Shown here: in pieces, positions 1 through 64,000 of the stretch
How positions within the stretch are numbered: the stretch's first letter is position 1
Layout: each line of letters starts with the position of its first letter
Source of the DNA: Chloroflexus aurantiacus J-10-fl
GTDB taxonomy: Bacteria > Chloroflexota > Chloroflexia > Chloroflexales > Chloroflexaceae
Assembly (NCBI RefSeq): GCF_000018865.1
Contig: NC_010175.1
Location: 2,728,001-2,792,000 of the forward strand
DNA: 64,000 nucleotides
Direction: 5' to 3'
Translations under genes and position numbers: made by a program
The notes under the pieces: model-generated
What the model saw: the letters and a program-made list of their open reading frames with translations, nothing else
What the model was told of the DNA's origin: nothing
Databases searched by the model: none

Positions 1-474
1 CATCCCACGGGGCGTCAGCCGTATCTGCCGCTTGGTCTCGCTCACATGGCTGAGCACAATGTGTAAATGTTCTGCCGGCATTGCCGTCGCTGCCCGTTCA
101 GGCCATTCGATCAGGCAAATGCCTTCGCTCAACCAGAGTTCATCAAGACCAATCGTAATCAATTCGGTCACATCACGCACCCGGTAGAGATCGACGTGAT
201 AGATCGGTAGCCGTCCATGGGCAGCATCGGCCCGATATTCATTGATCAAGACAAAGGTTGGGCTGGTCACCAGGCCGTCGTAGCCGAGGCCACGAGCTAT
301 ACCTTTAATGAGATGGGTTTTGCCGGCACCGAGTTGACCTGAAAGCAACACCAAATCACCGGCGCGCAGCAGGTGACCAAGGCGCGCGCCGATACGTTCA
401 GTCTGGGTCGGACTATGACTGATAAAATCGAGATCATGCGGCGTTTGGGCCGCCGACAACAGTTGATCGGTCAT
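1..474 (-). CDS. tsaE: tRNA threonylcarbamoyladenosine biosynthesis ATPase TsaE, partial
   Basis: The ATG lies at 474 and the frame stays open to the window edge, so the 3' end is missing; 158 codons are visible. The protein has a Walker A motif (GQLGAGKT) near residue 45, then SPTFVLINEY and YHVDLYRV, which are hallmarks of the TsaE/YjeE family. TsaE is the cytoplasmic ATPase that works with TsaB and TsaD to make t6A37 on tRNAs reading ANN codons. The family is usually about 150 residues, so little is missing. The short, AT-rich gap of about 100 bp to the next minus-strand gene does not exclude co-transcription. Family assignment is firm. Confidence 0.9.
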   Translation of the reverse strand, partial: MTDQLLSAAQTPHDLDFISHSPTQTERIGARLGHLLRAGDLVLLSGQLGAGKTHLIKGIARGLGYDGLVTSPTFVLINEYRADAAHGRLPIYHVDLYRVRDVTELITIGLDELWLSEGICLIEWPERAATAMPAEHLHIVLSHVSETKRQIRLTPRGM

Positions 475-577
475 AGCCCTATTGTACCATAGCCGGGCAT
501 GGAAAAATTGCGGGTATGCTGTTCCCTGTCCCTGCATTCTCGCTCGCCCTTAAAGAGAGCGAGATGCGTACCGGGTA

Positions 578-943
578 TTACTTGAGATCAACGACCGGAC
601 TCAGGCCAGCCGGTGCAAAGCCACTTGCCGGTGGGATGTCTGTTGCGAGCGTAATCGTTGCTTGACGCAACTCCTGCGCAGTCCGTCGGGCTTCGTTACT
701 AAACCCACCATCCACTGCAATCAACAAGCCGCGATCCAAACGGCGCAAAAACAGCATTTCGGCAAAGTCCTGCACATCGGCGGCAGTAATCAGAGCACGA
801 CGTTGGATGAGAACAGCGAACGGTTGCCCCGACGGCTCAGCAAGCACCAGTAAACAACGAGTGGCACGTAACTGCTCTGCGGCAATGACGTGGTAACCAA
901 GCCGACGGGCGTGGGCGGCAGCATCACGAACTGTTACCTTCAT
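578..943 (-). CDS. small Mrr-like (PD-(D/E)XK fold) protein with degenerate active site
   Basis: A 121-residue protein. The start at 943 is chosen over an in-frame ATG six codons upstream because GGAGGA stands 7 bases before it. The stretch VLIQRR, then ITAADVQDFAEML, then DRGLLIAVDGGFSNEARR resembles the Mrr/restriction-endonuclease-like core, where the family usually has an acidic residue, QxK and a TxxxFTxxA motif. Here the expected QCK reads QRR and no clear preceding catalytic Asp is visible, so nuclease activity is doubtful. The role is unknown; it could be a DNA-binding or regulatory derivative, or simply a divergent nuclease. The resemblance is from reading the sequence only. Confidence 0.6.
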   Translation of the reverse strand: MKVTVRDAAAHARRLGYHVIAAEQLRATRCLLVLAEPSGQPFAVLIQRRALITAADVQDFAEMLFLRRLDRGLLIAVDGGFSNEARRTAQELRQATITLATDIPPASGFAPAGLSPVVDLK

Positions 944-1088
944 ACTCCAATCCTCCTCCATTGAGGACCTGGCCTCGCGTGCGAGCGACGGGGCAATACA
1001 CTGATGGGGGAGATATTCTTCGTATAGTATACCATAAATTTTGTTTTACGTAGAACCGATTGCATTACCCGCCCCGATTCGCCGGCAT

Positions 1089-1138
1089 TTGACAACAGGT
1101 GCTCTTTGGCACATAATCTCTTTTGAAACAATGTTTCA
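1089..1138 (+). promoter_or_regulatory. promoter with 7-1-7 palindromic operator ahead of the metal transporter operon
   Basis: TTGACA at 1089-1094 and CATAAT at 1112-1117 are separated by 17 bp. Directly downstream, 1124-1138 reads TGAAACA-A-TGTTTCA, a perfect 7-1-7 inverted repeat covering the expected transcription start, followed by the AAGGAGG ribosome site. Fur-superfamily repressors (Fur, Zur, Mur) bind 7-1-7 palindromes, and the operon encodes a Zn/Mn-type importer. A metal-dependent repressor that blocks initiation is therefore the natural reading. The identity of the repressor is inference. Confidence 0.75.
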
Positions 1139-1155
1139 TTAAGGAGGATCAAACG

Positions 1156-2247
1156 ATGCGTTTCATACAACAGATAACCGTTTTGCTCGCAGGTATGCTG
1201 CTGATGGCAGCATGTGGGCAAGCACCGGCGAGTCAGCCCACCGCAGTACCGGCGACGGACAACACCTCAGCGCAACCAATGCTGGTTATGGCCAGTACCA
1301 GTATCGTGGCCGATGTTGTGCGTCAGGTCGGTGGTGATCGGGTTCAGGTCGAGACGATTGTGCCGATTGGGGCCGACACCCACGGCTTTGAGCCGACACC
1401 TCAAGACCTGGCACGAGTGAGTGAAGCCAGGGTCATCTTCACGGTTGGTGCCGGCTATGAAGAGTTTATTGATCGTCTGATCGCGAGTTCAGGGACGCAA
1501 GCTGAAGTCGTCGATCTGTCGGCGAACCTTGCCCTGCGTGCATTGACGGAAGCGGAAGCTACCGGTCATGCCCACGAGGAAGAGCACACCGACGAACACG
1601 GAACAGAGGCAGCCGGTGCTGCCGGTGATACCCACGCCGACGATCACAGCAACACGCAGGCTGACGCCCACGGTGATGAGCATGGTGATGAACATGCCGA
1701 CGAGCACGGGGCAGGGTCGGTTGACCCCCATACCTGGACGGATCCGGCTAACGTGAAAATCTGGACTGATCTGATCTATACCACGCTGAGCCGTCTCGAT
1801 CCAGATCACGCTGAAGCATACGCTACCCGGGCAACCGATTACAAGCGTCAGCTCGATGATCTTGATCGCTGGATTGCCGATCAATTTGCCTCTATCCCGG
1901 CAGAACGGCGCTTACTCGTCTCTGACCACATTATCTTTGGCTATATGGCCGATAAGTACGGGTTACGCCAGTTGGGGGCAATTATTCCTGGGGTAAGTTC
2001 GAGTGCCGCCCCCTCGGCTCAGGAATTGGCAGCGTTGCAAGACCTGATTGCCGACTATGGCGTGACGGCCATCTTTGTTGGTAATGTTGCGAATCAGCAG
2101 ATCGCCGAGCAGATCGCTCGCGATACCGGCGTGCGCATTATCACCGTGTTAACCGAGTCGCTGACCGATGCGAACGGGCCAGGCGCGACGTACCTCGACT
2201 ACATGCGCTTTAATGTCCAGGCAATTGTTGATGGGTTGCGTAGTTAA
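1156..2247 (+). CDS. znuA: zinc/manganese ABC transporter substrate-binding lipoprotein
   Basis: A 363-residue cluster A-I solute-binding protein. The start at 1156 follows AAGGAGG by 8 bases. A lipobox (LMAAC, Cys20) anchors it to the membrane surface. Metal-ligand motifs of the ZnuA/TroA family are visible: GADTHGFEP with His76, DPHTWTDP with His192, and SDHIIFGY further on. Between residues about 138 and 184 there is a His/Asp/Glu-rich loop, which in this family is typical of zinc rather than manganese binding proteins. It is the first gene of a three-gene operon and is followed by a strong hairpin, which probably raises its level over the ATPase and permease. The substrate (Zn favoured) is inferred from the loop. 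Confidence 0.9.
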   Translation: MRFIQQITVLLAGMLLMAACGQAPASQPTAVPATDNTSAQPMLVMASTSIVADVVRQVGGDRVQVETIVPIGADTHGFEPTPQDLARVSEARVIFTVGAGYEEFIDRLIASSGTQAEVVDLSANLALRALTEAEATGHAHEEEHTDEHGTEAAGAAGDTHADDHSNTQADAHGDEHGDEHADEHGAGSVDPHTWTDPANVKIWTDLIYTTLSRLDPDHAEAYATRATDYKRQLDDLDRWIADQFASIPAERRLLVSDHIIFGYMADKYGLRQLGAIIPGVSSSAAPSAQELAALQDLIADYGVTAIFVGNVANQQIAEQIARDTGVRIITVLTESLTDANGPGATYLDYMRFNVQAIVDGLRS

Positions 2248-2270
2248 TCTACGTTCTCGCGTACAATAGA

Positions 2271-2317
2271 GCAGCATCAGTGATGCTGTCACCATCACTG
2301 ATGCTGCACCGGTTTTT
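2271..2317 (+). terminator. hairpin between substrate-binding and ABC genes (partial terminator)
   Basis: Arms 2271-2285 and 2293-2307 are perfectly complementary over 15 bp with a 7-base loop, and a run of five T begins at 2313. The hairpin sits inside the operon, 20 bp before the start of the ATPase gene. It most likely causes partial termination or protects the upstream message, a common device where the binding protein is needed in excess. Confidence 0.75.
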
Positions 2318-2337
2318 ATGCCTGAAGGAAGGCGATT

Positions 2338-3171
2338 ATGACAGCTTCATCAGTCATCGCACCGACAGTTGCCGATCCGGTAACGACGGTTCCCGCGTTA
2401 GATATTCGTCATCTCACCGTCCATTACCGGCAGAACGAGGCGCTACACGATGTCTCGGTGACTATCAATGTGGGTGAGCAAGTGGCAATTGTCGGGCCAA
2501 ACGGTGCCGGTAAAAGTACCCTACTGAAAGCTATCGCCGGCCTTCAACCGATTACCAGCGGCGAGATTCGCTATTTCGGCCAAGAGCGGGTCGCGCCGAA
2601 TGAGATTGCCTACGTGCCTCAGCGGTTGCAGATCGACTGGCGCTTTCCGGTTTCGGTCAGTGATGTGGTTTTAATGGGCCGGGTCGGTCGCATTGGTCTC
2701 TTCCGTCGTCCTTCTCAGCATGACCGGCAGCTTGCCCAACGAGCGTTAGAACGGGTTGGGCTGGCAGCGTTTGCCAATCGCCAGATCGGTCAGTTGTCAG
2801 GCGGTCAGCAACAGCGGGTGTTTCTGGCGCGAGCGTTGGCGCAAGAAGCACGCCTGTTATTAATGGATGAACCACTGGTTGGGCTGGATATTCCCTCGCA
2901 AGACGAGATCTTTCGCACCCTGGCTACGCTACGCCAGGAAGGCGTCACCGTCTTGACGGCGCTGCACGATCTGCAGCAGGCAGCGCGCTATTTTGATCGG
3001 GTGATGCTCCTCAATCGTAGCCTGATTGCGTGCGCACCGGCTCGCGCAGCCTTCACTGCTGCCCATCTGGTCGCTACCTATGGCGGGCATCTTCATCTCT
3101 TGCAGAGTGGTGATGGGCTGCTTACTGTCGCTGATAGTTGTTGTAATCCTGATCCGGATGGCGGTCTATGA
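2338..3171 (+). CDS. znuC: zinc/manganese ABC transporter ATP-binding protein
   Basis: A 277-residue ABC ATPase with Walker A GPNGAGKST (about residues 53-61), Q-loop region AYVPQRLQIDW, signature LSGGQQQR, Walker B LLLMDEP and a switch His in LTALHDL. The YVPQR...DWRFP pattern after the Q-loop is characteristic of metal importers of the ZnuC/MntB type. The start at 2338 follows GAAGGAAGG. The stop overlaps the next gene in an ATGA arrangement, which indicates translational coupling to the permease. Confidence 0.93.
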   Translation: MTASSVIAPTVADPVTTVPALDIRHLTVHYRQNEALHDVSVTINVGEQVAIVGPNGAGKSTLLKAIAGLQPITSGEIRYFGQERVAPNEIAYVPQRLQIDWRFPVSVSDVVLMGRVGRIGLFRRPSQHDRQLAQRALERVGLAAFANRQIGQLSGGQQQRVFLARALAQEARLLLMDEPLVGLDIPSQDEIFRTLATLRQEGVTVLTALHDLQQAARYFDRVMLLNRSLIACAPARAAFTAAHLVATYGGHLHLLQSGDGLLTVADSCCNPDPDGGL

Positions 3172-4004
3172 TCGATTTTTTTACTGCCCCCCTGGCCTAC
3201 TCATTTATGCAACGCGGCTTGCTGGCGGCGCTGCTGGTCGGGGTTATCTGTGCGGTGGTTGGCGTCTATGTCGTGCTGCGCGGCATGGCCTTCTTGGGTG
3301 ATGCGCTGGCGCATACGATGTTGCCCGGCATTGCAGTCGGCTATCTCCTAAACGGTGCTGATCGTGGTGCACTCTTCTGGTGGGCACTGGGCACAGCACT
3401 GGTCAGTTCATTCTCAATTGGGGCAATTAGTCGCGCCGCCCGCATCCGTGAGGATACCGCCATTGGTATCGTCTTCGCCGCGATGTTTGCCCTGGGAGTG
3501 GCCTTGATCTCAACGGTACGCAATTCGGCTGTTGATCTATCACATTTTCTCTTCGGCAATATTCTCGGCGTTAGCGAGTATGATCTCTGGCGCATTGCCG
3601 TGTTGGGCCTGATCGTCATCGCGCTCATCATCCTCTTCTACAAGGAGTTGATGGTCGTTACGTTTGATCCGGTGCTGGCTACCACCCTGCGCTTGCCGGT
3701 TCGCTTCTTCGATCTGCTGTTGCTGGCGTTGCTGGCCGTGTCGATTGTGGTGGCGATTCAGACGGTTGGGGTGGCCTTAACCCTGGCGATTTTGGTCACA
3801 CCGCCGGCAACGGCTGCCTTCTTGACCCATCGCATGCACACGATGATGCTGGTGGCAGCATTGCTGGCAATCGTCGCCGGGGTAGTCGGTCTTTACGCTT
3901 CCTATTACTTCAGCATTGCTTCCGGCGCGGCTATTGTACTTACCAGCACGGCCATCTTTGTACTGGTTTGGGCCGGTTCCCGCCTGTCTCACCGGACAGC
4001 CTGA
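3168..4004 (+). CDS. znuB: zinc/manganese ABC transporter permease
   Basis: A 278-residue integral membrane protein of the ABC-3 family with roughly eight hydrophobic segments. It begins FFTAPLAYSFMQRGLLAALLVG and contains GMAFLGDALAHTMLPG, a conserved loop of this family, and LAILVTPPATAAFLT near residue 210. Its ATG overlaps the TGA of the ATPase gene. Together with the lipoprotein and ATPase it forms a complete cluster A-I metal importer, probably under the operator upstream of the first gene. Confidence 0.93.
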   Translation: MIDFFTAPLAYSFMQRGLLAALLVGVICAVVGVYVVLRGMAFLGDALAHTMLPGIAVGYLLNGADRGALFWWALGTALVSSFSIGAISRAARIREDTAIGIVFAAMFALGVALISTVRNSAVDLSHFLFGNILGVSEYDLWRIAVLGLIVIALIILFYKELMVVTFDPVLATTLRLPVRFFDLLLLALLAVSIVVAIQTVGVALTLAILVTPPATAAFLTHRMHTMMLVAALLAIVAGVVGLYASYYFSIASGAAIVLTSTAIFVLVWAGSRLSHRTA

Positions 4005-4087
4005 TCCTGTAGTACAATTGTTGCAGTACAGGCATGAATGCCTGCCATAGTTCGCTCTGCCGGGGTGCCGGCGGAGGTGAGGCAACA

Positions 4088-6706
4088 ATGACGGGTCGGC
4101 TATTACTGGTTTTCAGTGTCTTGGTGATGCTGTTTACCACACCGGTTGTCCAGGCGCAGCCGCCGGCAGGTGCGCGATTGGCGCTCAACCGCTGTGGCGC
4201 AGGTGATACCGTGCAGTACACACTGGCGGTTGCCGGTGCAGTTATCCCCGATGCGCTGATTCCTGGCGGGATTGAGACACCCAGTTACACTGAGGCTTTT
4301 GCCGCACTGCGTCCATTCCTGACGGCTGCCGATTTGGCTATGGCGACGCTGGCCGGGCCACTGGCCGGCGAGGCATTACCTGCTCTGGCTCCTGCGTTAG
4401 CCGAGAGTAATCTGCTCTTGTTGGGGACTGCTCAGCCGCGCTTGCTCACTCTTGGCCCGACTGGTGTTGATGCTACCCTGCAAAATCTAAGCCGCTACGG
4501 CATTTTTCAACACGGTGCGGTGGCAGATGGCGAGACCCATCCCCCCTTTCTCAAGGTGACGGTACCCCATCCGGCTTCACCGCTGACCCTTGGCTTTCTC
4601 AGTGCCACCTGGGGTTTGGAAGGAAATGCCGATCCTCGCAATCAAATTCATCTACTTGCCAATACTGCCGGTATTTTGCCCAATATCAGTGCTGCAATTG
4701 AGCAGGCCCGGCAGGAGACCGATCTGGTTGTTGTGATGGCAGCCTGGGGTCAACCCACCGACCCTGATCCGCCCCAGGCCCGGATCAATGCTGCCCGTAA
4801 TCTGATTGCTGCCGGTGCCGATCTGGTGATTGGGAGTATCCCCGGCGAGACCGCAACGGTCGATTGGGTGCGCGCTGCGGATCGCGAAGGGCTGGTCATA
4901 TTTTCTGCCGGTGATCTGATCGGTACCGCTACCACTCCGGCTGCCCTCATGTACATCGGTGTGACCCGCGATGAAGACGGGGCAGCCCGTGTCAGTGGTC
5001 TCCGTTATCTGCCGATCACGCCTGGTAACGGTGCCCAGGGGCCGACGCCGTTACCAACAGTCCCGCGTGAGTTTGCCCTGCTGATGGGTGATCCCGGTCA
5101 ATTGCACGCTGTGCCATCCGTACCGCCAACCGGCAAGATCGAAGTTTGTCCGGCACTGGTGTTACCGGAAGCACCGCAAACCCCGATTACCGGCGACTTT
5201 GCCCGCTTTTATCAGACCTTCGGTGGGGAACAGACACGTTCTCTCATCGAGGGGATTGCGTTGCTCGGTCTACCATTAGGGCCGGTTACCCGCGAGCTGG
5301 CCGGTGATTGTCGTCAAGAGGTTGCCGTGTTGTACACTGAACGTCAGCGATTGGAGTTGCATCCGGGTAATGACTGGCCCAATCGGGTGCTTGGCTCGCA
5401 TGTCGGGGTCGTCGCCTTTCGGCTTGGTTATCCGGATCAGCCGGTAACACCGCGTACCGATCTGAGTGATCCGTCCGCTTTCGCTGATCCACTGTTCCGC
5501 AGTTTCTATGAACGGTATGGTGGGATTAGTGTGTTTGGCTACCCGATCAGTGGCGCACTAACCGAACGTGACCCCAATACCGGACGTGATTTGATCGTGC
5601 AGTACTTTGAACGGGCTAGGTTTGAGCTTGATCCCATGGTGCCGTTACCCGCCGATCCACTCTGGCAGGTGCGTTTGGGGCTATTGGGGCGTGAAGTGGG
5701 TTCACAGGTATCTGCGCTACTGTGCCCGACGGCTCCTGCGTCGGCGAGTGCTGCTGCACTGGCAACCGCTACACCGGTCACATCACCGGCCACGGTGGTC
5801 GGCGCAGTGCAGAGCAGCGGTGATGGATTTCCGTTGCTTCTCGGCGCGATAATTGTCGTATCATTGATACTGGTTGGACTGATTTTGTCGGCAATATACG
5901 ATCTATACCTTTTCAGCCAGCGCTACGTACAACCGGCGGCTCGTTCTACCCGGAGTGGTTATCGCATGGACACCGGTGCCCGTTCATCAGCACGTGATGC
6001 CTGGCAGGAGTCGCTGCGCGGTTTTTCACGTCGCGACAGTCAACCGGCACCCCAAACTGAGACTACCAAACGTTCCTGGCTGGGCAAGATGTTCAAAGGT
6101 CGTGACTCCGAACAGTCCTCGACCCAGCGCCAGACTCCGGGATGGCGCCAGCCAACCCGCACCGCCTCGCGCAACACTCAGCCACCCCAGGACTTGCCAG
6201 AACCATCGGCGGCTACCGGCCAGGCTGCTGACGACCGACCGCAAACACTACGGGTTGCGCTAACTCCGAATGCTTCCCGTATGCCTGCTGCCTCGCCCCC
6301 ATCGGCCATTGATCCGCTCAACGGCGACGAACTGGCTGAATGGTTCGATACCGCCGATGAGGCGTCGGTCACCGATCATCGCCAGGGCCGTCTGGATGGC
6401 TATATCGGCGATCAACCGGTCGAGTGGAACGATTTGCCACCCGCCGAACGCGAGCGCTGGCTGGCGGAGCTTGGCCCACTGACCGATGATAGCGCTGCCG
6501 ATGTCCCGCCCGCTGAATGGTCACGCTGGCAAGATGAACTGACCGGCACAACCTCGCCAATGACGGCTGACCTGCCAGCACCAACCACGCCGGACACACC
6601 ATTTGAAGAAACAACACAGCAGTTCAAGTCAGATGCCGACTCTGGGACTACCCTGGGGCATCGTCCCGACGACGATGATTTACTGCGGAAACTGCTTGGC
6701 ATATAA
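4088..6706 (+). CDS. large membrane-anchored protein with CapA-like domain, repeat modules and cytoplasmic tail
   Basis: An 872-residue protein. The start at 4088 follows GGAGGTGAGG by 5 bases. A signal peptide (about residues 1-25) is followed by a domain (about 38-325) whose layout resembles the CapA/PGA_cap metallophosphatase fold, with DLVVVMAAWGQ, AGADLVIGSIPG and GLVIFSAGDLIG. The usual metal-binding His/Asp set (GD at the start, NHxxD, HWG) is largely absent. Two modules follow (about 372-450 and 468-520), the second with RYGGISVFGYPISG and FERARFELDP, a motif common in Chloroflexi extracellular proteins. One transmembrane helix at about 580-608 precedes a charged, low-complexity tail of about 260 residues. 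A surface protein that is not a proven enzyme. Confidence 0.7.
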   Translation: MTGRLLLVFSVLVMLFTTPVVQAQPPAGARLALNRCGAGDTVQYTLAVAGAVIPDALIPGGIETPSYTEAFAALRPFLTAADLAMATLAGPLAGEALPALAPALAESNLLLLGTAQPRLLTLGPTGVDATLQNLSRYGIFQHGAVADGETHPPFLKVTVPHPASPLTLGFLSATWGLEGNADPRNQIHLLANTAGILPNISAAIEQARQETDLVVVMAAWGQPTDPDPPQARINAARNLIAAGADLVIGSIPGETATVDWVRAADREGLVIFSAGDLIGTATTPAALMYIGVTRDEDGAARVSGLRYLPITPGNGAQGPTPLPTVPREFALLMGDPGQLHAVPSVPPTGKIEVCPALVLPEAPQTPITGDFARFYQTFGGEQTRSLIEGIALLGLPLGPVTRELAGDCRQEVAVLYTERQRLELHPGNDWPNRVLGSHVGVVAFRLGYPDQPVTPRTDLSDPSAFADPLFRSFYERYGGISVFGYPISGALTERDPNTGRDLIVQYFERARFELDPMVPLPADPLWQVRLGLLGREVGSQVSALLCPTAPASASAAALATATPVTSPATVVGAVQSSGDGFPLLLGAIIVVSLILVGLILSAIYDLYLFSQRYVQPAARSTRSGYRMDTGARSSARDAWQESLRGFSRRDSQPAPQTETTKRSWLGKMFKGRDSEQSSTQRQTPGWRQPTRTASRNTQPPQDLPEPSAATGQAADDRPQTLRVALTPNASRMPAASPPSAIDPLNGDELAEWFDTADEASVTDHRQGRLDGYIGDQPVEWNDLPPAERERWLAELGPLTDDSAADVPPAEWSRWQDELTGTTSPMTADLPAPTTPDTPFEETTQQFKSDADSGTTLGHRPDDDDLLRKLLGI

Positions 6707-6741
6707 TAGTGTCAGCCGGGCACAAAGCCGTCTCCAGACGG

Positions 6742-6770
6742 TTGATTCGCAAACAGTTGAATGATATACT
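6742..6770 (+). promoter_or_regulatory. sigma-70 promoter of the ANTAR regulator gene
   Basis: TTGATT at 6742-6747 and TATACT at 6765-6770 are separated by 17 bp. A purine-rich ribosome site (GAGGAGAAG) follows about 60 bp downstream. Confidence 0.65.
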
Positions 6771-6842
6771 GCTCGCATCAACGAACGTATATACCTGTCT
6801 GCGGAATTGCAGGTTATTACTCAACATAGAGGAGAAGAGCGT

Positions 6843-7418
6843 ATGCCCCAGACGCGACTGGTGATCGCCGACGATGAGTCAATCATCCGCATGAACCTCA
6901 AAGAGACTCTCGTCAGTCTTGGCTATCTGGTGGTTGGCGAAGCCGGTGACGGTGTGAGTGTGATCAATCTCGCCCGCGAGCTGCGCCCCGATCTGGTCTT
7001 GATGGATATCAAAATGCCGAAACTGGACGGCATTCAAGCTGCTCGCATCTTGACCGAAGAGAAGATTGCGCCGGTGCTGCTGCTCACGGCCTACTCTGAC
7101 CGCGATCTGGTCGAGCGGGCCAAAGAAGCCGGTGTCGTGAACTATATTGTCAAGCCCTTCCGCGAAGCCGAACTGCTACCGGCGATTGAGATTGCCATTG
7201 CCCGCTACCAGGAGTTTCTGGAGATGGATCGCCAGGTTGCCGATCTGAAAGAGACACTTGAGACGCGCAAACTGGTCGAGCGGGCCAAGGGCATCTTAAT
7301 GGACACCCAGGGCTTGAAAGAGGCCGAGGCCTTCCGCAAGATTCAGCAGCTCTCGATGAACACCCGCAAGTCGATGAAGGAGATTGCCCAGGCCATCCTT
7401 CTCGCCCACGAGATTTAA
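6843..7418 (+). CDS. response regulator with ANTAR RNA-binding domain
   Basis: A 191-residue protein; the start at 6843 follows GAGGAG. The receiver domain (about residues 4-120) has the acidic pair ADDE, the phospho-acceptor Asp55 in DLVLMDIKMP, the Thr in LLLTAYSD and Lys in IVKPF. The C-terminal part (about 130-188), with LVERAKGILMDTQGLKEAEAF and IAQAIL, is an ANTAR domain. These bind paired hexaloop RNA hairpins and prevent transcription termination. No sensor kinase is adjacent and I see no obvious twin-hairpin target nearby, so its signal and targets are unknown. Confidence 0.92.
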   Translation: MPQTRLVIADDESIIRMNLKETLVSLGYLVVGEAGDGVSVINLARELRPDLVLMDIKMPKLDGIQAARILTEEKIAPVLLLTAYSDRDLVERAKEAGVVNYIVKPFREAELLPAIEIAIARYQEFLEMDRQVADLKETLETRKLVERAKGILMDTQGLKEAEAFRKIQQLSMNTRKSMKEIAQAILLAHEI

Positions 7419-7466
7419 GGTGCCTCTGCGCAACAGGCACTCCCGTCTTGATTATGAGGTGCGGAC

Positions 7467-7514
7467 GACGCAAAGTGGCTATCAATTGCTACAACGGCTA
7501 AGCCGCTTTGCGTC
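7467..7514. repeat. intergenic inverted repeat after the ANTAR gene
   Basis: GACGCAAAG at 7467-7475 is matched by CTTTGCGTC at 7506-7514, with further GGCT/AGCC pairing inside, so a 48-base stem-loop is possible. A smaller hairpin, GTGCCT...AGGCAC, lies just after the stop codon of the regulator at about 7420-7440. Together they could end the ANTAR transcript, although no strong T-run follows. Confidence 0.45.
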
Positions 7515-7573
7515 ATACCGGTTACCGGTGGCGGCTATCTCGGTACGCTGGCAGATAACCCCTCCACGTTTGG

Positions 7574-7684
7574 GCTGCAATGTCATCTTCTGAGCCGACA
7601 TCATCGCCACTTGTCCAACTACGAGCGAATGCGAACAACCAGAGCCGCTGCAATGTCATCTTCTGAGCCGACATCATCGCCACT
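7574..7684 (+). repeat. 38-bp direct repeat duplicating a start codon region
   Basis: Bases 7574-7611 recur exactly at 7647-7684, an offset of 73 bp. Both copies contain an ATG followed by the same first ten codons (MSSSEPTSSP). The offset is not a multiple of three: the upstream copy runs 29 codons into a stop within the second repeat, while the downstream copy opens the real gene. This is a recent tandem duplication of a translation initiation region. Confidence 0.85.
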
Positions 7685-8237
7685 GCCATCACCCTCGTCC
7701 CGCTGGCGACACTACGTCCGCCTGCTGGTACCGCATCTGCTGACCATCCTGATCAGCCTTGGCCTCTTCACCCTGCTGCAAACCTGGCTCCAGCCTGCAC
7801 CAATCCCGGCTGAACCGCAGATTGCCACGGTCACGCCACTGCCGACCATCCCCCCCACACCAATCCCTACCCCCCAACCGACCTTGCCACCGGTGCCGGT
7901 AGACGAGGGACTGATCCGGCTCTCCATCCTCGATCTTCAGGCCGAAAACGCCCGCTTACGAACTGCCACCCACCTGCTGCGCGCTGCCATCACCCTCGAC
8001 GAAGCGGTCAACGCCCTGCAGCGCAACGACATGGCCGAAGCTGATCGAGCGTTGATGACCGCCCGACGGGCACTGGATCGGGCCTACAACCTCAGCACCG
8101 AGCAGCAAAAAGGCCCTATCGATGTCATTCGCCTCCAGATCAGCCAGATTCGCGATGATCTCGGCGTGCGGCCAGAGGGCGCCGACCGACGGTTGTGGCA
8201 GGTACGTCGGCTGATTTTGACACTGGTGGATGAATAA
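7653..8237 (+). CDS. small single-pass membrane protein of unknown function
   Basis: A 194-residue protein. The start at 7653 is the ATG in the second copy of the direct repeat; a TTG at 7611 in the same frame is possible but less likely. One hydrophobic segment (about residues 24-43, LLVPHLLTILISLGLFTLL) is followed by a Pro/Thr-rich linker (TVTPLPTIPPTPIPTPQPTLPPVP in pieces) and a helical, charged domain with LRAAITLDEAVNALQRNDMAEADRALMTARRAL. The latter looks like a tetratricopeptide-like or coiled-coil helical pair. I do not recognise the family. It may sit outside the membrane on the linker stalk. Confidence 0.7.
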   Translation: MSSSEPTSSPLPSPSSRWRHYVRLLVPHLLTILISLGLFTLLQTWLQPAPIPAEPQIATVTPLPTIPPTPIPTPQPTLPPVPVDEGLIRLSILDLQAENARLRTATHLLRAAITLDEAVNALQRNDMAEADRALMTARRALDRAYNLSTEQQKGPIDVIRLQISQIRDDLGVRPEGADRRLWQVRRLILTLVDE

Positions 8238-8400
8238 CATACGTCCCGCGTCCATCCATGTTCCGCTCCAGGCCGTATAATACCAGTAGTACGTCTCTGC
8301 ACAAGGCGAGGATGTCATCCGTTGAATTCAGTTGTCGGCTAACCGTGGTGGTTTTGCTGACGGCAACTCTCTCGATAACCACATTCGGCAAAGGACTGCT

Positions 8401-9348
8401 ATGTATCGCGATCCCTCAATTCGCTCTTCCGAGATAACTCCAGAGTCGCTCTACCTGAGCCGACGGGCCTTGTTAGGTGGCATCGGCGCACTGGGTGCCG
8501 GCCTCGTGCTGAGCGCCTGTGGTCTGAATGTTCCCTCAGATCGTCCGGGGCAGGCAGTAGCACCCGACGATACCACCCCCCGCGACGAGCTTGGCGATCC
8601 GGCCAACAGCTTCGAGCAGATCACCAACTACAACAACTTCTACGAATTCACGACCGACAAAGAAGCGGTTGCGCACCGGGCCGCCGGTTTCGTGACCCAC
8701 CCCTGGACAGTAGAAGTGACAGGGATGGTACACAAGCCACGGATCTTTGCTATCGAAGATATCCTCTCGATGTTCGACCAGGAAGAGCGCATTTATCGTC
8801 TACGCTGCGTCGAAGGGTGGTCAATGGTCATCCCCTGGCAGGGTTTCCCGCTCCACAAACTGCTGACCATCGTCGAACCAACTGCACAGGCCCAGTTCGT
8901 TCGCTTCGAGACCCTCTACGACCCTGATCAGATGCCAGGGCAGCGTGACCGCTACTTCCCATGGCCCTACGTTGAAGGACTACGCCTCGATGAGGCAATG
9001 CACGACTTAACGATCCTGAGCACCGGCCTCTACGGTCGTACCCTCTTGCCGCAAAATGGCGCCCCACTGCGCCTGGTAGTTCCATGGAAATACGGCTTCA
9101 AAAGCATCAAATCCATCGTCAAAATTGAACTAACCGATACCATGCCGGTATCGTTGTGGATGGCAGTCGCACCGCATGAATACGGCTTCTACGCCAACGT
9201 CAATCCCGACGTTCCCCATCCACGCTGGTCGCAGGCCACCGAACGGCGCATCGGCGAGCTTGGCCGGCGCAAAACGTTGCTCTTCAACGGCTATGCCGAA
9301 CAGGTCGCTGCCCTGTACGCCGGGATGGATCTGGCCCGTAATTACTAG
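8401..9348 (+). CDS. msrP: protein-methionine-sulfoxide reductase catalytic subunit MsrP (molybdopterin)
   Basis: A 315-residue SUOX-fold molybdoenzyme. The start at 8401 follows AAAGGA. A twin-arginine signal (SRRALLGG, residues 20-27) leads into LVLSAC, so the protein may also be lipidated at Cys40 after export. The molybdenum ligand is Cys136 in [10 protein letters not shown], followed by PWQGFPL; later [20 protein letters not shown] is typical of MsrP/YedY. The enzyme reduces oxidised methionine in envelope proteins using electrons from MsrQ. The msrQ gene lies downstream but is separated by about 730 bp of repeats, an interruption of the usual adjacent pair. Confidence 0.93.
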
Positions 9349-10078
9349 AACTTATTTCATAAAAGCTGTGCTGTCGTGCTCCCAGCCTATCGCACATGCG
9401 CATGAACACCTGCTAATCGCCAACAACAGCATATCCTGCTTCCAGTCTGCCGATGTGACAGGAGGAGAGCTACCGCCCATCGCCAGTGCCATCACGCGCC
9501 GAATAGGTTGCCTTGCCCGCTCGTCATGCCCGTGTCGCGAAGTTTGGAATGCGGCAGCCATACTGCCGCGCCAGCCGCGCTCACGATCCGGTGCGTGGCA
9601 CGCTGTTGACCCGGCTGGTCACGGCTCTTGCTCCCGGCAACCGGTATGGCAGCGAAGAGGCTACCGCCCATCGCCAGTGCCATCACGCGCCGAATAGGTT
9701 GCCTTGCCCGCTCGTCATGCCCGTGTCGCGAAGTTTGGAATGCGGCAGCCATACTGCCGCGCCAGCCGCGCTCACGATCCGGTGCGTGGCACGCTGTTGA
9801 CCCGGCTGGTCACGGGGATGCTGTTATTCCGTACATCTATCTACAGATCAATCACGTGGCAGATTGAATCCTTCCCGCTCCGCAGGCATGGGTTGCTTTG
9901 GAGGGCGGCGGCCTGGTTTCCGCCATCGCCGTGATCAATACCAGAGGTGTATTGTACCGCTCACCCTGCTGATGATAGCTACAACATACGATAATCATCT
10001 GGCCTCTCAAGAATTGGTGAGCTATTGTCGCCATCACCATGATCTGGCAGTTGTCAGCCAGCTCCTCTTCATCATCAT
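9348..10078. repeat. repeat block between msrP and msrQ, with a 156-bp tandem duplication
   Basis: No gene is supported here. Bases 9469-9624 recur almost unchanged at 9660-9815 (offset 191). Each copy contains the widespread hairpin core with GCGGCAG...CTGCCGC. The left edge (from 9348, TATTTCATAAAAGCTGTGCT) recurs at 21318-21346, so the block is a copy of a dispersed family. From about 9840 to 10078 I see no gene and no clear repeat. Confidence 0.8.
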
Positions 10079-10813
10079 ATGGTCAGATTGAAGGAACTGC
10101 GATATATTGAAATAGGCATCCAACCACGAACATTCACAGGTATCGAAACCTACAAGCCTATGTCTGGCAAACTAGCAGCACCACACATATCGCCTTTACT
10201 CCGCATCATTCCCCATATAATCGGCCTGCTCCCACTCGTGCTACTCATCGGTGATGGGCTGGCTGATCGCCTAACCGTCAATCCGATTCAATACCTGACC
10301 CAACGTACCGGCTGGTTCGCCCTGATACTCCTGTTGGCGACCCTGGCATGTACCCCGCTAAACCGTTGGTTTGGCTGGAAGCAGGTCATGCGCTGGCGTC
10401 GTCCGCTCGGCCTCTACAGTTTTGGCTATGCCGGCCTGCACCTTGCCATCTTTGTGGCCCTGGATTACGGCTTCGATCTCAGCCTGATCCTGCAAACAAT
10501 CAGCGAGAAGCGCTACATCATTGCCGGTTTACTGGCCTTTGCCCTCCTCTTGCCCCTTGCCATCACCTCGACCAGTGGCTGGCAACGGCGACTAAAACAC
10601 TGGTGGCGCCGCCTGCACCGCCTGGTCTATCTGGCCGCAATCCTGGCCGTGATACACTACCTGTGGCTGAGCAAAGACCCCCGTCCGGCGTTAATCGCCG
10701 GCGGTCTGTTAGGAATTTTGCTGCTGAGCCGCCTTATTGGCAGACAAAGCTGGCAGCGTATGGTACAATGGAGCCATGAGCGAATTAAAAGACAAATTAG
10801 TTCTCGTCGTTGA
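10079..10813 (+). CDS. msrQ: MsrQ-type haem-binding membrane subunit
   Basis: Up to 244 residues; the start is uncertain between 10079 and an in-frame ATG at 10160, and neither has a strong ribosome site. Six hydrophobic segments lie between about residues 40 and 235. [48 protein letters not shown] and [18 protein letters not shown] match the ferric-reductase-like MsrQ/YedZ family, with haem-ligand His residues in the helices. It passes electrons from the quinone pool or flavins to MsrP. The 3' end overlaps the next gene by 38 bp in another frame. Confidence 0.88.
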
Positions 10814-11516
10814 TGACGAGCCGCGCATGATCACATTCATGCGCATGAATCTTGAACTGGAAGGCATGCGGGTGACAACCGCCACCAATGGCCGCGAAGC
10901 GGTCGAAAAGGTGCGCGAAGAGATGCCCGACATCGTCTTGCTCGACATCATGATGCCGGTGATGGACGGTTTTGAGGCGCTCCGGCGTATCCGCAGCTTC
11001 TCCCAGGTACCGGTGATCATTCTTACCGCCAAAGATGAAGAAGAAGATCGGGTGCGTGGTCTGGAACTTGGGGCGGATGATTATGTTGGCAAGCCCTTCA
11101 GCCAGCGCGAACTGGTAAGCCGTATTCGGGCAGTCCTGCGCCGCCATTACACCCAACCTCCCATCCCTCAAACCCTGGTGAAGGTTGATGATCGGTTAAG
11201 TATCGACTTTGCCCGCCGCGAAGTGTTGGTCGATGGCAAGCGCGTCAATTTGCGACCAACCGAATACCGCCTGCTTTACCATCTGGTTCAGAATGCCGGT
11301 TACGTGCTAACCCACGAGATGCTGCTGAGCAAGGTGTGGGGGCCAGAATACCGCGACGAAAGTCACTATCTGCGTTTGTACATCACCTATCTGCGCCAGA
11401 AGATCGAAGAAGATCCATCCAACCCAAAATATATTCTGACCGAACGCGGCGTTGGCTATCGCTTTGTCGATTTTCCCGGGGCGCGCCGCATCAATGCTAC
11501 CGATGTACCGGTGTGA
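10776..11516 (+). CDS. OmpR/PhoB-family response regulator
   Basis: A 246-residue protein; the start at 10776 gives the receiver domain [10 protein letters not shown] directly. The phospho-acceptor is Asp57 in [13 protein letters not shown], with Thr in IILTAKDE and Lys in VGKPFS. The C-terminal winged helix (about residues 140-235) has [23 protein letters not shown] and [11 protein letters not shown]. No histidine kinase gene is adjacent; the only downstream sequence is a repeat block, so it is an orphan here. The start lies inside msrQ, which suggests co-transcription. Confidence 0.93.
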
Positions 11517-11690
11517 CGTAGTCCCTGTCTTATCCATCCACGACCGGCTACAGCGCGTTAGTTTCTCTCCCTCAATATTCTGCTACGAGAGCAAGATTGA
11601 CTTCCGCCCCCCTCCTTACCTATCCCCAGCGGGGGGAATTGTGGAGAGGCGCCCCCGCTGGGCGGAGGCATTCCCCCGCACTCAGCGGGG
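11517..11690. other. gene-free stretch with GC-rich inverted repeats
   Basis: Between the response regulator and the first mobile repeat there is no supported gene. The sequence contains CCAGCGGGGG and GCCCCCGCTGG-type inverted repeats around 11630-11662, similar to those elsewhere in the repeat blocks. Confidence 0.5.
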
Positions 11691-12734
11691 CTATGCATTA
11701 CCCATAACGCGAATACTGCATTGCCCGCGTGCCGGAGCGGGTCGGGGGAGTGATGAAGAACGTGCTCCCCAGCCGGGAGCTGGGAGCGCGCGCCGGAGGC
11801 GCGCATGGTGCCGGTACCAGTGCTGGAGGGAGGAGCCAGGCGCAAGCTCCCGCCCCTGGCGGCATGCACAAACGGCCAGGACAGATGATCGAACCCAACG
11901 TCTACCTTATCAGGCCGCCCTCGATCAAACGTCTGCCCTCCCCTCTCCCACCCCCAGCGGCTATGCCTTACCCACAACTGGTGTCAACCACGTGCGTATC
12001 AGCAGGTATGATCGCCATGGATGCTGTTGTGGGCGACTGGCCCGATGGCAGTGTGCCGCTCCAGCCGTGCTATCACGTGCTGGATGGATTGCCGTACCCG
12101 CTCGTCAGGCGCGTGTCGCGCAGTTTGGCGTGCGGCAGCCATGCTGCCGCGCCAGCCGCGCTCACGATCCGGCGCGGATTGCAGCGGACACCCGTGCCGG
12201 TACGTTCCCCTGATGATGGGGATGGCTGAGCACAGGCCGGCAGCCTGCCCCTCCGCGTGCTGGTGCCGGTAGTGTGGAGGGGCGGGTTCGGTAGGGGCGG
12301 GTTGAGAACCCGCCCCTACGGACGGTGCCTGTGCCGTTCACCTGACCTTCCACGGGATGCGGTGGACGGGAATGTCGTGCATCGCGGTTGTTCAGAGGTA
12401 ATCGCAGCCGCTACGCTCCCCGCTCCCGCGCAGCGCTATGCCTTACCCATACCCAGGTTGTCAACCGCTTCGCCCATCAGTCGAACCTGTCTCATTGTAC
12501 GCGATCCTGGGCACTATCGCGTCACCCTGCTGTCGCGTGGGTCGTACGTCACGAACGGAAAGCGGATGATAGCAGCGGAGGTAGCCGTTGGATCAGACCA
12601 TGGGGAAGACGTCCAGCCTGCGCACTAGCGGCCATGGCCAGCCCCTGCCGGCGGTGGCGAGGATGCCTCCACGCGGGCCACGGGGAGCGCGTGCAGACCG
12701 GCCTAACGCAGCGTGACATGTGGGTAATGCATAG
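11691..12734 (+). mobile_element. long or composite copy of the CTATGCATTACCC terminal-repeat element (copy A)
   Basis: The left end at 11691 reads CTATGCATTACCCATAAC and the right end at 12719-12734 reads TGTGGGTAATGCATAG, the same terminus inverted. The first 270 bp match 27511-27780, and from 11960 an internal terminus-like CTATGCCTTACCCACAAC starts the module shared with copies at 12850, 27781 and 43149. The right half is interrupted: after about 12180 unrelated or rearranged sequence follows, including a 13-bp palindrome at 12291-12319 and a third terminus-like stretch near 12437. The shared core resumes near 12620. No transposase is encoded; the open frames inside are not conserved as proteins. 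Confidence 0.75.
12291..12319. repeat. palindromic repeat GTAGGGGCGGGTT, perfect copy
   Basis: Arms 12291-12303 and 12307-12319 are perfect complements of 13 bp with a 3-base loop. Related copies lie at about 33411-33438 (degenerate) and 61404-61432 (one mismatch). It behaves as a small dispersed palindrome of intergenic DNA. Confidence 0.75.
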
Positions 12735-12818
12735 GGGAGCGCGAGCCTCCAGCTCGCTCACCACCCGGTCTGCGTAGATGACTCCCGCCCCCAGCGGGGG
12801 CGGGCTGGGGTGGAGGTG
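12735..12818. repeat. 84-bp repeat with GCGAGCC/GGCTCGC hairpin, repeated at 13516-13600
   Basis: Nearly the whole stretch recurs at about 13516-13600: a hairpin GCGAGCCTCCAGCTCGC, then CACCACCCGGTCTGCG, then CCCGCCCCCAGCGGGGGCGGG. The hairpin alone also occurs at 13450-13466 and 13656-13672. It fills the gap between two mobile-repeat copies. Confidence 0.75.
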
Positions 12819-12849
12819 AACCCTACCCCACACCTCTCACTGTAGGCGC

Positions 12850-13325
12850 CTATGCATTACCCACAACTGGTGTCAACCACGTGTGTATCAGCGGGTATCG
12901 CCATGGGTGCTGTTGTGGGCGACTGGTCCGGTGACAGGGCGCAGCTCCAGCCGTGGTATCACGTGCTGAATGGGTTGCCTTACACGCGCATCATGGGCGT
13001 GTCGCGCAGTTTGGAGTGCGGCAGCCATGCTGCCGCGCCAGCCGCGCTCACGATCCGGCGCGTGGCATACCGTTACCCATCCTGGTCACGAGGGTGCTAA
13101 ATGTGCTCGGGCCGATCATCGAGTCGGTCAGGCATGCGTGCGATCCCTGTGCGTAAACGGTTACGTTGCGAGAGATTCGTGCCTGTACACCAACGGCCAC
13201 GGCCAGCACCTGACGGCGGTGGCGAGGATGCTTGCACGCAGGCTGGAAGCCTGCACCACGGGGAGCCGCCACGGGGAGTGCGTGCAGCCCGGCCTAACGC
13301 AGCGTGACATGTGTGTAATGCATAG
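12850..13325 (+). mobile_element. short copy of the CTATGCATTACCC terminal-repeat element (copy B)
   Basis: A 476-bp element whose left end is CTATGCATTACCCACA. The right end is TGTGTGTAATGCATAG, one base different from the perfect inverse. Internal landmarks shared with the other copies are the GCGGCAGC-CAT-GCTGCCGC hairpin near 13019 and the GCAGGC-TGGAA-GCCTGC hairpin at 13238-13254. The flanks show no clear target duplication. There is no conserved reading frame. Confidence 0.85.
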
Positions 13326-13798
13326 CCCAGTAGAGGCGGGCTGGGGTGGGGGTGTTTCGCCTCACCCATCTGAAAACAGCAAAAGTATCACCCTGGCCCT
13401 GACCTTGAGCGATACACACTGTGCGCAAACGATGGTCTACCCTGGAAGCGCGAGCCTCCGGCTCGCTCATCACCCTGCACGATCCGCAGTGCTTTCACCA
13501 GCGGAATGTTCCCCCTGGGAGCGCGAGCCTCCAGTTCGCTCACCACCCGGTCTGCGCCGATGACTCCCGCCCCCAGCGGGGGCGGGCTGGGGTGGGGGTG
13601 ATACAAAGACAGAAACCAGGTAAGAGGAAAGCGGCGTATCACTCCCACTGGGAGCGCGAGCCTCCGGCTCGCTCATCACCCTGCCTGTACAATATCATTT
13701 ATCTGACAGATTGGCTATTGGTTGGCAGCACGACTTCCACACGTCAAGACGCAGTGAGGGTACTGTCTGCCGAAGACGGATGTGGATGCATATCAGGC
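13326..13798. repeat. repeat-rich gene-free stretch with three GCGAGCC hairpins
   Basis: Hairpins of the GCGAGCC-TCC-GGCTCGC type lie at 13450-13466, 13523-13539 and 13656-13672, each followed by TCATCACCCTG or CACCACCCGG. No gene is supported. The last 100 bp before the reductase gene show nothing recognisable. Confidence 0.7.
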
Positions 13799-14839
13799 TC
13801 ACTTCGCCATTCCACAGGCCGCCAGCAACCGTTCAGGTTGACCGCGGTAATCGTCCCAGCGCAGATCACCGCGCACGATACCCCCCAACACCTGCCAGAG
13901 ACCGGCATTGACCGGCGTCTGTAACCCGTGGGCGGTGGCGGCTGCGGCCACCGCGCCGTACAAGAACTCCCCTTCGGAACGGCTACGTCCCGCGCGCAGA
14001 TCACGGAGCAGCGACGGATCTTTACCGCCCCGGCCACCGGCTACCCGCTGGCGCAAAATCGGATCGAGGATGATCGGTGGTAGCCAGCGAATGCCGAAGG
14101 CCAGCAGTGCCGCCGGATAGCGGGGTAAATTGACCGGTCGTATCCCCATGCGTTGCATCACGGCCAGCGCCTCACGCACGGCGGTCCGTTCCAGTGCCAC
14201 CAGCCGGCGGTCGGCGTAGACCTGCGCAACCGACCAATCGAGAATCGCAGCAGTCGCATTTCCTAGCATATTCAACAGCGCTTTCGACCATTTCATAGCG
14301 CGGTAGTCGTGATAACGCTGGACAGTAAAGCCTGCATTGCTCAGCGCCGTTTCGGCCAGTGTGAGATTACTTGTTCCGCCTACCGGCGCTAACCCAATTC
14401 CACCCGCTTTCGTCACAGTGATCGTCGTGGGGCCGGTAGCGTCAACCGAGGTTGTAATTGCGCCGGCAATAATCCGATCCGCGCCAAAAGCCTGGGCCAG
14501 CGCTTCTTCGTTGCCCAGCCCATTTTGCAGCGTCAGGATGGATCCAGGATTGAGGTCGCGTAAGGTGGCAATCGCCCCGTTCGTATCGTAGCCTTTGACA
14601 CACAAGATTGCCAGCGCCGGTTGTTGAAACGCTGCTGGTAAATCGGCTACTGCACCGGCAACCGTCAAACCGGTTAGTGAACATGCCCCGATACCACTCA
14701 CCTGTAACGGTGTGGCTTGCAACGCCGCTGCGCCGTTTGGGCGGGTCAAAAGCGCGACCGGCTGCCCGTTGCTGGCCTGGGCCAGCCGTGAAAGGAGCAA
14801 CAACCCGATTGCCCCCCCACCGACAATGACGATGGTCAT
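13799..14839 (-). CDS. panE: 2-dehydropantoate 2-reductase family protein (PanE-like)
   Basis: A 346-residue protein; the start at 14839 follows GGAGGAATCA. The N-terminus ITIVGGGAIGLLLLSRL-like segment (IVIVGGGAIG) is a Rossmann nucleotide-binding motif. Later CVKGYDTNGAI, LTLQNGLGNEEAL, YRAMKWSKALLNMLGNATAAI and the C-terminal GRSRSEGEFLYGAV follow the ketopantoate reductase (ApbA/PanE) pattern, including the catalytic Lys in the KW segment. The expected reaction is NADPH-dependent reduction of ketopantoate in coenzyme A synthesis. Family members also act on other 2-keto acids, so the substrate is probable rather than certain. It is a single gene, divergent from bcp. Confidence 0.85.
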   Translation of the reverse strand: MTIVIVGGGAIGLLLLSRLAQASNGQPVALLTRPNGAAALQATPLQVSGIGACSLTGLTVAGAVADLPAAFQQPALAILCVKGYDTNGAIATLRDLNPGSILTLQNGLGNEEALAQAFGADRIIAGAITTSVDATGPTTITVTKAGGIGLAPVGGTSNLTLAETALSNAGFTVQRYHDYRAMKWSKALLNMLGNATAAILDWSVAQVYADRRLVALERTAVREALAVMQRMGIRPVNLPRYPAALLAFGIRWLPPIILDPILRQRVAGGRGGKDPSLLRDLRAGRSRSEGEFLYGAVAAAATAHGLQTPVNAGLWQVLGGIVRGDLRWDDYRGQPERLLAACGMAK

Positions 14840-14989
14840 TGATTCCTCCTCTATACACACTCGCCTTCAGTATAGCGGAAAATCTGGTTGCTACGACATT
14901 GAGCAGGAGGGTATTGTGACGTGTCTTCGTGGTGCAACTTGTGGTAGCATGGTAGTGCAGGATCCGCGATAGATCAGGAAACAAAAGGT

Positions 14990-15457
14990 ATGGCAACACC
15001 ACCACAAGTTGGCGAGATGGCTCCCGACTTTACCCTTCCGAACGAAGCCGGCGAACCGGTCTCACTCAGCCAGTTTCGCGGCAAGCGGGTTATTCTCTAC
15101 TTCTACCCCAAAGACGATACTCCCGGTTGTACATCACAAGCCTGCGGTTTCCGCGACTCATACCCGGTCATTGAAGAAAAGAACGCCGTCGTGATCGGGA
15201 TCAGTCCTGATGGCACCAAATCCCACGCCAAATTCAAAACGAAACACAACTTGCCTTTCATCCTGTTAGCCGATGAGCAGCACAGTGTTGCCGAGGCGTA
15301 TGGGGTGTGGGGCGAGAAGTCGATGATGGGCAAGAAATATATGGGCATCATTCGCTCCCACTTCGTCATCGATGAAGAGGGTCGCATTGTGCAGGCTGAA
15401 ATTAAAGTGAGTCCCGCCGATAGTGTCAAACGCGCTCTTGCAGCGCTGGGCTTATAG
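14990..15457 (+). CDS. bcp: thioredoxin-dependent thiol peroxidase, Bcp/PrxQ type
   Basis: A 155-residue peroxiredoxin. YPKDDTPGCTSQAC carries the peroxidatic Cys47 and the resolving Cys52 five residues later, the alpha-type PrxQ arrangement. MATPPQVGEMAPDFTLPNEAG and the C-terminal IRSHFVIDEEGRI complete the family pattern. It reduces hydrogen peroxide and organic hydroperoxides in the cytoplasm. The last 63 bp of the gene belong to a 213-bp unit that is duplicated directly downstream. Confidence 0.95.
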   Translation: MATPPQVGEMAPDFTLPNEAGEPVSLSQFRGKRVILYFYPKDDTPGCTSQACGFRDSYPVIEEKNAVVIGISPDGTKSHAKFKTKHNLPFILLADEQHSVAEAYGVWGEKSMMGKKYMGIIRSHFVIDEEGRIVQAEIKVSPADSVKRALAALGL

Positions 15458-15820
15458 TCGCCGCGTGCCATGGCGAGAGCGATTTACGCAGCTGTATAAT
15501 CCATTCTCTTATCAGGGAGCGTCACATTGAGTGCGGAAGCGTTGTTTCCGTACTCAATACACGCGACACGTGATACCTGGGATAAAGCAGAGAAACCGTT
15601 GTGTAGCGCTGAAATTAAAGTGAGTCCCGCCGATAGTGTCAAACGCGCTCTTGCAGCGCTGGGCTTATAGTCGCCGCGTGCCATGGCGAGAGCGATTTAC
15701 GCCGCTGTATGACCCACTCCCTGATTAGGGAGCGTCACATTGAGTGCGGAAGCGTTGTTTCCGCACTCAATACACGCGACACGTGATACCTGGGATAAAG
15801 CAGAGAAACCGTTGTGTAGC
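15395..15820 (+). repeat. 213-bp tandem duplication including the 3' end of bcp
   Basis: Unit 1 (15395-15607) and unit 2 (15608-15820) are nearly identical. The unit starts inside bcp, covers its last 20 codons and stop and runs about 150 bp downstream, including a hairpin of the form GAGTGCGGAA...TTCCGCACTC that may act as the terminator. Unit 2 therefore contains a truncated bcp tail without a start. The unit is 71 codons long, but the first stop precedes the second copy, so the protein is not extended. Confidence 0.9.
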
Positions 15821-16027
15821 GTGGTTAGTGCGGCGATCCGGTCTGCGTCTTTAGACAGCGATCATTGATCAACCGACCCGGCTATCTCGATACCGTAGCG
15901 TTCTTCATCACCGCCCCGCAATCGCTTCCACAGTGTCAGGCGGGTACATCGTCTGCATGACCAGACTTGTCTAATACCAAATCCGCTCTGTCGAGTCTGA
16001 TCTGGGCACGTTCCCTCTTATCTGCAC
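15821..16027. other. gene-free gap
   Basis: About 200 bp between the duplicated bcp tail and the STAS gene. Apart from CTAATACCAAATC near 15972, which resembles the ATATCAAATCTGGT motif found at other intergenic sites, I see nothing here. Confidence 0.4.
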
Positions 16028-17089
16028 CTACATCATGTTGCGCAACAATACATCTTGTGGGGAACGGGCAGTCGCTATCGTTTTCATATCAATACCCAGT
16101 GCCGTAATCGTTTGCGCCATCGCCGGTGAAATACCGGTGATCACTGCCTCACACCCGATCAGCCGGAGCGCCTGCACCGTCTGCATCAGACTCTGAGCAG
16201 CCATGGTGTCAAAGGCCGGCACACCCGCCACATCAATCACGATCAGCTTCACGCGGCGTTCGCTAACCACACTGAGTAACCGTTTTAACAGCGTATCAGC
16301 TCGCTGATGATCGATCTGACCAACAATCGGTGCCAGCAACACCTGATCGGCAATCTCGACCGTTGGGGTTTCCAGCGATTGCACCACGTTCCGTAACATA
16401 TGTTCCGTGCGCTGTAATTGGGCTGTTTGTTGCTCTAACTCCTGAGCATGTACTTCGACCTGTTGAGCGTGCAGCCTGGCCCGGACTGCTTCAGCAGTCG
16501 CCTGCTGGGCAAGACCTTCCAACCGTTGTAGGAGATAGCGAAATGGGATGAGGGTCAGCATGTTGGTGGCCAGATACAGTCCAATCGAACCGGCCCAGTC
16601 TTCGATGGTATCTTGAACGGCCAGTGTCTCTGGGGTTACAAAAGACGCATTGCCCGTCACATAGATGGCTGCTGTGATCATCATGACGATCAGCGAAAGA
16701 ATGAGCGCGACGATACTTCCCAACCGATCAAAATAGATCAATGCCAGCACATTAATACCGAGCCAGAGAATGCGTCCACTCCCCACCAGTCCAAACGTTA
16801 CCAGCAGAAAGGTCGCAATCGCTCCCAGTACAATCAGGAGCAGCAGAGCGCGTATCTTTGCCTGTAAGCGTCGTACCAAAGAAATGACGACAATGGACAG
16901 ATAAGTAAGGAAGTATATTCCAATATACGGTAACGCTCGTTCACCTGCCGCACTGTAATCTGCCCACGAACCAACGATGAGCGCAATACCCCCCAGAACG
17001 ACTAGTGCCCATAACAGGTTACTGAGAATCTGCTCTCGCCATTGCTGAACTATTGTATGAGCATTGTTGGGAGTTTGTACGTTCGTCAT
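16028..17089 (-). CDS. membrane protein with C-terminal STAS domain (RsbR-like)
   Basis: A 353-residue protein. The start at 17089 is preferred because GGAGATATGTC precedes it. Six hydrophobic segments occupy about residues 20-180, a coiled-coil linker rich in Ala, Glu and Gln spans about 185-235, and a STAS domain covers about 240-345. The STAS part (LAPIVGQIDHQRADTLLKRLL and FDTMAAQSLMQTVQALRLIG) is of the RsbR/RsbS type with Thr as possible phospho-site. Such proteins relay stress signals in partner-switching systems. The membrane input module suggests that it senses a membrane or small-molecule cue. No kinase or phosphatase partner is adjacent. Confidence 0.8.
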   Translation of the reverse strand: MTNVQTPNNAHTIVQQWREQILSNLLWALVVLGGIALIVGSWADYSAAGERALPYIGIYFLTYLSIVVISLVRRLQAKIRALLLLIVLGAIATFLLVTFGLVGSGRILWLGINVLALIYFDRLGSIVALILSLIVMMITAAIYVTGNASFVTPETLAVQDTIEDWAGSIGLYLATNMLTLIPFRYLLQRLEGLAQQATAEAVRARLHAQQVEVHAQELEQQTAQLQRTEHMLRNVVQSLETPTVEIADQVLLAPIVGQIDHQRADTLLKRLLSVVSERRVKLIVIDVAGVPAFDTMAAQSLMQTVQALRLIGCEAVITGISPAMAQTITALGIDMKTIATARSPQDVLLRNMM

Positions 17090-17246
17090 GACATATCTCC
17101 AGGCATCGTAAACAGGCAAAACTGTAATCTGCAATCAGTCTGCGTGTAGATGCGTACATGGCGGATCAACAAAAAACATTTGTGCAATTGTAACACCGCT
17201 ATCAGTGTACTGACAAATATGGTAAAAAATCGATCTACCGCTCTGT

Positions 17247-18137
17247 TCAATCTGGCGCGATGCCTATCAGGACGCCGTTGCATAACTGGAGTGCCAGTCG
17301 GCCATCTTGTTCAACGACAGGCATTGCTAAATGTTTATGAGGCTGGTATTCAACCGCATCGGTAATCTGTACACGTTGACCATCAGCCACAATGAAGGTA
17401 AACGGTATGCCCCATTCAGCAATTGCCCGCACAAAGGCGTAGGCCCGTTGTACCGACCATTCCGCAGTCAACACAAAGTCCTGTGTCCGGGGTGAAGGAA
17501 AGTAACTGCCACCCGCTGCCTGGGGTGACGGTCGCCACTCTGCACTGGTGATCTGGCTGAGTGCGGTCGGTAACATTGTGGCGGCGCATTGTCCGGCGAG
17601 TGTTTCCAGCGTATGTAGACGCTCGCCGGGCGGTAGATCAAACCATTCCTGGCAGACAATCGGGCCGTGATCAAAGTCCGCATCCATCAGGTGCAGGGTC
17701 ATTGCCGTGCGCGTCCAGCCCAATCGCAACGCCCAGAAGAGTGGTTCCGGGCCACGGAGTTCTGGTAATGGCGATGGGTGCAGGTTGAGCCAGCCGTAGC
17801 GTGGTATCTCAAGCAATGCTGCCGGGATGCGCCAGGGCCAGCAGGCAACAATCGCGAGGTCTACCTTCTGCCGACGCAACTGCTCACCGATCTCGGCAAT
17901 AGCATCTCGCCGAACGGCATAGCGCGGAATCCCGGCTGCATCGGCAATGGTAGCCGCTGTTGCCGGTGCGAGTAGCGTAGGGTTGCGTGCAGGTGCAGCC
18001 GCCGGTAACTGGGTCAACGCCGGCATACCCGCCGGTGCCGGATGCACCAGCCCGATCACCTCAACCGGCAACCTCAGCAGACCCTGCAAGACTGGTAGTG
18101 CCATCGGGCCTGGAATGGCAAAGAGAACGATGCGCAT
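17247..18137 (-). CDS. formyltransferase-fold protein related to methionyl-tRNA formyltransferase
   Basis: A 296-residue protein with ATG at 18137. GWLNLHPSPLPELRGPEPLFWAL and LHLMDADFDHGPI carry the catalytic His-Pro-Ser and Asp of the 10-formyltetrahydrofolate-dependent transferase core (about residues 95-190). A diverged C-terminal region follows, with SPRTQDFVLTAEWSVQRAYAFVRAI. The length is near that of Fmt (about 310), but the N-terminal nucleotide-fold start (MRIVLFAIPGPMALPVLQGL) and the tail differ from housekeeping Fmt. A different acceptor, such as an amino sugar or small metabolite, is possible. The promoter region is shared with the divergent yggX. Confidence 0.75.
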   Translation of the reverse strand: MRIVLFAIPGPMALPVLQGLLRLPVEVIGLVHPAPAGMPALTQLPAAAPARNPTLLAPATAATIADAAGIPRYAVRRDAIAEIGEQLRRQKVDLAIVACWPWRIPAALLEIPRYGWLNLHPSPLPELRGPEPLFWALRLGWTRTAMTLHLMDADFDHGPIVCQEWFDLPPGERLHTLETLAGQCAATMLPTALSQITSAEWRPSPQAAGGSYFPSPRTQDFVLTAEWSVQRAYAFVRAIAEWGIPFTFIVADGQRVQITDAVEYQPHKHLAMPVVEQDGRLALQLCNGVLIGIAPD

Positions 18138-18203
18138 GGTTATACTTTGCTTTCGGGTATAATACTCATGGTATTACCGTTTGTACACACGAAAGAAAGA
18201 GCT

Positions 18204-18506
18204 ATGGCGCGAATGGTGCATTGTGTCAAATTCGGTCGCGAACTTCCCGGTCTGGATCGGCCACCCTTCCCTGGCCCGCTTGGGCAGCGCATCTACGAAC
18301 AGGTGTCGGCCCAGGCCTGGCGACTGTGGCCACAACAGGCAACGCTGATTATCAATCATTATGGCCTGAGTTTAGGCGATCCGAATGCGCAGCAAATCCT
18401 GATGAAAGCCATGGAAGAGTTCTTTTTCGGCGAAAATGCTCCTATGCCTGAAGGGTGGACACCACCAACCGCTGCTCCGGCGAAGGGAGGGCCGCGTCGC
18501 AAATAG
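18204..18506 (+). CDS. yggX: YggX-type Fe(II)-trafficking / oxidative protection protein
   Basis: A 100-residue protein; the start at 18204 follows GAAAGAAAGAG. MVHCVKFGRELPGLDRPPFPG, LGQRIYEQVSAQAWRLW and TLIINHYGLSL reproduce the YggX pattern (a Cys near the N-terminus, PxPGxLGxRI, then WxxWxxxQTxLINE). The last 20 residues are Pro/Ala-rich. The family is linked to iron handling and protection of iron-sulfur clusters. The only neighbour on the same strand is far off; a TATAAT at 18158-18163 is a likely -10. A radical SAM enzyme gene lies nearby, but no functional link is shown. Confidence 0.88.
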   Translation: MARMVHCVKFGRELPGLDRPPFPGPLGQRIYEQVSAQAWRLWPQQATLIINHYGLSLGDPNAQQILMKAMEEFFFGENAPMPEGWTPPTAAPAKGGPRRK

Positions 18507-18551
18507 GACTGATGTGGGAGTTATTAGCGTGTGTGCCACTCCCGCTCTGCC

Positions 18552-19820
18552 CTACAGGCTAACGGTAGACGGCACCAGCTCGATTGCCGGAACGATGGTG
18601 AAGCGCAGGCAGGCATGTGCGGCGCGCAGTGCTGACTCGACGGTCGCCGGATCAGAACCACGAGCAAAGATGAAGCCGAGATAGCTGTCACCCTCTGGTA
18701 GGGGTGTCAGCGGGTAATTGAGCGGTGCCGTAATTTCGACTGCCTCAATACCGGGAATTGCACATGCCTCAGCCACTCCATCAACGGCGCGTAGGATACC
18801 GGCTTGTGGGATCGGTATCATCATCACCCCACCCGCCTGTCCCTCGCGACTGAGGGTGTCCACAGGTAGACCGGCAGCCTGGCGCAAAATCAATTCCTCT
18901 AAAGAGGCATCAGTGCCGAAACGTAATGTTCGCGAGCATAAACCGCCGATGCTGCGGTTAGCTAACTCGATCATCCACGGCCCGCACTCGTTGATCCGCA
19001 GCTCGGCATGCAACGGCCCACGCTCTAACCCCACAGCCCTGGCCGCTGCTGCGGTTACTGCACAAATTGCCGCTTGCGTTGCTTCCGGTAGGCGTGATGG
19101 TGTGACGTAGATCGTCTCTTCAAAAAACGGCCCATCGAGCGGGTCAGGCTTGTCGAAAAGCGCCAGTACCTGTACCTGGCCGTGATCGATCAATCCCTCC
19201 AGCGCAACCTCAAATCCCGGCACAAAGTCTTCAATCAAGAACTCATGCACCCCTGCCCCTTCAATCCGGTCGAGCAAGGCGGCGAGGCGGCGGATTGCCG
19301 CGAGGCACTGGGCCGGGTTATCGGCCCGGATAACGCCGCGACTGCCGTTGAGGCGCAGGGGCTTGACAACACAGGGAAACGTGACCGACTGCACCAGCGT
19401 CGGTAGATCGTCGGCGGTGGTGCAGAGGCGAAACGCCGGTGACGGTACTCCGGCACGGGCGAAGAGCTGACGCATCAGATGTTTGTCACGAGCAGCAGCG
19501 GCGGCTTCTGGCCGATTGAAGGGCAGCCCAATATCGGCACAGGCCAGCGCCGCCAGTTCAACCCCACTGTCGTCAACCGGTAGGATAGCGCTCAACGGTT
19601 GGTTAGCGTGCAAATTGCGGATGGCCTGCAATGCTGCTGCCTGATCACTAAAATCAATCAATAAGCGCCCCGGCAATGGCCGACTCAAGGCGGGTGGGGT
19701 GTCTTCAGCAACCGTTATCTGGACACCGATCCGCCCGGCTGCATCCAGAAAGGCTGGCAGCCGGTACGATGATGGTGTGGTGAGCAACAACAGATGTGGA
19801 CGCATACCGATCTCGGTCAT
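18552..19820 (-). CDS. ATP-grasp ligase next to a CCAEP-tail radical SAM gene
   Basis: About 422 residues; possible starts are GTG 19841, ATG 19820 and ATG 19805, with no decisive ribosome site. The ATP-grasp core has FPCVVKPLRLNGSRGVIRA (nucleotide-binding lysine and loop), FLIEDFVPGFEVALEGLI, LHAELRINECGPWMIELANRSIGGL (metal ligands) and a C-terminal LAL-type domain to residue 420. Such enzymes activate a carboxylate with ATP and join it to an amine or thiol. The radical SAM gene ends 24 bp upstream, so the two are co-transcribed. The substrate is unknown; a carboxylate-amine ligase in a small natural-product or cofactor pathway is the most natural reading. Confidence 0.8.
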   Translation of the reverse strand: MTEIGMRPHLLLLTTPSSYRLPAFLDAAGRIGVQITVAEDTPPALSRPLPGRLLIDFSDQAAALQAIRNLHANQPLSAILPVDDSGVELAALACADIGLPFNRPEAAAAARDKHLMRQLFARAGVPSPAFRLCTTADDLPTLVQSVTFPCVVKPLRLNGSRGVIRADNPAQCLAAIRRLAALLDRIEGAGVHEFLIEDFVPGFEVALEGLIDHGQVQVLALFDKPDPLDGPFFEETIYVTPSRLPEATQAAICAVTAAAARAVGLERGPLHAELRINECGPWMIELANRSIGGLCSRTLRFGTDASLEELILRQAAGLPVDTLSREGQAGGVMMIPIPQAGILRAVDGVAEACAIPGIEAVEITAPLNYPLTPLPEGDSYLGFIFARGSDPATVESALRAAHACLRFTIVPAIELVPSTVSL

Positions 19821-19844
19821 AGCTGTCGCATTCCCGTACACAGG

Positions 19845-21230
19845 CTACAAATATTTTGCCATCAACTGGCTGTCTGTCGGTTCAGCACAACAGTACCACG
19901 GTTCGCTCAGCCTTGGCACCGGTGCAGCATCTGGCACGGTCGCCGGGCGCGGGCCAGGGCCAATAATCCGATCACACAGGTCGAGCAGTCGCAGATAGAA
20001 GCTGCTGCGCGACTCGCCACACTGCTCGCTGCACTGGGCAAGCGCCATCACCTCGCGTTGTAACGTGTCCATCGCCGGGTCGGGATGCCGCCAGGGGTAC
20101 ACCAGCGCCTCCGGATCGAACGGCTCAACCAGCGCCTGTACATCGGGCAGCTCAAGCAACCGCGATCCTTCAGGTATGAGCAGCCGTAAGCCGTACTGAA
20201 CCGGAGCAACACTCTCGATCAGGCCCAATTCAGCGATACCAAGCAAAAAGTCGCGATACACCTGGCGTGTTGTCCACGGTGTAAAGGCCACGAATGTTGC
20301 ATTCAGGGCAATATCGTGTTCCCGTAGAAGCTGAACCGCACGCACCACATCGGCCCGGCTGTGACGTTTGGCAAAGCGGGTCAGGATGGTGTCATCGAGC
20401 GCTTCAACGGCGCTCACGACCATGATACAGCCGGTTGCGCGTAGTTCCGGCAACAGATGAGCATACCGAATGATGTGCTCGATCTTGATCGTGACATCGT
20501 AGGTCAGGTCGGGAAACTCGGCGTGCATAGCGCGCACAATCGGTAAGACGTGGCCGGGGCCATTCAGAAAATCCGGGTCGCCAAAGGTGATATGGCGCGC
20601 TCCGGCAGCGACCTGTGCCCGGATGTCGGCCAGCACGGTTGAGCGCGGTACCACGCGAAAATGCCCGTTGTAAACCGGGACAACCGGGCAGTGACGGCAG
20701 AGGTGTTTGCAGCCACGAGTTGTTTCGGTATACCCGGCCAGATGGGTCTTGCCACCGCTGATCAACGTTGCATAGCGGTCGAGAGGCGGTAAGCCGTTCC
20801 GGTCAGGCGGGATGAGATCGAGCCGATTGAGGAGAATGGTGTCGGCAACTGACGGGCGTTTGCCGGCGGCTATGTGCTGCCAGATCGCCGTGAGCTGTTC
20901 CTCAACTTCGCCACCCAGGCAACAATCGGCCCCAGCCTGATGCAGGATTGCGGCATTGAGCGGAGCGTACAGTCCGTAGCAGACAATATATGCGTTTGGT
21001 GCTGCTGCCCGCAGGTGTGGCAACATATCCAACGCCAGCCGGGTGGCCGTGTGCATCGGTACCGAGATTCCGATTAGTGCGGCATTGGCGGCCATTTCTG
21101 CCGTCAACGGTGTGACACTGGTGTCAACACAAACCACATCTGCCCCTGCCCGGCGTAGCCACGCGGCGGGTGATGCCAGGCTGAGCGGTTGGTGGCCAAG
21201 TTCATAGGTTGAGATAAGTAAGACGTTCAT
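19845..21230 (-). CDS. B12-binding-type radical SAM protein with C-terminal CCAEP tail
   Basis: A 461-residue protein. The start at 21230 is preferred over an in-frame TTG at 21248, with GGAG upstream. Residues about 1-125 form a cobalamin-binding-like Rossmann domain (STYELGHQPLSLASPAAWL). Then TETTRGCKHLCRHCP gives the [4Fe-4S] Cys triad at 174, 178 and 181. The C-terminus reads EPWYCCAEP, with Cys447-Cys448 both encoded by TGT. I recall a described protein family named for a CUAEP/CCAEP tail, in which the second position may be selenocysteine; this would be a Cys form. The reaction is unknown. It heads a two-gene operon with the ATP-grasp gene. Confidence 0.85.
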   Translation of the reverse strand: MNVLLISTYELGHQPLSLASPAAWLRRAGADVVCVDTSVTPLTAEMAANAALIGISVPMHTATRLALDMLPHLRAAAPNAYIVCYGLYAPLNAAILHQAGADCCLGGEVEEQLTAIWQHIAAGKRPSVADTILLNRLDLIPPDRNGLPPLDRYATLISGGKTHLAGYTETTRGCKHLCRHCPVVPVYNGHFRVVPRSTVLADIRAQVAAGARHITFGDPDFLNGPGHVLPIVRAMHAEFPDLTYDVTIKIEHIIRYAHLLPELRATGCIMVVSAVEALDDTILTRFAKRHSRADVVRAVQLLREHDIALNATFVAFTPWTTRQVYRDFLLGIAELGLIESVAPVQYGLRLLIPEGSRLLELPDVQALVEPFDPEALVYPWRHPDPAMDTLQREVMALAQCSEQCGESRSSFYLRLLDLCDRIIGPGPRPATVPDAAPVPRLSEPWYCCAEPTDSQLMAKYL

Positions 21231-22212
21231 GATGATATTGTACTCCAAACTGAGATGTTGACGAACAGCGGGCCATCAGGATGTTACATCAAATCTGGTG
21301 TAATATCAGACACACGAGAACGTATTTCATAAAAGCTGTGCTGTCGTACTTCCAGACGGTCGCACAGGCGCATGAACGCTTGCCCATCGTCAACGCCGGT
21401 ATATCCTGCTCCCAGGCTGCCGGTATTGCAGCAGGGAGGGCTAATGAGCTTCTTCGGCGCCATCACGCGCTGGATTGGTTGCCTTGCCCGCTCATCATGT
21501 GCGTGTCGCGACGTTTGGAAATCATCGCTCCAGGCAACCCATTCGCCGTAATACGCTTATCAGGCACGTGTCGCGACGTTTGGAGTGCGGCAGCCATGCT
21601 GCCGCGTCAGCCGTGCTCACGATCCGAAGCGTGTCACGCCGTTGACCATGCTGGTCACGAGGATGCTGTATGTGCTCGCCACAATCATTGAGTCGATCTG
21701 TAATGAATCTAGTCAATGTTTTTTGCAATAGATGCTATCCAAATCATCACTCTTTCCGTCCCATAGCAGTGGCACCGGCGATTGACGAGTGCGGGCCACC
21801 TGCTCTCTCCACGGGGAGCGGTATCGACGCCGTGGCGCGAATACCGAATCGTATCCGCGACAATGGTTCACAGTATCCATCAAGATATGATGAACCCAGG
21901 TTGCCACCTGTGTTGTGATCAGGCCACAGAGGCTGACTTCCAGGATGAACAGCACGACGTTGTGCGCAACATTGTGCGGCGTACCTGGATTGAACGATGT
22001 GGGACGCATCCGGTTCCCATCGACGCGCTCTGTCACGACTCATGGTAGCAATCCGGCTTATACCCATCCTCTGTGGTGGCAAAGGTAGCAACCTGGGTTA
22101 TGATTATGAGTAGGAGAGGGCCGGGGTTGAGGGCTTCCAGATGCTCGTGCACCTGCAACGTTCCCTCAGCAGTTCGTCGGCAGCACGTCAGCACGGAAAA
22201 CGACACATCGGA
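21231..22212. repeat. gene-free stretch with dispersed repeats
   Basis: From 21287 there is CATCAAATCTGGT, a motif also near 33314, 34893 and 48414. From 21318 to about 21690 the sequence follows the repeat seen at 9348, including a hairpin core GCGGCAGC-CAT-GCTGCCGC near 21590 and a tail GGATGCTGTATGTGCTCG. From 21700 to 22212 I see no repeat and no convincing gene; two overlapping minus-strand frames of about 110 codons lack ribosome sites and recognisable motifs. Confidence 0.65.
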
Positions 22213-23154
22213 TCACTGCTGCTGTTGCTGCTGAGCAGCCAGTTCGGCCTGGACACTGGCGGTCGTGATCTGCGGCAGAACTTCGGCTTCATCAATATGT
22301 ACCGCGGCGGGGAGCACCTTCACTCCTACTTCCAGTTGACTGCTGGCCTGCCCGCGATAGATACCGCGAGTGGGTGGTACATCGGCATAGTCGCGACCAA
22401 CGGCCACGCGAATATGCCGCTCCGCAGCAATGAGATCGTTTGTCGGATCAAATCCAATCCAACCCAATTCCGGCAAGAAGGCTTCTACCCAGGCGTGGGT
22501 GGCGTCTTCTTCCGAACGATCATGATCTTCGGTGCGATGAAACAGGTAGCCACTGACATAACGACAGGGAATGCCGACCCGCCGTACCAGGGCAATCATA
22601 ATATGCGCAAAGTCCTGGCACACACCACGCCGCGCCAGCAATGCTTCATCGATTGGCGAGTCGACGCGGGTTGTCTGCGGCGCGTAGGCGAAGGTTTGGG
22701 CCATCTGATGGGTTAGCTCGCGCAACAGACTCAGAGGATCGGTGCGCCGCTCTACCCCAAGTTCACGGGCCAGATCAAGCAAGGCGGGAGTCATTTGAAT
22801 AAAATGACTGGGCATTAAGAAATCCCACCACTCCCCTCGCTCGGCCAGTAGATCGAGCATCTGCCAGGTAGTGTTATCGAGTTTATCAGGTAATGGCGGG
22901 ATAGGGAACATCTGGACGACCGCTTCGGCAATCACTAACAACTGACGGTGTGCTGCGGCAACGTCAAAATGGTAGACCTCATTGCCAAGCCAGTCGCGGT
23001 AGTGGTTGATACGGGCAAAAGGAGCGGTGGTTAAATGAAACTCTACGAGTCGCTGGTACCCTTCATCGCGCGGGCACATGCGGACTTCAGTCTGACTTTC
23101 GGTCACCGGCGCGCTGTAGCGAAAGCGCGTCTTATGCAGGATCGAGTAGTACAT
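22213..23154 (-). CDS. transglutaminase-like cysteine protease superfamily protein
   Basis: A 313-residue protein with ATG at 23154. The N-terminal beta region (MYYSILHKTRFRYSAPV) is the bacterial transglutaminase N-domain. The catalytic triad is Cys179 in RRGVCQDFAH, His220 in ATHAWVEAF and Asp236 in WIGFDPTND. The protein ends in a run of six Gln. It is the last gene of a three-gene cluster with an alpha-E protein and a circularly permuted ATP-grasp protein, a widely conserved trio whose role (peptide ligation and processing is often suggested) is not firmly known. Confidence 0.9.
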   Translation of the reverse strand: MYYSILHKTRFRYSAPVTESQTEVRMCPRDEGYQRLVEFHLTTAPFARINHYRDWLGNEVYHFDVAAAHRQLLVIAEAVVQMFPIPPLPDKLDNTTWQMLDLLAERGEWWDFLMPSHFIQMTPALLDLARELGVERRTDPLSLLRELTHQMAQTFAYAPQTTRVDSPIDEALLARRGVCQDFAHIMIALVRRVGIPCRYVSGYLFHRTEDHDRSEEDATHAWVEAFLPELGWIGFDPTNDLIAAERHIRVAVGRDYADVPPTRGIYRGQASSQLEVGVKVLPAAVHIDEAEVLPQITTASVQAELAAQQQQQQ

Positions 23155-23188
23155 ATACCGACGCTCGCAAAGCGCTTATATCCAGGCC

Positions 23189-24142
23189 CTACTGCGGTAG
23201 TGCCTGATCAATCGGATAGCTGATGTAGGCCTGGTAAATCGCATCATGGATTGCGCTACATTGTTGCCGAATCTGGCTGAGAAAGAGCAGCAGGTTATCG
23301 GCGATAATTTCGTCAACCTGACCATAATCGAGTTGGGCACGGAGACGCCCGGCCAATCGTTCGGCTCGTGCCGCGTGACGGGTACCGGCAAGCTGACCGA
23401 TTTGTTCCAGGCTCATCTGTACCTGATCGGCGGCAAATCTGATCGAACGCGGACTTTCGGCATTGAGCAAGAGAAATTCGGCGACACGCGCCGGCTGCAC
23501 ATCGGCAGTATACACCTTGCAATAGGCTTCAAACGCCGTACAACACTTCAGCAGTGCAACCCAATCAATTGCATCAATGGTGCTCTCATTGCCGCTTAAA
23601 TAGGGCCGGAAGAAGACTTCGAGCAGCAGCGTTGTTGCCCAAATCCGTTCGAGATAACGCCCCACCTGAATAAAACGCCAGCCCTCACCGTGGTTCATGG
23701 TAGCATCGGTAATGCCCTGAATTAAGTGCAGCCGCTCTTTGATCATCTGATAGAATTCGACCGGTTCGTCTTGCCAGATTTGCTCGATACTGATCGCCTG
23801 TACATTCAGGTAGAGCTGATTGATATGCTCCCACATCTCTGAACTGATCTGTTCGCGTACCTGGCGCGCATTTTCGCGTGCCCGTGCCATACAGGCTCTG
23901 ATCGAGGCCGGATTCGTCGCATCAGTAGTTAAGAGACGAGTAATGCTTTGCAGATCGTTCAGACTATCGCCTGGCAGTTCAACATGCAAGGCGGCTAACA
24001 GACGCTGCCATCGTGGTACGAGGGCTTGCGGTGTCTGATCGAGAATCTGGGTCAGTCCAACCCCAATCAGGCGAGCGGTATGCTCGGTTCGTTCGAGGTA
24101 GCGACTCATCCAGAAAAGGTTATCGGCAACGCGCGAGAGCAT
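23189..24142 (-). CDS. alpha-E domain protein (DUF403)
   Basis: A 317-residue, almost all-helical protein starting MLSRVADNLFWMSRYLERTEHTARL, the signature of the alpha-E (DUF403) family. Later EGWRFIQVGRYLERIWATTLLLEV repeats the same pattern. The family length (about 310) matches. It sits between the ATP-grasp gene (66 bp upstream) and the transglutaminase gene (34 bp downstream), the standard order. No enzymatic activity is assigned to the family with certainty. Confidence 0.92.
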   Translation of the reverse strand: MLSRVADNLFWMSRYLERTEHTARLIGVGLTQILDQTPQALVPRWQRLLAALHVELPGDSLNDLQSITRLLTTDATNPASIRACMARARENARQVREQISSEMWEHINQLYLNVQAISIEQIWQDEPVEFYQMIKERLHLIQGITDATMNHGEGWRFIQVGRYLERIWATTLLLEVFFRPYLSGNESTIDAIDWVALLKCCTAFEAYCKVYTADVQPARVAEFLLLNAESPRSIRFAADQVQMSLEQIGQLAGTRHAARAERLAGRLRAQLDYGQVDEIIADNLLLFLSQIRQQCSAIHDAIYQAYISYPIDQALPQ

Positions 24143-24207
24143 ACATTTCCTGCATCCGTATCATTGCTTTCCTGTCCTGCATTCCGCTGACCGGCCCTGA
24201 TCCCTCG

Positions 24208-25674
24208 TCAGTACAGCACCCAGGTGTCTTTGCTACCGCCGCCCTGCGACGAATTGACCACCAGCGAGCCGCGTCGCAATGCCACCCGAGTCAATCCTCC
24301 CGGTACAATTGTCGTTCGCTCACCATCAAACAGCACAAATGGCCGTAAATCAACGTGGCGTGGTTCGATAACGCCATCAATAAAGCACGGCGCCTGCGAG
24401 AGCTGCAATGTCGGTTGCGCGATATAATTTCGTGGCTGTGCACGAATGCGCTCGGCAAACTGGGCCTGCTCTTCACGGGTGCTGTGCGGCCCGATCAGCA
24501 TATCATAACCGCCCGACTCGCCCACTGCCTTAACCACAAGATCACCAAGGTGTTCAAGCACATACGCGCACTCATCAGGTCGGTCGCACAGATAGGTTGT
24601 TACGTTCGGTAAGATTGGCTCTTCGCCAAGGTAATAGCGAATAATGTCCGGCACATACGCATAAATAGCTTTATCATCGGCAACGCCAGTCCCAATCGCA
24701 TTAGCCAGGACCACAGTCCCTGCCCGGTAAGCGTTGAACAACCCAGGGACACCAAGAACAGAGTCAGGCCGGAAGATCATTGGATCGAGAAAATCATCAT
24801 CGATTCGGCGGTAGATTACATCGACCCGTTGCAGTCCTTTGGTTGTGCGCATGTAGACGATGTTGTTATGCACCAGCAGATCACGCCCTTCCACCAGCTC
24901 AATCCCCATCTGTCGAGCCAGAAAGGTGTGTTCAAAATATGCCGAATTAAACACGCCGGGCGTCAAGAGCACGATAGTCGGTTCGGGGCGATGAGCCGGT
25001 GCCAGTGCGCGCAAAGTGGCGAGCAGTGCCTGGCCGTAGTGGTCAATCGGGCGAACGCCATACGCACCGAACAGACGGGGTAGCGCTCGCTTCATCACCG
25101 CGCGATTCGTGAGCATGTAGCTTACCCCACTGGGTACGCGCAGATTGTCTTCCAAAACGACAAATTGACCATCAGGCAAACGCACCAGGTCAGTCCCGAC
25201 AATCGCAGTATAGACGCCGCGGGGAACCGTCAGACCACGCATTTCGCGCCGATAGTGGCGGCAACTGTAGACCAGATGGCGGGGAATGATCCCATCGCGC
25301 AAAATGTTTTCGTTGTGATATACGTCGTGTAAGAAGAGATTTAACGCCACAATCCGCTGATGCAGACCGCGTTCGATGTGTTGCCACTCGTCGGCGGCGA
25401 TGATCCGTGGCAACAGATCGTAGGGAAAGACCCGTTCAACCCCTGCATCATTACCATACACGGTAAAGGTGATACCCTGATTGAGGAAGGTCAGGTCGGC
25501 GTACCGCTGCCGTTGTTGCAATTCAGCGGGACTAATGCTGCACAACAGACGTGCCAGCTCACTGTAGGCCGGGCGTATATCCCCCTCGGCGGTGAACATC
25601 TCGTCGTAGGCCTGGGAGAGGGTGTAGCGTTCAAATAGTGATGTACCGGTAACAGACTTTTGTTGCTCAGGCAT
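24208..25674 (-). CDS. circularly permuted ATP-grasp protein
   Basis: About 488 residues; an upstream ATG at 25689 is also possible. [99 protein letters not shown] and [13 protein letters not shown] are hallmarks of the circularly permuted ATP-grasp type 2 family. It is the first gene of the trio with the alpha-E and transglutaminase proteins, reading in the same direction. These enzymes are predicted to form amide bonds on an unknown acceptor. Confidence 0.92.
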
Positions 25675-25906
25675 ATGCGTCGCATCCACCTGCGGTATTC
25701 ATCATGCACCGCGTTCTTATGAATGATCACCTGTGCCCGGCCAGCCGTGGGCGACGCTGCCCGCTCGTCTTCTCTTGCCAGCAAACGTGTTGCGCACAAT
25801 GGTAATACTTATGTCGATCTTCGTCAAATGGGGAGATCAGGGTGAGAGGATTTTGTGCTCTGGTCAGGAAAACAGCCTGCCAACAGCAAGAATAGTCACA
25901 TCTGCA

Positions 25907-25940
25907 ACAAAAGCGCAGTGCAAGAGATTGCACTGCGCTT
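25907..25940 (-). terminator. rho-independent terminator of the desaturase gene
   Basis: Arms 25911-25923 and 25928-25940 are perfect complements of 13 bp with a GAGA/TCTC tetraloop. Read on the minus strand the stem is followed by TTTTGTTG. It lies 24 bp after the stop of the desaturase gene. Confidence 0.85.
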
Positions 25941-25963
25941 CCGAACTGTAAACTATGTACTGA

Positions 25964-26848
25964 TCAGTCACCCATCACTTCGTGCAGAGCCGGGGTGCGC
26001 TGGCGCTTACGCAAATCCTCTGGCTTCACACGGTGCACGTTCCACACCAGCCCAACCTTCTCTAGTGCCCGAATGATATAGGCCGAGATGTCAACCTGCC
26101 ACCATTGCAGACCGTGGAAGGCCGAGCGGGGGAAGGCGTGATGATTGTTGTGCCAGCCTTCACCGAAGGCGAGCAGCCCAACGATGAAGTTGTTGCGGCT
26201 GGCATCGCGTGTGTTGTAGTCGCGGCGACCGAAGGTATGACAAATCGAATTGACGCTCCAGGTAATGTGGTGGGTCAGGAAGATACGTACCAGACCACCC
26301 CAGATTAAACCGCTCCAACCGGCGATCAGGGTTGGAATAATAATGCCGAGGGCTGCCCACACGTACCACGTCTTGGTTACCCAGACCACTGTCGGATCCT
26401 TGGTGAGCCATTTGCCATACATTTCGATATTGTTCTTGTGGGTGAAGAGCCAGCCGACATGCGAATGCCAGAGACCCTCAAGCGGGCTATGCGGATCATC
26501 TTCGTCGTCAGAGTGGGCATGGTGTTGAATATGGGTGGAAGCCCACGATGTGGGATCACCTTCCAGGGCCATACATCCCATAATCAAAAAGAGGGCCTTG
26601 AGTGGGCGGCTGGTTTCAAAACTCTTGTGGGTGAGCATGCGGTGGAAGCCGATGGTAATGCCCAGACCAGAAATCACGTACAGCACCAGCATCAACGTCA
26701 CGTCGAGCCAGTCCACATATTGCTGCCAGAGCATGACCATCGCATAAATAGTGCCCAGAAACGGTAAAACGACAATCAGCAGAACCACAAACTTTTCAAG
26801 TGGCGACTTCTCCAACTTTGGTTCGGTTGCCGGAACGGTGCGTGCCAT
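25964..26848 (-). CDS. acyl-CoA / acyl-lipid delta-9-type fatty acid desaturase
   Basis: A 294-residue membrane protein; the start at 26848 follows GAGGAG. Three histidine boxes of the desaturase family are present: HRMLTH near residue 70, HIQHHAHSD near 110 and NNHHAFP near 240. Four hydrophobic helices surround them. The enzyme uses oxygen and a di-iron centre to introduce a double bond into fatty acyl chains, adjusting membrane fluidity. It is a single gene closed by a strong terminator. The exact position of desaturation is not visible from sequence alone. Confidence 0.92.
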   Translation of the reverse strand: MARTVPATEPKLEKSPLEKFVVLLIVVLPFLGTIYAMVMLWQQYVDWLDVTLMLVLYVISGLGITIGFHRMLTHKSFETSRPLKALFLIMGCMALEGDPTSWASTHIQHHAHSDDEDDPHSPLEGLWHSHVGWLFTHKNNIEMYGKWLTKDPTVVWVTKTWYVWAALGIIIPTLIAGWSGLIWGGLVRIFLTHHITWSVNSICHTFGRRDYNTRDASRNNFIVGLLAFGEGWHNNHHAFPRSAFHGLQWWQVDISAYIIRALEKVGLVWNVHRVKPEDLRKRQRTPALHEVMGD

Positions 26849-27036
26849 ATGATGATCTCCTCGAACGCTGACAAAATATGTTCTTCCTATCACAAGAATA
26901 GGGTGATACGGTCGCAGCGAGAAGTAGCGGGTGGCTAATCTTTAGTCATCGGCTGCGATAATCAGGGATGACTACAGTCACGCCTGAGCCAATACGGCAC
27001 CGATTCGGGGATGATATGTTCGGTCGTAAGCCCGAT

Positions 27037-27065
27037 TTGCAATCTTTGCGAACCTGTGGTATACT
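27037..27065 (+). promoter_or_regulatory. promoter of the tRNA-Glu/tRNA-Asp unit
   Basis: TTGCAA at 27037-27042 and TATACT at 27060-27065 are 17 bp apart, 20 bp before the first tRNA base. This is a typical distance for a stable RNA transcript with a short leader. Confidence 0.8.
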
Positions 27066-27085
27066 CCCAGCGTGTTGAGCGGGTT

Positions 27086-27162
27086 GGCCCCATCGTCTAG
27101 CGGCCCAGGACGCCACCCTCTCAAGGTGGAGATCGCGGGTTCGAATCCCGCTGGGGTCACCA
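27086..27162 (+). tRNA. tRNA-Glu (anticodon CTC)
   Basis: A full cloverleaf: acceptor GGCCCCA pairs with TGGGGTC, the anticodon loop is CTCTCAA with anticodon CTC, and the T-arm is CGGGTTCGAATCCCG. CCA is encoded. It decodes GAG. The next tRNA follows without any spacer. Confidence 0.95.
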
Positions 27163-27238
27163 GGGCCCGTCGTCTAGCGGTTAGGATGCCACCCTGTCAA
27201 GGTGGAGGTCGCGGGTTCGAATCCCGTCGGGCCCGCCA
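27163..27238 (+). tRNA. tRNA-Asp (anticodon GTC)
   Basis: Acceptor GGGCCCG pairs with CGGGCCC, the anticodon loop is CTGTCAA with anticodon GTC, discriminator G and encoded CCA. It begins on the base after the CCA of tRNA-Glu, so the two are cut from one transcript. Confidence 0.96.
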
Positions 27239-27253
27239 ACAAGGCGGAAGCAG

Positions 27254-27286
27254 AGACAGCCGGTATACACCGGCTGTCTTTGTTTA
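27254..27286 (+). terminator. terminator after the tRNA pair
   Basis: Stem arms 27254-27264 and 27269-27279 are perfectly complementary (AGACAGCCGGT) with loop ATAC, followed by TTTGTTT. Confidence 0.88.
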
Positions 27287-27510
27287 TTCAACGTCTGCTG
27301 TATAACTCAATAGGGCTACTGAACAGTCTGGGTTTACCCTCATGTCATGGAGTCAATCATACCACCCAATCTTCAGAGCGCCATAGTCATCCTGGTGCAG
27401 GTGCTACGGCCTGCTATATGTAGAGAGGGATGGAACGCCGCTCGTATCATCTGTTCGTGTGCGGTAGCGACGCACTGCCAGGCGGCCAATTACCCCCCAT
27501 CACGTATATC

Positions 27511-28245
27511 CTATGCATTACCCATAACTCGCATACTGCATTGCCCGCGTGCCGGAGCGGGTCGGGAGAGTGATGACATGACGGGCGTGCTCCCCAGCCG
27601 GGAGCTGGGAGCGCGCGCCTCCGGCGCGCATGGTGCCGGCACCAGTGCTGAAGGAGGAGCCAGGCGCAAGCTCCCGCCCCTGGCGGCATTCACGGACGGC
27701 CAGGACAGATGATCGAACACAACGTCTACCCTATCAGGAAGCCCTGGATCACACGTCTGCCCTCCCATCTCCCACCCCCGCTATGCATTCCCCATACCTG
27801 GTGTCAACCACATGCGTATCAGCGGGTATGATCGCTATGGGTGCTGTTGTGGGCGATTGGCCCGGTGATGGTGCGCAGCTCCAGCCGTGCTATCACGTGC
27901 CGGATGGGTTGCCTTACGCACGCATCATGTGCGTGTCGCGCGGTATGGAGTGCGGCAGCCATGCTGCCGCAGCAGCCGTGCTCACGATCCGGCGCGTGCC
28001 CCACCGTTCCCCATCCTGGTCACGGCGGTACTGGATGTGCTCGTGACAATCATCGAGTCAGTCAGGCATACATGCGATACCTGGGCGTAGCGGTGTTGTT
28101 GCACTTGGTTCGTGCCTGCGCACCAGCGGCCACGGCCAGCACCTGACAGCGGTGGCGATGATGCCAGCACGCGGGCTGGAAGCCCGCGCCACGGAGAGTG
28201 CTTGCAGCCTGGCCTAACGCAGCGTGACATGTGGGTAATGCATAG
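27511..28245 (+). mobile_element. long copy of the CTATGCATTACCC terminal-repeat element (copy C/D)
   Basis: The outer left end at 27511 reads CTATGCATTACCCATAAC; the right end (28230-28245) is TGTGGGTAATGCATAG. The first 270 bp match copy A and contain the hairpin GCGCGCCTCCGGCGCGC near 27613. An internal terminus-like CTATGCATTCCCCATA at 27781 begins the short module (465 bp) shared with the copies at 12850 and 43149. CACGTATATC directly before the element (27501-27510) recurs at 28248-28257, 2 bp after it, probably a target duplication blurred by a small insertion. That would make the 735-bp long form a transposing unit. No transposase frame is present. Confidence 0.82.
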
Positions 28246-28419
28246 TCCACGTATATCAGAGGGTGTCAGTCGTACCGCCCACCATGCAGCGCGAACACAC
28301 TGTCCTGGTGGAGGCGGTACTTCTTGCCGCTGATCGGCCACGTCAGGTGGCTATCTGGTCTGTCACAGCATTGCTGCGGAATGAGCAATCTATCCGTCAC
28401 TCATTCGGCTTCTGATCGC

Positions 28420-29691
28420 TCAGCGCTCGTTGAAGACGGCAATCGCTGCCAGTAACTGGGCATCCTCAATGCTCGCCAGTTCGTTCGCACTCAGGCTACG
28501 AATACTGGAAGGCGACAGGATAGGTGCTTCCAGAGGTTGAGGAACGACGCGATCAGGCGTAATTCCAACCCCACGAATCTGTCGTCCGGCCGGTGTACGC
28601 CACTCCTGGGTGCCGAGCAGGAGTTGGGCACCATCTTTGAGCCGGAAAGGTGTCAACACCGTACCGGTGCCTACCGTTGTCTCACCCACCAGGATTGCCC
28701 GACCGGCATCTTGCAATGCCCCGGCCAGAATCTCGGCGGCACTGGCCGAGCCACCATTGATCAAGACGACCATTGGCATATCCTGGGCAATCCCGGCAGT
28801 GCGCGTGGCATTGATTCGCTGACTGCCATCACGACCCCGTTCGATTAACACCGGTGTTTCGGCTGGCAAGAATTCACCGGCAATGGTGAGTAAGGCGCTC
28901 AGCAGCCCGCCGGGATTATTGCGGAGATCGAGAATGATCCGCTCGGCGCCGGCGGCTTGCGCTTCAGTGAGTGCGTTACGCAAGCCGCGTGCTGCCTGCT
29001 CGTCAAACGACGTTATCTGGATCAAAGCAATCCGGTCGGGAAGGAGCGCCCAGCTCACGCTCGGCACCGTAATTCTGGCCCGCGTAATCGTAAACCGCAG
29101 CGTGTCAACATCACGACGACTCACCTCTAGCGTGACCGCTGTGCCTGCCGGGCCACGCACCCGTGCTACCAGTTCATCAATCGACCAGCCTGCAACCGAG
29201 GCTCCATCAACAGCCAGAATCCGGTCTCCCGGTTGTAAACCGGCAGCGGCTGCGGGTGACCCCTCAATCAGGGCCAGCACCAGCAATGACCCATCACGTT
29301 CACCCACGTAAATGCCGATCCCTTCAAATGCGCCACTCAGCGATTCCTGCCACAGTGCGGCTTCGGCAGCCGTCAAAAAGCGCGTATGCCCCTCATCGCC
29401 GAGTGTCGCTACCATTCCGTCAATTGCGCCTTCCAGCATCCGTTCCGGATCGGCAGCCGTCGGATCAACGTACCGTTCACGCGCCAGTTGCCAGACCTCC
29501 CAAAAGACGGCAAAGTCGGCGCAGATGGCATCGGTTTCGGGACAGGTGGCCGTCTGCTGGCTTTGTGATGAACTCAACCATATCCCGACCCAGATGCCGC
29601 TGCTCGTACCACCGATAAGCGTTATAAACAGCAACGGTATTGTCAGCCAGAGTGGTAGACGGGCTTGAAGGAGTCGAATCACGCTATTCAT
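28420..29691 (-). CDS. S41-family C-terminal processing peptidase with PDZ domain, catalytic Lys not seen
   Basis: A 423-residue protein. The N-terminal membrane anchor (about residues 14-38) places the rest outside the cytoplasm. A PDZ domain spans about 120-195 (GIGIYVGERDGSLLVLALIEGSPAAAAGLQPGD in parts). The protease core has ILDLRNNPGGLL and the nucleophile Ser315 in INGGSASAAE. The general-base Lys, normally in GExxFGKG, falls at position 342, which here is Thr (GETTVGTG). The enzyme may use another base or be a non-proteolytic member. It is followed downstream by nothing on its strand but repeats. Confidence 0.85.
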   Translation of the reverse strand: MNSVIRLLQARLPLWLTIPLLFITLIGGTSSGIWVGIWLSSSQSQQTATCPETDAICADFAVFWEVWQLARERYVDPTAADPERMLEGAIDGMVATLGDEGHTRFLTAAEAALWQESLSGAFEGIGIYVGERDGSLLVLALIEGSPAAAAGLQPGDRILAVDGASVAGWSIDELVARVRGPAGTAVTLEVSRRDVDTLRFTITRARITVPSVSWALLPDRIALIQITSFDEQAARGLRNALTEAQAAGAERIILDLRNNPGGLLSALLTIAGEFLPAETPVLIERGRDGSQRINATRTAGIAQDMPMVVLINGGSASAAEILAGALQDAGRAILVGETTVGTGTVLTPFRLKDGAQLLLGTQEWRTPAGRQIRGVGITPDRVVPQPLEAPILSPSSIRSLSANELASIEDAQLLAAIAVFNER

Positions 29692-29700
29692 GATGGTTAC

Positions 29701-30777
29701 TTACGCCTCGTATTGCAATCGTTGAACTGTCTTGTCATCCAGGCGTCGAATCAGGGCCAGGAGTAACTGTACCGTCTGCTCTACATCACGCCGATGCACA
29801 ATGGCCGAAGCGGAGTGGATGTAGCGTACCGGCGGCCCAAGCACGACTGTGGGCACACCACTGCCGAAGAGATGCATCCGGCCACCATCAGTGCCACCGC
29901 CGGGCATCAGATCAAATTGCAGCGGAATCCCCTCCTCAGCAGCAACATCAATCACGAGATGGCGCAAGGCCGAGTGAGCAATGAGTGAGCCATCGATCAA
30001 GAGCATCGCCGGCCCCTGACCGAGTCGACTCATAGCGTCGTCAGCGCCGACGCCAGGGGTGTCACCGGCAATGGCTGTATCAATCGCAAGGCCAATGTCA
30101 GGTTTGACAATATAGGTCGTTGTTGCGGCACCGCGCAGCCCTACCTCTTCCTGGACATTGCCGATCCCGAAGACAATGTTGGGATGGTGTTCGGTGGCTA
30201 AGCGACGTAATGTCTCAACCACAATTGCACAACCAACGCGATTATCTAACGCCTTAGCCATCAGCAGATCGGGATTGCGCAGTGGGGTAAGTGGGCCAAA
30301 TGGCACAACAGCATCTCCTGGTCGTACCCCCCAGGCAATAGCTTCCTCGCGCGACGTAGCGCCAATGTCAATGTACATCGTCTTCTTGTCAACAAGACGA
30401 CTCCGTTCATCGTTGCCGAGGATATGAGGTGGTTTAGCGCCGATCATGCCGGGAATGGCTCCCTGGCGGGTAATCACATCCACCCGCATCCCTAAGAGCA
30501 CGTGATCCCACCAGCCCCCAAGTGGTTGAAATTTGAGAAATCCATCATCGGTGATCCGGGTCACCAGCAACCCAATTTCATCGAGATGAGCAGCCAGCGC
30601 GATACGTGGGCCATCGCTGACTCCTGTCCGACGTGCAATAATACCTCCCAGGTGGTCGAATTCAATCTCGCCGACCGGCTCCAGATACCGGCGCATGACT
30701 GCGCGAACCGGACTCTCATAGCCGGAAGCGCCGGGAGCCTCGGTCAGATCTTTCAAGAGTTGCAGCATTGCATCCAC
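29701..30777 (-). CDS. M42-family metallo-aminopeptidase (glutamyl aminopeptidase/TET type)
   Basis: About 358 residues. Starts at GTG 30795, GTG 30777 and ATG 30768 are possible; 30777 is placed best behind GAGAGG. Two-metal ligands appear in LAAHLDEIG, KALDNRVGCAI, QEEVGLRG and the final RYIHSASAIVHRRD, with AIDTAIAGDTPG between. M42 enzymes form large tetrahedral shells and trim peptides in the cytoplasm. The upstream cca gene ends just before it, so both are likely co-transcribed, with the S41 peptidase gene 9 bp further on in the same direction. Confidence 0.9.
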   Translation of the reverse strand: MDAMLQLLKDLTEAPGASGYESPVRAVMRRYLEPVGEIEFDHLGGIIARRTGVSDGPRIALAAHLDEIGLLVTRITDDGFLKFQPLGGWWDHVLLGMRVDVITRQGAIPGMIGAKPPHILGNDERSRLVDKKTMYIDIGATSREEAIAWGVRPGDAVVPFGPLTPLRNPDLLMAKALDNRVGCAIVVETLRRLATEHHPNIVFGIGNVQEEVGLRGAATTTYIVKPDIGLAIDTAIAGDTPGVGADDAMSRLGQGPAMLLIDGSLIAHSALRHLVIDVAAEEGIPLQFDLMPGGGTDGGRMHLFGSGVPTVVLGPPVRYIHSASAIVHRRDVEQTVQLLLALIRRLDDKTVQRLQYEA

Positions 30778-30798
30778 AGATTTTTCCTCTCTCACCTA

Positions 30799-32061
30799 TC
30801 AGGAATCGACCAGATGCCGGCGAACCCATTGTTCGGCAGTTGTACGATCTGTTATCAGGCCATCGAGTGTAGCTGCGCGCAGCCGGCGCAGAAGTTGCCC
30901 AATTTGCGGGCCGGTTGGTACCCCTAAATGGCGCAGATCATCGCCGTTGAGTGGGGGGCGCAATGGTCGCCATTCGTGTAAATAGCGTGATACCACTTGC
31001 TGAATTGAAGTTTCTGTCGCGTAGTGTAGCACAGCAATCGCAGCTATGCTATAGGGTTGTAGTAACGTATCGATAGCACTCGGACTGGTAGCGGCGGCAA
31101 TGGTAGCGATGTGCGGGCGTAGTGCGATCAGGTCCTGGATCAGGTTCCTTGCCGGCGCAGGAAGATGGTAGCGATGTAGAACCTGTGTCAGTGCATCATC
31201 GCTCAGGTCGTAGAGCACGAGACCGGCGATTACCAATCCGTCCGGTGCCAGTCTGGATATCTCGCTGGTGTCCTGGCGATAGCGGCTTAGCCGCTCGGCC
31301 AGAGCCGGCGTCCAGTGCAGGCCGGGGATGACGTGAGGGGTGAGTCCCCATTGATCGGCCAGTGCAATCACAGCAGCCGGATCGGGTTCCTCCAGTGTCA
31401 GACAGAGTTCAGTCTGTATCCGTTCAGGTGAGAGCAAGGCCAGGTAACCTGCTTCCAGTGCGTCGGCGATCTGAGCGGCTGTTGCAGCATCGGGCGTCAG
31501 TTGCAGGCGTGCGGCTAATCGTACCCCGCGCAAGAGGCGAGTTGGATCATCGCGCAGGCTCTGATCGTGCAAGAGACGCAGGCGGCGGGCTGTCAGATCG
31601 GCAACTCCACCCAGGGGGTCAATGAGCGGCGCCGATAAGAGCTGATCGCCATCGGCAATAATCTGGACGGCCATGGCGTTGATACTGAAATCTCGTCGGT
31701 AAAGGTCTTTCGTTAGGGGTGCCGGCTGCACTTCGGGTAGTATTGCGGGTTTGGGGTAACGTTCGGTGCGCGTCTGTGCCAGATCGATCACCCAGTGCCC
31801 GACAGTGATCGTCGCCGTCCCAAACGCCGGGTGGCGCGCCGTGATGGTACCGTCCCAGGCATCCGCTAAAGGAACAATAAGTTGATTGATGTCTCCCTCA
31901 ACAGCCAGATCAATGTCACGGCCAATCGGCAGCTCAAGCCAGAGATCGCGTACAACACCGCCAACCAGCCACAATGTCGCGCCAACATCTGCGGCCAGGG
32001 CGGCAGCACGAGCCAGCAGATGTTGTAATTTGGGATCGAGTCGCGTTATCAGATCTTTCAT
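30799..32061 (-). CDS. cca: CCA tRNA nucleotidyltransferase / poly(A) polymerase family protein
   Basis: A 420-residue protein. LWLVGGVVRDLWLELPIGRDIDLAVEG near residues 30-57 holds the GG and DxD motifs of the class II nucleotidyltransferase head. RRDFSINAMAV, DLTARRLRLLHD and DDPTRLLRGVRLAARL follow in the standard order, and the C-terminal half is helical. It repairs or adds the CCA end of tRNAs. The four tRNA genes in this window encode CCA, so repair is the likelier task. The promoter of tRNA-Val faces away from it, starting 7 bp upstream of its start codon. Confidence 0.92.
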   Translation of the reverse strand: MKDLITRLDPKLQHLLARAAALAADVGATLWLVGGVVRDLWLELPIGRDIDLAVEGDINQLIVPLADAWDGTITARHPAFGTATITVGHWVIDLAQTRTERYPKPAILPEVQPAPLTKDLYRRDFSINAMAVQIIADGDQLLSAPLIDPLGGVADLTARRLRLLHDQSLRDDPTRLLRGVRLAARLQLTPDAATAAQIADALEAGYLALLSPERIQTELCLTLEEPDPAAVIALADQWGLTPHVIPGLHWTPALAERLSRYRQDTSEISRLAPDGLVIAGLVLYDLSDDALTQVLHRYHLPAPARNLIQDLIALRPHIATIAAATSPSAIDTLLQPYSIAAIAVLHYATETSIQQVVSRYLHEWRPLRPPLNGDDLRHLGVPTGPQIGQLLRRLRAATLDGLITDRTTAEQWVRRHLVDS

Positions 32062-32067
32062 GTGCGC

Positions 32068-32096
32068 TTGACAGAGCAGGCATTCAATGATACGAT
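32068..32096 (+). promoter_or_regulatory. promoter of tRNA-Val
   Basis: TTGACA at 32068-32073 and TACGAT at 32091-32096 with a 17-bp spacer, 10 bp before the tRNA. It lies between the divergent cca start and the tRNA. Confidence 0.8.
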
Positions 32097-32106
32097 ATTG
32101 ACCGTC

Positions 32107-32183
32107 GGGCGATTAGCTCAGTTGGTTAGAGCGCCACGTTGACATCGTGGAGGTCAGTGGTTCGAATCCACTATCGCCCACCA
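32107..32183 (+). tRNA. tRNA-Val (anticodon GAC)
   Basis: Acceptor GGGCGAT pairs with ATCGCCC, D-arm GCTCAGTTGGTTAGAGC, anticodon loop TTGACAT with anticodon GAC, T-arm GTGGTTCGAATCCAC, encoded CCA. No terminator-like hairpin follows; the next gene starts 20 bp later and may be co-transcribed. Confidence 0.96.
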
Positions 32184-32203
32184 CATTCATTGTAACACGC
32201 CCC

Positions 32204-33157
32204 ATGCATAAGCAGCGTTACTACCCAATTACTCTCCTTGTAGCGATACTGGTTGCGGCCAGCTCTATCCTTTTCCTCGATTATCGCCTCTACGCTCAAC
32301 CAGAGGCTCTGTCGTGTCCACGGCAGCAAACCGTTGTCCTTAGTGGTAGTAATGCGCCGCCATTGCAGGGCCTGATTGTCCTGTTTGCCGGGCAAGTCGT
32401 TGGTGGTGGGTTTAGCGATCCTGCCGGTAACTGGCGTATCCCCCTGCGGGTTAACGAACCTCCCGGTATCTATCCGGTAGAGGTAAGGCTGCGGAGTAAC
32501 CAGCAACTTCTGGCCAGTATGCTCTGTTACGTCGATGTCCCACTTCCCGCAACCGCAACCTCTCTCCCAACTGCAACCCCTCTCCCAACTGCAACCGCTA
32601 TCGCACGCCCAACCACCGCTTTGCCGGCTATACCGACGGCTACGGCATCCGTGCCATCACCAACCAGGCCAACTGCTACACCAACCACGCCGTTGATCGG
32701 CACACCGACGGCGACTGGTCAGGCAAATGGCACGCCAACAGCAACTGCCACAGCTTCGCCGAGGACACCAACTCCCACATCGGTGAGGACTCCGACAACA
32801 ACCACCACCCCCGAACCGGCCGGTCTGGCAGTCACGATTGAGGTTTTTCCGTATGATCCAGATACATCCTCGCTGAACGATGAATATGTGAATCTGTATT
32901 CGCTAGAAGAGAACGATATCAGTATTGCTGGCTGGCGGATTGTCAATATCTCGCGGCCTGAACGGCCGACTTTTGTCTTTCCCCCCTTTATTCTCTCACC
33001 AGAAGTTGATCTTTACGTCTTCACCGGTCCTGGAACCAATAATCTAAGTGTTGGTAATTTCTATTGGGGACGTGACGAGGCGGTTTGGCGCACCGGTGAT
33101 ATTGCACAATTGCTTGATGCGCAGGGGCGTCTGGTCAGTGCGTATCAGGTTCCCTGA
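32204..33157 (+). CDS. exported lamin-tail-domain protein with Thr/Pro-rich linker
   Basis: A 317-residue protein; the start at 32204 is chosen because it leads directly into a signal anchor (about residues 7-28, YYPITLLVAILVAASSILFL). A first beta domain (about 35-110, with GLIVLFAGQVVGGGFSDPAGNW) resembles an Ig-like or carboxypeptidase-regulatory fold. A linker of about 85 residues made of TPTA-type repeats follows. The C-terminal domain (about 207-317) has NDEYVNLYSLEENDISIAGWRIVN, FPPFILSPEVDLYVFTGPGT, NFYWGRDEAVWRTGD and LLDAQGRLVSAY, a clear lamin-tail domain. Function unknown; probably cell-surface adhesion or structure. Confidence 0.82.
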   Translation: MHKQRYYPITLLVAILVAASSILFLDYRLYAQPEALSCPRQQTVVLSGSNAPPLQGLIVLFAGQVVGGGFSDPAGNWRIPLRVNEPPGIYPVEVRLRSNQQLLASMLCYVDVPLPATATSLPTATPLPTATAIARPTTALPAIPTATASVPSPTRPTATPTTPLIGTPTATGQANGTPTATATASPRTPTPTSVRTPTTTTTPEPAGLAVTIEVFPYDPDTSSLNDEYVNLYSLEENDISIAGWRIVNISRPERPTFVFPPFILSPEVDLYVFTGPGTNNLSVGNFYWGRDEAVWRTGDIAQLLDAQGRLVSAYQVP

Positions 33158-33456
33158 TGGTAATCGCTTATGTACGAACATGGTGTGACAGTGAGCCTTG
33201 TCACACATCCGTGATGCTGGCAGGCATGCACGACAAAGCGATTGACCTCTACCTGCGTTAAAGAAAGCGATCTGGCCGTGATCCGGGATGGTCAGGTGCG
33301 CATTGTTTGTGTTATATCAAATCTGGTATCGTCCAGTGCATAGCACACGATCTAAGGCGTACCCTTTGCCCCCGCGCTCGCCGCATCCCTCGTATGGCAA
33401 TGTGAATGGGCGAGGGCGGGTTTTGAATCCGCCCCTACGGATACGTGAACCGGTTG
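33158..33456. repeat. gene-free gap with two dispersed repeats
   Basis: The stretch holds a TGTGACA...TGTCACA inverted repeat near 33184, ATATCAAATCTGGTAT at 33314-33329, and a degenerate copy of the GGGCGGGTT palindrome at about 33411-33438. No gene is supported. Confidence 0.6.
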
Positions 33457-34635
33457 TTACAGCTTTTCGACGAGCGCTGCCATCATTACCAGTACAAAAT
33501 TGTACGTCCCATGCACCAGAGCCGCGGTCGTTGTATTTGTGTACTTTCGTATCAGACCACAGATCATGCCGATGGCAAACACTACGAGCAGACCATCCCA
33601 GTGGTACTGAAAAGCGTGCAGGCTGACGAAGAAGAGATTGGAGAGCAAGATGCCCAGGCGTGGTTGCAAGACACCACGTATTGCCAGCTCTTCGCCCAAC
33701 CCGGCAGTCACCCCAATGACAACAGCACCTATCGGACTGATGGCGTATGACATGAGTTCGAGGAAGGCATCTTCGTCAGTCGTCGGCCAGCCAAGACTCT
33801 GCCAGATCCACTCTTGCAGCGGACTAAGCAGAAACAACATTGCGATGGCCAACCCAATCCCAAGACCGATCCCATTCCAGAACTGCTGACTTGTCGGCAT
33901 GACCAGACCTAGCCGTGACAGAGTAGCGGACAGGTTGCGCCGAATGCCGAAGCCAACGGCGAGAAGTGCTGCCGGAATTGTCCAGATCAGTCCGTAGATC
34001 TGATTACGCAATTCGGCGTCAGGATTGGTATTATTAAGTTCCTCGCCGCTGAGAGAGCGCACCAAGTTCAAAAGTGGTGGTTCACCGGTGAGCAGGAGAG
34101 GGACAAATAACATCAGGGTAATGGAGACAATCGCGGCCAGGGCGATAGCATGCACGAATGATGCTGGTTCAATCGGAATGAATCGTGCCAATCTCCGCCG
34201 CACTGGCGGTAGCAGGGTAAGAAACCCGATCCCAATCGCCCCAAAAATACCCAGTATGAGCATCAGGATACTCAACAGGGCAGATTGGGTCAGCGCTGGT
34301 GGATTCGCCGGATCAATATCGCCAAGAGGTATACCAATGATGTTCACAGCACCAAAACCGAACGTCAGCAGAGCAGTTATAGCGATAACGATCATCAACC
34401 ATAAGCCGGTTGCGATCCATGCCCAGTTGAACGATGTACCGGCAAAGTAGGCCAGAATTGCCAGGATAGCGAATGGAAGCACATTAAAACTTGCCGCAGT
34501 AAAGCTCTCGAACTCGCCACCGATACTGATTCCGATGCTCACTAAGAAGATATAGATTCCCACACCAGCGAGCCAGGCCCTTGGCCGGTAGGGTGTTGGT
34601 GGTTGTTCGGTTGAGAGAACGATTGGTTCTGACAT
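33457..34635 (-). CDS. CPBP-family intramembrane glutamic protease
   Basis: A 392-residue protein with about ten hydrophobic helices. The active-site motif EExxxR is Glu315-Glu316...Arg320 in GLGEELAIRG, with His340 in SLHAFQYH and His375 in ALVHGTYN as further ligands. These motifs define the CAAX/CPBP (ABI) protease family, which works within membranes and in bacteria is often tied to peptide maturation or immunity. The gene stands alone. The substrate cannot be deduced. Confidence 0.9.
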   Translation of the reverse strand: MSEPIVLSTEQPPTPYRPRAWLAGVGIYIFLVSIGISIGGEFESFTAASFNVLPFAILAILAYFAGTSFNWAWIATGLWLMIVIAITALLTFGFGAVNIIGIPLGDIDPANPPALTQSALLSILMLILGIFGAIGIGFLTLLPPVRRRLARFIPIEPASFVHAIALAAIVSITLMLFVPLLLTGEPPLLNLVRSLSGEELNNTNPDAELRNQIYGLIWTIPAALLAVGFGIRRNLSATLSRLGLVMPTSQQFWNGIGLGIGLAIAMLFLLSPLQEWIWQSLGWPTTDEDAFLELMSYAISPIGAVVIGVTAGLGEELAIRGVLQPRLGILLSNLFFVSLHAFQYHWDGLLVVFAIGMICGLIRKYTNTTTAALVHGTYNFVLVMMAALVEKL

Positions 34636-35281
34636 GGCTGTAATTCCTCCACCAGCGTAACGTGATACTTCTGAAAAGCATTATTACATGGTTCGTATAC
34701 GAACAGTGTGACCGATCCGTTTCGTTTGCGCAAGACCACAACGAGGGAATATAGCTCCACCATTTGAGGGAGGTGGGTTTGGAAGAGAATGGGCTTCCTT
34801 TACCGGTCGGCGAGCCGGTGGGAAAGCGCGGATCGGCAAGTGGCAGAACCAGTGGATTGCAACCCTGCCCTTACGTCGCGAAAGCCCTTGTGATATCAAA
34901 TCTGGTAGAGTAGAAATTATGCCACACCGACCAGGGATTACCCTGATCCTGCATCAGAACGATGTACCGCTGGACGCCAGCGCCGGTATGACAGGCATCG
35001 TAGGGGCACGGCATGTCGTGCCCCTCCTGCTACGCTGACGACAACCCACCGACGAGTCGGTGGCACACCTCAACGATGCGTATTGTTGCGCAAGATTTGG
35101 TATGAGGTTGTCCTGGTGACGGAGTGTGGTTGCTGAACGTGCTTCTGTCTGGTCCCAAAAGGCCTTGCACGCTATTAGAAAGGTTTCCAGCCCGCCAGGT
35201 CTGGCAGGCTGGAAACAGGCTTCACAGCACGAAATCCTCTGCGGAGTCGGTATGTGCTAAGCGGGTGTTTGAGACCAGAAC
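34636..35281. other. gene-free stretch with ATATCAAATCTGGTA motif and three hairpins
   Basis: ATATCAAATCTGGTA lies at 34893-34907. Hairpins follow at 35002-35025 (AGGGGCACG/CGTGCCCCT), 35046-35063 (CCACCGAC/GTCGGTGG) and 35183-35216 (GTTTCCAGCC/GGCTGGAAAC with an inner CCAG/CTGG). The inverted motif GATTTGGTATGAGG appears near 35095. The last hairpin has no T-run. No coding frame is convincing. Confidence 0.6.
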
Positions 35282-35944
35282 TCAGTCCGCTGCATAGTGC
35301 AGTAGTTGCTGACACAGATCACTCAATCGCGCCTCCGCCAGACTCGGAAGCACGATGTGCGCGCGCCCTACCCGTTCCTGAGGCCCAATTCCCACCACGT
35401 AAAATCCACCCGCCAGCGCTGCTTCTACGCCGGCTTCAGCATCCTCTACAACCACACACGCAGATGGCGGCAGGTTGAGGAGTGCGGCGGCGTGAAGGAA
35501 GAGATCAGGCGCCGGTTTCTGGCGGGTGACACTATAGCCATCGGCAACGGCATCGAACAATTCGGCGATGCCCAGCCGCTCTATCACCTCACGCGCATTT
35601 TTGCTCGCCGAGCCGAGTGCTGTCTTCAACCCGGCAGCCCGAATCTCTTGCAACAGTTCGCGTGCGCCCGGTAACACATCGCGTGGTGATAGTTCGCGAA
35701 TAAACTCAAGATAGTAGCCGTTCTTGCGATCCATAAGTTCGCTGAGTACCGCTTCTGGGTAGGTGCGCCCCTTGAGCAGAAGGAGCAGCGACTCGCGGCG
35801 GGGGATGCCACGCAGCGCTTCGTTCTCCTCGCGCGTGAACGGAATGCCAAGTTCGTCGGCCAGCCGCTTCCAGGCCCGATAATGGTATTCAGCGGTATCG
35901 GTGAGTACACCATCGAGATCGAAGATGAACCCTTGAATTGTCAT
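35282..35944 (-). CDS. pgmB: beta-phosphoglucomutase (HAD superfamily)
   Basis: A 220-residue protein. IFDLDGVLTDTAEYHYRAWKRLA carries the nucleophile Asp9 and acid/base Asp11. LRGIPRRESL marks the beta-phosphoglucomutase cap (where RGVSR is usual), GSASKNA is the Ser/Lys region and VVVEDAEAGVEAA is the final acidic motif. The enzyme converts beta-glucose 1-phosphate to glucose 6-phosphate. Its partner is the GH65 phosphorylase encoded just upstream, whose product is that sugar phosphate. A terminator-like hairpin lies between them, so expression may be lower than for the phosphorylase. Confidence 0.93.
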   Translation of the reverse strand: MTIQGFIFDLDGVLTDTAEYHYRAWKRLADELGIPFTREENEALRGIPRRESLLLLLKGRTYPEAVLSELMDRKNGYYLEFIRELSPRDVLPGARELLQEIRAAGLKTALGSASKNAREVIERLGIAELFDAVADGYSVTRQKPAPDLFLHAAALLNLPPSACVVVEDAEAGVEAALAGGFYVVGIGPQERVGRAHIVLPSLAEARLSDLCQQLLHYAAD

Positions 35945-35982
35945 AAAGCTATTCCTTTAGTTCACATTTGTGAAACAACTAT

Positions 35983-36020
35983 TAACAAACAGGAGTGCAA
36001 TGGTGGGGATTGCACTCCTG
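35983..36020 (-). terminator. hairpin between the phosphorylase and pgmB genes
   Basis: Arms 35990-36001 and 36009-36020 are perfectly complementary over 12 bp. Read on the minus strand the stem is followed by TTTGTTAAT. It probably causes partial termination before pgmB. Confidence 0.75.
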
Positions 36021-36027
36021 CTGTTGG

Positions 36028-38193
36028 TTACGCAGTGGTGTAACGTCCGTCGGGGTAGCAGGTGACGGTATAGGTTTTGCCCCGCAGCGTAAAGCGGAAG
36101 GTCAGACGCTGCCAGTGTTGGGGAAGTCGCGGTTGAATGTCCCAGCTCCCGTCTGGATGCACGCGCAAGCCGCCAAAGCCAAAGACCACCGCTTGCCAGA
36201 CACCACCCGCCGACGCGGCGTGGATACCGTCGCCGGCGTTGCCACGGACATCGCGTAGATCGGCGCGTGCGGCCCGAATGAAGTGTTCGTAGGCTTCGGC
36301 AACATCACCCATCTGGCAGGCGACAATGGCCTGGATCGGTGGGCCAAGCGATGAGCCGTAGGTGTGATCGGTGCGCGGTGTGTAGTAGTTGTAGTTGACC
36401 CGAATCTGGCTGTCGCTGTAGTGTTCGCGCAGCAAGTATTGCAACATCAACACATCCGGTTGCTTAATGGCCTGATATTCATTGGCACCCTCAATGCCGA
36501 AGATTTCATGCATTGATTTGGTGCGTGGTTCGTAGTCGGCCAGATTGACATCCTTGAGCTTGAAGAAGCCGTCGAATTGTTCAATCAAGCCGTCGGGTGA
36601 AACGTTTACACACATCTTCTCGGCTACCGTTTGCCAGTGCTGTAAACGTTCAGGCGTAAGATCGAGGCGCTGGCGTAGCTCGGCAGCCTTCTGCGGTGCG
36701 TGTTGGTCAAGCCAGGCCAATGTCTCCAGCGCAGCGCGCAGGTTCCATTGCGCCAGCAGGTTCGTATAGGCGTTGTTGTTGACGTGATCGTGATATTCGT
36801 CCGGGCCGATCACATCGGTGTAGCCATAGCAGCCGCGGTCGTTCAGCCATTCAGCACGAGCAGCGCAGAATTTGGCCGTGTCGAGAACGATTTCGGCACC
36901 GCGCTCGATGTACCACGCATCGTCTCCGGTGGCCTGCCAGTATTGTTGAACCGCGTAGGCAACGTCTGAAGAGATGTGAATCGCCAGATCGCCAGTCCAT
37001 ACGCGGGCCAGTTTCTTTTTGTCGTGAAAATCCGGCACCCAGGTTGGTGTTACCTCTTCGCCGCTGTCGGCACTCTCCCAGGCGTACCAGGCACCCTCGT
37101 AGCCGGCAGCGCGGGCTTTAGCGCGGGCAGCCGGTAGCGTCAGATAACGATAGTCCAGCAAATTACGGGCAATGTCTGGTGCAGTGTAGATGAAGAGCGG
37201 GAGCATGAAGATTTCGGTATCCCAGAAGGCATGACCGCGATAGCCAAACCCAGAGAGGGTTTTGGCGCCGATATTGACCCGTGGGTCGTGACGTGGCGCT
37301 GCAATCAGGAGCTGGAATATGCTGAAACGCACGGCCAGATCGGCCTCTTCATCGCCCTCGATTTCCACATTGCAGCGCTCCCATTCTTTGGCCCAGACCT
37401 GCTGCTGTGCCGCCAGCGCCTCATCCCAGCCAGTTGCGGCCTGAAGGTGTCGATGCGCCAGCTCCAGGGGGTTGGCATCGTCGCGCGACGTGGCAACACC
37501 GACAAACTTCGTCACTACGATGGGGACACCGGCCTGCGCCTGATAGACCTGTTGCAGGGTTGGCACATTCTCCACATCCCAGAAGGTGGTGGTTGCAGTG
37601 TCAGAACCACTTACGCGCATGGTCAGCGCCAGCTCAATCCCGCTCTTGCGGGTGCGCGTGCGTAAGAAGACGGTGCCATCGGCGAGCTGACCCTGGGCAA
37701 TTGGTCGCCAGTGCAGCAACCCTTCGTTGTCGGTTTGACCGTTGATTGCGCTCCGCAGCTCAACCTGCCCGTCAAATTCAGGAATGATCTCGCAGCGCAA
37801 TGCCAGCAGGTGCTGGTCGGCCAGTGAGGCAAAGCGGGTAAAGATGATGGTGGCCGCGCGACCCTGGGGCGATTGCCAGCGCACTTCACGGCGCAGCACC
37901 CCCGTCCGTAAGTCAAGTTCACGCCGATAGGCCAGAACGGTACCGCTAGCCAGCGAGAACTTCTCACCGTCAAGCACAATCTGGGTAGCCAGCCAGTCGG
38001 GTGCATTGGCGAGTTCAGTAACGACTATCGGCGCATCATCAAAGACCCCGTGGATGAAAGTGGCGCGACGGTCGTTAGGATAGCCCTCTTCAAAGGCACC
38101 GCGGGTCGAAAGATAGCCGTTCCCGATGGTAAAGATGGTCTCTTTGTGATGTTGTTTGGTTGGCTCGAATGATGGTTCAGCAAGTATCCACAT
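36028..38193 (-). CDS. glycoside hydrolase family 65 phosphorylase (maltose/trehalose/kojibiose type)
   Basis: About 721 residues; the start at 38193 (MWILAEPSFEPTKQHHKETIFTIGNG, split here) fits the family N-terminus. TRGAFEEGYP, GHAFWDTEIFMLPLF and YTDVIGPDEYHDHVNNNAYTN are GH65 motifs; the Glu in GPDEY is the general acid. The enzyme cleaves an alpha-linked glucose disaccharide with phosphate, giving beta-glucose 1-phosphate plus glucose. Which linkage is used cannot be told by eye. A GGGCAGC/GCTGCCC hairpin at 38231-38268 separates it from the permease gene. The neighbouring permeases and pgmB define an uptake and phosphorolysis operon. Confidence 0.9.
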   Translation of the reverse strand: MWILAEPSFEPTKQHHKETIFTIGNGYLSTRGAFEEGYPNDRRATFIHGVFDDAPIVVTELANAPDWLATQIVLDGEKFSLASGTVLAYRRELDLRTGVLRREVRWQSPQGRAATIIFTRFASLADQHLLALRCEIIPEFDGQVELRSAINGQTDNEGLLHWRPIAQGQLADGTVFLRTRTRKSGIELALTMRVSGSDTATTTFWDVENVPTLQQVYQAQAGVPIVVTKFVGVATSRDDANPLELAHRHLQAATGWDEALAAQQQVWAKEWERCNVEIEGDEEADLAVRFSIFQLLIAAPRHDPRVNIGAKTLSGFGYRGHAFWDTEIFMLPLFIYTAPDIARNLLDYRYLTLPAARAKARAAGYEGAWYAWESADSGEEVTPTWVPDFHDKKKLARVWTGDLAIHISSDVAYAVQQYWQATGDDAWYIERGAEIVLDTAKFCAARAEWLNDRGCYGYTDVIGPDEYHDHVNNNAYTNLLAQWNLRAALETLAWLDQHAPQKAAELRQRLDLTPERLQHWQTVAEKMCVNVSPDGLIEQFDGFFKLKDVNLADYEPRTKSMHEIFGIEGANEYQAIKQPDVLMLQYLLREHYSDSQIRVNYNYYTPRTDHTYGSSLGPPIQAIVACQMGDVAEAYEHFIRAARADLRDVRGNAGDGIHAASAGGVWQAVVFGFGGLRVHPDGSWDIQPRLPQHWQRLTFRFTLRGKTYTVTCYPDGRYTTA

Positions 38194-38304
38194 ACCCGTT
38201 CTCGTGTGATATAAACTGCGAAAAGAAGGCGGGCAGCTCCGCGAAACAAGCGCATCCCGGCGCTGCCCGTTGGTACGACGTGACAAAACGACGATTGCGG
38301 ACGA

Positions 38305-39228
38305 TTAACCCTCCTTTGAACCGGTGGCAGCGATACTGCGCACAAAATATTGTTGGAAGACGAAGAAGATGATCAGGATCGGCAGTGTGTTGAAAATTGA
38401 GCCGGCCAGAATGACCGAGTAGAGCGTGTAATATTCGCCGCGGAACCACTGCAAGCCAATCGGCAGAGTGAATTGCTCTGGCGAGCGCAAGACCAGCAGC
38501 GGCCACATGAAGTTATTCCACGCTCCCTGAAATGTCAATAGGGCGAGCGTAATCAACTGAGTCTGGCTGATAGGCAATACGATGCGGAAGAATGTTCCCC
38601 AGCGCCCCGAACCGTCCATCATCGCGGCTTCTTCCAGCTCTTTGGGGAACGATTTGTAGAACTGAGTCATCATAAAGACGCCGAATGCATCGGCAACGCC
38701 GGGTAGGATCACACCCCACGGATTATCGATCAGACCGAAGCCAGTGGGAATACGGAGATCGCCCAGCTCCAGACCACCACGGATCAGGCCCGGCCCAATG
38801 ATCAGGAATGATGGAATGAGGGTGACCACGCCGGGCATCATCATCGAAATCAAGAGCAGATTGAACCAGAAGTTCTTGAGCGGGAATTCAATGCGGGCAA
38901 AGGCGTAACCGGCCATCGCGCAAAAGAGCACACGGAAAGCGGTGACGATGACCGAGATAAAAACACTATTCCATACCCAACGCGGGAAAAGTTCAAAGGT
39001 GCCGAGAATGGTCTGATAGTTTTCCAGCGTAAACGGTATCGGCAACCAGATGGGTGGCGTGTAGGCATTAGCGACCGGCTTGAAAGAGAAGACCAGCGTG
39101 AAGTAGAGCGGTGCAATAGAGAGCGCAGCCCAAAAGGCCAGCATCGCGAAGAAGAGATATTTGCGCAGCCGGTCAAAGAAGACAGTCTGCTCGTAGGCCT
39201 GGGGTTGGGAACGGGTGGTTACTGCCAT
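38305..39228 (-). CDS. sugar ABC transporter permease, MalG type
   Basis: A 307-residue permease; the start at 39228 follows AAGGTGAG. Six transmembrane segments are visible and the family loop EAAMMDGSGRWGTFFRIVLPIS is the coupling motif (EAA...G...I.LP). It pairs with the MalF-type permease encoded upstream, whose stop is inside a 14-bp gap. No ATPase gene is in this cluster; a shared MsmK/MalK-type ATPase encoded elsewhere is implied. Confidence 0.92.
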   Translation of the reverse strand: MAVTTRSQPQAYEQTVFFDRLRKYLFFAMLAFWAALSIAPLYFTLVFSFKPVANAYTPPIWLPIPFTLENYQTILGTFELFPRWVWNSVFISVIVTAFRVLFCAMAGYAFARIEFPLKNFWFNLLLISMMMPGVVTLIPSFLIIGPGLIRGGLELGDLRIPTGFGLIDNPWGVILPGVADAFGVFMMTQFYKSFPKELEEAAMMDGSGRWGTFFRIVLPISQTQLITLALLTFQGAWNNFMWPLLVLRSPEQFTLPIGLQWFRGEYYTLYSVILAGSIFNTLPILIIFFVFQQYFVRSIAATGSKEG

Positions 39229-39241
39229 CGCTCTCACCTTT

Positions 39242-40132
39242 CTAACGTTCAGCACCGCTGCCGCTACCCTCGATCACCCGGCGCTGCAAGAGGGTGACGG
39301 CCAGGATAATCAGGGTCAAAATCACTGCCAGCGCCGAGGCTTGCCCCATCTGGATGCGCGTGTCGCGGAATGCCCACTTGTAGATCAGGTAGGTAATGGT
39401 GGTGGTGCTATCCAGTGGCCCACCGGCGGTCATAACATAAATCTGGTCGAAGACCTGGAAGCAGCCGATAACCCCAACGGTCACCACGAAGAAGATCACC
39501 GGACGCAACATCGGGATAGTAATGTAGAAAAACTTCTGCAACCCATTGGCACCATCAATCTCGGCTGCCTCGTAGACTGCCAGCGGAATATCCTGTAGAC
39601 CGGCCAGGAAGATCAGCATTAAGGTACCGCTGGTGGTAAAGATATTCATGCCCATAATCACGTAAAACGCGGTACGCGGATCGTCAAGCCAGTTGACCGT
39701 CAGGCCGGTAATCTGGTTAAAGATACCCTGTGGCGCGAAAATCCAGATGAAGATGAGTGAAATCACGACCGACGAAGTGACCGATGGCAGGTAAAAAATA
39801 GTTCGGAAAAAGCGTTGAAAGCGCAGGTTTTGATCCATCGCGAAGGCCAGTACCAGACTGAGAAAGGTCTGGATTGGCACTACAATCAGCACATATTTGA
39901 AGGTGTTGGGTAGTGCTTTGGTCAAAAAGAGTTCGTTTTCCAGCACCCGCTGATAACCCTCTATTCCCCACCAGCGCGGCGGTCGGAGCAGATTGTATTC
40001 GGTGAACGAGAGGTAGACCGCGTAGCCAAGCGAGATGAGACTGAAGATGACGAAAATGATCAACCAGGGCGAAATGAAGAGGTATCCGTTTAGGGCTTCC
40101 ACAATTTTGCGGCGGTCAATTCTCGAACGCAT
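39242..40132 (-). CDS. sugar ABC transporter permease, MalF type
   Basis: A 296-residue permease starting MRSRIDRRKIVEALNGYLFISP. Six helices and the coupling loop YEAAEIDGANGLQKFFYITIPML (EAAxxDGAxxxxxFxxIxxPxL) are present. It is the second gene of the transport set, after the binding protein and a strong hairpin, and before the MalG-type permease. Confidence 0.92.
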   Translation of the reverse strand: MRSRIDRRKIVEALNGYLFISPWLIIFVIFSLISLGYAVYLSFTEYNLLRPPRWWGIEGYQRVLENELFLTKALPNTFKYVLIVVPIQTFLSLVLAFAMDQNLRFQRFFRTIFYLPSVTSSVVISLIFIWIFAPQGIFNQITGLTVNWLDDPRTAFYVIMGMNIFTTSGTLMLIFLAGLQDIPLAVYEAAEIDGANGLQKFFYITIPMLRPVIFFVVTVGVIGCFQVFDQIYVMTAGGPLDSTTTITYLIYKWAFRDTRIQMGQASALAVILTLIILAVTLLQRRVIEGSGSGAER

Positions 40133-40157
40133 TGTAATCCTCCCGTGCTCAGGTGGG

Positions 40158-40188
40158 GTGCAGCGACCGGAAAAACCGGCCGCTGCAC
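40158..40188 (-). terminator. hairpin between binding-protein and permease genes
   Basis: Arms 40158-40170 and 40176-40188 pair over 13 positions with one mismatch and an AAAAA/TTTTT loop. It stands in the 63-bp gap after the substrate-binding gene. No T-run follows, so message stabilisation of the upstream gene is as likely as partial termination. Confidence 0.65.
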
Positions 40189-40195
40189 ATCTTAA

Positions 40196-41533
40196 TTACC
40201 GCAATGCTTCTCGGATCGCATCCGCCGCCTGTTTCATTGCATCTGGAACGGGCTGATTTTCCTTGAAGATGCGCTCCAGCGCCTTCGACATCTGGTCATT
40301 CACATCTGAACCAGCCGCACCCCAGAAGAAGGGTCGTGCACCGAAGAACGAACCGTTGAAGATAGCAGCCGAGTTGGGATTGTTCTTCAGGTAGTCGCTA
40401 TTCTGCAACGATTGCCGTGACGGCAGCGCAAACCCGCTTTCGAGCACCGTCTTCTGGCTGGCCTCGCTGGTCAGGAAGTTCACCACCTTCCAGGCTGCAT
40501 CGGGGTTCTTGGTGTTGGCCGAGACACCCCAGGCGACGGTGAAGATCAGATTGCCTTCACCACCAGGGCCGGCGGGTGGCATGACCACGCCATACTTGGT
40601 GTTGGGGAACTGATCGCGCAGGTACGGGATCAGCCAGCCACCTTCGTAGACCATGGCGCACTGACCCTTGCCAAAGAGTGTGCCCTGCCAGCCTTCACCC
40701 AGATCCGAGGGCAGCGCACCAATGTTCTGCGTGCGGAACGAGGTGTAGAATTCGGCTGCCTTCACCGCTGGCTCGCTGTCGAGCATGGTGTCGCTGTAGT
40801 CACTGTTCATGACCATGCCACCGTTCTGGAAGACGAAGACCGGGAACCGACCTGGATCGGGTGGCGTGCAGAAGCCATAAATTGGACGGTTCGGATCACT
40901 CAAATCGGTGAGTGCTGCCGCTGCCTCACGCAGATCGTCCCATGTCCAGTCATCGGTCGGATAGGCAAGACCGGCTTTGTCGAAGAGGTCCTTGTTGTAG
41001 AACATACCAAGGGTGTTGAAGTCCTTCGGAATGCCGTAGGTCTTACCCTCGTAGGTGAACGCATCGATCAGTGAAGGGATGAAATCGTCGCGTGAGACGC
41101 CACTGCTTGCCATCAAGTCATCGAGTGGTAAGAGGGCATCATTTGCAGCCAGTTCCAGCCACCAGAAGATATCGACGTAGAAGATGTCTGGTTCGGTGCC
41201 GGACGCAATCGAGGTCAGCAATACCTGCTTGTAATCGCCGGTGATTGGCTCGTACTTCACAAGGATATCTGGATTTTCAACCGAGAAGCGATAGAGTAGC
41301 GACTCAAGCTGGGCAGTTTCAGCCGGGCTGGAAGCCCACCCCGACACTCGCACCTCGATCTTTTCTGCCGGGACAACGACCGTTTCGCGCACTGTCACCG
41401 TCTCACGCACTGTCACCGTCTCGCGGACGGTTTGCGGCTCCGGTGTTGGTTGCTGGGTAGTGGTCTGACCACAGGCACTCAACCCCAATGCCAGCACGGT
41501 CAGAATGATGAGGAATTTGATCAGACGATGCAT
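40196..41533 (-). CDS. sugar ABC transporter substrate-binding lipoprotein
   Basis: A 445-residue protein; the start at 41533 follows AAGGAGTAGGT. A lipobox LSACG lies at about residues 20-24. Next comes a short linker of three repeats of TVRETV-like heptads (about 36-56), which could form a coiled coil or stalk. The mature part follows the family 1 solute-binding pattern: SGTEPDIFYVDIFWWLELAA, YGIPKDFNTLGMFYNKDLF, GQCAMVYEGGWLIPYL and AWKVVNFLTSEASQ. By context it binds an alpha-glucosidic disaccharide. The sugar is inferred from the phosphorylase downstream. Confidence 0.9.
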   Translation of the reverse strand: MHRLIKFLIILTVLALGLSACGQTTTQQPTPEPQTVRETVTVRETVTVRETVVVPAEKIEVRVSGWASSPAETAQLESLLYRFSVENPDILVKYEPITGDYKQVLLTSIASGTEPDIFYVDIFWWLELAANDALLPLDDLMASSGVSRDDFIPSLIDAFTYEGKTYGIPKDFNTLGMFYNKDLFDKAGLAYPTDDWTWDDLREAAAALTDLSDPNRPIYGFCTPPDPGRFPVFVFQNGGMVMNSDYSDTMLDSEPAVKAAEFYTSFRTQNIGALPSDLGEGWQGTLFGKGQCAMVYEGGWLIPYLRDQFPNTKYGVVMPPAGPGGEGNLIFTVAWGVSANTKNPDAAWKVVNFLTSEASQKTVLESGFALPSRQSLQNSDYLKNNPNSAAIFNGSFFGARPFFWGAAGSDVNDQMSKALERIFKENQPVPDAMKQAADAIREALR

Positions 41534-41690
41534 ACCTACTCCTTTCACCAATGAATAGAGAATTCAGCACTGATTAGATTGTGAAAAATGATGCGATTTC
41601 AGACCATTTTTTACCCTCCTCGCGTAGCACAATAACCCACTACCCGATCATCGCCAGCCGATGATCAGGAACGAACATTATCGATTGTTG

Positions 41691-42716
41691 TCAGGCAGAA
41701 GCGCGGATGATCAGGGATGGTGATAGTAAGATGTGATGTTGCTCGATTGGGCGTCCTTCTACTAGTGATACCAGCAGCTCAACGCATTTATGACCGGCCT
41801 CGGCAATCGGTTGGCGCACACTGGTGAGCGGAGGAAACAGGTATTGCACCATAGGTGCATCGTCAAAACCGATAATCGCCAGGTCGGTGCCAATCTCCAG
41901 ACCGCATTCACGGGCTGCGGCCATTGCCCCAATTGCCATCGTGTCGTTAAGCGCCATAATTGCCGTCGGTCGTCGTTCGGGTGGCAACTCTAGCAGATGC
42001 AGGGTCATTGCCCGTCCAACCTCGAACGTTCCTTCCCCCCGTAACAGATAGCCTGGTTCGATATCAATCTCTGCGGCGCGCATAGCGTCAAGGTATCCCT
42101 GCAACCGGTCATTACCGACCCGTGATTCTTCCGGCCAGGCCAGGATAGCAATGCGCCGATGACCACGCCCGATCAGATACTCGATAGCCTGTCGCGTCCC
42201 GGCAGCGCCGTCAATATCTACCCAGGCAAAATCCCACTCCGGGTTAGAGCGACCGAAGGCGACGAAGGGAAATTTTTGTTTCAGTAAATATTGAATCCGC
42301 GGATCGTGATAATTCACACTCGAAAGAACAAATCCGTCTACATTGCCGCTTCGGATCAAATCGCGGTACGAGTCAATCTGCGATTTACCTTCGGAAAATG
42401 GAAATGGCAAAACGTAATAGCCAACCGCACTCGCTTCACGCACCATACTGCTCAGAAACTGGTCAAGAATGTGGTTGACCTGACCGGGTTCGGTTTGCGT
42501 CCACGAATACCCAATCATAAAGCTACGCCCGGCGCGCATGTTGCGCGCAATGCGGTTTGGCCGATAGCCTAATTCCTGAACTGCCGCCTGAATCCGCTCC
42601 ATCGTTTCGGGCGCGACCTGCATATCGCCGTTCAGCACCTTAGACACAGTTTGATAACTGACACCGGCGCGCGCCGCTACATCTTTGAGCGTGACTTTCG
42701 AGGCTGTCATAGGCAT
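41691..42716 (-). CDS. LacI-family transcriptional regulator of the disaccharide cluster
   Basis: About 341 residues; the start at 42716 follows TAGGAAAC, and ATG 42710 is an alternative. The helix-turn-helix VTLKDVAARAGVSYQTVSKVLNG opens the protein. The sugar-binding core has FIGYSWTQ-like and VDGFVLSSVN, FPFVAFGRSN, DGAAGTRQAIEYLIGRGHRRIAI and IIGFDDAPMVQYLFPPLTSVRQP. It is the first gene in the direction of the transport and phosphorylase genes. Its promoter is bracketed by two identical operators, so it represses itself and probably the whole cluster until the inducing sugar is present. Confidence 0.92.
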   Translation of the reverse strand: MPMTASKVTLKDVAARAGVSYQTVSKVLNGDMQVAPETMERIQAAVQELGYRPNRIARNMRAGRSFMIGYSWTQTEPGQVNHILDQFLSSMVREASAVGYYVLPFPFSEGKSQIDSYRDLIRSGNVDGFVLSSVNYHDPRIQYLLKQKFPFVAFGRSNPEWDFAWVDIDGAAGTRQAIEYLIGRGHRRIAILAWPEESRVGNDRLQGYLDAMRAAEIDIEPGYLLRGEGTFEVGRAMTLHLLELPPERRPTAIMALNDTMAIGAMAAARECGLEIGTDLAIIGFDDAPMVQYLFPPLTSVRQPIAEAGHKCVELLVSLVEGRPIEQHHILLSPSLIIRASA

Positions 42717-42730
42717 CACAAGTTTCCTAG

Positions 42731-42796
42731 GCGAACGTTCGCTTTTATCATACACCCCACCTGGTGACTTGTCAAGAGGAAAAAGCGAACGTTCGC
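42731..42796 (-). promoter_or_regulatory. promoter bracketed by two identical LacI-type operators
   Basis: Read on the minus strand: operator GCGAACGTTCGC (42785-42796), TTGACA (42775-42770), 17-bp spacer, TATGAT (42752-42747), then the same GCGAACGTTCGC at 42731-42742 over the expected transcription start. The palindromes are perfect and 54 bp apart centre to centre, about five DNA helical turns, which suits looping or cooperative binding. The start codon of the regulator follows 15 bp later. I found no third copy ahead of the binding-protein gene. Confidence 0.88.
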
Positions 42797-43139
42797 CTGG
42801 GAATTATCTGGCGAACCAGGGTGTGACGATGGTTTGCATCCCGCCGTGTGATTGTTCCCGGTGGATGAGTGCGCCGTGTGGTTTCGCTTCAGCGCATGGT
42901 CATAGCACGCTATCCACCGATCACGCCGATACCGCTCTTGAACGTGGGTACGCAGTATCAGTGTTGCTGTTGCACACGCCGTGGGACACACACCAGCGTG
43001 GGTCCTGGTTCCAGGCCGGGTTGCTTGATGCGCACGTCGTGGAATGCGGAAGTCACGCTGCCTTGCCGGCCATGCTCACGTGCAGGCGCGTGGTGGAGCG
43101 GTGCTCCTGCTGGCGATGACCATGCTCTACCGACGCCCG
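42797..43139. repeat. gene-free gap with a degenerate repeat core
   Basis: The stretch 43020-43100 follows the mobile-repeat core (CACGTCGTGGAATGCGG, CACGCTGCC, CATGCTCACG, GGCGCGTGG) with many changes. The remainder, from 42797 to 43020, shows no gene and no clear repeat. Confidence 0.5.
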
Positions 43140-43148
43140 GCCAGAGGT

Positions 43149-43622
43149 CTATGCATTACCCACAACTGGAGTCAACCACGTGCGTATCAGCGGGGATCAT
43201 CGCCATAGGTGCTGTTGTGGGCAACTGGCTCGGTGTGCGCAGCTCTAGCCGTGCTATCACGTGCTGGATGGGTTGCCTTACATGCACATCATGTGCGTGT
43301 CGCAGGGTTTGGAGTGCGGCAGCCATGCTGCCGCGCCAGCCGTGCTCACGATCCGGCGCGTGGTCCGCCGTTCCCCATCCTCGTCACGGCAAAGCCGGAT
43401 GTGATCGTTTCGATCATCGAGTCGGTCAGGCATACATGCGATACCTGCGCGTAGAAGTTTAGTTGTACCAGATTCGTGCATGCGCACCAGCGATCACTGC
43501 CAGCACCTGACGGCGGTGGCGAGGATGCATCCACGCAGGCTGGAAGCCTGCGCCATGGGGAGCCGCCACTGGGAGCGCTTGCAGCCCGGCCTAACGCAGC
43601 GTGACATGTGGGTAATGCATAG
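43149..43622 (+). mobile_element. intact short copy of the CTATGCATTACCC terminal-repeat element with 9-bp target duplication (copy E)
   Basis: A 474-bp element. The first 16 bases (CTATGCATTACCCACA) and the last 16 (TGTGGGTAATGCATAG) are perfect inverted repeats. The element is flanked by GCCAGAGGT at 43140-43148 and again at 43623-43631, a perfect 9-bp direct repeat, the usual mark of transposition. Inside are the GCGGCAGC-CAT-GCTGCCGC hairpin near 43316 and GCAGGC-TGGAA-GCCTGC at 43535-43551. No protein is encoded, so it must be moved by a transposase supplied elsewhere. It sits in the gap between the LacI operator region and argS. Confidence 0.93.
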
Positions 43623-43770
43623 GCCAGAGGTTGGGGGTGAGGGCATCCTGGTGTCGTCACCTGGCTCTATCTCCCCATGTGGCTGCTGGAATCCATACTT
43701 CCTTACGACGCCTGTCCCCGACGATATGCGGTATACTAAGGCTTGACATAGCAATACAAGGAGCACACGT

Positions 43771-45495
43771 ATGCGCTACGCGCTCGAACGATTTATTAGC
43801 GATATTCAAGCGGCTATTGTCGCCACCGGCAAAGTACCGGCTGATCTGATTGAAATTACGACACCAAAACCAAACATTCCCGCTGATCGCACATTTGTGA
43901 CCTTCAAAGCGGCAAAGGCACTCGGCGTCGATCCGGTGCGTCTGGCTGCCGATCTGGCAACGGCTATTGTTCCGCCACCCGATTCGCTGATTGGCGAGGT
44001 GACGGCTACCGGTGCTTTTCTGAATTTTACGCTCCACCCACAGCGATTGGCCGCAGCCGTGATGGCAGAGATTGAGACATACGGCGATGCCTACGGCTCT
44101 GTGGCCGATGGTGCTAACCGGACGGTGGTTATCGACTATTCATCACCCAACATCGCCAAGCGCATGCACGTCGGTCATATCCGCTCAACGATTATCGGGC
44201 AGGCGTTAGTGCATATTTTCCGCGCCCTCGGTTATCGCGTGATCGGTGATAATCACCTGGGTGATTGGGGGACGCAGTTTGGTATTATCCTGGCCGCCAT
44301 GCAGCGCTATGGTCGCCCGCAGAACGAAGGTGAAGCGGCGATGGCCGAACTGGAGGCGCTGTACGCTCGCTACAACGCCGAGATGAAAGATAATCCGCCC
44401 CTTGAAGACGAAGCCCGGCGCTGGTCGCTGGCTCTGGAGCAGGGCGATCCAACTGCCCGTGAGCTGTGGCAGTGGTGCGTTGATCTGACGATGCGGGCAG
44501 CCCAGCGCAACTATGACCGGCTGGGTGTCCGTTTCGATTACGCCTATGGCGAGAGTTTCTACGAAGCGATGCTGCCTGGGGTGATCGAAGAAGCGCTTCA
44601 ATCGGGCGCAGCGTTTCGTGATGTTGATGGGGCGGTTGTCGCCGAACTTGATAAGCTGCCCCGGTTTATTGTGCAGCGGAGCGATGGTGGTACTGTCTAC
44701 ATCACCCGTGATATTGCGACGATTAAATTTCGTTTGCAAGAGTTCAATCCCTCTCACATCATTTATGTGGTCGACGCCCGCCAGGAACTGCATTTTCGAC
44801 AGCTCTTCGCGATTGTGCGGGCAATGGGTTATGCCCTCGATGTTGAATTGATCCATGTCCCATTTGGCGTTATTACCACTCCCGACGGTCAGCCCCTTTC
44901 CACCAAGAAAGGGAATATGGTCTACCTCGAATCACTGCTCGACGATGCTGTGGCCCGTGCCCGGGCACTAGTGGATGCAAAAAGCCCAACCCTGTCACCG
45001 GAAGAACGGGCACAGATCGCTGAGGCAGTGGGTATTGGGGCAGTGATTTACAACGACCTCTACCAGGACCCTCGCCGCAACATTACGCTCGATTGGGATC
45101 GCATGCTATCGATTGAAGGGAATAGTGCCGCGTATCTCCAGTATTCACACGCACGCTGCCGCTCGATTCTGCGCCGTGCCGCCGAAGAGGGTATGCTGAG
45201 CACTGAGGTCGATCCAGGGCTGCTCACCCATCCGAGCGAGCAACGTCTGGTTCGCCATCTGGCGCGCCTGCCTGAAGCGGTACGCGAAGCTGGTGCGCGC
45301 TACGCTCCCTTCGTGATTGCCGACTGGTGCTACACCACCGCTCGCGAGTTCGGTATCTTCTTCGAGCAGTGCCCGGTGTTGCGGGCTGAAACTCCAGCCT
45401 TGCGGGCAGCGCGTCTGCAATTGGTGTCGGCAACCGCCAATGCACTACGGAATGGACTGGCGTTACTGGGTATTCAGGCACCTGAACGGATGTAG
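43771..45495 (+). CDS. argS: arginyl-tRNA synthetase
   Basis: A 574-residue class I synthetase; the start at 43771 follows AAGGAG. The N-terminal arginine-specific domain is followed by SSPNIAKRMHVGHIRSTIIG, which holds the HIGH-like HVGH, then DNHLGDWGTQFG. The KMSKS loop is the LSTKKGN variant. The C-terminal helical anticodon-binding (DALR) domain contains YLQYSHARCRSILRRA. A TATACT at about 43732 may be its -10 box. Confidence 0.96.
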   Translation: MRYALERFISDIQAAIVATGKVPADLIEITTPKPNIPADRTFVTFKAAKALGVDPVRLAADLATAIVPPPDSLIGEVTATGAFLNFTLHPQRLAAAVMAEIETYGDAYGSVADGANRTVVIDYSSPNIAKRMHVGHIRSTIIGQALVHIFRALGYRVIGDNHLGDWGTQFGIILAAMQRYGRPQNEGEAAMAELEALYARYNAEMKDNPPLEDEARRWSLALEQGDPTARELWQWCVDLTMRAAQRNYDRLGVRFDYAYGESFYEAMLPGVIEEALQSGAAFRDVDGAVVAELDKLPRFIVQRSDGGTVYITRDIATIKFRLQEFNPSHIIYVVDARQELHFRQLFAIVRAMGYALDVELIHVPFGVITTPDGQPLSTKKGNMVYLESLLDDAVARARALVDAKSPTLSPEERAQIAEAVGIGAVIYNDLYQDPRRNITLDWDRMLSIEGNSAAYLQYSHARCRSILRRAAEEGMLSTEVDPGLLTHPSEQRLVRHLARLPEAVREAGARYAPFVIADWCYTTAREFGIFFEQCPVLRAETPALRAARLQLVSATANALRNGLALLGIQAPERM

Positions 45496-45591
45496 GCAGG
45501 TTCTACGCTGGCGATCAGGTGTACGGGCAGGTGTTTGGAGAGTGCTCTTTGCTACGACATATCCAACCCTCGGGCAGAGCTTGAGGTGCGT

Positions 45592-47298
45592 ATGACAGCA
45601 ACTAATTTCAGCACAGAAAATCGAACCTACCGCCAGCTCTTGGGGAACGGGCTTACCTACCGTATACCGCCGTTCCAGCGCGACTATTCCTGGGGTGAGG
45701 AAGAGTGGGAAGATCTGTGGCTCGATATTCAGAGCACCCTCCCTGCCGATGGTGAACCTGCCCACTACATGGGCTATCTGGTACTCCAGACAGTTGACAA
45801 TCGGGTGTTTGAGGTTATCGATGGTCAGCAGCGCCTCACCACCTTGAGTCTGATCGTTCTGGCGGCAATGCGCTTGCTCAAGCGTCTCATCAGCAGCGGT
45901 GTTGAGGCCGAGGCCAATCAGATTCGTCTGACGCAGTTACGGGCCAGTTATATCGGTTACCTCAATCCGGTAACACTTATGACGCAGAACAAGCTCTCAC
46001 TCAACCGGCAGAACGATCCGTATTATCGAGATTATCTGGTTACGCTGACCGATCCGCTTCCGCAGCGTGGGTTTCCGGCTTCCACGTTGACGATGCGGAA
46101 AGCTTTTGAATGGTTTGAACGTCGTCTCAATGAATATACCAGAACCGATAGCGATCAAGGCCGTGCTTTGGCGCAGTTTATTGAGACGATGAGTGATAAG
46201 CTCTTCTTCACTGTCATCACGGTAGCCGATGAACTCAATGCGTACCGTGTTTTTGAGACCCTCAATGCCCGTGGTGTTCGTTTATCGGCGACCGATCTGC
46301 TCAAAAATTATCTCTTTTCCGTCCTGGCTCGCGGTCAACAGGCGACAGGTGAATTAGAAGAGTTGGAGCGCCGTTGGGAAAGACTGGTTGGTCGGTTAGG
46401 TAGTGAGAGCTTTCCAGATTTTCTTCGGATGCATTGGAACAGTCGGTATAGCTTTGCGCGCCAGTCTGAGCTGTTCAAGACGATCCGCAGCCGCATCCAG
46501 AGTCGTGAAGCGGTATTTACGCTGTTGCGCGAGATGGACGAGGATGTCGATACCTACCTTGCTCTCACCCAACCCGAGGGTTCAGATTGGCCTTCCGATT
46601 GGAAGATCTCGGCTCGCGAGCTTCGTCTTTTTTCGGTACGCCAGCCCTATCCGATGCTGATGGCGGCCAGACGCCGGTTTGCTGAACAGGATTTTGCCAG
46701 GTTGCTGCGAGCAACGGTCGTTATCTCGTTTCGTTACAATGTCATTGGTTCACGGCATCCAGGTGAACAGGAGCGACTATATCACGAAGTGGCGAAAAAG
46801 ATTCACGAGGGAACGATAACGAATGTTCACCTTGCGTTGCAAGCCTTATATCCTATCTATCGTAGTGATGCTGCATTCCGGGCAGATTTTGCCGAGAAAT
46901 CGATTAAAACCACCCAGAGTCGTAATGCGCGGATCGTGCGATATATCCTGAGCAAGCTCGAGCGGCAGGTTGGTGGGATCGAGTTTGATCAAGACTCCCC
47001 TGCGTATACCATTGAACATATTTTGCCGCAGTCACCCGATGCGGGATGGGATGCTTTTAGTGACCGCGATATAGACTCCTTCATCTATCGTTTGGGCAAT
47101 ATGACGATGCTTGAGAGTAGTCGCAATAAAGACGCCGCTAATAAACCATTTGCGCAGAAGCGAGCTATTTACAAGGATAGTCAGTTTCACCTCACGAAAA
47201 AACTGGCCGACGAAGAAGAGTGGACGCCAGAGCGCCTGGCTGCACGACAGCATGAGATGGCCAGGCTTGCCTCAGCAATCTGGCGCATCGATCTGTAG
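45592..47298 (+). CDS. GmrSD-like DUF262/DUF1524 protein (type IV restriction-like)
   Basis: A 568-residue protein; the start at 45592 follows TTGAGGTGCGT. The N-terminal DUF262 (ParB/sulfiredoxin-like) part has YRIPPFQRDYSWGEEEWEDLW and EVIDGQQRLTTLSLIVLAA. The C-terminal DUF1524 part has YTIEHILPQSPD, an HNH-type His/Glu core, and LGNMTMLESSRNKDAANKPFAQKRAIY. This single-chain form is that of modification-dependent restriction proteins related to GmrSD and BrxU. A nuclease against modified phage DNA is the likely role, by family. The IS and Fic remnants downstream fit an accessory neighbourhood. Confidence 0.88.
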   Translation: MTATNFSTENRTYRQLLGNGLTYRIPPFQRDYSWGEEEWEDLWLDIQSTLPADGEPAHYMGYLVLQTVDNRVFEVIDGQQRLTTLSLIVLAAMRLLKRLISSGVEAEANQIRLTQLRASYIGYLNPVTLMTQNKLSLNRQNDPYYRDYLVTLTDPLPQRGFPASTLTMRKAFEWFERRLNEYTRTDSDQGRALAQFIETMSDKLFFTVITVADELNAYRVFETLNARGVRLSATDLLKNYLFSVLARGQQATGELEELERRWERLVGRLGSESFPDFLRMHWNSRYSFARQSELFKTIRSRIQSREAVFTLLREMDEDVDTYLALTQPEGSDWPSDWKISARELRLFSVRQPYPMLMAARRRFAEQDFARLLRATVVISFRYNVIGSRHPGEQERLYHEVAKKIHEGTITNVHLALQALYPIYRSDAAFRADFAEKSIKTTQSRNARIVRYILSKLERQVGGIEFDQDSPAYTIEHILPQSPDAGWDAFSDRDIDSFIYRLGNMTMLESSRNKDAANKPFAQKRAIYKDSQFHLTKKLADEEEWTPERLAARQHEMARLASAIWRIDL

Positions 47299-47608
47299 AT
47301 GTTGTTTCACAAATCCATCCTTCTACAGCATCTCTCCCCTGCGCGTCTGGTTGTGCAAAATCCGGGTTGCCGCCTCTGCTCCTCACGCATCATCATGCCC
47401 ATAACGAGCCAGTTTATCGGTCGTTACGAAGTGTGTACAGCTTCCGCGTAATTGCAAGGGTTCTGGCATGTCGTGGTATTGACAATCCGGCCGATTGACT
47501 GTTGGTCAATACTTGCGATATGCTCAACAAAGAGATAACTTCTGTTCTGAACTGAGATGGTTTGCGAGACGCCAATATGCTCGCACTGCTATCATGGAAA
47601 GGCTAAAG
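47299..47608. other. gene-free gap
   Basis: About 310 bp between the DUF262 gene and the HAD gene. I see no repeats, RNA gene or coding frame that can be supported. Confidence 0.4.
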
Positions 47609-48415
47609 ATGTTCTCCTTCAATACCATCCGCGCCGTTCTGTTCGATATGGACGGTGTGCTGTACCGGGGGCAGACGCCGTTGCCGGGAGTTTCCGATCT
47701 GTTCCAGTTTCTCACCGAACAGCAGATTGCCTTTGCCTGTGCCACCAACAATGCCTCAATGACACCGCAGCAATACGAGGCGAAGCTGGCAGCAATGGGG
47801 ATTACGCTGCCGGCGGATCGGGTGATTACCTCGGCGCAGGCGACGGCTCGGTATCTGCGCGACCAGTACCCCGCCGGTACCCGCGTCTTTGTGGTTGGGA
47901 TGCAAGGGCTACGTGAAGCGCTCTTCGCTGATGGCTACTTTGTCGAAGACGATCAATCCCCCGATCTGGTCGTGCAAGGGGCCGATTTTACGCTGACGTA
48001 TGACCGCCTCAAGCGGGCAACGCTGCATATCCGGCGTGGTGCACGCTTCATTTCCACCAACCCCGACCGCACCTTTCCCAGCGAAGAGGGTCTCATTCCC
48101 GGCGCCGGTGCGGTTGCCGCAGCACTCAGTGCGGCAACCGATGTTACACCGCTCGTGATCGGCAAGCCGTCGCCAACCATGTTTCTCATTGGTGCCACCT
48201 TGCTTGGCGCAACGCCGGCGCAGACGCTGGTCGTGGGTGATCGGCTCGATACCGATATTGCCGGTGCAATCGCCGCAAACATGCCTTCTGTTTTGGTCTT
48301 GACCGGCGTCAGTACGCTGGCTGAAGCGACAACCGGCCCCATCCGCCCCGACCTGATTGTCGCCGATCTGCCCGAACTGCTCGAGCGCTGGCAGGCGAGT
48401 TTGCGCACATCTTGA
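47609..48415 (+). CDS. HAD-superfamily phosphatase, NagD/p-nitrophenyl phosphatase type
   Basis: A 268-residue protein; the start at 47609 follows GGAAAGG. VLFDMDGVLYRGQTPLPG holds the nucleophile Asp and second Asp, FACATNNASMTP is motif II, VIGKPSPTMF supplies the Lys and VVGDRLDTDI the acidic motif IV. The cap is of the NagD (type IIA) kind. Such enzymes dephosphorylate small metabolites; the substrate cannot be assigned. It is a single gene. Confidence 0.88.
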   Translation: MFSFNTIRAVLFDMDGVLYRGQTPLPGVSDLFQFLTEQQIAFACATNNASMTPQQYEAKLAAMGITLPADRVITSAQATARYLRDQYPAGTRVFVVGMQGLREALFADGYFVEDDQSPDLVVQGADFTLTYDRLKRATLHIRRGARFISTNPDRTFPSEEGLIPGAGAVAAALSAATDVTPLVIGKPSPTMFLIGATLLGATPAQTLVVGDRLDTDIAGAIAANMPSVLVLTGVSTLAEATTGPIRPDLIVADLPELLERWQASLRTS

Positions 48416-48495
48416 TATCAAGTCTGGTCGGCTCATGTTCAAACTCAGTGCAATGTAGTATATTCGCATGAGACCCGTCGTATCACAGGTGAGCC
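48414..48495. other. short gap with ATATCAAGTCTGGT motif at the edge of a transposase remnant
   Basis: GATATCAAGTCTGGT at 48414-48428 overlaps the end of the HAD gene and resembles the motif at 33314 and 34893. It may mark the end of an old mobile element whose remnant follows. Confidence 0.4.
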
Positions 48496-49010
48496 ATGGC
48501 ATTTCCGCTGAGTGACCTGTTCGATGAGGAACACAGTGAACAGTGGGTGATGGACTATTTCCATCCCAACGGTTTAACATGCCCAGGTTGTGGGCGTGGC
48601 GCCGACGCGGCACGTCGCTTTCGGCGCACCAGCCGGAGTAGAGTGACGGTCTATCGCTGTCGTTAGTGTCTCCGGGTGTACAACGTCTACACAGGAACGA
48701 TCGTTCAAGGGAAGCAGCTTCGTCCGGCGCAGGTGATTCTGCTCGTGCGGGGGTATGCAAAGGAGAACTGTCGACGGTGCTGGCAATGGAAGTGGGGAGC
48801 AGCCGCACTACCGTCCACACCCTCCGGCGGGCGATGCAGCACAACGTCCACCAGCGGCAACCGGATAACCGGATACCCCACTGGACGATCAGTATACCGA
48901 AACCGACGAGCTGTTTCAGCATGCGGGGGAAAAACGAACGGTCTCATGTTTAAAAGTGGTGCAGCCGGTCAATCATTGGGGTTTACTGCGGCGCAAGAAC
49001 ACGTATGAAT
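48496..49010 (+). pseudogene. remnant of a zinc-ribbon (IS1595-like) transposase
   Basis: An ATG at 48496 opens MAFPLSDLFDEEHSEQWVMDYF and then a zinc ribbon, CPGCGRGADAARRF...VYRCR-stop-CLRVYN, with the fourth Cys pair split by a TAG at 48664-48666. After about 48765 the frame shifts to one reading LSTVLAMEVGSSRTTVHTLRRA. A further shift gives TETDELFQHAGEK, which resembles the DE-containing core of IS1595-group transposases. At least one stop and two frameshifts make it inactive. The downstream part of the transposase is missing, replaced by unrelated sequence from about 48960. Confidence 0.7.
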
Positions 49011-49039
49011 GTACCCTACTGCACCGAGTTTGGACATAA

Positions 49040-49186
49040 GTCAAACTGCTTACTCGTGACCTGGTTATTGCTGGACGGGCGATGGATATTCGCGTCTTTG
49101 ACCATCTGATCATCGGTGATGGACGCTATTTCAGTTTTCCTGATAAGGAATGGATCGAGAAATATCAGCGACAGACCATTTTCTGA
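49040..49186 (+). pseudogene. 3' remnant of a radC-family gene (JAB/MPN domain)
   Basis: Forty-eight codons in frame with a TGA at 49184-49186 read LTRDLVIAGRAMDIRVFDHLIIGDGRYFSF in short pieces. This is the C-terminal strand and helix set of RadC proteins, where DIxLTxxLxxAG...DHxIIG is usual. Just upstream, GACATA could encode the DI but is out of frame, and a TAA precedes. The 5' two thirds are gone. It ends 8 bp before the start of the Fic gene, so the two may once have been an operon. Confidence 0.7.
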
Positions 49187-49194
49187 GGTTGTTC

Positions 49195-50373
49195 ATGGAT
49201 CCACAGCGTTTTCGTCAGAGTACTGCCGGGCAAGTCATCCGCGTTGGGGAGGGAGAGACAGCTTATTGGGCTTTTGTACCCCACCCCTTGCCTCCGCACC
49301 TGTTGGCAGACTGGGAGGTAACTGCTGTCCTTTCTGAGGCCGACCGTGCCATCAGTGAACTGGCCGGTCTTGGACGCAGCATTCCCAATCCCCATCTGCT
49401 CATTGGGCCGTTTGTGCGGCGTGAGGCAGTGCTTTCATCCCGCATTGAGGGGACACAGGCCGACCTGGCAGATTTGTACGCCTATGAGGCAGGACAATTG
49501 CCTTTGCCCGGCATGGAAGCACCGCCGGAGGCGGACATACGCGAGGTGCTCAACTATGTGAACGCTCTGGAATACGGTTTGAAGCGCCTGGAGACCCTGC
49601 CCGTCAGCCTGCGCCTAATGCGTGAATTGCACGAACGCCTTTTGGCCGGCGTGCGTGGCGAACGCGCCACACCGGGCGAATTTCGCCGCACCCAGAACTG
49701 GATCGGGTCGCCAGGATGTACGCTGAACGAAGCAACGTTTGTACCGCCGCCGGTGCCTCAAATGTACGAGTGCCTGGACGCGCTGGAAAAGTACCTGCAC
49801 AGCCAGGATGTTTATCCGCCGTTGGTGCGCCTTGCCTTTGTCCATTATCAATTTGAAGCCATCCACCCCTTCGTGGATGGCAACGGACGCATTGGACGTC
49901 TCCTCATCTCGCTCTTGCTCGTCCAGTGGCAGTTGCTGCCGCTGCCGTTGCTGTACCTGAGCGCCTACCTGTATCGTTATCGGCAGGACTATTACGACTT
50001 GCTGTTGGGAGTGAGCGAGCGAGGCGACTGGCGTACCTGGCTGCTCTTTTTCCTTCGTGGTGTCGCCGGGCAGGCTCGGGACGCCGTTCAACGCACCCGC
50101 GAGTTGCAAGACTTACGAGAGGACTGGCATCGGCGGCTATCCCAGGCAAGAACCTCTGCGCTAACCTTGCGGCTGGTGGATGCACTTTTTGTCAGTCCAA
50201 TTCTTACCATCCCGCAAGTCCAGCGGCTGTTGCAGGTAGGCTCATACCACAGTGCCAGAAAGACCGTGGAAAAATTGGTGAGCGCAGGGATTTTGCAGCA
50301 GGAGGGCGAGGTGACCTATGGGAAAGTGTATATTGCTGCTGAAATTCTACGCATCGTTCACAATCCGGCATGA
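49195..50373 (+). CDS. Fic-domain AMP-transferase with N-terminal inhibitory motif
   Basis: A 392-residue protein; the start at 49195 is preferred, with GAGGTTGTTC upstream, over an ATG at 49150 inside the radC remnant. The inhibitory helix motif (S/T)xxxE(G/N) is Ser81...Glu85-Gly86 in LSSRIEGT. The Fic core HPFVDGNGRIGR is at residues 224-235 with the catalytic His224. A winged-helix region near the C-terminus (about 320-392, TIPQVQRLLQVGSYHSARKTVEKL) may bind DNA. Class II Fic proteins transfer AMP to proteins and hold themselves inactive through the motif. The target is unknown. Confidence 0.9.
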   Translation: MDPQRFRQSTAGQVIRVGEGETAYWAFVPHPLPPHLLADWEVTAVLSEADRAISELAGLGRSIPNPHLLIGPFVRREAVLSSRIEGTQADLADLYAYEAGQLPLPGMEAPPEADIREVLNYVNALEYGLKRLETLPVSLRLMRELHERLLAGVRGERATPGEFRRTQNWIGSPGCTLNEATFVPPPVPQMYECLDALEKYLHSQDVYPPLVRLAFVHYQFEAIHPFVDGNGRIGRLLISLLLVQWQLLPLPLLYLSAYLYRYRQDYYDLLLGVSERGDWRTWLLFFLRGVAGQARDAVQRTRELQDLREDWHRRLSQARTSALTLRLVDALFVSPILTIPQVQRLLQVGSYHSARKTVEKLVSAGILQQEGEVTYGKVYIAAEILRIVHNPA

Positions 50374-50460
50374 GGCATTGGAGATGATTTGCACTGCATG
50401 GCCCAAAAGTGCAAATCTATGAAGGACAATTGCACTAAAGTTCAAGTCTATGCAGGAGTA

Positions 50461-51651
50461 CTTAACCACAAGGATTATTGTGGATATAGCCGCTGGAGCG
50501 TGGTTCGGGCATCTGCGGTCGTGAAGCGCCAATTCACCGTCGCTCTGGCAGCATTCCGCACCTGTACCCAGGCTTCCACTTCTCGTCGTACACGCTCTCT
50601 GTCCGGTAACCGCCGATCCAGGCATTGGCGCACCAGAATGGAGAACTCAAGCTCTACCATCTTCAGCCAACTGCCGTGCTTTGGCGTGTAATGAAACTCC
50701 AGCGTTCGGGCAACCCGTCGGGCTTTCTCGGGTGGAAAGGTCCGGTACAAAGCTGACAGTGTATGGGTGTGTAGATTATCCAGCACCACCCAGATGACGT
50801 CGGTTTCTAGGAAGATGTCATTGACCAGCGATGTCATCTGGTAGGCAAATGCTGCACTGGTTCGGCGCTTGGTCACTGTGGCGTTCCGCCATCCTGTTCA
50901 AGGCTGGAACACCAGAACCAGGGTGCAAGTCCCGTTTCGTTCATAGTCATAATCCACTCGTCGGGGCAGCCCTGGTTCCATCGGCAGTGGCTCCCGCACA
51001 TTGCTCCGCACCTGCACCGGCCGTTCATCCAACCACACGACCGGACACTTCGGGTCATCGGGCGCCGTATACGAGTCTAGCACATCTTCCATCCGCCACA
51101 CGACATCTGCGGTCACCTGCGCACTGCACCAGTGCTTGTTCTGCCAGGGTTTAGGGTTTAATGTCGTTTTGTCTACCACCCGCCGAACCGTTTCGTTAGA
51201 GATAGAATCCACCACCCCAATTCCACCAGTTTGTCTGCTAGCAACTGCATTGTCCAGTGCGCTCGCCCTTCTGGCGAGTCACTACAGGCCAGCGCTACCA
51301 GACATACTTCCTGTTTTCCGTCCAATATGGGATGTCCTCCTGGACGAGGGCGCTCGGTCAAAGCAGTCGCCATCCCCGCTTCGGCGAACCGCCGGCGGAT
51401 GTTCCGAATGGTTTGTGGAAACGTTCAGGGCATCGGTGATGACGTCGTCTGATTTCCCTTCCACCGAGAGCAACAGAATGCGGGCTAGGGTGAGCATTCG
51501 GGCTCTTGCTTCTCCTTTTCTGAGCAGGTCGTGCAACTATGTACGTTGTTCCTCGGTCAACTGAGCCAGGTGTTTCTTTGGCCTGGGTATGGTCTCCTTC
51601 TCTCCTGGGATTTGCAGAGAGGAGGAGACCCCAGAAATCACTGTGGTAAAG
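50461..51651 (-). mobile_element. inactivated IS630-family insertion sequence
   Basis: The ends are CTTAACCACA (50461-50470) and, inverted, CTTTACCACA (51642-51651), each flanked by TA (50459-50460 and 51652-51653), the TA target duplication of IS630/mariner elements. The 1191-bp element contains one transposase frame on the minus strand, broken in several places. It inserted between the Fic gene and the next unknown gene. Confidence 0.88.
50475..51590 (-). pseudogene. IS630 transposase, broken by several frameshifts and a stop
   Basis: Homologous pieces run in order: PKKHLAQLTEEQRT then a TAG then LHDLLRKGEARARMLTLARILL, ALTERPRPGGHPILDGKQ, AHWTMQLLADKLVELG, NPKPWQNKHWCS, and finally a last 134-codon piece. 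The catalytic triad is recognisable: PVVWLDERP, VWVVLDNLHTHTL and WLKMVELEFSIL. The presumed start at 51590 is ATA behind AAGGAG, so the start codon also seems lost. At least three frame changes separate the pieces. Confidence 0.85.
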
Positions 51652-51903
51652 TACTAGCCGCCTCACTGCGCTGGAACCGGTTTCAGATCGAATCCTACCG
51701 GGAACTCCACTCGTTCTTCGTATAGGCACAGCACCGCGCAGGGTGCGGAGTCCATACTTCCGCACTCCCATGCCCGGTACCGGACGTATGTCGCCCCTGC
51801 GCATGTACTGTGATCGCTCGATACCGATTTGACACGAAACGACAAAAGCGTGAATATCATGCATGTCGTTTTGGCTTTACATAGAAGCGCCTGGTAGAAG
51901 CGT
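51652..51903. other. gene-free gap after the IS630 element
   Basis: About 250 bp with no supported gene or repeat. AGAAGCG just before the next ATG is a weak ribosome site. Confidence 0.4.
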
Positions 51904-52776
51904 ATGATTCAGCCGGCTATTGTGATCTACGACCGTACCCATGTCCTGGATCTGATCCGTACTCAGTCGCCAGAAACGATCCGTGGCCGTCTGCGGGCCG
52001 GCGATTTTGATACGGTGCTCGATCCCGATGGCCGTGCCCTGCTCGACGAATTATTGACCGCATGGATCCAACGTGCTCTTGGCCCACTCACCCTGCGCGA
52101 TGCCATGCTCATCGATCCGTATCGCGCTCGCCAGGTGTATGGCTTGTTGTGCGCGTTGCATGTGCGGCAACGAGTTGCGATTCCGCTCGACCTTGCCGTG
52201 CATCTGCCGGCGGCGCCCGCCGATCTCGCGACTCTCCCGCCTCCACTTGCTACACGGCCTGATCTTGCCGCTCTGGCATCGCAAGCGGCCCAGGAAGGAC
52301 TGACCCTGGCCTGGCAGGTGCAACCCTACGATTTTGCATCACCCGGTAATCTGCTCGAACTCGTTCCGCCTCCACCTCAGCCGTACCGCGACGAACTCGT
52401 CTTCGAGCAACCGACCGGCCTTCGTCGCCGGTTGGCAATCGCCCTCGCCTCGCTTGGAGTGGCATTGTTGATCGTGCCGTTGCTGTTCGGTCACATTCCC
52501 GACCATCCGGCGGGCTGGCCACTGGCATTGTTGACGCTGGCGCTGCTGGTTGGGATCAAAGCCGGTATCGCCGGCTATTTGGGCGCCCTGTGTATCTGGC
52601 TGGTTGCCAATCTGCCCGCCTTTCGCCACGGTACGTCGCCGGTTAATCTCTGGCCGGCGATCCCGCTGATGGTCGTTGGAATCTGGCTGCTTCGCCGTGA
52701 TCGCCGTGTGCGCGCAATGTGGCGCTTTGTGCGTCGCCAGTTTCGGCGGCGATCCGACGCAACTGGAACAGATTGA
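51904..52776 (+). CDS. membrane protein of unknown function
   Basis: A 290-residue protein. The N-terminal half (to about residue 170) is soluble and Leu/Asp-rich (RGRLRAGDFDTVLDPDGRALLDELLTAWI, in parts). It has no motif I recognise. Four hydrophobic segments follow at about 177-195, 203-220, 224-240 and 255-270, and the tail is very basic (RRDRRVRAMWRFVRRQFRRR, in parts). Its last 134 bp overlap the 3' end of the convergent metallophosphoesterase gene. Confidence 0.7.
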   Translation: MIQPAIVIYDRTHVLDLIRTQSPETIRGRLRAGDFDTVLDPDGRALLDELLTAWIQRALGPLTLRDAMLIDPYRARQVYGLLCALHVRQRVAIPLDLAVHLPAAPADLATLPPPLATRPDLAALASQAAQEGLTLAWQVQPYDFASPGNLLELVPPPPQPYRDELVFEQPTGLRRRLAIALASLGVALLIVPLLFGHIPDHPAGWPLALLTLALLVGIKAGIAGYLGALCIWLVANLPAFRHGTSPVNLWPAIPLMVVGIWLLRRDRRVRAMWRFVRRQFRRRSDATGTD

Positions 52777-53674
52777 CTTCGGGTGGACAACCGAGGCGGA
52801 GCGGCAGGCCGCTGATCCCACGACTGACAAACAGGTGCATCGAACCAACCTGAAAATGTCCCATGTCGTAGCGCCATCCGTGGCGTGGCAGGCAGAGCGG
52901 CCCTAAACCAGGCAATCGCACGTGGCCGCCGTGGGTATGGCCGGAGAGCTGGAGATGAAAGCCGGCTGTGGCGGCTTCATCGGCAATATCGGGACAGTGA
53001 GCGAGCAGGATGCGGAAGTCGTGGGCTGGGGCGCCACCTACTGCCAATTCCAGATCGGGACTGCCATCCCAGTGGTCATCAACCCCGGCCAGCAACAGAC
53101 GAGCGCCCTGACGCTCGATCAGGCGATGGCGGTTGATCAGCAACTGAATGCCGTGTTCGCGTAACATGGTCGCAATATGCGGCATCCCTTCCCAATAATC
53201 GTGATTGCCAGGTACGGCGTAAACCCCAAGCGGGGCATGCAATCGACGCAGCACATCAGGCAACCGACTGATCGCGGCGCGCGTTTGCACCAGATCGCCG
53301 GTCAATACAATGATTTCGGGCTGTGTCGCCAGCAGTTGATCAATCGCCTGATGCGCGTTTGTGAAACTGTAGCGATGACCAAGATGCAGATCACTCAACT
53401 GCCCGATAGTCAAACCATCCAACCCAGATGGCAGGTGCTCAAAAGACAGGTCTTTCACCGTCAGCCGGATCCGCCGGGGTTCGATGGTAAGGGCATAGCC
53501 TGCACTCATTGCACCTGCGCCCGCCAGCGCGAGCGTGATCGGTAATCCACCGTAGAAACCGGCTACACCCGCCAGGACGCTCCCGGCCAGCCCTGCCCCA
53601 ATCCAGCGCGGTGAATAACGCAGGCGTGGTTGCCGATCTCGCTGCTTGCGAATTGATGGTAGCGTGGTTGTCAT
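52643..53674 (-). CDS. membrane-anchored metallophosphoesterase (YkuE-like)
   Basis: A 343-residue protein; ATG 53674 is chosen as the start of the family-like part, upstream in-frame codons being unsupported. A hydrophobic stretch (about residues 20-55) anchors it. The calcineurin-like motifs are complete: QLSDLHLG, LTGDLVQ, VPGNHDYW, LLAHCPD and LSGHTHGGHV. This is close to YkuE-type enzymes, which act on phospho-substrates outside the membrane. Its 3' end runs 134 bp into the opposite gene, an unusual amount for two real genes. Confidence 0.9.
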   Translation of the reverse strand: MTTTLPSIRKQRDRQPRLRYSPRWIGAGLAGSVLAGVAGFYGGLPITLALAGAGAMSAGYALTIEPRRIRLTVKDLSFEHLPSGLDGLTIGQLSDLHLGHRYSFTNAHQAIDQLLATQPEIIVLTGDLVQTRAAISRLPDVLRRLHAPLGVYAVPGNHDYWEGMPHIATMLREHGIQLLINRHRLIERQGARLLLAGVDDHWDGSPDLELAVGGAPAHDFRILLAHCPDIADEAATAGFHLQLSGHTHGGHVRLPGLGPLCLPRHGWRYDMGHFQVGSMHLFVSRGISGLPLRLGCPPEVNLFQLRRIAAETGDAQSATLRAHGDHGEAARFQRPSAGSPARD

Positions 53675-54032
53675 AGCACATCCTTGAGTCGACGACGAAT
53701 CTGTCGTACAAAGAGGACGCAGGACAGGCATCTCTTGCATTGGCAGCCCATCCTGCGTACTCTCTCCCCCTCGCCATTGACAATATACCATTAAGATGAA
53801 TAATACCTGAACAGAGTAACCAACCTGTTATCCGGTCACTCATCTCTCTCATCATTGTCAGCATGCGCCGCGGTATAATCGCTCTCACCGATAGATGGCG
53901 TCACTGCGGCGACGCGACGATTTCTTTACTACTACCATCACCGGTATGATATGATTGAGATACCTGTCAAAATCATGGTAAAGATACACAACATGCCGAC
54001 CTTCAACGATGATGAGGTAACATCCGGGCGCT
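53675..54032. other. divergent intergenic region ahead of uvrC
   Basis: A 358-bp gap with no gene. TTGAGA near 53953 and TAAAGA about 18 bp on could be a weak uvrC promoter. No palindromic LexA- or SOS-type operator is obvious. Confidence 0.4.
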
Positions 54033-55988
54033 ATGGATCTTAGTCATACTGCCATCCGCGATCACACGGCCTTTCTCGAACGGCTGCGATTGGTACCCGA
54101 CCAGCCCGGCGTCTATCTCTGGAAAGACGCCAATGGCCGTCTGCTCTACGTGGGCAAGAGTAAACGGCTGCGCGACCGCATGCGTTCGTATTTCGGTTCA
54201 CCGCGCAGCCTGAGCGGCAAAACCCGGCGGCTGGTTAGCCATATTGCCGATTTTGACATTATCGTCACTCAAAGTGAATTAGAGGCGTTGCTGCTCGAGA
54301 TGAACCTGATTAAACAGCATCGCCCTCCGTATAATATTTTGCTCAAAGACGATAAGACCTATCCCTACATCAAGGTAACGGTCAACGAAGATTGGCCGCG
54401 TGTCTTCGCTACCCGTCAGGTGCTCAACGATGGCGCACGCTATTTTGGCCCCTACGCCAGTCCCGGTTCCGTCTATCAGGCGCTCGATGTTCTCAATCGG
54501 CTCTTTGCCTTTCGCCCGCCCTACGAGTGTAAAGACGACAAATTCAACCGTCACCGTAAACTGGGCAAGCCCTGCCTCTACTACCAGATGCGGCGCTGTC
54601 TAGGCCCATGTGTGCCCGGTCTGGTGACAAAAGAAGCCTATCGGCAGGCGATTGACGCCGTCTGTCGCTTCCTCGAAGGCAAGAGCGATCAAATCGTGCG
54701 CGAGTTACGTGCCCAGATGGAGCAGGCCGCTGAACAGCTTGAGTTCGAGCGTGCCGCATACCTGCGTGATCGCATTCAGGCTATCGAGAAGATTTCCGAA
54801 CGCCAGCAGGTTTTACGCACGGTTGACACTGATCAAGATGTGATCGCGTTTGCCCGCGAAGAGGGCAGTGCGGTGGTGCAGGTGCTCTTCATCCGGGGCG
54901 GTAAACTTATCAATGCCGAACCGTTTACCCTCCAGGGCACCGAAGGCGAGAGTGATGAAGCGTTGCTGACCTCATTTCTCACTCAGTTTTACCAGGATGC
55001 CCCCAACATTCCACCCAACCTGTTACTGGCCGATCATGTTGAGGAGCCAATGATAATCGCGTCGTGGCTCCAACAGAAAAGCGGCCATCGGGTCGAAATT
55101 ACGGTGCCCCGCCGGGGTGAGAAGCGACAACTGGTTGAGCTGGCTGCCAACAACGCACGTCAGAAGCTGCGCGAAATTCGCGAACAGTGGCTCAATTCCG
55201 AGCAACGTGCTGTTGCTGCGCTCAGCGAGTTGCGCGATCTGCTTGAGCTGCCCGCCCTGCCCCACCGCATTGAGTGCTACGATGTGTCGAATATTCAGGG
55301 ACAACACTCAGTTGCCAGTATGGTGGTGTTCGAGCGCGGATCACCCCGTCCGGCCCATTACCGTCGCTTCAAGATCAAGACGGTGAGTGGCGCCAATGAC
55401 GTTGCTTCGTTGCACGAAGTGATCAGCCGTCGTTTCCGGCGGGCGGCTGAGGCACTTGGCGAGACCCAAACCGTCACCGGGATGGTTGCCGATGACGACA
55501 ATAAGACCTCTGAGACGGGCAATACCGATCAACAGGCCCTGGAGAGTTGGGCTGAGTTGCCCGATCTGCTGTTGGTTGACGGTGGGCAGGCGCAGGTTGC
55601 CGCTGCGTCGGCGGCCCTCCGCGACCTGGGATTTACCCAGATTCCGGTGGTTGGGGTTGCCAAAGGCCCTGATCGCAATCGTTTCGATCTGATTCGGCTC
55701 GATTGCGAGCCGCTAGTGCTGGCCCGTGATAGCAAAGCCCTGGCCCTGATCCAGCGGATTGATGAAGAGGCTCATCGTTTTGCCATAACCTATCACCGCA
55801 AGCTACGTAGCAAAGCGACCCTTCGTTCATCCCTGGAAGATATTCCCGGTATCGGCCCCAAACGGAAGCGTGCCCTGCTGAAGGCTTTTGGCTCTCTTGA
55901 CGCCATTCGTCAGGCCAGTATCGATGAGCTTGCTGCCGTGCCGGGCATGACGCGCAAGGCTGCCGAAGAGCTGAAGAGTTTGCTGTAG
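54033..55988 (+). CDS. uvrC: excinuclease ABC subunit C
   Basis: A 651-residue protein. The N-terminal GIY-YIG nuclease has [24 protein letters not shown] and the [20 protein letters not shown] region. A UVR motif lies near residues 225-255 ([19 protein letters not shown]). The RNase H-like second nuclease has [10 protein letters not shown] and [12 protein letters not shown]-terminal helix-hairpin-helix pair ([29 protein letters not shown]) ends the protein. An acidic, Asn/Thr-rich insertion of about 25 residues separates two core motifs near residue 490. The product makes both incisions in nucleotide excision repair with UvrB. Confidence 0.97.
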
Positions 55989-56004
55989 TTGTCGGAGAAG
56001 AGCA

Positions 56005-57612
56005 ATGTCAATTATCCATTCGCATATCCAACCCAACAGCCCCGATTTTCAGGCCAACTTTGCCTATCATCAGTCACTGGCTGCCGATCTCCGCGAACGC
56101 CTGGCCCAGATTCGCCAGGGTGGCGGTGCTGAACAGCGTCGTCGGCACGAAGAACGCGGCAAGCTCTTTGTGCGTGACCGGATTGATACATTGATCGATC
56201 CTGATAGTTCCTTTCTTGAGATCGGTGCGCTGGCTGCCTACAACGTCTACGATGAAGAGGTGCCTGCCGCCGGCATCGTTTGCGGGATTGGCCGCGTAGC
56301 CGGGCGCCCGGTGATGATTATCGCCAATGATGCCACTGTGAAGGGCGGCACCTATTTCCCACTGACGGTGAAAAAGCACCTCCGGGCCCAGGAGATTGCC
56401 CGCGAAAACCGCCTGCCCTGCATCTATCTGGTTGATAGTGGCGGAGCCTATCTCCCGCTGCAAAGCGAGGTCTTCCCCGACCGCGACCATTTCGGTCGCA
56501 TCTTTTACAACCAGGCCCAGATGTCAGCCGAAGGCATTCCCCAAATTGCCTGTGTGATGGGCAGTTGTACCGCCGGTGGGGCTTACGTCCCGGCCATGAG
56601 TGATGAAGTCGTGATTGTGAAGGGCAATGGCACCATCTTTCTCGGTGGGCCACCGCTGGTCAAGGCAGCTACCGGCGAAGAGGTAACTGCTGAAGAACTG
56701 GGTGGGGCCGATGTTCATACCCGTATCTCTGGGGTGGCCGACTATTTTGCCAACGATGATCGCGAGGCGTTGGCGATTGTCCGCGACATCGTTGCCCATT
56801 TGGGGCCGCGCCAGCGAGCAAATTGGGAATTGCGTGATCCGGAGCCGCCGCGTTACGATCCACGGGAAATCTATGGCATCCTACCGCGCGATTTTCGCCA
56901 GAGCTACGATGTGCGCGAAGTAATTGCCCGGATTGTGGATGGCAGCCGCTTGCACGAATTCAAGACGCGCTACGGCACCACGCTGGTTTGCGGCTTTGCC
57001 CATATCGAGGGCTTCCCGGTTGGGATTCTCGCCAACAACGGCATTCTCTTCAGCGAAAGTGCTCTCAAGGGTGCTCATTTTATCGAGCTGTGTTGTGCGC
57101 GCAATATTCCACTTGTCTTCCTGCAAAACATCACCGGCTTTATGGTCGGCAAGCAGTATGAGAATGGCGGTATCGCGAAAGATGGCGCTAAATTGGTGAC
57201 GGCTGTCAGTTGTGCGAATGTGCCAAAGTTTACCGTGATTATCGGCGGTAGCTTTGGTGCCGGTAATTATGGTATGTGCGGGCGCGCTTATCAGCCCCGC
57301 CAGCTCTGGATGTGGCCGAACGCGCGCATTAGCGTGATGGGTGGAACGCAGGCTGCGAATGTCCTCCTCACTATCCGACGTGACAATCTGCGTGCTCGTG
57401 GTCAGGACATGACCCCTGAAGAGCAAGAACGCTTCATGGCGCCGATTCTGGCTAAATATGAGCAGGAGGGGCATCCGTATTATGCCAGTGCCCGGCTCTG
57501 GGATGACGGAGTGATTGACCCGGTAGAGACGCGGCGCGTGCTGGCGTTGGGACTGGCGGCTGCCGCCGAAGCGCCGGTGCAACCGACCCGTTTCGGCGTC
57601 TTTCGCATGTAG
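56005..57612 (+). CDS. acyl-CoA carboxylase carboxyltransferase, methylcrotonyl-CoA type beta subunit
   Basis: A 535-residue crotonase-fold protein. [89 protein letters not shown] and [20 protein letters not shown] follow the beta subunit of methylcrotonyl- and geranyl-CoA carboxylases more closely than propionyl-CoA carboxylase. It transfers CO2 from biotin to an acyl-CoA. No biotin carboxylase or biotin carrier gene is adjacent, so its partner lies elsewhere. The gene starts 17 bp after uvrC and may be co-transcribed. Leucine breakdown is the probable role. Confidence 0.88.
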
Positions 57613-57619
57613 GTCTGCC

Positions 57620-58789
57620 ATGACACCTTTACGCATCGTGACCGGAATTGCCGTGATCTGGCTGATATTTGATCCGCAGCCGGTCGTTGGCTTTGTGGCC
57701 TACACCCTGATAGGTCTCCAGGTCATAGGCTGGTTCTGGCCACGCATTGCCCGTAACCAGATCACCTGGCAACGGTGTGCACCTCTGGCGCTGGCACCCG
57801 ATGAGGTAGCCGAGGTCGAGATTCACGTGACCTACCGTGGCTGGTTGCCGTTACCATACCTGGTGGTGCGGGAGGACATTCCGGTTATGCTAGGTAATGT
57901 CCCCCGCCGGGAATGGGTGCTGAGCCTCTGGCCCGGCCAGAGGCATACCCTGCGCTACCCGATTCAATGCCGTCAGCGTGGTCTCTACTGGTTGGGGCCA
58001 CTCAGCCTGCGGATTGGCTCGGTGTTTGAGCAGAATGAGATTCAGCTTACTGAACAGCAACCAACACCAATCACTGTCACCCCGGCAGTCGTTTCGTTGC
58101 GCTTGCTTCATCTGATCGCAGCTCTCCCTTACAGTCAGGAGCGCTATCACCTGAGTCTGTTCGAGGACGCTACTCAGAAAACTGGCGTTCGTACCTATCA
58201 GGTGGGCGATCCGCCGCGACGGATCGACTGGAAAACAAGCGCACGTCTCGGTGATCTTCAGGTACGTGAATTGACCCCTACCATTGCCCGTGAAACCCTG
58301 ATCGTGCTGGCTTTTGCCGAGGCTGAGTATCCGGGGCGGTTTGCCTACGACAATCGTGAACGGGCAGTTGTTGCCACAGCTTCCCTGGCTTCCACGCTTA
58401 TCCAGCGGCGTCAGGCAGTTGGCTTGTGCAGCAACGGCTACGATCCGTTACACCGCAAAGCTGGCATCACGTTGTTGCCTGCGACCGGCATTGAACATCT
58501 GCGCGAACTATTGGTTCGCCTCGGTCGGCTCGAACCGGCGACAGACGTGCCACTGATCGAAGAGGTAATAACGGGCGAGCCTATCCTACGTCCCGGCGCA
58601 ACCCTGGTTCTGATCACCGGTGCCCTGAGCACCCAAATCCTGACGACTCTGGTGACTATCCGTCAACGTGCAATGAAAGTGGTATTGGTCCTGACCGATC
58701 CGTTTCTGAGCGATCTTCTCCAGGCCCAACAGTATGGTATCGTCACGTTGCAAATAGATCGTACAGGTGCGATTATTCCTTGTGCGTGA
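57620..58789 (+). CDS. DUF58 domain protein
   Basis: A 389-residue protein starting 8 bp after the carboxyltransferase stop. Two hydrophobic segments are at the N-terminus. The DUF58 signature is GDPPRRIDWKTSARLGDLQVRE near residue 195, followed by a von Willebrand-like region with ETLIVLAFAEAE and a final RQRAMKVVLVLTDPF. In most bacteria such proteins occur with MoxR-type ATPases and act in complex assembly. None is near here, so the context gives no further help. Confidence 0.85.
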   Translation: MTPLRIVTGIAVIWLIFDPQPVVGFVAYTLIGLQVIGWFWPRIARNQITWQRCAPLALAPDEVAEVEIHVTYRGWLPLPYLVVREDIPVMLGNVPRREWVLSLWPGQRHTLRYPIQCRQRGLYWLGPLSLRIGSVFEQNEIQLTEQQPTPITVTPAVVSLRLLHLIAALPYSQERYHLSLFEDATQKTGVRTYQVGDPPRRIDWKTSARLGDLQVRELTPTIARETLIVLAFAEAEYPGRFAYDNRERAVVATASLASTLIQRRQAVGLCSNGYDPLHRKAGITLLPATGIEHLRELLVRLGRLEPATDVPLIEEVITGEPILRPGATLVLITGALSTQILTTLVTIRQRAMKVVLVLTDPFLSDLLQAQQYGIVTLQIDRTGAIIPCA

Positions 58790-58845
58790 AAAGTAATAAA
58801 CGCTGTCGTTTATGCCGGTGCAGTACATAATGAGGAGACATTGCT

Positions 58846-59763
58846 ATGCTGCGCATTGCTGAAGAAGTTACCACTGCGCTCGAAGAAGGGCGGGCAGTGG
58901 TTGCGCTGGAGAGCACATTAATTAGCCACGGCCTTCCCTACCCCCACAACCTGGCCGTAGCGGAGGGTCTGGAAGCCGAAGTGCGTGCTGCGGGTGCGGT
59001 ACCGGCGACTATCGGTCTGATCGAAGGAGTGCCGGTCATTGGTCTGAATGGCAATGAGCTGGAACGGCTGGCGGTTGGTGGTGATCGGGTGCGCAAGTTG
59101 AGTCGGCGTGATATTGGTGCGGCAATTGTCGATCACGCCGATGGCGCCACAACAGTGGCGGCAACGATGGCGCTCGCGGCTGCGGCTGGGATTGAGGTCT
59201 TCGCTACCGGTGGGATTGGCGGCGTTCATCGTGGCGCAACCCATAGCTGGGATGTGAGTGCCGATCTGACCGAATTGGGTCGTACACCTGTGCTGGTTGT
59301 GTGTGCTGGTGCGAAGGCAATCCTCGACCTGCCGGCGACGCTCGAATACCTGGAGACTCAGGGCGTACCGGTGGTTGGCTACCAGACGGTAGAATTCCCG
59401 GCCTTTTACACACCCCATAGCGGCCTGACAGTAGCGGCTGTGGCGGCTGATGCGCTGGCAGCCGCCCGAATGTGGCGTATTCAGCGCCGTTACCACACAT
59501 TTGCTGCTCCTGGCGGTATGCTGCTCTGCGTCCCCCCACCAGAACGCCATGCCCTGGAACGAGAGGCTGTCGAAGCCGCGATTGGTCGGGCATTGGCTCG
59601 TGCTGAGGCAGAAGGTGTGCGTGGGCCGGCAGTCACGCCGTTTCTCCTGGCAGCAATGGCCGAAGAGACCAGCGGCGAGAGTATCGAGACTAACATCGCT
59701 TTGCTGCGAAACAATACCCGTGTAGCCGCTGAAGTTGCGGTTCGGATCAGTGAATTGGGTTGA
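58846..59763 (+). CDS. psuG: pseudouridine-5'-phosphate glycosidase
   Basis: A 305-residue protein; the start at 58846 follows GAGGAG. RAVVALESTLISHGLPYP, GLIEGVPVIGLN, LSRRDIGAAI, GATTVAATMALAAAAGIEVFATGGIGGVHRG and VPVVGYQTVEFPAFYTPHSG are PsuG/IndA motifs. It splits pseudouridine 5'-phosphate to uracil and ribose 5-phosphate. The kinase partner psuK is not next to it. The gene stands alone between two different promoters. Confidence 0.95.
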   Translation: MLRIAEEVTTALEEGRAVVALESTLISHGLPYPHNLAVAEGLEAEVRAAGAVPATIGLIEGVPVIGLNGNELERLAVGGDRVRKLSRRDIGAAIVDHADGATTVAATMALAAAAGIEVFATGGIGGVHRGATHSWDVSADLTELGRTPVLVVCAGAKAILDLPATLEYLETQGVPVVGYQTVEFPAFYTPHSGLTVAAVAADALAAARMWRIQRRYHTFAAPGGMLLCVPPPERHALEREAVEAAIGRALARAEAEGVRGPAVTPFLLAAMAEETSGESIETNIALLRNNTRVAAEVAVRISELG

Positions 59764-59794
59764 AACCTGGGTGAACAAACCGTGTGCAAAGTAC

Positions 59795-59823
59795 TTGACA
59801 AATTGCGTTATTGCTTTTATACT
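59795..59823 (+). promoter_or_regulatory. strong sigma-70 promoter of the sigma-factor gene
   Basis: TTGACA at 59795-59800, 17-bp spacer and TATACT at 59818-59823. The initiation codon is 177 bp downstream, leaving a long leader. Confidence 0.88.
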
Positions 59824-59999
59824 AACTATCGCTGTTATCAGATGTAACAGCTTGCACCGTCACATCCTCGACGGTTGAAACCTCACACGTTACCCCGTTT
59901 CGTTACGTGCTGGGCGCCTCTGTAGGCATTCTCCGCGTGAGCGGAGGGATTTTTGTTGTGTCTTGTCATAGCTGCATAGTTAGGCAGGAGTGCCCGCCA
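59824..59999 (+). other. structured leader of the sigma-factor gene with a terminator-like hairpin
   Basis: The leader contains ACCGTC...GACGGT near 59856-59876 and CTCCGC-GTGA-GCGGAG at 59931-59946 followed by GGATTTTTG. The second resembles a rho-independent terminator placed before the gene, which would allow attenuation. No coding leader peptide is evident. Confidence 0.55.
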
Positions 60000-61037
60000 A
60001 TGCTCAAGCGTCGATTGTCAACCTGGGAAAAAGAAGAAGTATCACTGCACACGCACGAGCGTGATGAACGTTTCGGGCACGAAGAAGAGATTCTCTCTCC
60101 CGATCTGAGCGATATCGAGCAGGTAGAGCCAACCCTTGACGCTGTTCAGCATTACCTGCAAGAGATTGGCCGCGTCTCTCTTCTGACCGCTGCTGAAGAG
60201 ATCGAGTTGGCCGAGCGTATTGAACGCGGTAATGAGGCTGAAGCCCAGCTTGCTACAGCGACCGACCTGACGCCGCGAGAACGCTACGAACTCCTTCAGG
60301 CAGTTCAGCAGGGTGAAGAGGCACGCCGCCATCTCATCCAGGCCAATTTGCGCCTGGTCGTGAGCATTGCCAAGAAGTATGTCGGGCGCGGTCTTGCGCT
60401 GCTTGACCTGATCCAGGAAGGTAATATCGGTCTGATGCGTGCGGTGGAGAAGTTCGATTACCATAAGGGTAATCGCTTCAGCACATACGCAACCTGGTGG
60501 ATTCGCCAGGCGGTGACGCGGGCGATTGCCGAACAGGGGCGGACAATCCGGTTGCCGGTGCATATGAGCGAGTCGGTTGGGCAGGTGAAGCGAATCGCCG
60601 AACGTCTGGCGCAATCGCTCGAACGTCAGCCGACGGCGGAAGAGATTGCAATGGCGCTTGGCCAGCCGGTTGAGCGTATTCAGCGCATTCTCGAAGCGGC
60701 GCGTCGTCCGGTTTCGCTGGAAACACCGGTCGGCGATGAAGGTGAGCACACACTTGGCGATTTTCTGACCGATGAAGAACTGCCGACACCGGGAGAAATG
60801 GCGGCTCAAAAGCTGCTGCGCCGCGATCTGTGTGCTGCCCTTGACCGCCTCAATGATCGGGAACGCCGGATCATCGATTTGCGCTACGGTCTGGTTGATG
60901 GCCGGCGTCGGACGCTCGAAGAGGTAGGGCGTGTGCTCGGTATGACGCGCGAACGGGCACGGCAGATTGAAGCCGAGGCTCTGCGGCGCTTGCGTAGTCC
61001 TGAAGTCGGGCAGCATCTCCGCGATTATCTGGAGTAG
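60000..61037 (+). CDS. group-2 sigma-70 factor (RpoD/SigA family)
   Basis: A 345-residue protein; the start at 60000 follows GCAGGAG. Region 1.2 ([20 protein letters not shown]), region 2 ([37 protein letters not shown] in parts and [17 protein letters not shown]), region 3 and region 4 ([29 protein letters not shown] in parts) are all present. It lacks the long region 1.1 of the principal sigma, so it is a primary-like or alternative group-2 factor. Own promoter and long leader suggest separate control. Closed by a terminator. Confidence 0.92.
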
Positions 61038-61092
61038 TTGCACAAGACTCTGTTCGCCAACCTGTCTGGCCGTAGCCACACAACGATACCTG

Positions 61093-61141
61093 ACGTGCGT
61101 TTGGGATGGGATTTCCCCGGTATTGCCCAAACGCACGTTTT
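61093..61141 (+). terminator. terminator of the sigma-factor gene
   Basis: Arms 61093-61105 and 61126-61138 are perfectly complementary over 13 bp (ACGTGCGTTTGGG), with a 20-base loop and T residues after the stem. It lies 56 bp after the stop. Confidence 0.8.
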
Positions 61142-61495
61142 ACTATCGCTGACACCGTCCGTGCCCGCCAGACGGCCCGTATCGTGGTGAGAGGATCACC
61201 CTGCCACTGAGCCTGATCACAGCAGTGTAGGACTGGTCTTGCCGCAGCGCACGCGGCAGAATCACGTTTTAGAGAGGATACGGTTGCCAGATAGGGTTGT
61301 CCGTGGCGTGTAGTAGTGATGCACGGTATCACTGCTTATCACCGGATATTCGGTGAACTATGATCCGTGGTTGTCACCTGCCGGATACCGATGAGCGAGT
61401 TCTGTAGGGGCGGGTTCTTAACCTGCCCCTACGCGAGCGTTGATATAACCTGGTCGTATTACCTCATCGTGGTGATGATTTCTGGTGTTCACAAC
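61142..61495. other. gene-free gap holding one palindromic repeat
   Basis: GTAGGGGCGGGTT at 61404-61416 pairs with AACCTGCCCCTAC at 61420-61432 (one mismatch). It belongs to the palindrome family at 12291. Otherwise I see no gene or repeat. Confidence 0.6.
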
Positions 61496-61524
61496 TTGAC
61501 GAAATTCCTCTTCAGTGATAGACT
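61496..61524 (+). promoter_or_regulatory. promoter of the CAU-anticodon tRNA
   Basis: TTGACG at 61496-61501, 17-bp spacer and TAGACT at 61519-61524, 10 bp before the tRNA. Confidence 0.7.
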
Positions 61525-61534
61525 TGGGAGCTGT

Positions 61535-61609
61535 GCCGGGGTAGCTCAGCGGTAGAGCAAACGGCTCATAATCGTTAGGTCGCGGGTTCGAATCCCGCCT
61601 CCGGCACCA
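61535..61609 (+). tRNA. tRNA with CAU anticodon (elongator Met or lysidine-modified Ile2)
   Basis: Acceptor GCCGGGG pairs with CTCCGGC (one G-U), D-arm GCTCAGCGGTAGAGC, anticodon loop CTCATAA, T-arm GCGGGTTCGAATCCCGC, encoded CCA. The anticodon stem AACGG/TCGTT and the paired first base rule out the initiator type. CAU may belong to elongator tRNA-Met or to the tRNA-Ile that is modified by TilS. The tilS gene lies 52 bp downstream, which favours the latter a little but does not prove it. Confidence 0.9.
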
Positions 61610-61611
61610 GT

Positions 61612-61640
61612 CGCCGGTGAGCAACGCTCACCGGCGTTTC
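61612..61640 (+). terminator. terminator between the tRNA and tilS
   Basis: CGCCGGTGAGC at 61612-61622 pairs perfectly over 11 bp with GCTCACCGGCG at 61626-61636, loop AAC, followed by TTTCC. It starts two bases after the tRNA. Confidence 0.82.
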
Positions 61641-61661
61641 CGTTCATCGTGCAATACCACC

Positions 61662-63086
61662 ATGCTTGATCTATTGCGCCAGTTTTTACGTGCTGAGGGC
61701 GTCGAGCAGGCTTCTGCTCGCCTGCTGGTTGCTGTCTCTGGCGGCAGCGACTCACTTGCCCTGCTGCACATGCTCTGCACATTGCACCGTGCTGGTGGCC
61801 CGACCCCAATTGTAGCGCATCTCGATCACGGCCTGCGAGGTGCTGAATCTGCGGCAGATGCCGACTTCGTCGCTGCTACTGCGACGGCCTGGGGGGTACG
61901 GGCAATTGTCGGACGTGCCCACTTGCCACCAGGAACAACACCTGCCGAGGCGCGAACTGCACGCTACACCTTTCTTGCCACAACCGCCCTCGCCGAACAC
62001 GTCGATGCTGTGCTCGTTGCTCATCAGGCTGATGATCAGGCGGAAACGGTCTTGATGCACTTACTCCGTGGCGCCGGGCCGGCTGGCTTGCGCGGTATGC
62101 GGGCGCGGGTTGAGTGGTCGGAATGGGCAGCAGCCCTGATTGAGAGCGGACAGGCTCCGCCCCACGGCCCACCATTGTTGCGACCACTGCTAACGGTCAG
62201 TCGGTCTGAACTGGCGGCGTACTGCGCTGCTCATCAGTTAACCCCACGCGACGATCCAACAAACCGCAATCTCCATTACGTGCGGGCACGTATCAGGCAT
62301 GTGCTCTTGCCTCAGCTTGCAAGCGAGAATCCTCAGATCACTGCTGCCCTTACTCGTACTGCCCGTATCTGTGCTGAAGATTACGATTTTATTCAGACCA
62401 TGCTGGCAGATCAGTGGCCGAACCTCATCGTTGAGCAGCAGTCTGACAAAGTGGTATTTGAGCGTGCTGCCCTGATGAGTATCCATCCAGCCCTACGCCG
62501 CTATGCGTTGCGGCGTGCGATTGCTGAACTCGGTGCAGAGGAACCGGGGTTAGCCCATCTCGATGCCGCACTGCATCTCATCGGAGGGCAGTCTGGTCGC
62601 TCGACGCAGATCGCTCCCCAGGTTACACTGGTGTGCGATCAGCAGACAGTGACATTGCACTTGCCATCGGCATTACCGCCACCTGCCCCGCAGTTGACAA
62701 CACCTGTGACATTACCGGATCGGGGGATCGTGCCACTGGCGAATGACTGGCAGTGTATCGTGCAGGATCATCCCCCGGCGCATCCTGACCGCTGGTGGTT
62801 AGGACTGGCTCAGCGTCCGTCTGCTCCTTTGCAGTTACGACCACGGCGCCCCGGTGATCGGATGCGGCCTGCCGGTGCGCCGGGGCGGCGACGCTTACAA
62901 GATGTGTTCGTTGATTTGCGCGTGCCACGTATGCTGCGGGCTGCCTGGCCGATTCTCACCACTGTCGATGATCAGATTCTCTGGGTCGTTGGCTTGCGAG
63001 TTGCTGCCGGCGTCGCTGCATCTGAGCCGAATCAGGCTACAATGTGGATTGGGATCGTTCACTCTGCCACAACAAGACAGGAGTAA
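61662..63086 (+). CDS. tilS: tRNA(Ile)-lysidine synthetase
   Basis: A 474-residue protein; ATG 61662 is chosen because it opens the PP-loop core directly, whereas a GTG at 61617 lies inside the terminator. [15 protein letters not shown] is the PP-loop, HLDHGLRG and [18 protein letters not shown] are TilS-specific, RPLL and [20 protein letters not shown] complete the core. A C-terminal domain has [14 protein letters not shown] and [12 protein letters not shown]. It converts C34 of the CAU tRNA-Ile to lysidine, changing decoding from AUG to AUA. It is followed 2 bp later by hpt, the usual order. Confidence 0.94.
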
Positions 63087-63088
63087 GC

Positions 63089-63634
63089 ATGCGTCAGGAC
63101 ATTGATTACATCTTGATTGGGGAAGATCAGATCAAACAGCGGGTTGCGGAGCTGGCTGCTGAGATCAGTGCCGATTATCGCGACCTCGGTGATCTGCTGC
63201 TGGTCGGCGTTCTGAAGGGCTGCGCCATGTTTATGGTTGATCTGGCGCGGGCAATTGATCTGCCACTTGCGATTGATTTCATCGCGGTTGCCAGTTATGG
63301 CGCCAGTACCGAGTCGTCGGGTGTGGTGCGTTTGATCAAAGACCTCGACACCGACATTTCGCAGCGCCACGTATTGATTGTCGAAGACATTATTGATAGC
63401 GGCCTGACCCTGGCGTACCTGCGGTCGCAATTGCTGCGGCGCAATCCGGCCAGTCTGCGCATCTGCACGTTGCTCAACAAACCTGAACGACGTACAGCAG
63501 ATGTGCCGGTTGACTACATTGGTTTTGACATCCCGAATGCCTTTGTGGTTGGGTACGGCCTGGATTATGCAGAGCGCTATCGCAATCTCCCCTTCATTGG
63601 CGTGTTGCGCCCTGAGGTCTACCAGTCAGCGTAG
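63089..63634 (+). CDS. hpt: hypoxanthine phosphoribosyltransferase
   Basis: A 181-residue protein; the start at 63089 follows ACAGGAG. The PRPP-binding motif [14 protein letters not shown] is near residue 95, with [20 protein letters not shown] before it and [20 protein letters not shown] near the end. It salvages hypoxanthine and guanine. The tilS-hpt-ftsH order is widely conserved. Confidence 0.95.
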
Positions 63635-63672
63635 TTGTGATCCAGATCACATTCTGAGTGTAATCTGTTCCC

Positions 63673-63702
63673 TTGCCGTCGGTGATCGGCTGATGCTATA
63701 AT
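63673..63702 (+). promoter_or_regulatory. promoter of ftsH
   Basis: TTGCCG at 63673-63678, 18-bp spacer and TATAAT at 63697-63702, about 130 bp before the ftsH start. Confidence 0.65.
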
Positions 63703-63830
63703 TCCAACAAGCGGCGTACAGGATGGCTGATTGCCGTCTCGCTCGCATATTCCTCATAAGTGGGGTTCATTCCTCAGTATTGTCTGGTCTACCAGGAAAT
63801 GGCGAGGCAACCCCTCTAGAAAGATGAAGT

Positions 63831-64000
63831 ATGAATGATAATCGTTGGTTGAAGAATAGTTTTGTCTATCTCATCATTCTGGTTGCAGCGCTAGCGCTGT
63901 TCTTCCAATATTTCGGTCAGGGTGCCAGCCAGACTGAGGAGAAAGGCATTGCCGATGTCATCGCCGATGCTCAGGTTGGCCTGGTAAGTGAAATTCAGGC
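63831..64000 (+). CDS. ftsH: ATP-dependent zinc metalloprotease FtsH, 5' part
   Basis: The ATG at 63831 opens MNDNRWLKNSFVYLIILVAALALFF, the first transmembrane helix of FtsH, followed by QGASQTEEKGIADVIADAQVG from the periplasmic region. The gene runs past the window edge after 56 codons. The AAA and protease domains are not seen, so the assignment rests on this N-terminus and on the position after hpt. Confidence 0.85.
   Translation, partial: MNDNRWLKNSFVYLIILVAALALFFQYFGQGASQTEEKGIADVIADAQVGLVSEIQ

What the first reader, a model, noticed from the sequence alone, without database searches (positions are those of the whole stretch)
18552..21230. CCAEP-tail radical SAM protein with an ATP-grasp partner
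The radical SAM protein has a cobalamin-binding-like N-domain, a CxxxCxxC cluster and a C-terminal EPWYCCAEP. The ATP-grasp gene follows 24 bp later in the same direction. I recall that a family named for this tail includes selenocysteine forms (CUAEP); the two Cys here are TGT TGT. Radical modification followed by ATP-dependent ligation suggests an uncharacterised small-molecule or peptide pathway. No precursor peptide is evident in the neighbouring 1 kb.
Basis: partly seen in the sequence, partly recalled or inferred. Interest (0 to 1): 0.65.

Follow-up and report, generated by a model that had tools for sequence, protein, structure and literature searches.

The report
Radical-SAM and ATP-grasp biosynthetic module
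Two neighbouring genes, a radical enzyme with an unusual Cys-Cys (often Cys-selenocysteine) tail and a peptide-bond-forming ligase, travel together across many bacterial groups, usually beside an iron or iron-sulfur helper gene, and probably make a small unknown amino-acid-derived compound.

Summary
A radical SAM protein (19845-21230, minus) ends EPWYCCAEP, and an L-amino-acid-ligase-type ATP-grasp gene follows 24 bp later. The protein is a clear member of NCBIfam NF040546 (676 bits, cut-off 500), a family without assigned function. Its nearest characterised relative is ArsL, the arsinothricin enzyme: 57 columns are invariant across ten sequences of the two groups, and ArsL's tail RCC-LKC aligns with C-[C/U]-AEP.

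The pair is real. In 400 Chloroflexota genomes, 91 of the 92 with the radical enzyme also carry the ligase. The second tail residue is usually TGA followed by a conserved hairpin, so it is selenocysteine; Sec and Cys have interchanged repeatedly.

Of 75 strong YggX hits in the phylum, 69 lie within 3 kb of these genes. Other phyla often have an Nfu-type Fe-S carrier instead; none of 216 loci had both.

Best reading: a biosynthetic module, probably an ArsL-like radical step plus amino-acid ligation, for a small metabolite linked to iron or Fe-S upkeep. Chemistry and product are inferred.

The parts
19845..21230 (-). CUAEP/CCAEP-tail radical SAM protein (Cys form), 461 aa
   Evidence: NF040546 676.2 bits, cut-off 500; PF04055 45.1 bits; AlphaFold model mean pLDDT 95.6
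20688..20711 (-). CxxxCxxC motif CKHLCRHC for the [4Fe-4S] cluster
   Evidence: sequence; the three Cys invariant in 63 members
19878..19904 (-). tail EPWYCCAEP; codon of the Sec/Cys position is 19887-19889 (TGT here)
   Evidence: E443, W445 and C447 to P451 invariant in 63 members
18552..19820 (-). L-amino-acid-ligase-type ATP-grasp protein, 422 aa (alternative start GTG 19841)
   Evidence: PF13535 104.2 bits, LAL_C2 57.8 bits; PDB 3vot E 2e-37
18204..18506 (+). YggX-type Fe(2+)-trafficking / oxidative-damage-protection protein, 100 aa
   Evidence: PF04362 123 bits; NF003817 137.8 bits, cut-off 74; 69 of 75 strong phylum hits lie within 3 kb of module genes
17247..18137 (-). formyltransferase, 296 aa, Fmt-like but below the Fmt equivalog cut-off
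   Evidence: PF00551 65.5 bits; TIGR00460 100 bits, cut-off 201.5; conserved N118, H120, D156

Best explanation
The pair is the core of a conserved biosynthetic module for a small, non-ribosomal, amino-acid-derived metabolite. Shown here: the radical SAM protein belongs to a Sec/Cys-tail family that is the sister group of ArsL; it almost never occurs in Chloroflexota without the ligase; both travel with an iron or Fe-S helper (YggX or Nfu) and, in many Chloroflexota, with a formyltransferase. Inferred: like ArsL, the enzyme cleaves SAM to an aminocarboxypropyl-type radical and adds it to a substrate held by the C-terminal Cys-Sec or Cys-Cys arm; the ATP-grasp enzyme then joins the new amino acid to another through an acyl phosphate, as L-amino acid ligases do; the formyltransferase caps the amino group. 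Inferred from neighbours: the product serves iron or Fe-S cluster upkeep in cells that use oxygen.
For: Co-occurrence 91 of 92 against 39 of 308 (Fisher p about 3e-57). The genes are linked in three arrangements in Chloroflexota and across phyla: 8 of 12 non-Chloroflexota-titled loci with at least 2.5 kb on both sides have the ligase nearby. YggX: 69 of 75 strong hits within 3 kb of module genes, 0 of 41 weak paralogues. Among 216 radical-SAM or ligase loci, 80 have YggX, 46 Nfu, 0 both. Ten of ten fetched ligase loci from genomes without an over-cut-off radical SAM gene keep YggX plus formyltransferase (3) or Nfu (7). ArsL kinship: 268.7 bits, 57 invariant columns in 10 sequences. ArsL makes hydroxyarsinothricin and is proposed to use an aminocarboxypropyl radical (PMC8552651, passages). 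Ligase relatives BL00235, BacD and DdaF. Cytochrome-oxidase-family gene in 40 of 40 genomes with the radical SAM gene, 32 of 40 without. LMW thiols act in Fe-S assembly, and multicopy nfu or sufA suppresses a bacillithiol-minus strain (PMC8593673, passages).
Against: No product, substrate or activity is known, and the radical type is borrowed from a relative of about 30% identity. In ArsL itself it is proposed from products in cells, not from in vitro work, in the passages read. 39 of 130 ligase genomes lack an over-cut-off radical SAM hit (34 after counting six weaker ones), so the ligase also works without it or draws on another source. 90 of 216 loci show neither YggX nor Nfu, many of them cut short by contig or tile ends. 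The formyltransferase is almost confined to Chloroflexota. YggX and Nfu may merely serve the radical enzyme's own cluster. Genomes are related, so counts are not independent events.
Confidence: 0.45

Rival explanations
1. It is an arsenic pathway: the enzyme makes an ArsL-type arsenical amino acid such as hydroxyarsinothricin, the ligase builds it into a peptide, and N-formylation protects the producer as ArsN1 acetylation does in ars clusters.
For: Sister family of ArsL with the tandem CC of the tail aligned. Four of the five ArsL loci opened (L114-L117, not L113) carry an ATP-grasp gene near arsenic-annotated or ArsR-type genes. Arsenite methyltransferase gene beside two CUAEP/CCAEP loci, L219 and L144; ArsB-like permease in 10 loci.
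Against: ArsN1, ArsQ, ArsC, ArsH and the CobW and CMD genes of ArsL clusters: 0 of 221 loci each; ArsR 1; ArsM-like 2 to 6 by query, mostly weak. The six ArsB-like loci listed all belong to one family of the phylum, f24. ArsL's third tail Cys is replaced by Pro. The ars-cluster ATP-grasp is only 23% identical to this one.
Confidence: 0.2
2. YggX and Nfu are only helpers that repair or protect the oxygen-sensitive cluster of the radical enzyme in aerobes; the product has nothing to do with iron.
For: Radical SAM enzymes need a [4Fe-4S] cluster; all 40 tested genomes with the gene have a cytochrome-oxidase-family gene.
Against: Ten of ten fetched ligase loci from genomes without an over-cut-off radical SAM gene keep YggX or Nfu beside the ligase.
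Confidence: 0.25
3. A ribosomal peptide (RiPP) is modified by the radical enzyme and the ATP-grasp enzyme.
For: Radical SAM plus ATP-grasp is a known RiPP pairing (recalled).
Against: The ATP-grasp is of the free-amino-acid ligase type; 4572 short frames near module genes gave only groups confined to close relatives, the largest in 8 loci.
Confidence: 0.04
4. The ATP-grasp enzyme adds residues to a protein, RimK-like, for example YggX, Nfu or the radical enzyme's tail.
For: YggX or Nfu stays beside the ligase even without the radical SAM gene.
Against: The closest solved relatives act on free amino acids; the RimK profile scores below its cut-off.
Confidence: 0.06

Closest known systems
ArsL, arsinothricin biosynthesis radical SAM protein (NF040542)
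   Same: Same two-domain build; 57 columns invariant across four ArsL and six CUAEP/CCAEP sequences including the window's; tandem Cys in a short C-terminal tail; often near an ATP-grasp gene
   Different: Score 268.7 against cut-off 450; tail CCAEP, not RCCLKC; no ars genes in the window module; longer linker before the tail
L-amino acid ligases (BL00235, BacD, DdaF)
   Same: ATP-grasp_4 plus LAL_C2 domains; 3vot E 2e-37
   Different: Own conserved block DKPDPLxGPxFEETxYxTPSR across 93 members; below the cut-off of every NCBIfam equivalog listed
AprD4, OxsB, MgmA (solved radical SAM proteins with an N-terminal B12-type fold)
   Same: Fold over residues 1-433: Z 27.6 (rmsd 3.7, 403 aligned), 25.7 (3.7, 417) and 24.9 (3.5, 353)
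   Different: 16-19% identity; a Cys-Sec or Cys-Cys tail is not known to me from those families (recalled)
YggX / glutathione and Nfu / bacillithiol connections in Fe-S maintenance
   Same: The same two helper proteins are the module's neighbours; a review ties LMW thiols to Fe-S assembly, reports nfu suppression of a bacillithiol-minus strain, and cites work on yggX and gshA mutants (PMC8593673, passages)
   Different: No thiol or other product has been shown for this module

Membership tests
NF040546 CUAEP/CCAEP-tail radical SAM (seleno)protein | score over the curated cut-off | tested here: met
   676.2 against 500 bits
NF040546 CUAEP/CCAEP-tail radical SAM (seleno)protein | C-terminal C-[U/C]-AEP tail | tested here: met
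   EPWYCCAEP in the window; pattern in 80 of 80 fetched relatives L032-L111
NF040546 CUAEP/CCAEP-tail radical SAM (seleno)protein | selenocysteine at the second tail position in some members | tested here: met
   TGA in 89 of 143 full-length members; 6-bp hairpin 86% paired in 106 TGA forms against 41% in 83 Cys forms, only in one register; SelB in 74 of 80 genomes. The window protein itself is a Cys form
ArsL (NF040542) | score over the curated cut-off | tested here: not met
   268.7 against 450 bits
ArsL (NF040542) | RCCLKC tail | tested here: not met
   tail is CCAEP
ArsL (NF040542) | arsenic gene context | tested here: not met
   ArsN1, ArsQ, ArsC, ArsH 0 of 221 loci; ArsM-like in at most 6
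ArsL (NF040542) | aminocarboxypropyl transfer to As(III) | not testable with these tools
   needs enzyme assay
L-amino acid ligase type ATP-grasp | ATP-grasp_4 and LAL_C2 domains over Pfam cut-offs | tested here: met
   104.2 against 27 and 57.8 against 29.4 bits
L-amino acid ligase type ATP-grasp | dipeptide formation from free amino acids | not testable with these tools
   needs enzyme assay
B12-dependent radical SAM enzyme | B12-binding domain over the Pfam cut-off | tested here: not met
   26.9 against 32.1 bits
B12-dependent radical SAM enzyme | bound cobalamin | not testable with these tools
   fold matches cobalamin users such as OxsB and TsrM as well as AprD4
RiPP cluster | conserved precursor peptide gene nearby | tested here: not met
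   no short frame shared beyond close relatives among 4572

The most novel reading that the evidence does not exclude
A new low-molecular-weight metal- or redox-handling peptide, a functional stand-in for glutathione or bacillithiol in Fe-S and iron upkeep, is made in more than ten bacterial phyla by an ArsL-related radical enzyme whose Cys-Sec arm presents the substrate, followed by ATP-grasp ligation. Where the radical SAM gene is missing, the ligase keeps YggX or Nfu beside it.
Probability: 0.22. Interest if true: 0.88.

Novelty: new variant of a known kind. Interest (0 to 1): 0.62.

Why it matters
A named but functionless radical SAM family, widespread in soil, marine and hot-spring bacteria, gains testable partners: a dedicated ligase, a formyltransferase and a YggX or Nfu helper. 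It would extend the rare ArsL-type chemistry beyond arsenic, show a selenocysteine arm used in radical catalysis, with at least 10 supported Sec/Cys switches as natural controls, and may reveal an unknown metabolite used for iron-sulfur upkeep. The window's Cys form could be made in ordinary E. coli without selenocysteine engineering, which makes the question practical.

Tried and rejected
Arsenic as the first guess: looked for ars genes in 221 loci and found too few. RiPP precursor: short-frame clustering found none. Neighbour Pfam and NCBIfam tallies outside the 80-locus Chloroflexota set on 120 frames chosen from 189 in 41 loci showed only the 25 commonest families and no third enzyme common to all phyla; methyltransferases, DUF169, aconitase and YggX appear in a few. 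SelB as a test of Sec: present in nearly all these genomes, so weakly informative; of the six below cut-off, three are Cys forms (G230, G265, G391) and three are TGA forms (G238, G212, G217) with partial hits. Papers: no hit for CUAEP or CCAEP, none on ArsL with ATP-grasp beyond the 2021 cluster paper, none of use on Sec radical SAM enzymes. Distances between tail and cluster in the AlphaFold model could not be measured, because model coordinates were not in the Python box. The fold searches listed no ArsL structure, which excludes nothing.

Rows dropped: identical or short tails before the first hairpin test (92 to 86 Sec, 71 to 68 Cys); truncated members before the 143-protein alignment and tree, which also left out L199-L236; neighbours far from the radical SAM gene or above 900 aa, and most ligase frames, before the Pfam tally (and by hand); the five ArsL loci from the 221 and 216 counts.

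Full report
The observation. The radical SAM protein reads 461 aa from ATG 21230, has CKHLCRHC, and ends EPWYCCAEPTDSQLMAKYL with TGT TGT for the two Cys. The ATP-grasp gene starts at ATG 19820, 24 bases after the stop; a GTG at 19841 is an alternative start. The genome, one 5.26-Mb contig, has a single copy.

What the proteins are. The radical SAM protein scores 676.2 bits against NF040546, the CUAEP/CCAEP-tail family (cut-off 500), and 268.7 bits against ArsL (cut-off 450). Its B12-binding domain is below the Pfam cut-off. The AlphaFold model is confident (mean pLDDT 95.6) and resembles AprD4 (Z 27.6, rmsd 3.7, 403 aligned), OxsB (25.7, 3.7, 417) and the methyl-coenzyme M reductase glutamine methylase MgmA (24.9, 3.5, 353). 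The ATP-grasp protein has the ATP-grasp_4 and L-amino-acid-ligase C-terminal domains and matches ligase BL00235 at E 2e-37.

Just beyond the ATP-grasp gene lie a YggX-type iron-trafficking gene (18204-18506, plus) and a formyltransferase gene (17247-18137, minus). The formyltransferase resembles Fmt but falls below its equivalog cut-off (100 against 201.5 bits), and keeps N118, H120 and D156, the residues I recall as the formyltransferase triad.

Conservation of the pair. Of 400 Chloroflexota genomes, 92 pass the radical SAM cut-off and 130 have a close relative of the ATP-grasp protein at E 1e-40 or better. Ninety-one have both, 1 only the radical SAM gene, 39 only the ligase, 269 neither. 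Counting six weaker radical SAM hits, the numbers are 96, 2, 34 and 268. Genomes are related, so the p-value (about 3e-57) overstates independence, but the arrangements differ: same strand downstream, convergent downstream, same strand upstream, or far apart.

Distribution. By record title these include Chloroflexota, Actinomycetota, Acidobacteriota, Nitrospirota, Nitrospinota, Rokubacteria, Planctomycetota, Proteobacteria, Myxococcales, SAR324, Gemmatimonadota, Poribacteria and Eisenbacteria. MAG titles may be wrong for single contigs. Of 12 loci not titled Chloroflexota with at least 2.5 kb on each side of the radical SAM gene, 8 have the ligase nearby.

Selenocysteine. Of 143 full-length members, 89 have TGA at the second tail position. 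Downstream of TGA a 6-bp hairpin is 86% paired in 106 TGA forms and 41% in 83 Cys forms; shifting the register by one to four lowers the TGA forms to 25-61%, and pairs change on both sides. In the earlier folding test the mean z was -1.25 for 86 Sec forms and -0.13 for 68 Cys forms. SelB is over its cut-off in 74 of 80 genomes, including the window's own Cys-form genome. On a FastTree tree, Sec and Cys need at least 21 changes, at least 10 forced by strong branches; the window's Cys clade sits beside Sec forms of its own family.

The iron link. PF04362 occurs in 116 of 400 Chloroflexota genomes. Of 75 strong hits, 69 lie within 3 kb of the radical SAM, ligase or formyltransferase gene; the other six come from f3 genomes without the system; none of 41 weak hits is near. 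Elsewhere an Nfu-type Fe-S carrier stands in that place. Of 216 loci with the radical SAM or ligase gene (five ArsL loci left out), 80 have YggX, 46 Nfu, none both, 90 neither; many of the 90 are cut by contig or tile ends. In 108 ligase loci the counts are 47, 36, 0 and 25. Of 20 ligase loci fetched, ten came from genomes without a radical SAM gene over cut-off: three have YggX and formyltransferase, seven Nfu. Five others, chosen because a formyltransferase was near, have both partners; in the last five the ligase stands alone, and YggX (4) or Nfu (1) is beside the radical SAM gene of that genome. So the helper stays with one or other half. All 40 radical-SAM genomes tested have a cytochrome-oxidase-family gene, against 32 of 40 without.

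Relation to ArsL. In a ten-sequence alignment 57 columns are invariant, including E10, G12, Q14, P15, the cluster Cys, H213, D218, D220, H252, E276, K288, R349, W380 and the tandem Cys 447-448. ArsL ends RCCLKC, which aligns CC with C-[C/U] and its last Cys with Pro 451. ArsL alone makes hydroxyarsinothricin in E. coli, and its authors propose transfer of the aminocarboxypropyl group of SAM to arsenite (PMC8552651, passages). Four of five ArsL plasmid loci opened (L114-L117, not L113) also carry an ATP-grasp gene. That ligase is only 23% identical to this one but also matches BL00235. Ars genes are nearly absent from the CUAEP loci; arsenite methyltransferase genes beside L219 and L144 pass the PRK11873 cut-off and may be chance.

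Mechanism. I propose that the tail arm presents a substrate to a SAM-derived radical, most simply the aminocarboxypropyl radical by kinship with ArsL; the ligase then makes a peptide bond; in Chloroflexota the product or precursor is formylated. Why a Cys-Sec pair: it could bind a soft element or thiol, or carry electrons as the tail of thioredoxin reductase does (recalled). The Fe-S role rests on neighbours and on the known ties between low-molecular-weight thiols, Nfu and YggX (PMC8593673, passages). Every step after gene association is inference.

Verdict. A real, conserved and uncharacterised module. The radical SAM family already has a name; the module as described here was not found in the paper library searched, which lacks most subscription papers.

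Noticed in passing
L118:9881-13086 (IMG/VR contig IMGVR_UViG_3300011435_000045): A phage-like contig with terminase and tyrosine integrase carries, beside the integrase, a stretch coding AHLSESWFCCAEP but no radical SAM gene; 88.6% identical over 35 nt to the gene tail of a Chloroflexota relative (L052). It may be an attachment site made from the 3' end of a CCAEP gene, restoring the tail on integration. No integrated copy was seen.
   Followed up: partly
L114-L117 (ArsL plasmid loci): ArsL-type genes in arsenic clusters stand near an ATP-grasp gene, a GTP-binding (CobW-type where tested) gene and often a carboxymuconolactone decarboxylase family gene, beyond the three genes arsQML.
   Followed up: partly
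L102, L108, L153, L183, L192, L217 and others: A DUF169 (COG2043) gene lies near the radical SAM or ligase gene in 20 of 226 loci, never with YggX.
   Followed up: no
   Followed up: no
window 15395-15820: A 213-nt tandem duplication (96% identical) that includes the 3' end of the peroxiredoxin gene 14990-15457.
   Followed up: no
window 9344-9815, 11951-13236, 21314-21660, 27771-28170, 43234-43534: Dispersed repeats of about 90-300 nt in several copies; two of them lie just upstream of the radical SAM gene.
   Followed up: no
L144:3-911 and L219:1415-2224: Arsenite methyltransferase genes (373.6 and 308.2 bits against PRK11873, cut-off 263) close to CUAEP/CCAEP loci, one in a Betaproteobacteria record and one in a Chloroflexi record.
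   Followed up: partly

Follow-up and report, generated by a model that had tools for sequence, protein, structure and literature searches.

The 474-bp sequence at positions 43149–43622 of the window, the 64,000-nucleotide stretch of the Chloroflexus aurantiacus J-10-fl chromosome that we analysed, is almost certainly a MITE that keeps the 19-bp ends required by an IS4-family, IS50-group (Tn5-like) transposase, presumably supplied in trans. The chromosome contains well over a hundred short copies with Tn5/IS50-like ends. These copies have the attributes of a prokaryotic MITE: inverted ends with a target duplication, a short non-coding body, many dispersed copies and a paralogous empty site. 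The features of the window copy are as follows.

43140–43148, unstranded: left copy of the target-site duplication GCCAGAGGT, read directly
43149–43622, unstranded: 474-bp non-autonomous element of subfamily A
43149–43167, + strand: left terminal repeat CTATGCATTACCCACAACT, perfect over 16 bp and counted over 19 bp as an IS50-type end
43604–43622, − strand: right terminal repeat, CTATGCATTACCCACATGT on that strand
43623–43631, unstranded: right copy of the target-site duplication GCCAGAGGT, read directly

Re-reading the sequence reproduced exactly the coordinates, 16-bp perfect inverted ends and 9-bp GCCAGAGGT duplication described in the first-pass annotation. CTATGCATTACCCACA occupies 43149–43164 and its exact reverse complement occupies 43607–43622; no other perfect 16-bp inverted ends lying 200–1500 bp apart in the window are flanked by an exact 9-bp direct repeat. 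Simulating the window 20 times with a first-order Markov model produced no perfect 16-bp inverted pair 200–1500 bases apart, and the terminus matched the window 11 times at three or fewer mismatches, compared with 0.36 matches expected by shuffling. We also aligned the left terminus with the IS end CTATGCATTACCCACATCT. The element was said to encode no protein, and the ORFs overlapping 43149–43622 indeed returned no Pfam match.

The first-pass annotation had named IS50-type transposition as one possible source of the 9-bp duplication and had suggested looking for a transposase-encoding IS with the same termini. Both ideas proved correct: the same genome, a single contig of 5,258,541 bp, carries an IS4-family, IS50-group element whose termini are identical to those of the MITE and which is flanked by a duplication of 9 bp.

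Genome 766523–768006 (L078): cognate element, 1484 bp, with the same termini as the MITE and a perfect 9-bp duplication, GTTCCCCCC, on both sides
Genome 766609–767985: transposase gene within the cognate element

This gene encodes a transposase of the Tn5/IS50 type (IS4 family), its reading frame interrupted by a single TAG. The product matched PF14706 (Tnp_DNA_bind) and PF01609 (DDE_Tnp_1) and, beyond the TAG, PF02281 (Dimer_Tnp_Tn5). Its best PDB matches were all Tn5 transposase (best E 1.8e-41), and in the printed alignments its D, D and E positions align with those of Tn5, which itself generates 9-bp duplications. The cognate element thus combines Tn5-type DNA-binding, DDE and dimerisation domains with 19-bp ends and a 9-bp duplication, as expected of the IS50 group. 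The MITE and the IS have about 19–21 bp at each end in common and nothing significant in the interior. A genome-wide transposase search returned the copy at 766523–768006, a heavily decayed second copy at about 21936–23100 (L067) and, near 1386932, a small fragment followed about 25 bases on by a terminus; the whole-genome search turned up no transposase that could still function. The IS50-group element in this genome has no active transposase gene; membership of the group does not call for one, but the point matters for judging whether the family is still live. The TAG lies at the same place in both larger transposase copies, where the catalytic domain meets the dimerisation domain, and the two proteins are only about 70% identical.

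Genome-wide, the terminus occurs 313 times at two or fewer mismatches, versus three times for a reversed-pattern control and versus two transposase copies; relatives have no more than a handful of termini. The family ends can be written as CTATGCATTACCCACAWCT. We read about 1.25 Mb in stretches chosen around known termini, so that the subfamily copy counts are partial, and obtained 84 end-to-end segments. Subfamily A (about 466 bp; consensus 465 bp) had 35–36 copies in these stretches, the window copy included; subfamily B (310 bp) had 18 and subfamily C (622 bp) had eight, with smaller groups and singletons besides. Copies have drifted by about 10% from their own consensus. The age of most insertions follows from their nearest-neighbour identity, which is mostly 85–91% and stands at 87% for the window copy: they are old. 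Pairs that are nearly identical also occur, some of them inside arrays or shared segments. In the subfamily A alignment, the ends are modestly better conserved than the interior (0.93–0.97 versus 0.90), and the contrast is larger in an interior-anchored count, which takes in tandem arrays.

Three further copies had been reported in the window.

12850–13325, unstranded: second subfamily A copy, 476 bp, 85% identical over its full length to the copy at 43149
27511–28245, unstranded: 735-bp composite of about 270 bp starting with its own terminus and a subfamily A copy (27781–28245)
11691–12734, unstranded: chimeric decayed copy with four termini, at 11691, 11961 and 12436 on the + strand and at 12719 on the − strand

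All three are real relatives, but they are less clean than had been implied, their duplications being absent or offset. We looked for flanking duplications at 12850–13325 and 11691–12734 and found none; the composite at 27511–28245 has CACGTATATC near both outer ends, but with two additional bases beside the right end. The chimeric copy contains the left part of a subfamily A element (11961–12176) and a segment of the roughly 310-bp subfamily B (12436–12734). The family as a whole is nested and chimeric. A piece of about 266–270 bp starting with its own terminus and joined to an A element recurs at several loci, the arrangement at 27511–28245 being found again at genome positions 3158366–3159095, 2207234–2207977 and 768322–769171; another recurrent composite is a B-type segment preceded by TCCCGCGCAGCG. 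Because some composites, such as those at 873639–874717 and 3158366–3159095, have duplications at their outer ends, the data suggest that these moved as units.

The window also contains tandem duplications of 191 bp (9469–9815) and 213 bp (15387–15821), 100% and 95% identical, respectively. The first includes a hairpin repeat, GCGGCAGCCATGCTGCCGC, which is present at 43324–43342 and in many other places. In the stretches read, we counted 93 and 70 copies of this hairpin on the two strands, only about half of them within MITE segments. Short related matches are repeated in other Chloroflexales, with up to 40 in one genome (G051, locus L040; also G005, locus L041). Apparently it is a REP-like repeat of independent origin that the MITEs have picked up.

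In places the family forms tandem arrays, with the MITE terminus present in every unit.

Genome 2112614–2115497 (L091): 239-bp unit, about 13 units
Genome 3001755–3003300 (L102): 384-bp unit, 5 units
Genome 3832234–3836063 (L114): unit of about 374 bp, about 10 units
Genome 4823275–4824644 (L123): 677-bp unit, 3 units

Such arrays, along with copies whose flanks are 98–99% identical, would be expected if recombination, together with segmental or tandem duplication, had been the family's main route of spread, with the inverted ends belonging to a long intergenic repeat. This account is true for the arrays but is contradicted for the bulk of the dispersed copies, and we regard it as highly unlikely overall: at many loci, unrelated flanks carry element-specific duplications of 8–12 bp, a clean empty site exists, and an IS sharing these ends has its own 9-bp duplication. 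Among 168 linked convergent (F–R) end pairs, defined as convergent ends no more than 2.6 kb apart in the roughly 1.25 Mb read, 40 were flanked by an 8–12-bp duplication (score threshold 6.5), compared with 4.7 expected from unlinked pairs. The most frequent length was 9 bp (20 out of 40). Many of the 128 pairs that had no duplication are internal pairings within composites, or are decayed. The filled copy at 180313–180778 has TGGAGTAGG on both sides, whereas the paralogous empty site at 1477648–1477766 has TGGAGTAGG once and no element, with 97.5% identity over 120 bp across the junction. This empty site is direct evidence that an element inserted precisely and duplicated 9 bp of target. Duplications of this length lean towards CCC...GGG, and 31% of targets, versus 7% of nearby control sites, have a hairpin stem of 5 bp or more close to the insertion point; GC-rich palindromic targets are thus a preference, with no strict site.

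The element lies between divergent genes for a LacI-type regulator and arginyl-tRNA synthetase, and it folds more stably than dinucleotide shuffles (z −3.0), with its inverted ends and internal hairpins contributing. Both features could fit a regulatory or structured-RNA element that serves the host, for instance as a terminator or leader, and whose inverted ends arose by chance. We consider this very improbable. An Rfam search of the window matched four tRNAs only, none of them on the element, and essentially no terminus occurs in seven other Chloroflexus genomes, which gave one match in total at one or fewer mismatches. In the orthologous intergenic region of another Chloroflexus genome (G008), the element is absent and the conserved blocks are 183 bp apart, compared with about 925 bp here. 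Exact termini across 301 genomes of the phylum numbered 141 in C. aurantiacus J-10-fl and two or fewer in any other; terminus amplification is therefore specific to C. aurantiacus. The absence in relatives and the shorter gap in G008 are consistent with gain of the element in the C. aurantiacus lineage. A base-exact empty site for the window copy was sought in relatives and none was alignable; the flanking genes are conserved, and the adjoining intergenic DNA consists of other repeats. Searches for homology to the whole element found none in plasmids and, outside the species, short matches only, mostly to the internal hairpin sequence. Duplications do recur at other copies, then, and not all orthologous sites in relatives are filled, the two points on which the earlier proposal of a mobile element had staked itself.

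The first-pass annotation had not recognised the terminus from any described family, a point that needs correcting: with few changes, the 19-bp end is common to annotated IS4-family elements in other phyla. A hot-spring Anaerolineae MAG contains an intact related IS, 1474 bp from end to end, with a 455-aa open frame that has a sense codon at the TAG position. Its transposase, which matched NCBIfam "IS4 family transposase" at E 7.9e-136 and is 60% identical over 448 aa, is enclosed by the ends CTATGCGTTACCCATAAGT and CTATGCATTACCCATAAGT, which differ from the 16-bp terminus at two bases and one base. In two Chloroflexales genomes (G066 and G067), elements of about 1.4 kb enclose disrupted transposase genes between similar ends, and G060 has a deletion derivative. 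On a Nostoc plasmid, an annotated IS4-family transposase lies within perfect CTATCCATTACCCACATCT ends, with the 9-bp sequence CTTAAAAAG on both sides; an element on a Rhodothermus plasmid has related ends, a homologous transposase and the 9-bp sequence CTCTACATC on both sides. The relatives examined in Leptolyngbya and Gloeothece showed no clear end pair. Since intact ISs in the Anaerolineae MAG, Nostoc and Rhodothermus combine nearly the same 19-bp ends with homologous transposases, the terminus is an IS50-group IS4 end. Given the premature stop in the near-complete transposase, one could suppose that an unrelated 9-bp-duplicating transposase (of IS1, IS5 or another type) moved the family, with the IS50-type gene at 766523 as a passenger; this is scarcely credible, as these ends and homologous IS50-group transposases occur together in Nostoc, in Rhodothermus and in four further Chloroflexota genomes or MAGs, and the ends resemble the outside end of Tn5, agreeing with it at 12 of 19 positions.

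Taking these results together, the suggestion of a non-autonomous, MITE-like family is well founded in the cognate element, the further duplicated copies and the empty site. Under mobilisation in trans by the IS50-group transposase, a full-length element with the same ends would supply the protein, which would bind both ends of the MITE and presumably excise it by cut-and-paste, as in Tn5; reinsertion elsewhere would then duplicate mostly 9 bp of target (8–12 bp seen). This route, like the age of the activity, is deduced from sequence. In this strain the family has probably gone dormant, given the stop within the frame of its sole near-complete transposase gene and the drift of the copies from their consensus. 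It is very unlikely that the TAG, instead of being a simple lesion, was already present while the family spread, such that a truncated (353-aa) or partly read-through transposase drove or regulated a MITE burst with a palindromic target preference.

Our search of the open-access literature found no paper joining Chloroflexus with MITEs or dealing with an IS50-group MITE, and the C. aurantiacus genome paper, on a text search, mentions neither insertion sequences nor MITEs. A review of MITEs (PMC10969869) mentions neither IS4 nor Chloroflexi in its text, and IS50 only in connection with Tn5. The family is therefore previously undescribed in the open literature searched, but it is of a known kind, with an IS50-group end as its terminus. 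It accounts for a large share of the intergenic repeats in a model phototroph genome. A clear IS50/Tn5-type MITE family with its cognate element should be useful for annotation and for understanding how miniature elements come to exceed their source in number and, it seems, to outlast it.

Among known systems, the Chunjie MITEs of Geobacter uraniireducens and the Correia MITEs of Neisseria are likewise short and non-coding, with many intergenic copies, partial copies and conserved terminal inverted and direct repeats (PMC10969869), but their end sequences differ from those of the Chloroflexus family. A Porphyromonas gingivalis MITE reported to contain a minisatellite also ties a MITE to tandem repetition (PMC4596501); in the Chloroflexus arrays, by contrast, the unit is a whole or partial element including the terminus. 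Elements of 159 bp in G066 and G067 have the same or similar ends (CTATGCATTACCCACA and CTGTACATTACCCACA) and duplications of 9–11 bp at several copies, but they are shorter and have a different interior, which marks them as an independent MITE expansion. These 159-bp elements often lie in TCCAGCGTCGCTGGA-like palindromes (loci L047, L050, L051, L052 and L053). There is also a close likeness to the IS50 group of the IS4 family, comprising Tn5/IS50 and cyanobacterial and Chloroflexota IS4 elements, in the 19-bp ends that start with CT and finish with ACWST, the 9-bp duplications and the transposase, which combines DNA-binding, DDE and dimerisation domains of the Tn5 type. The differences from that group are that the MITE lacks a transposase, that a TAG interrupts the reading frame of the genomic master copy, and that the family duplications range from 8 to 12 bp.
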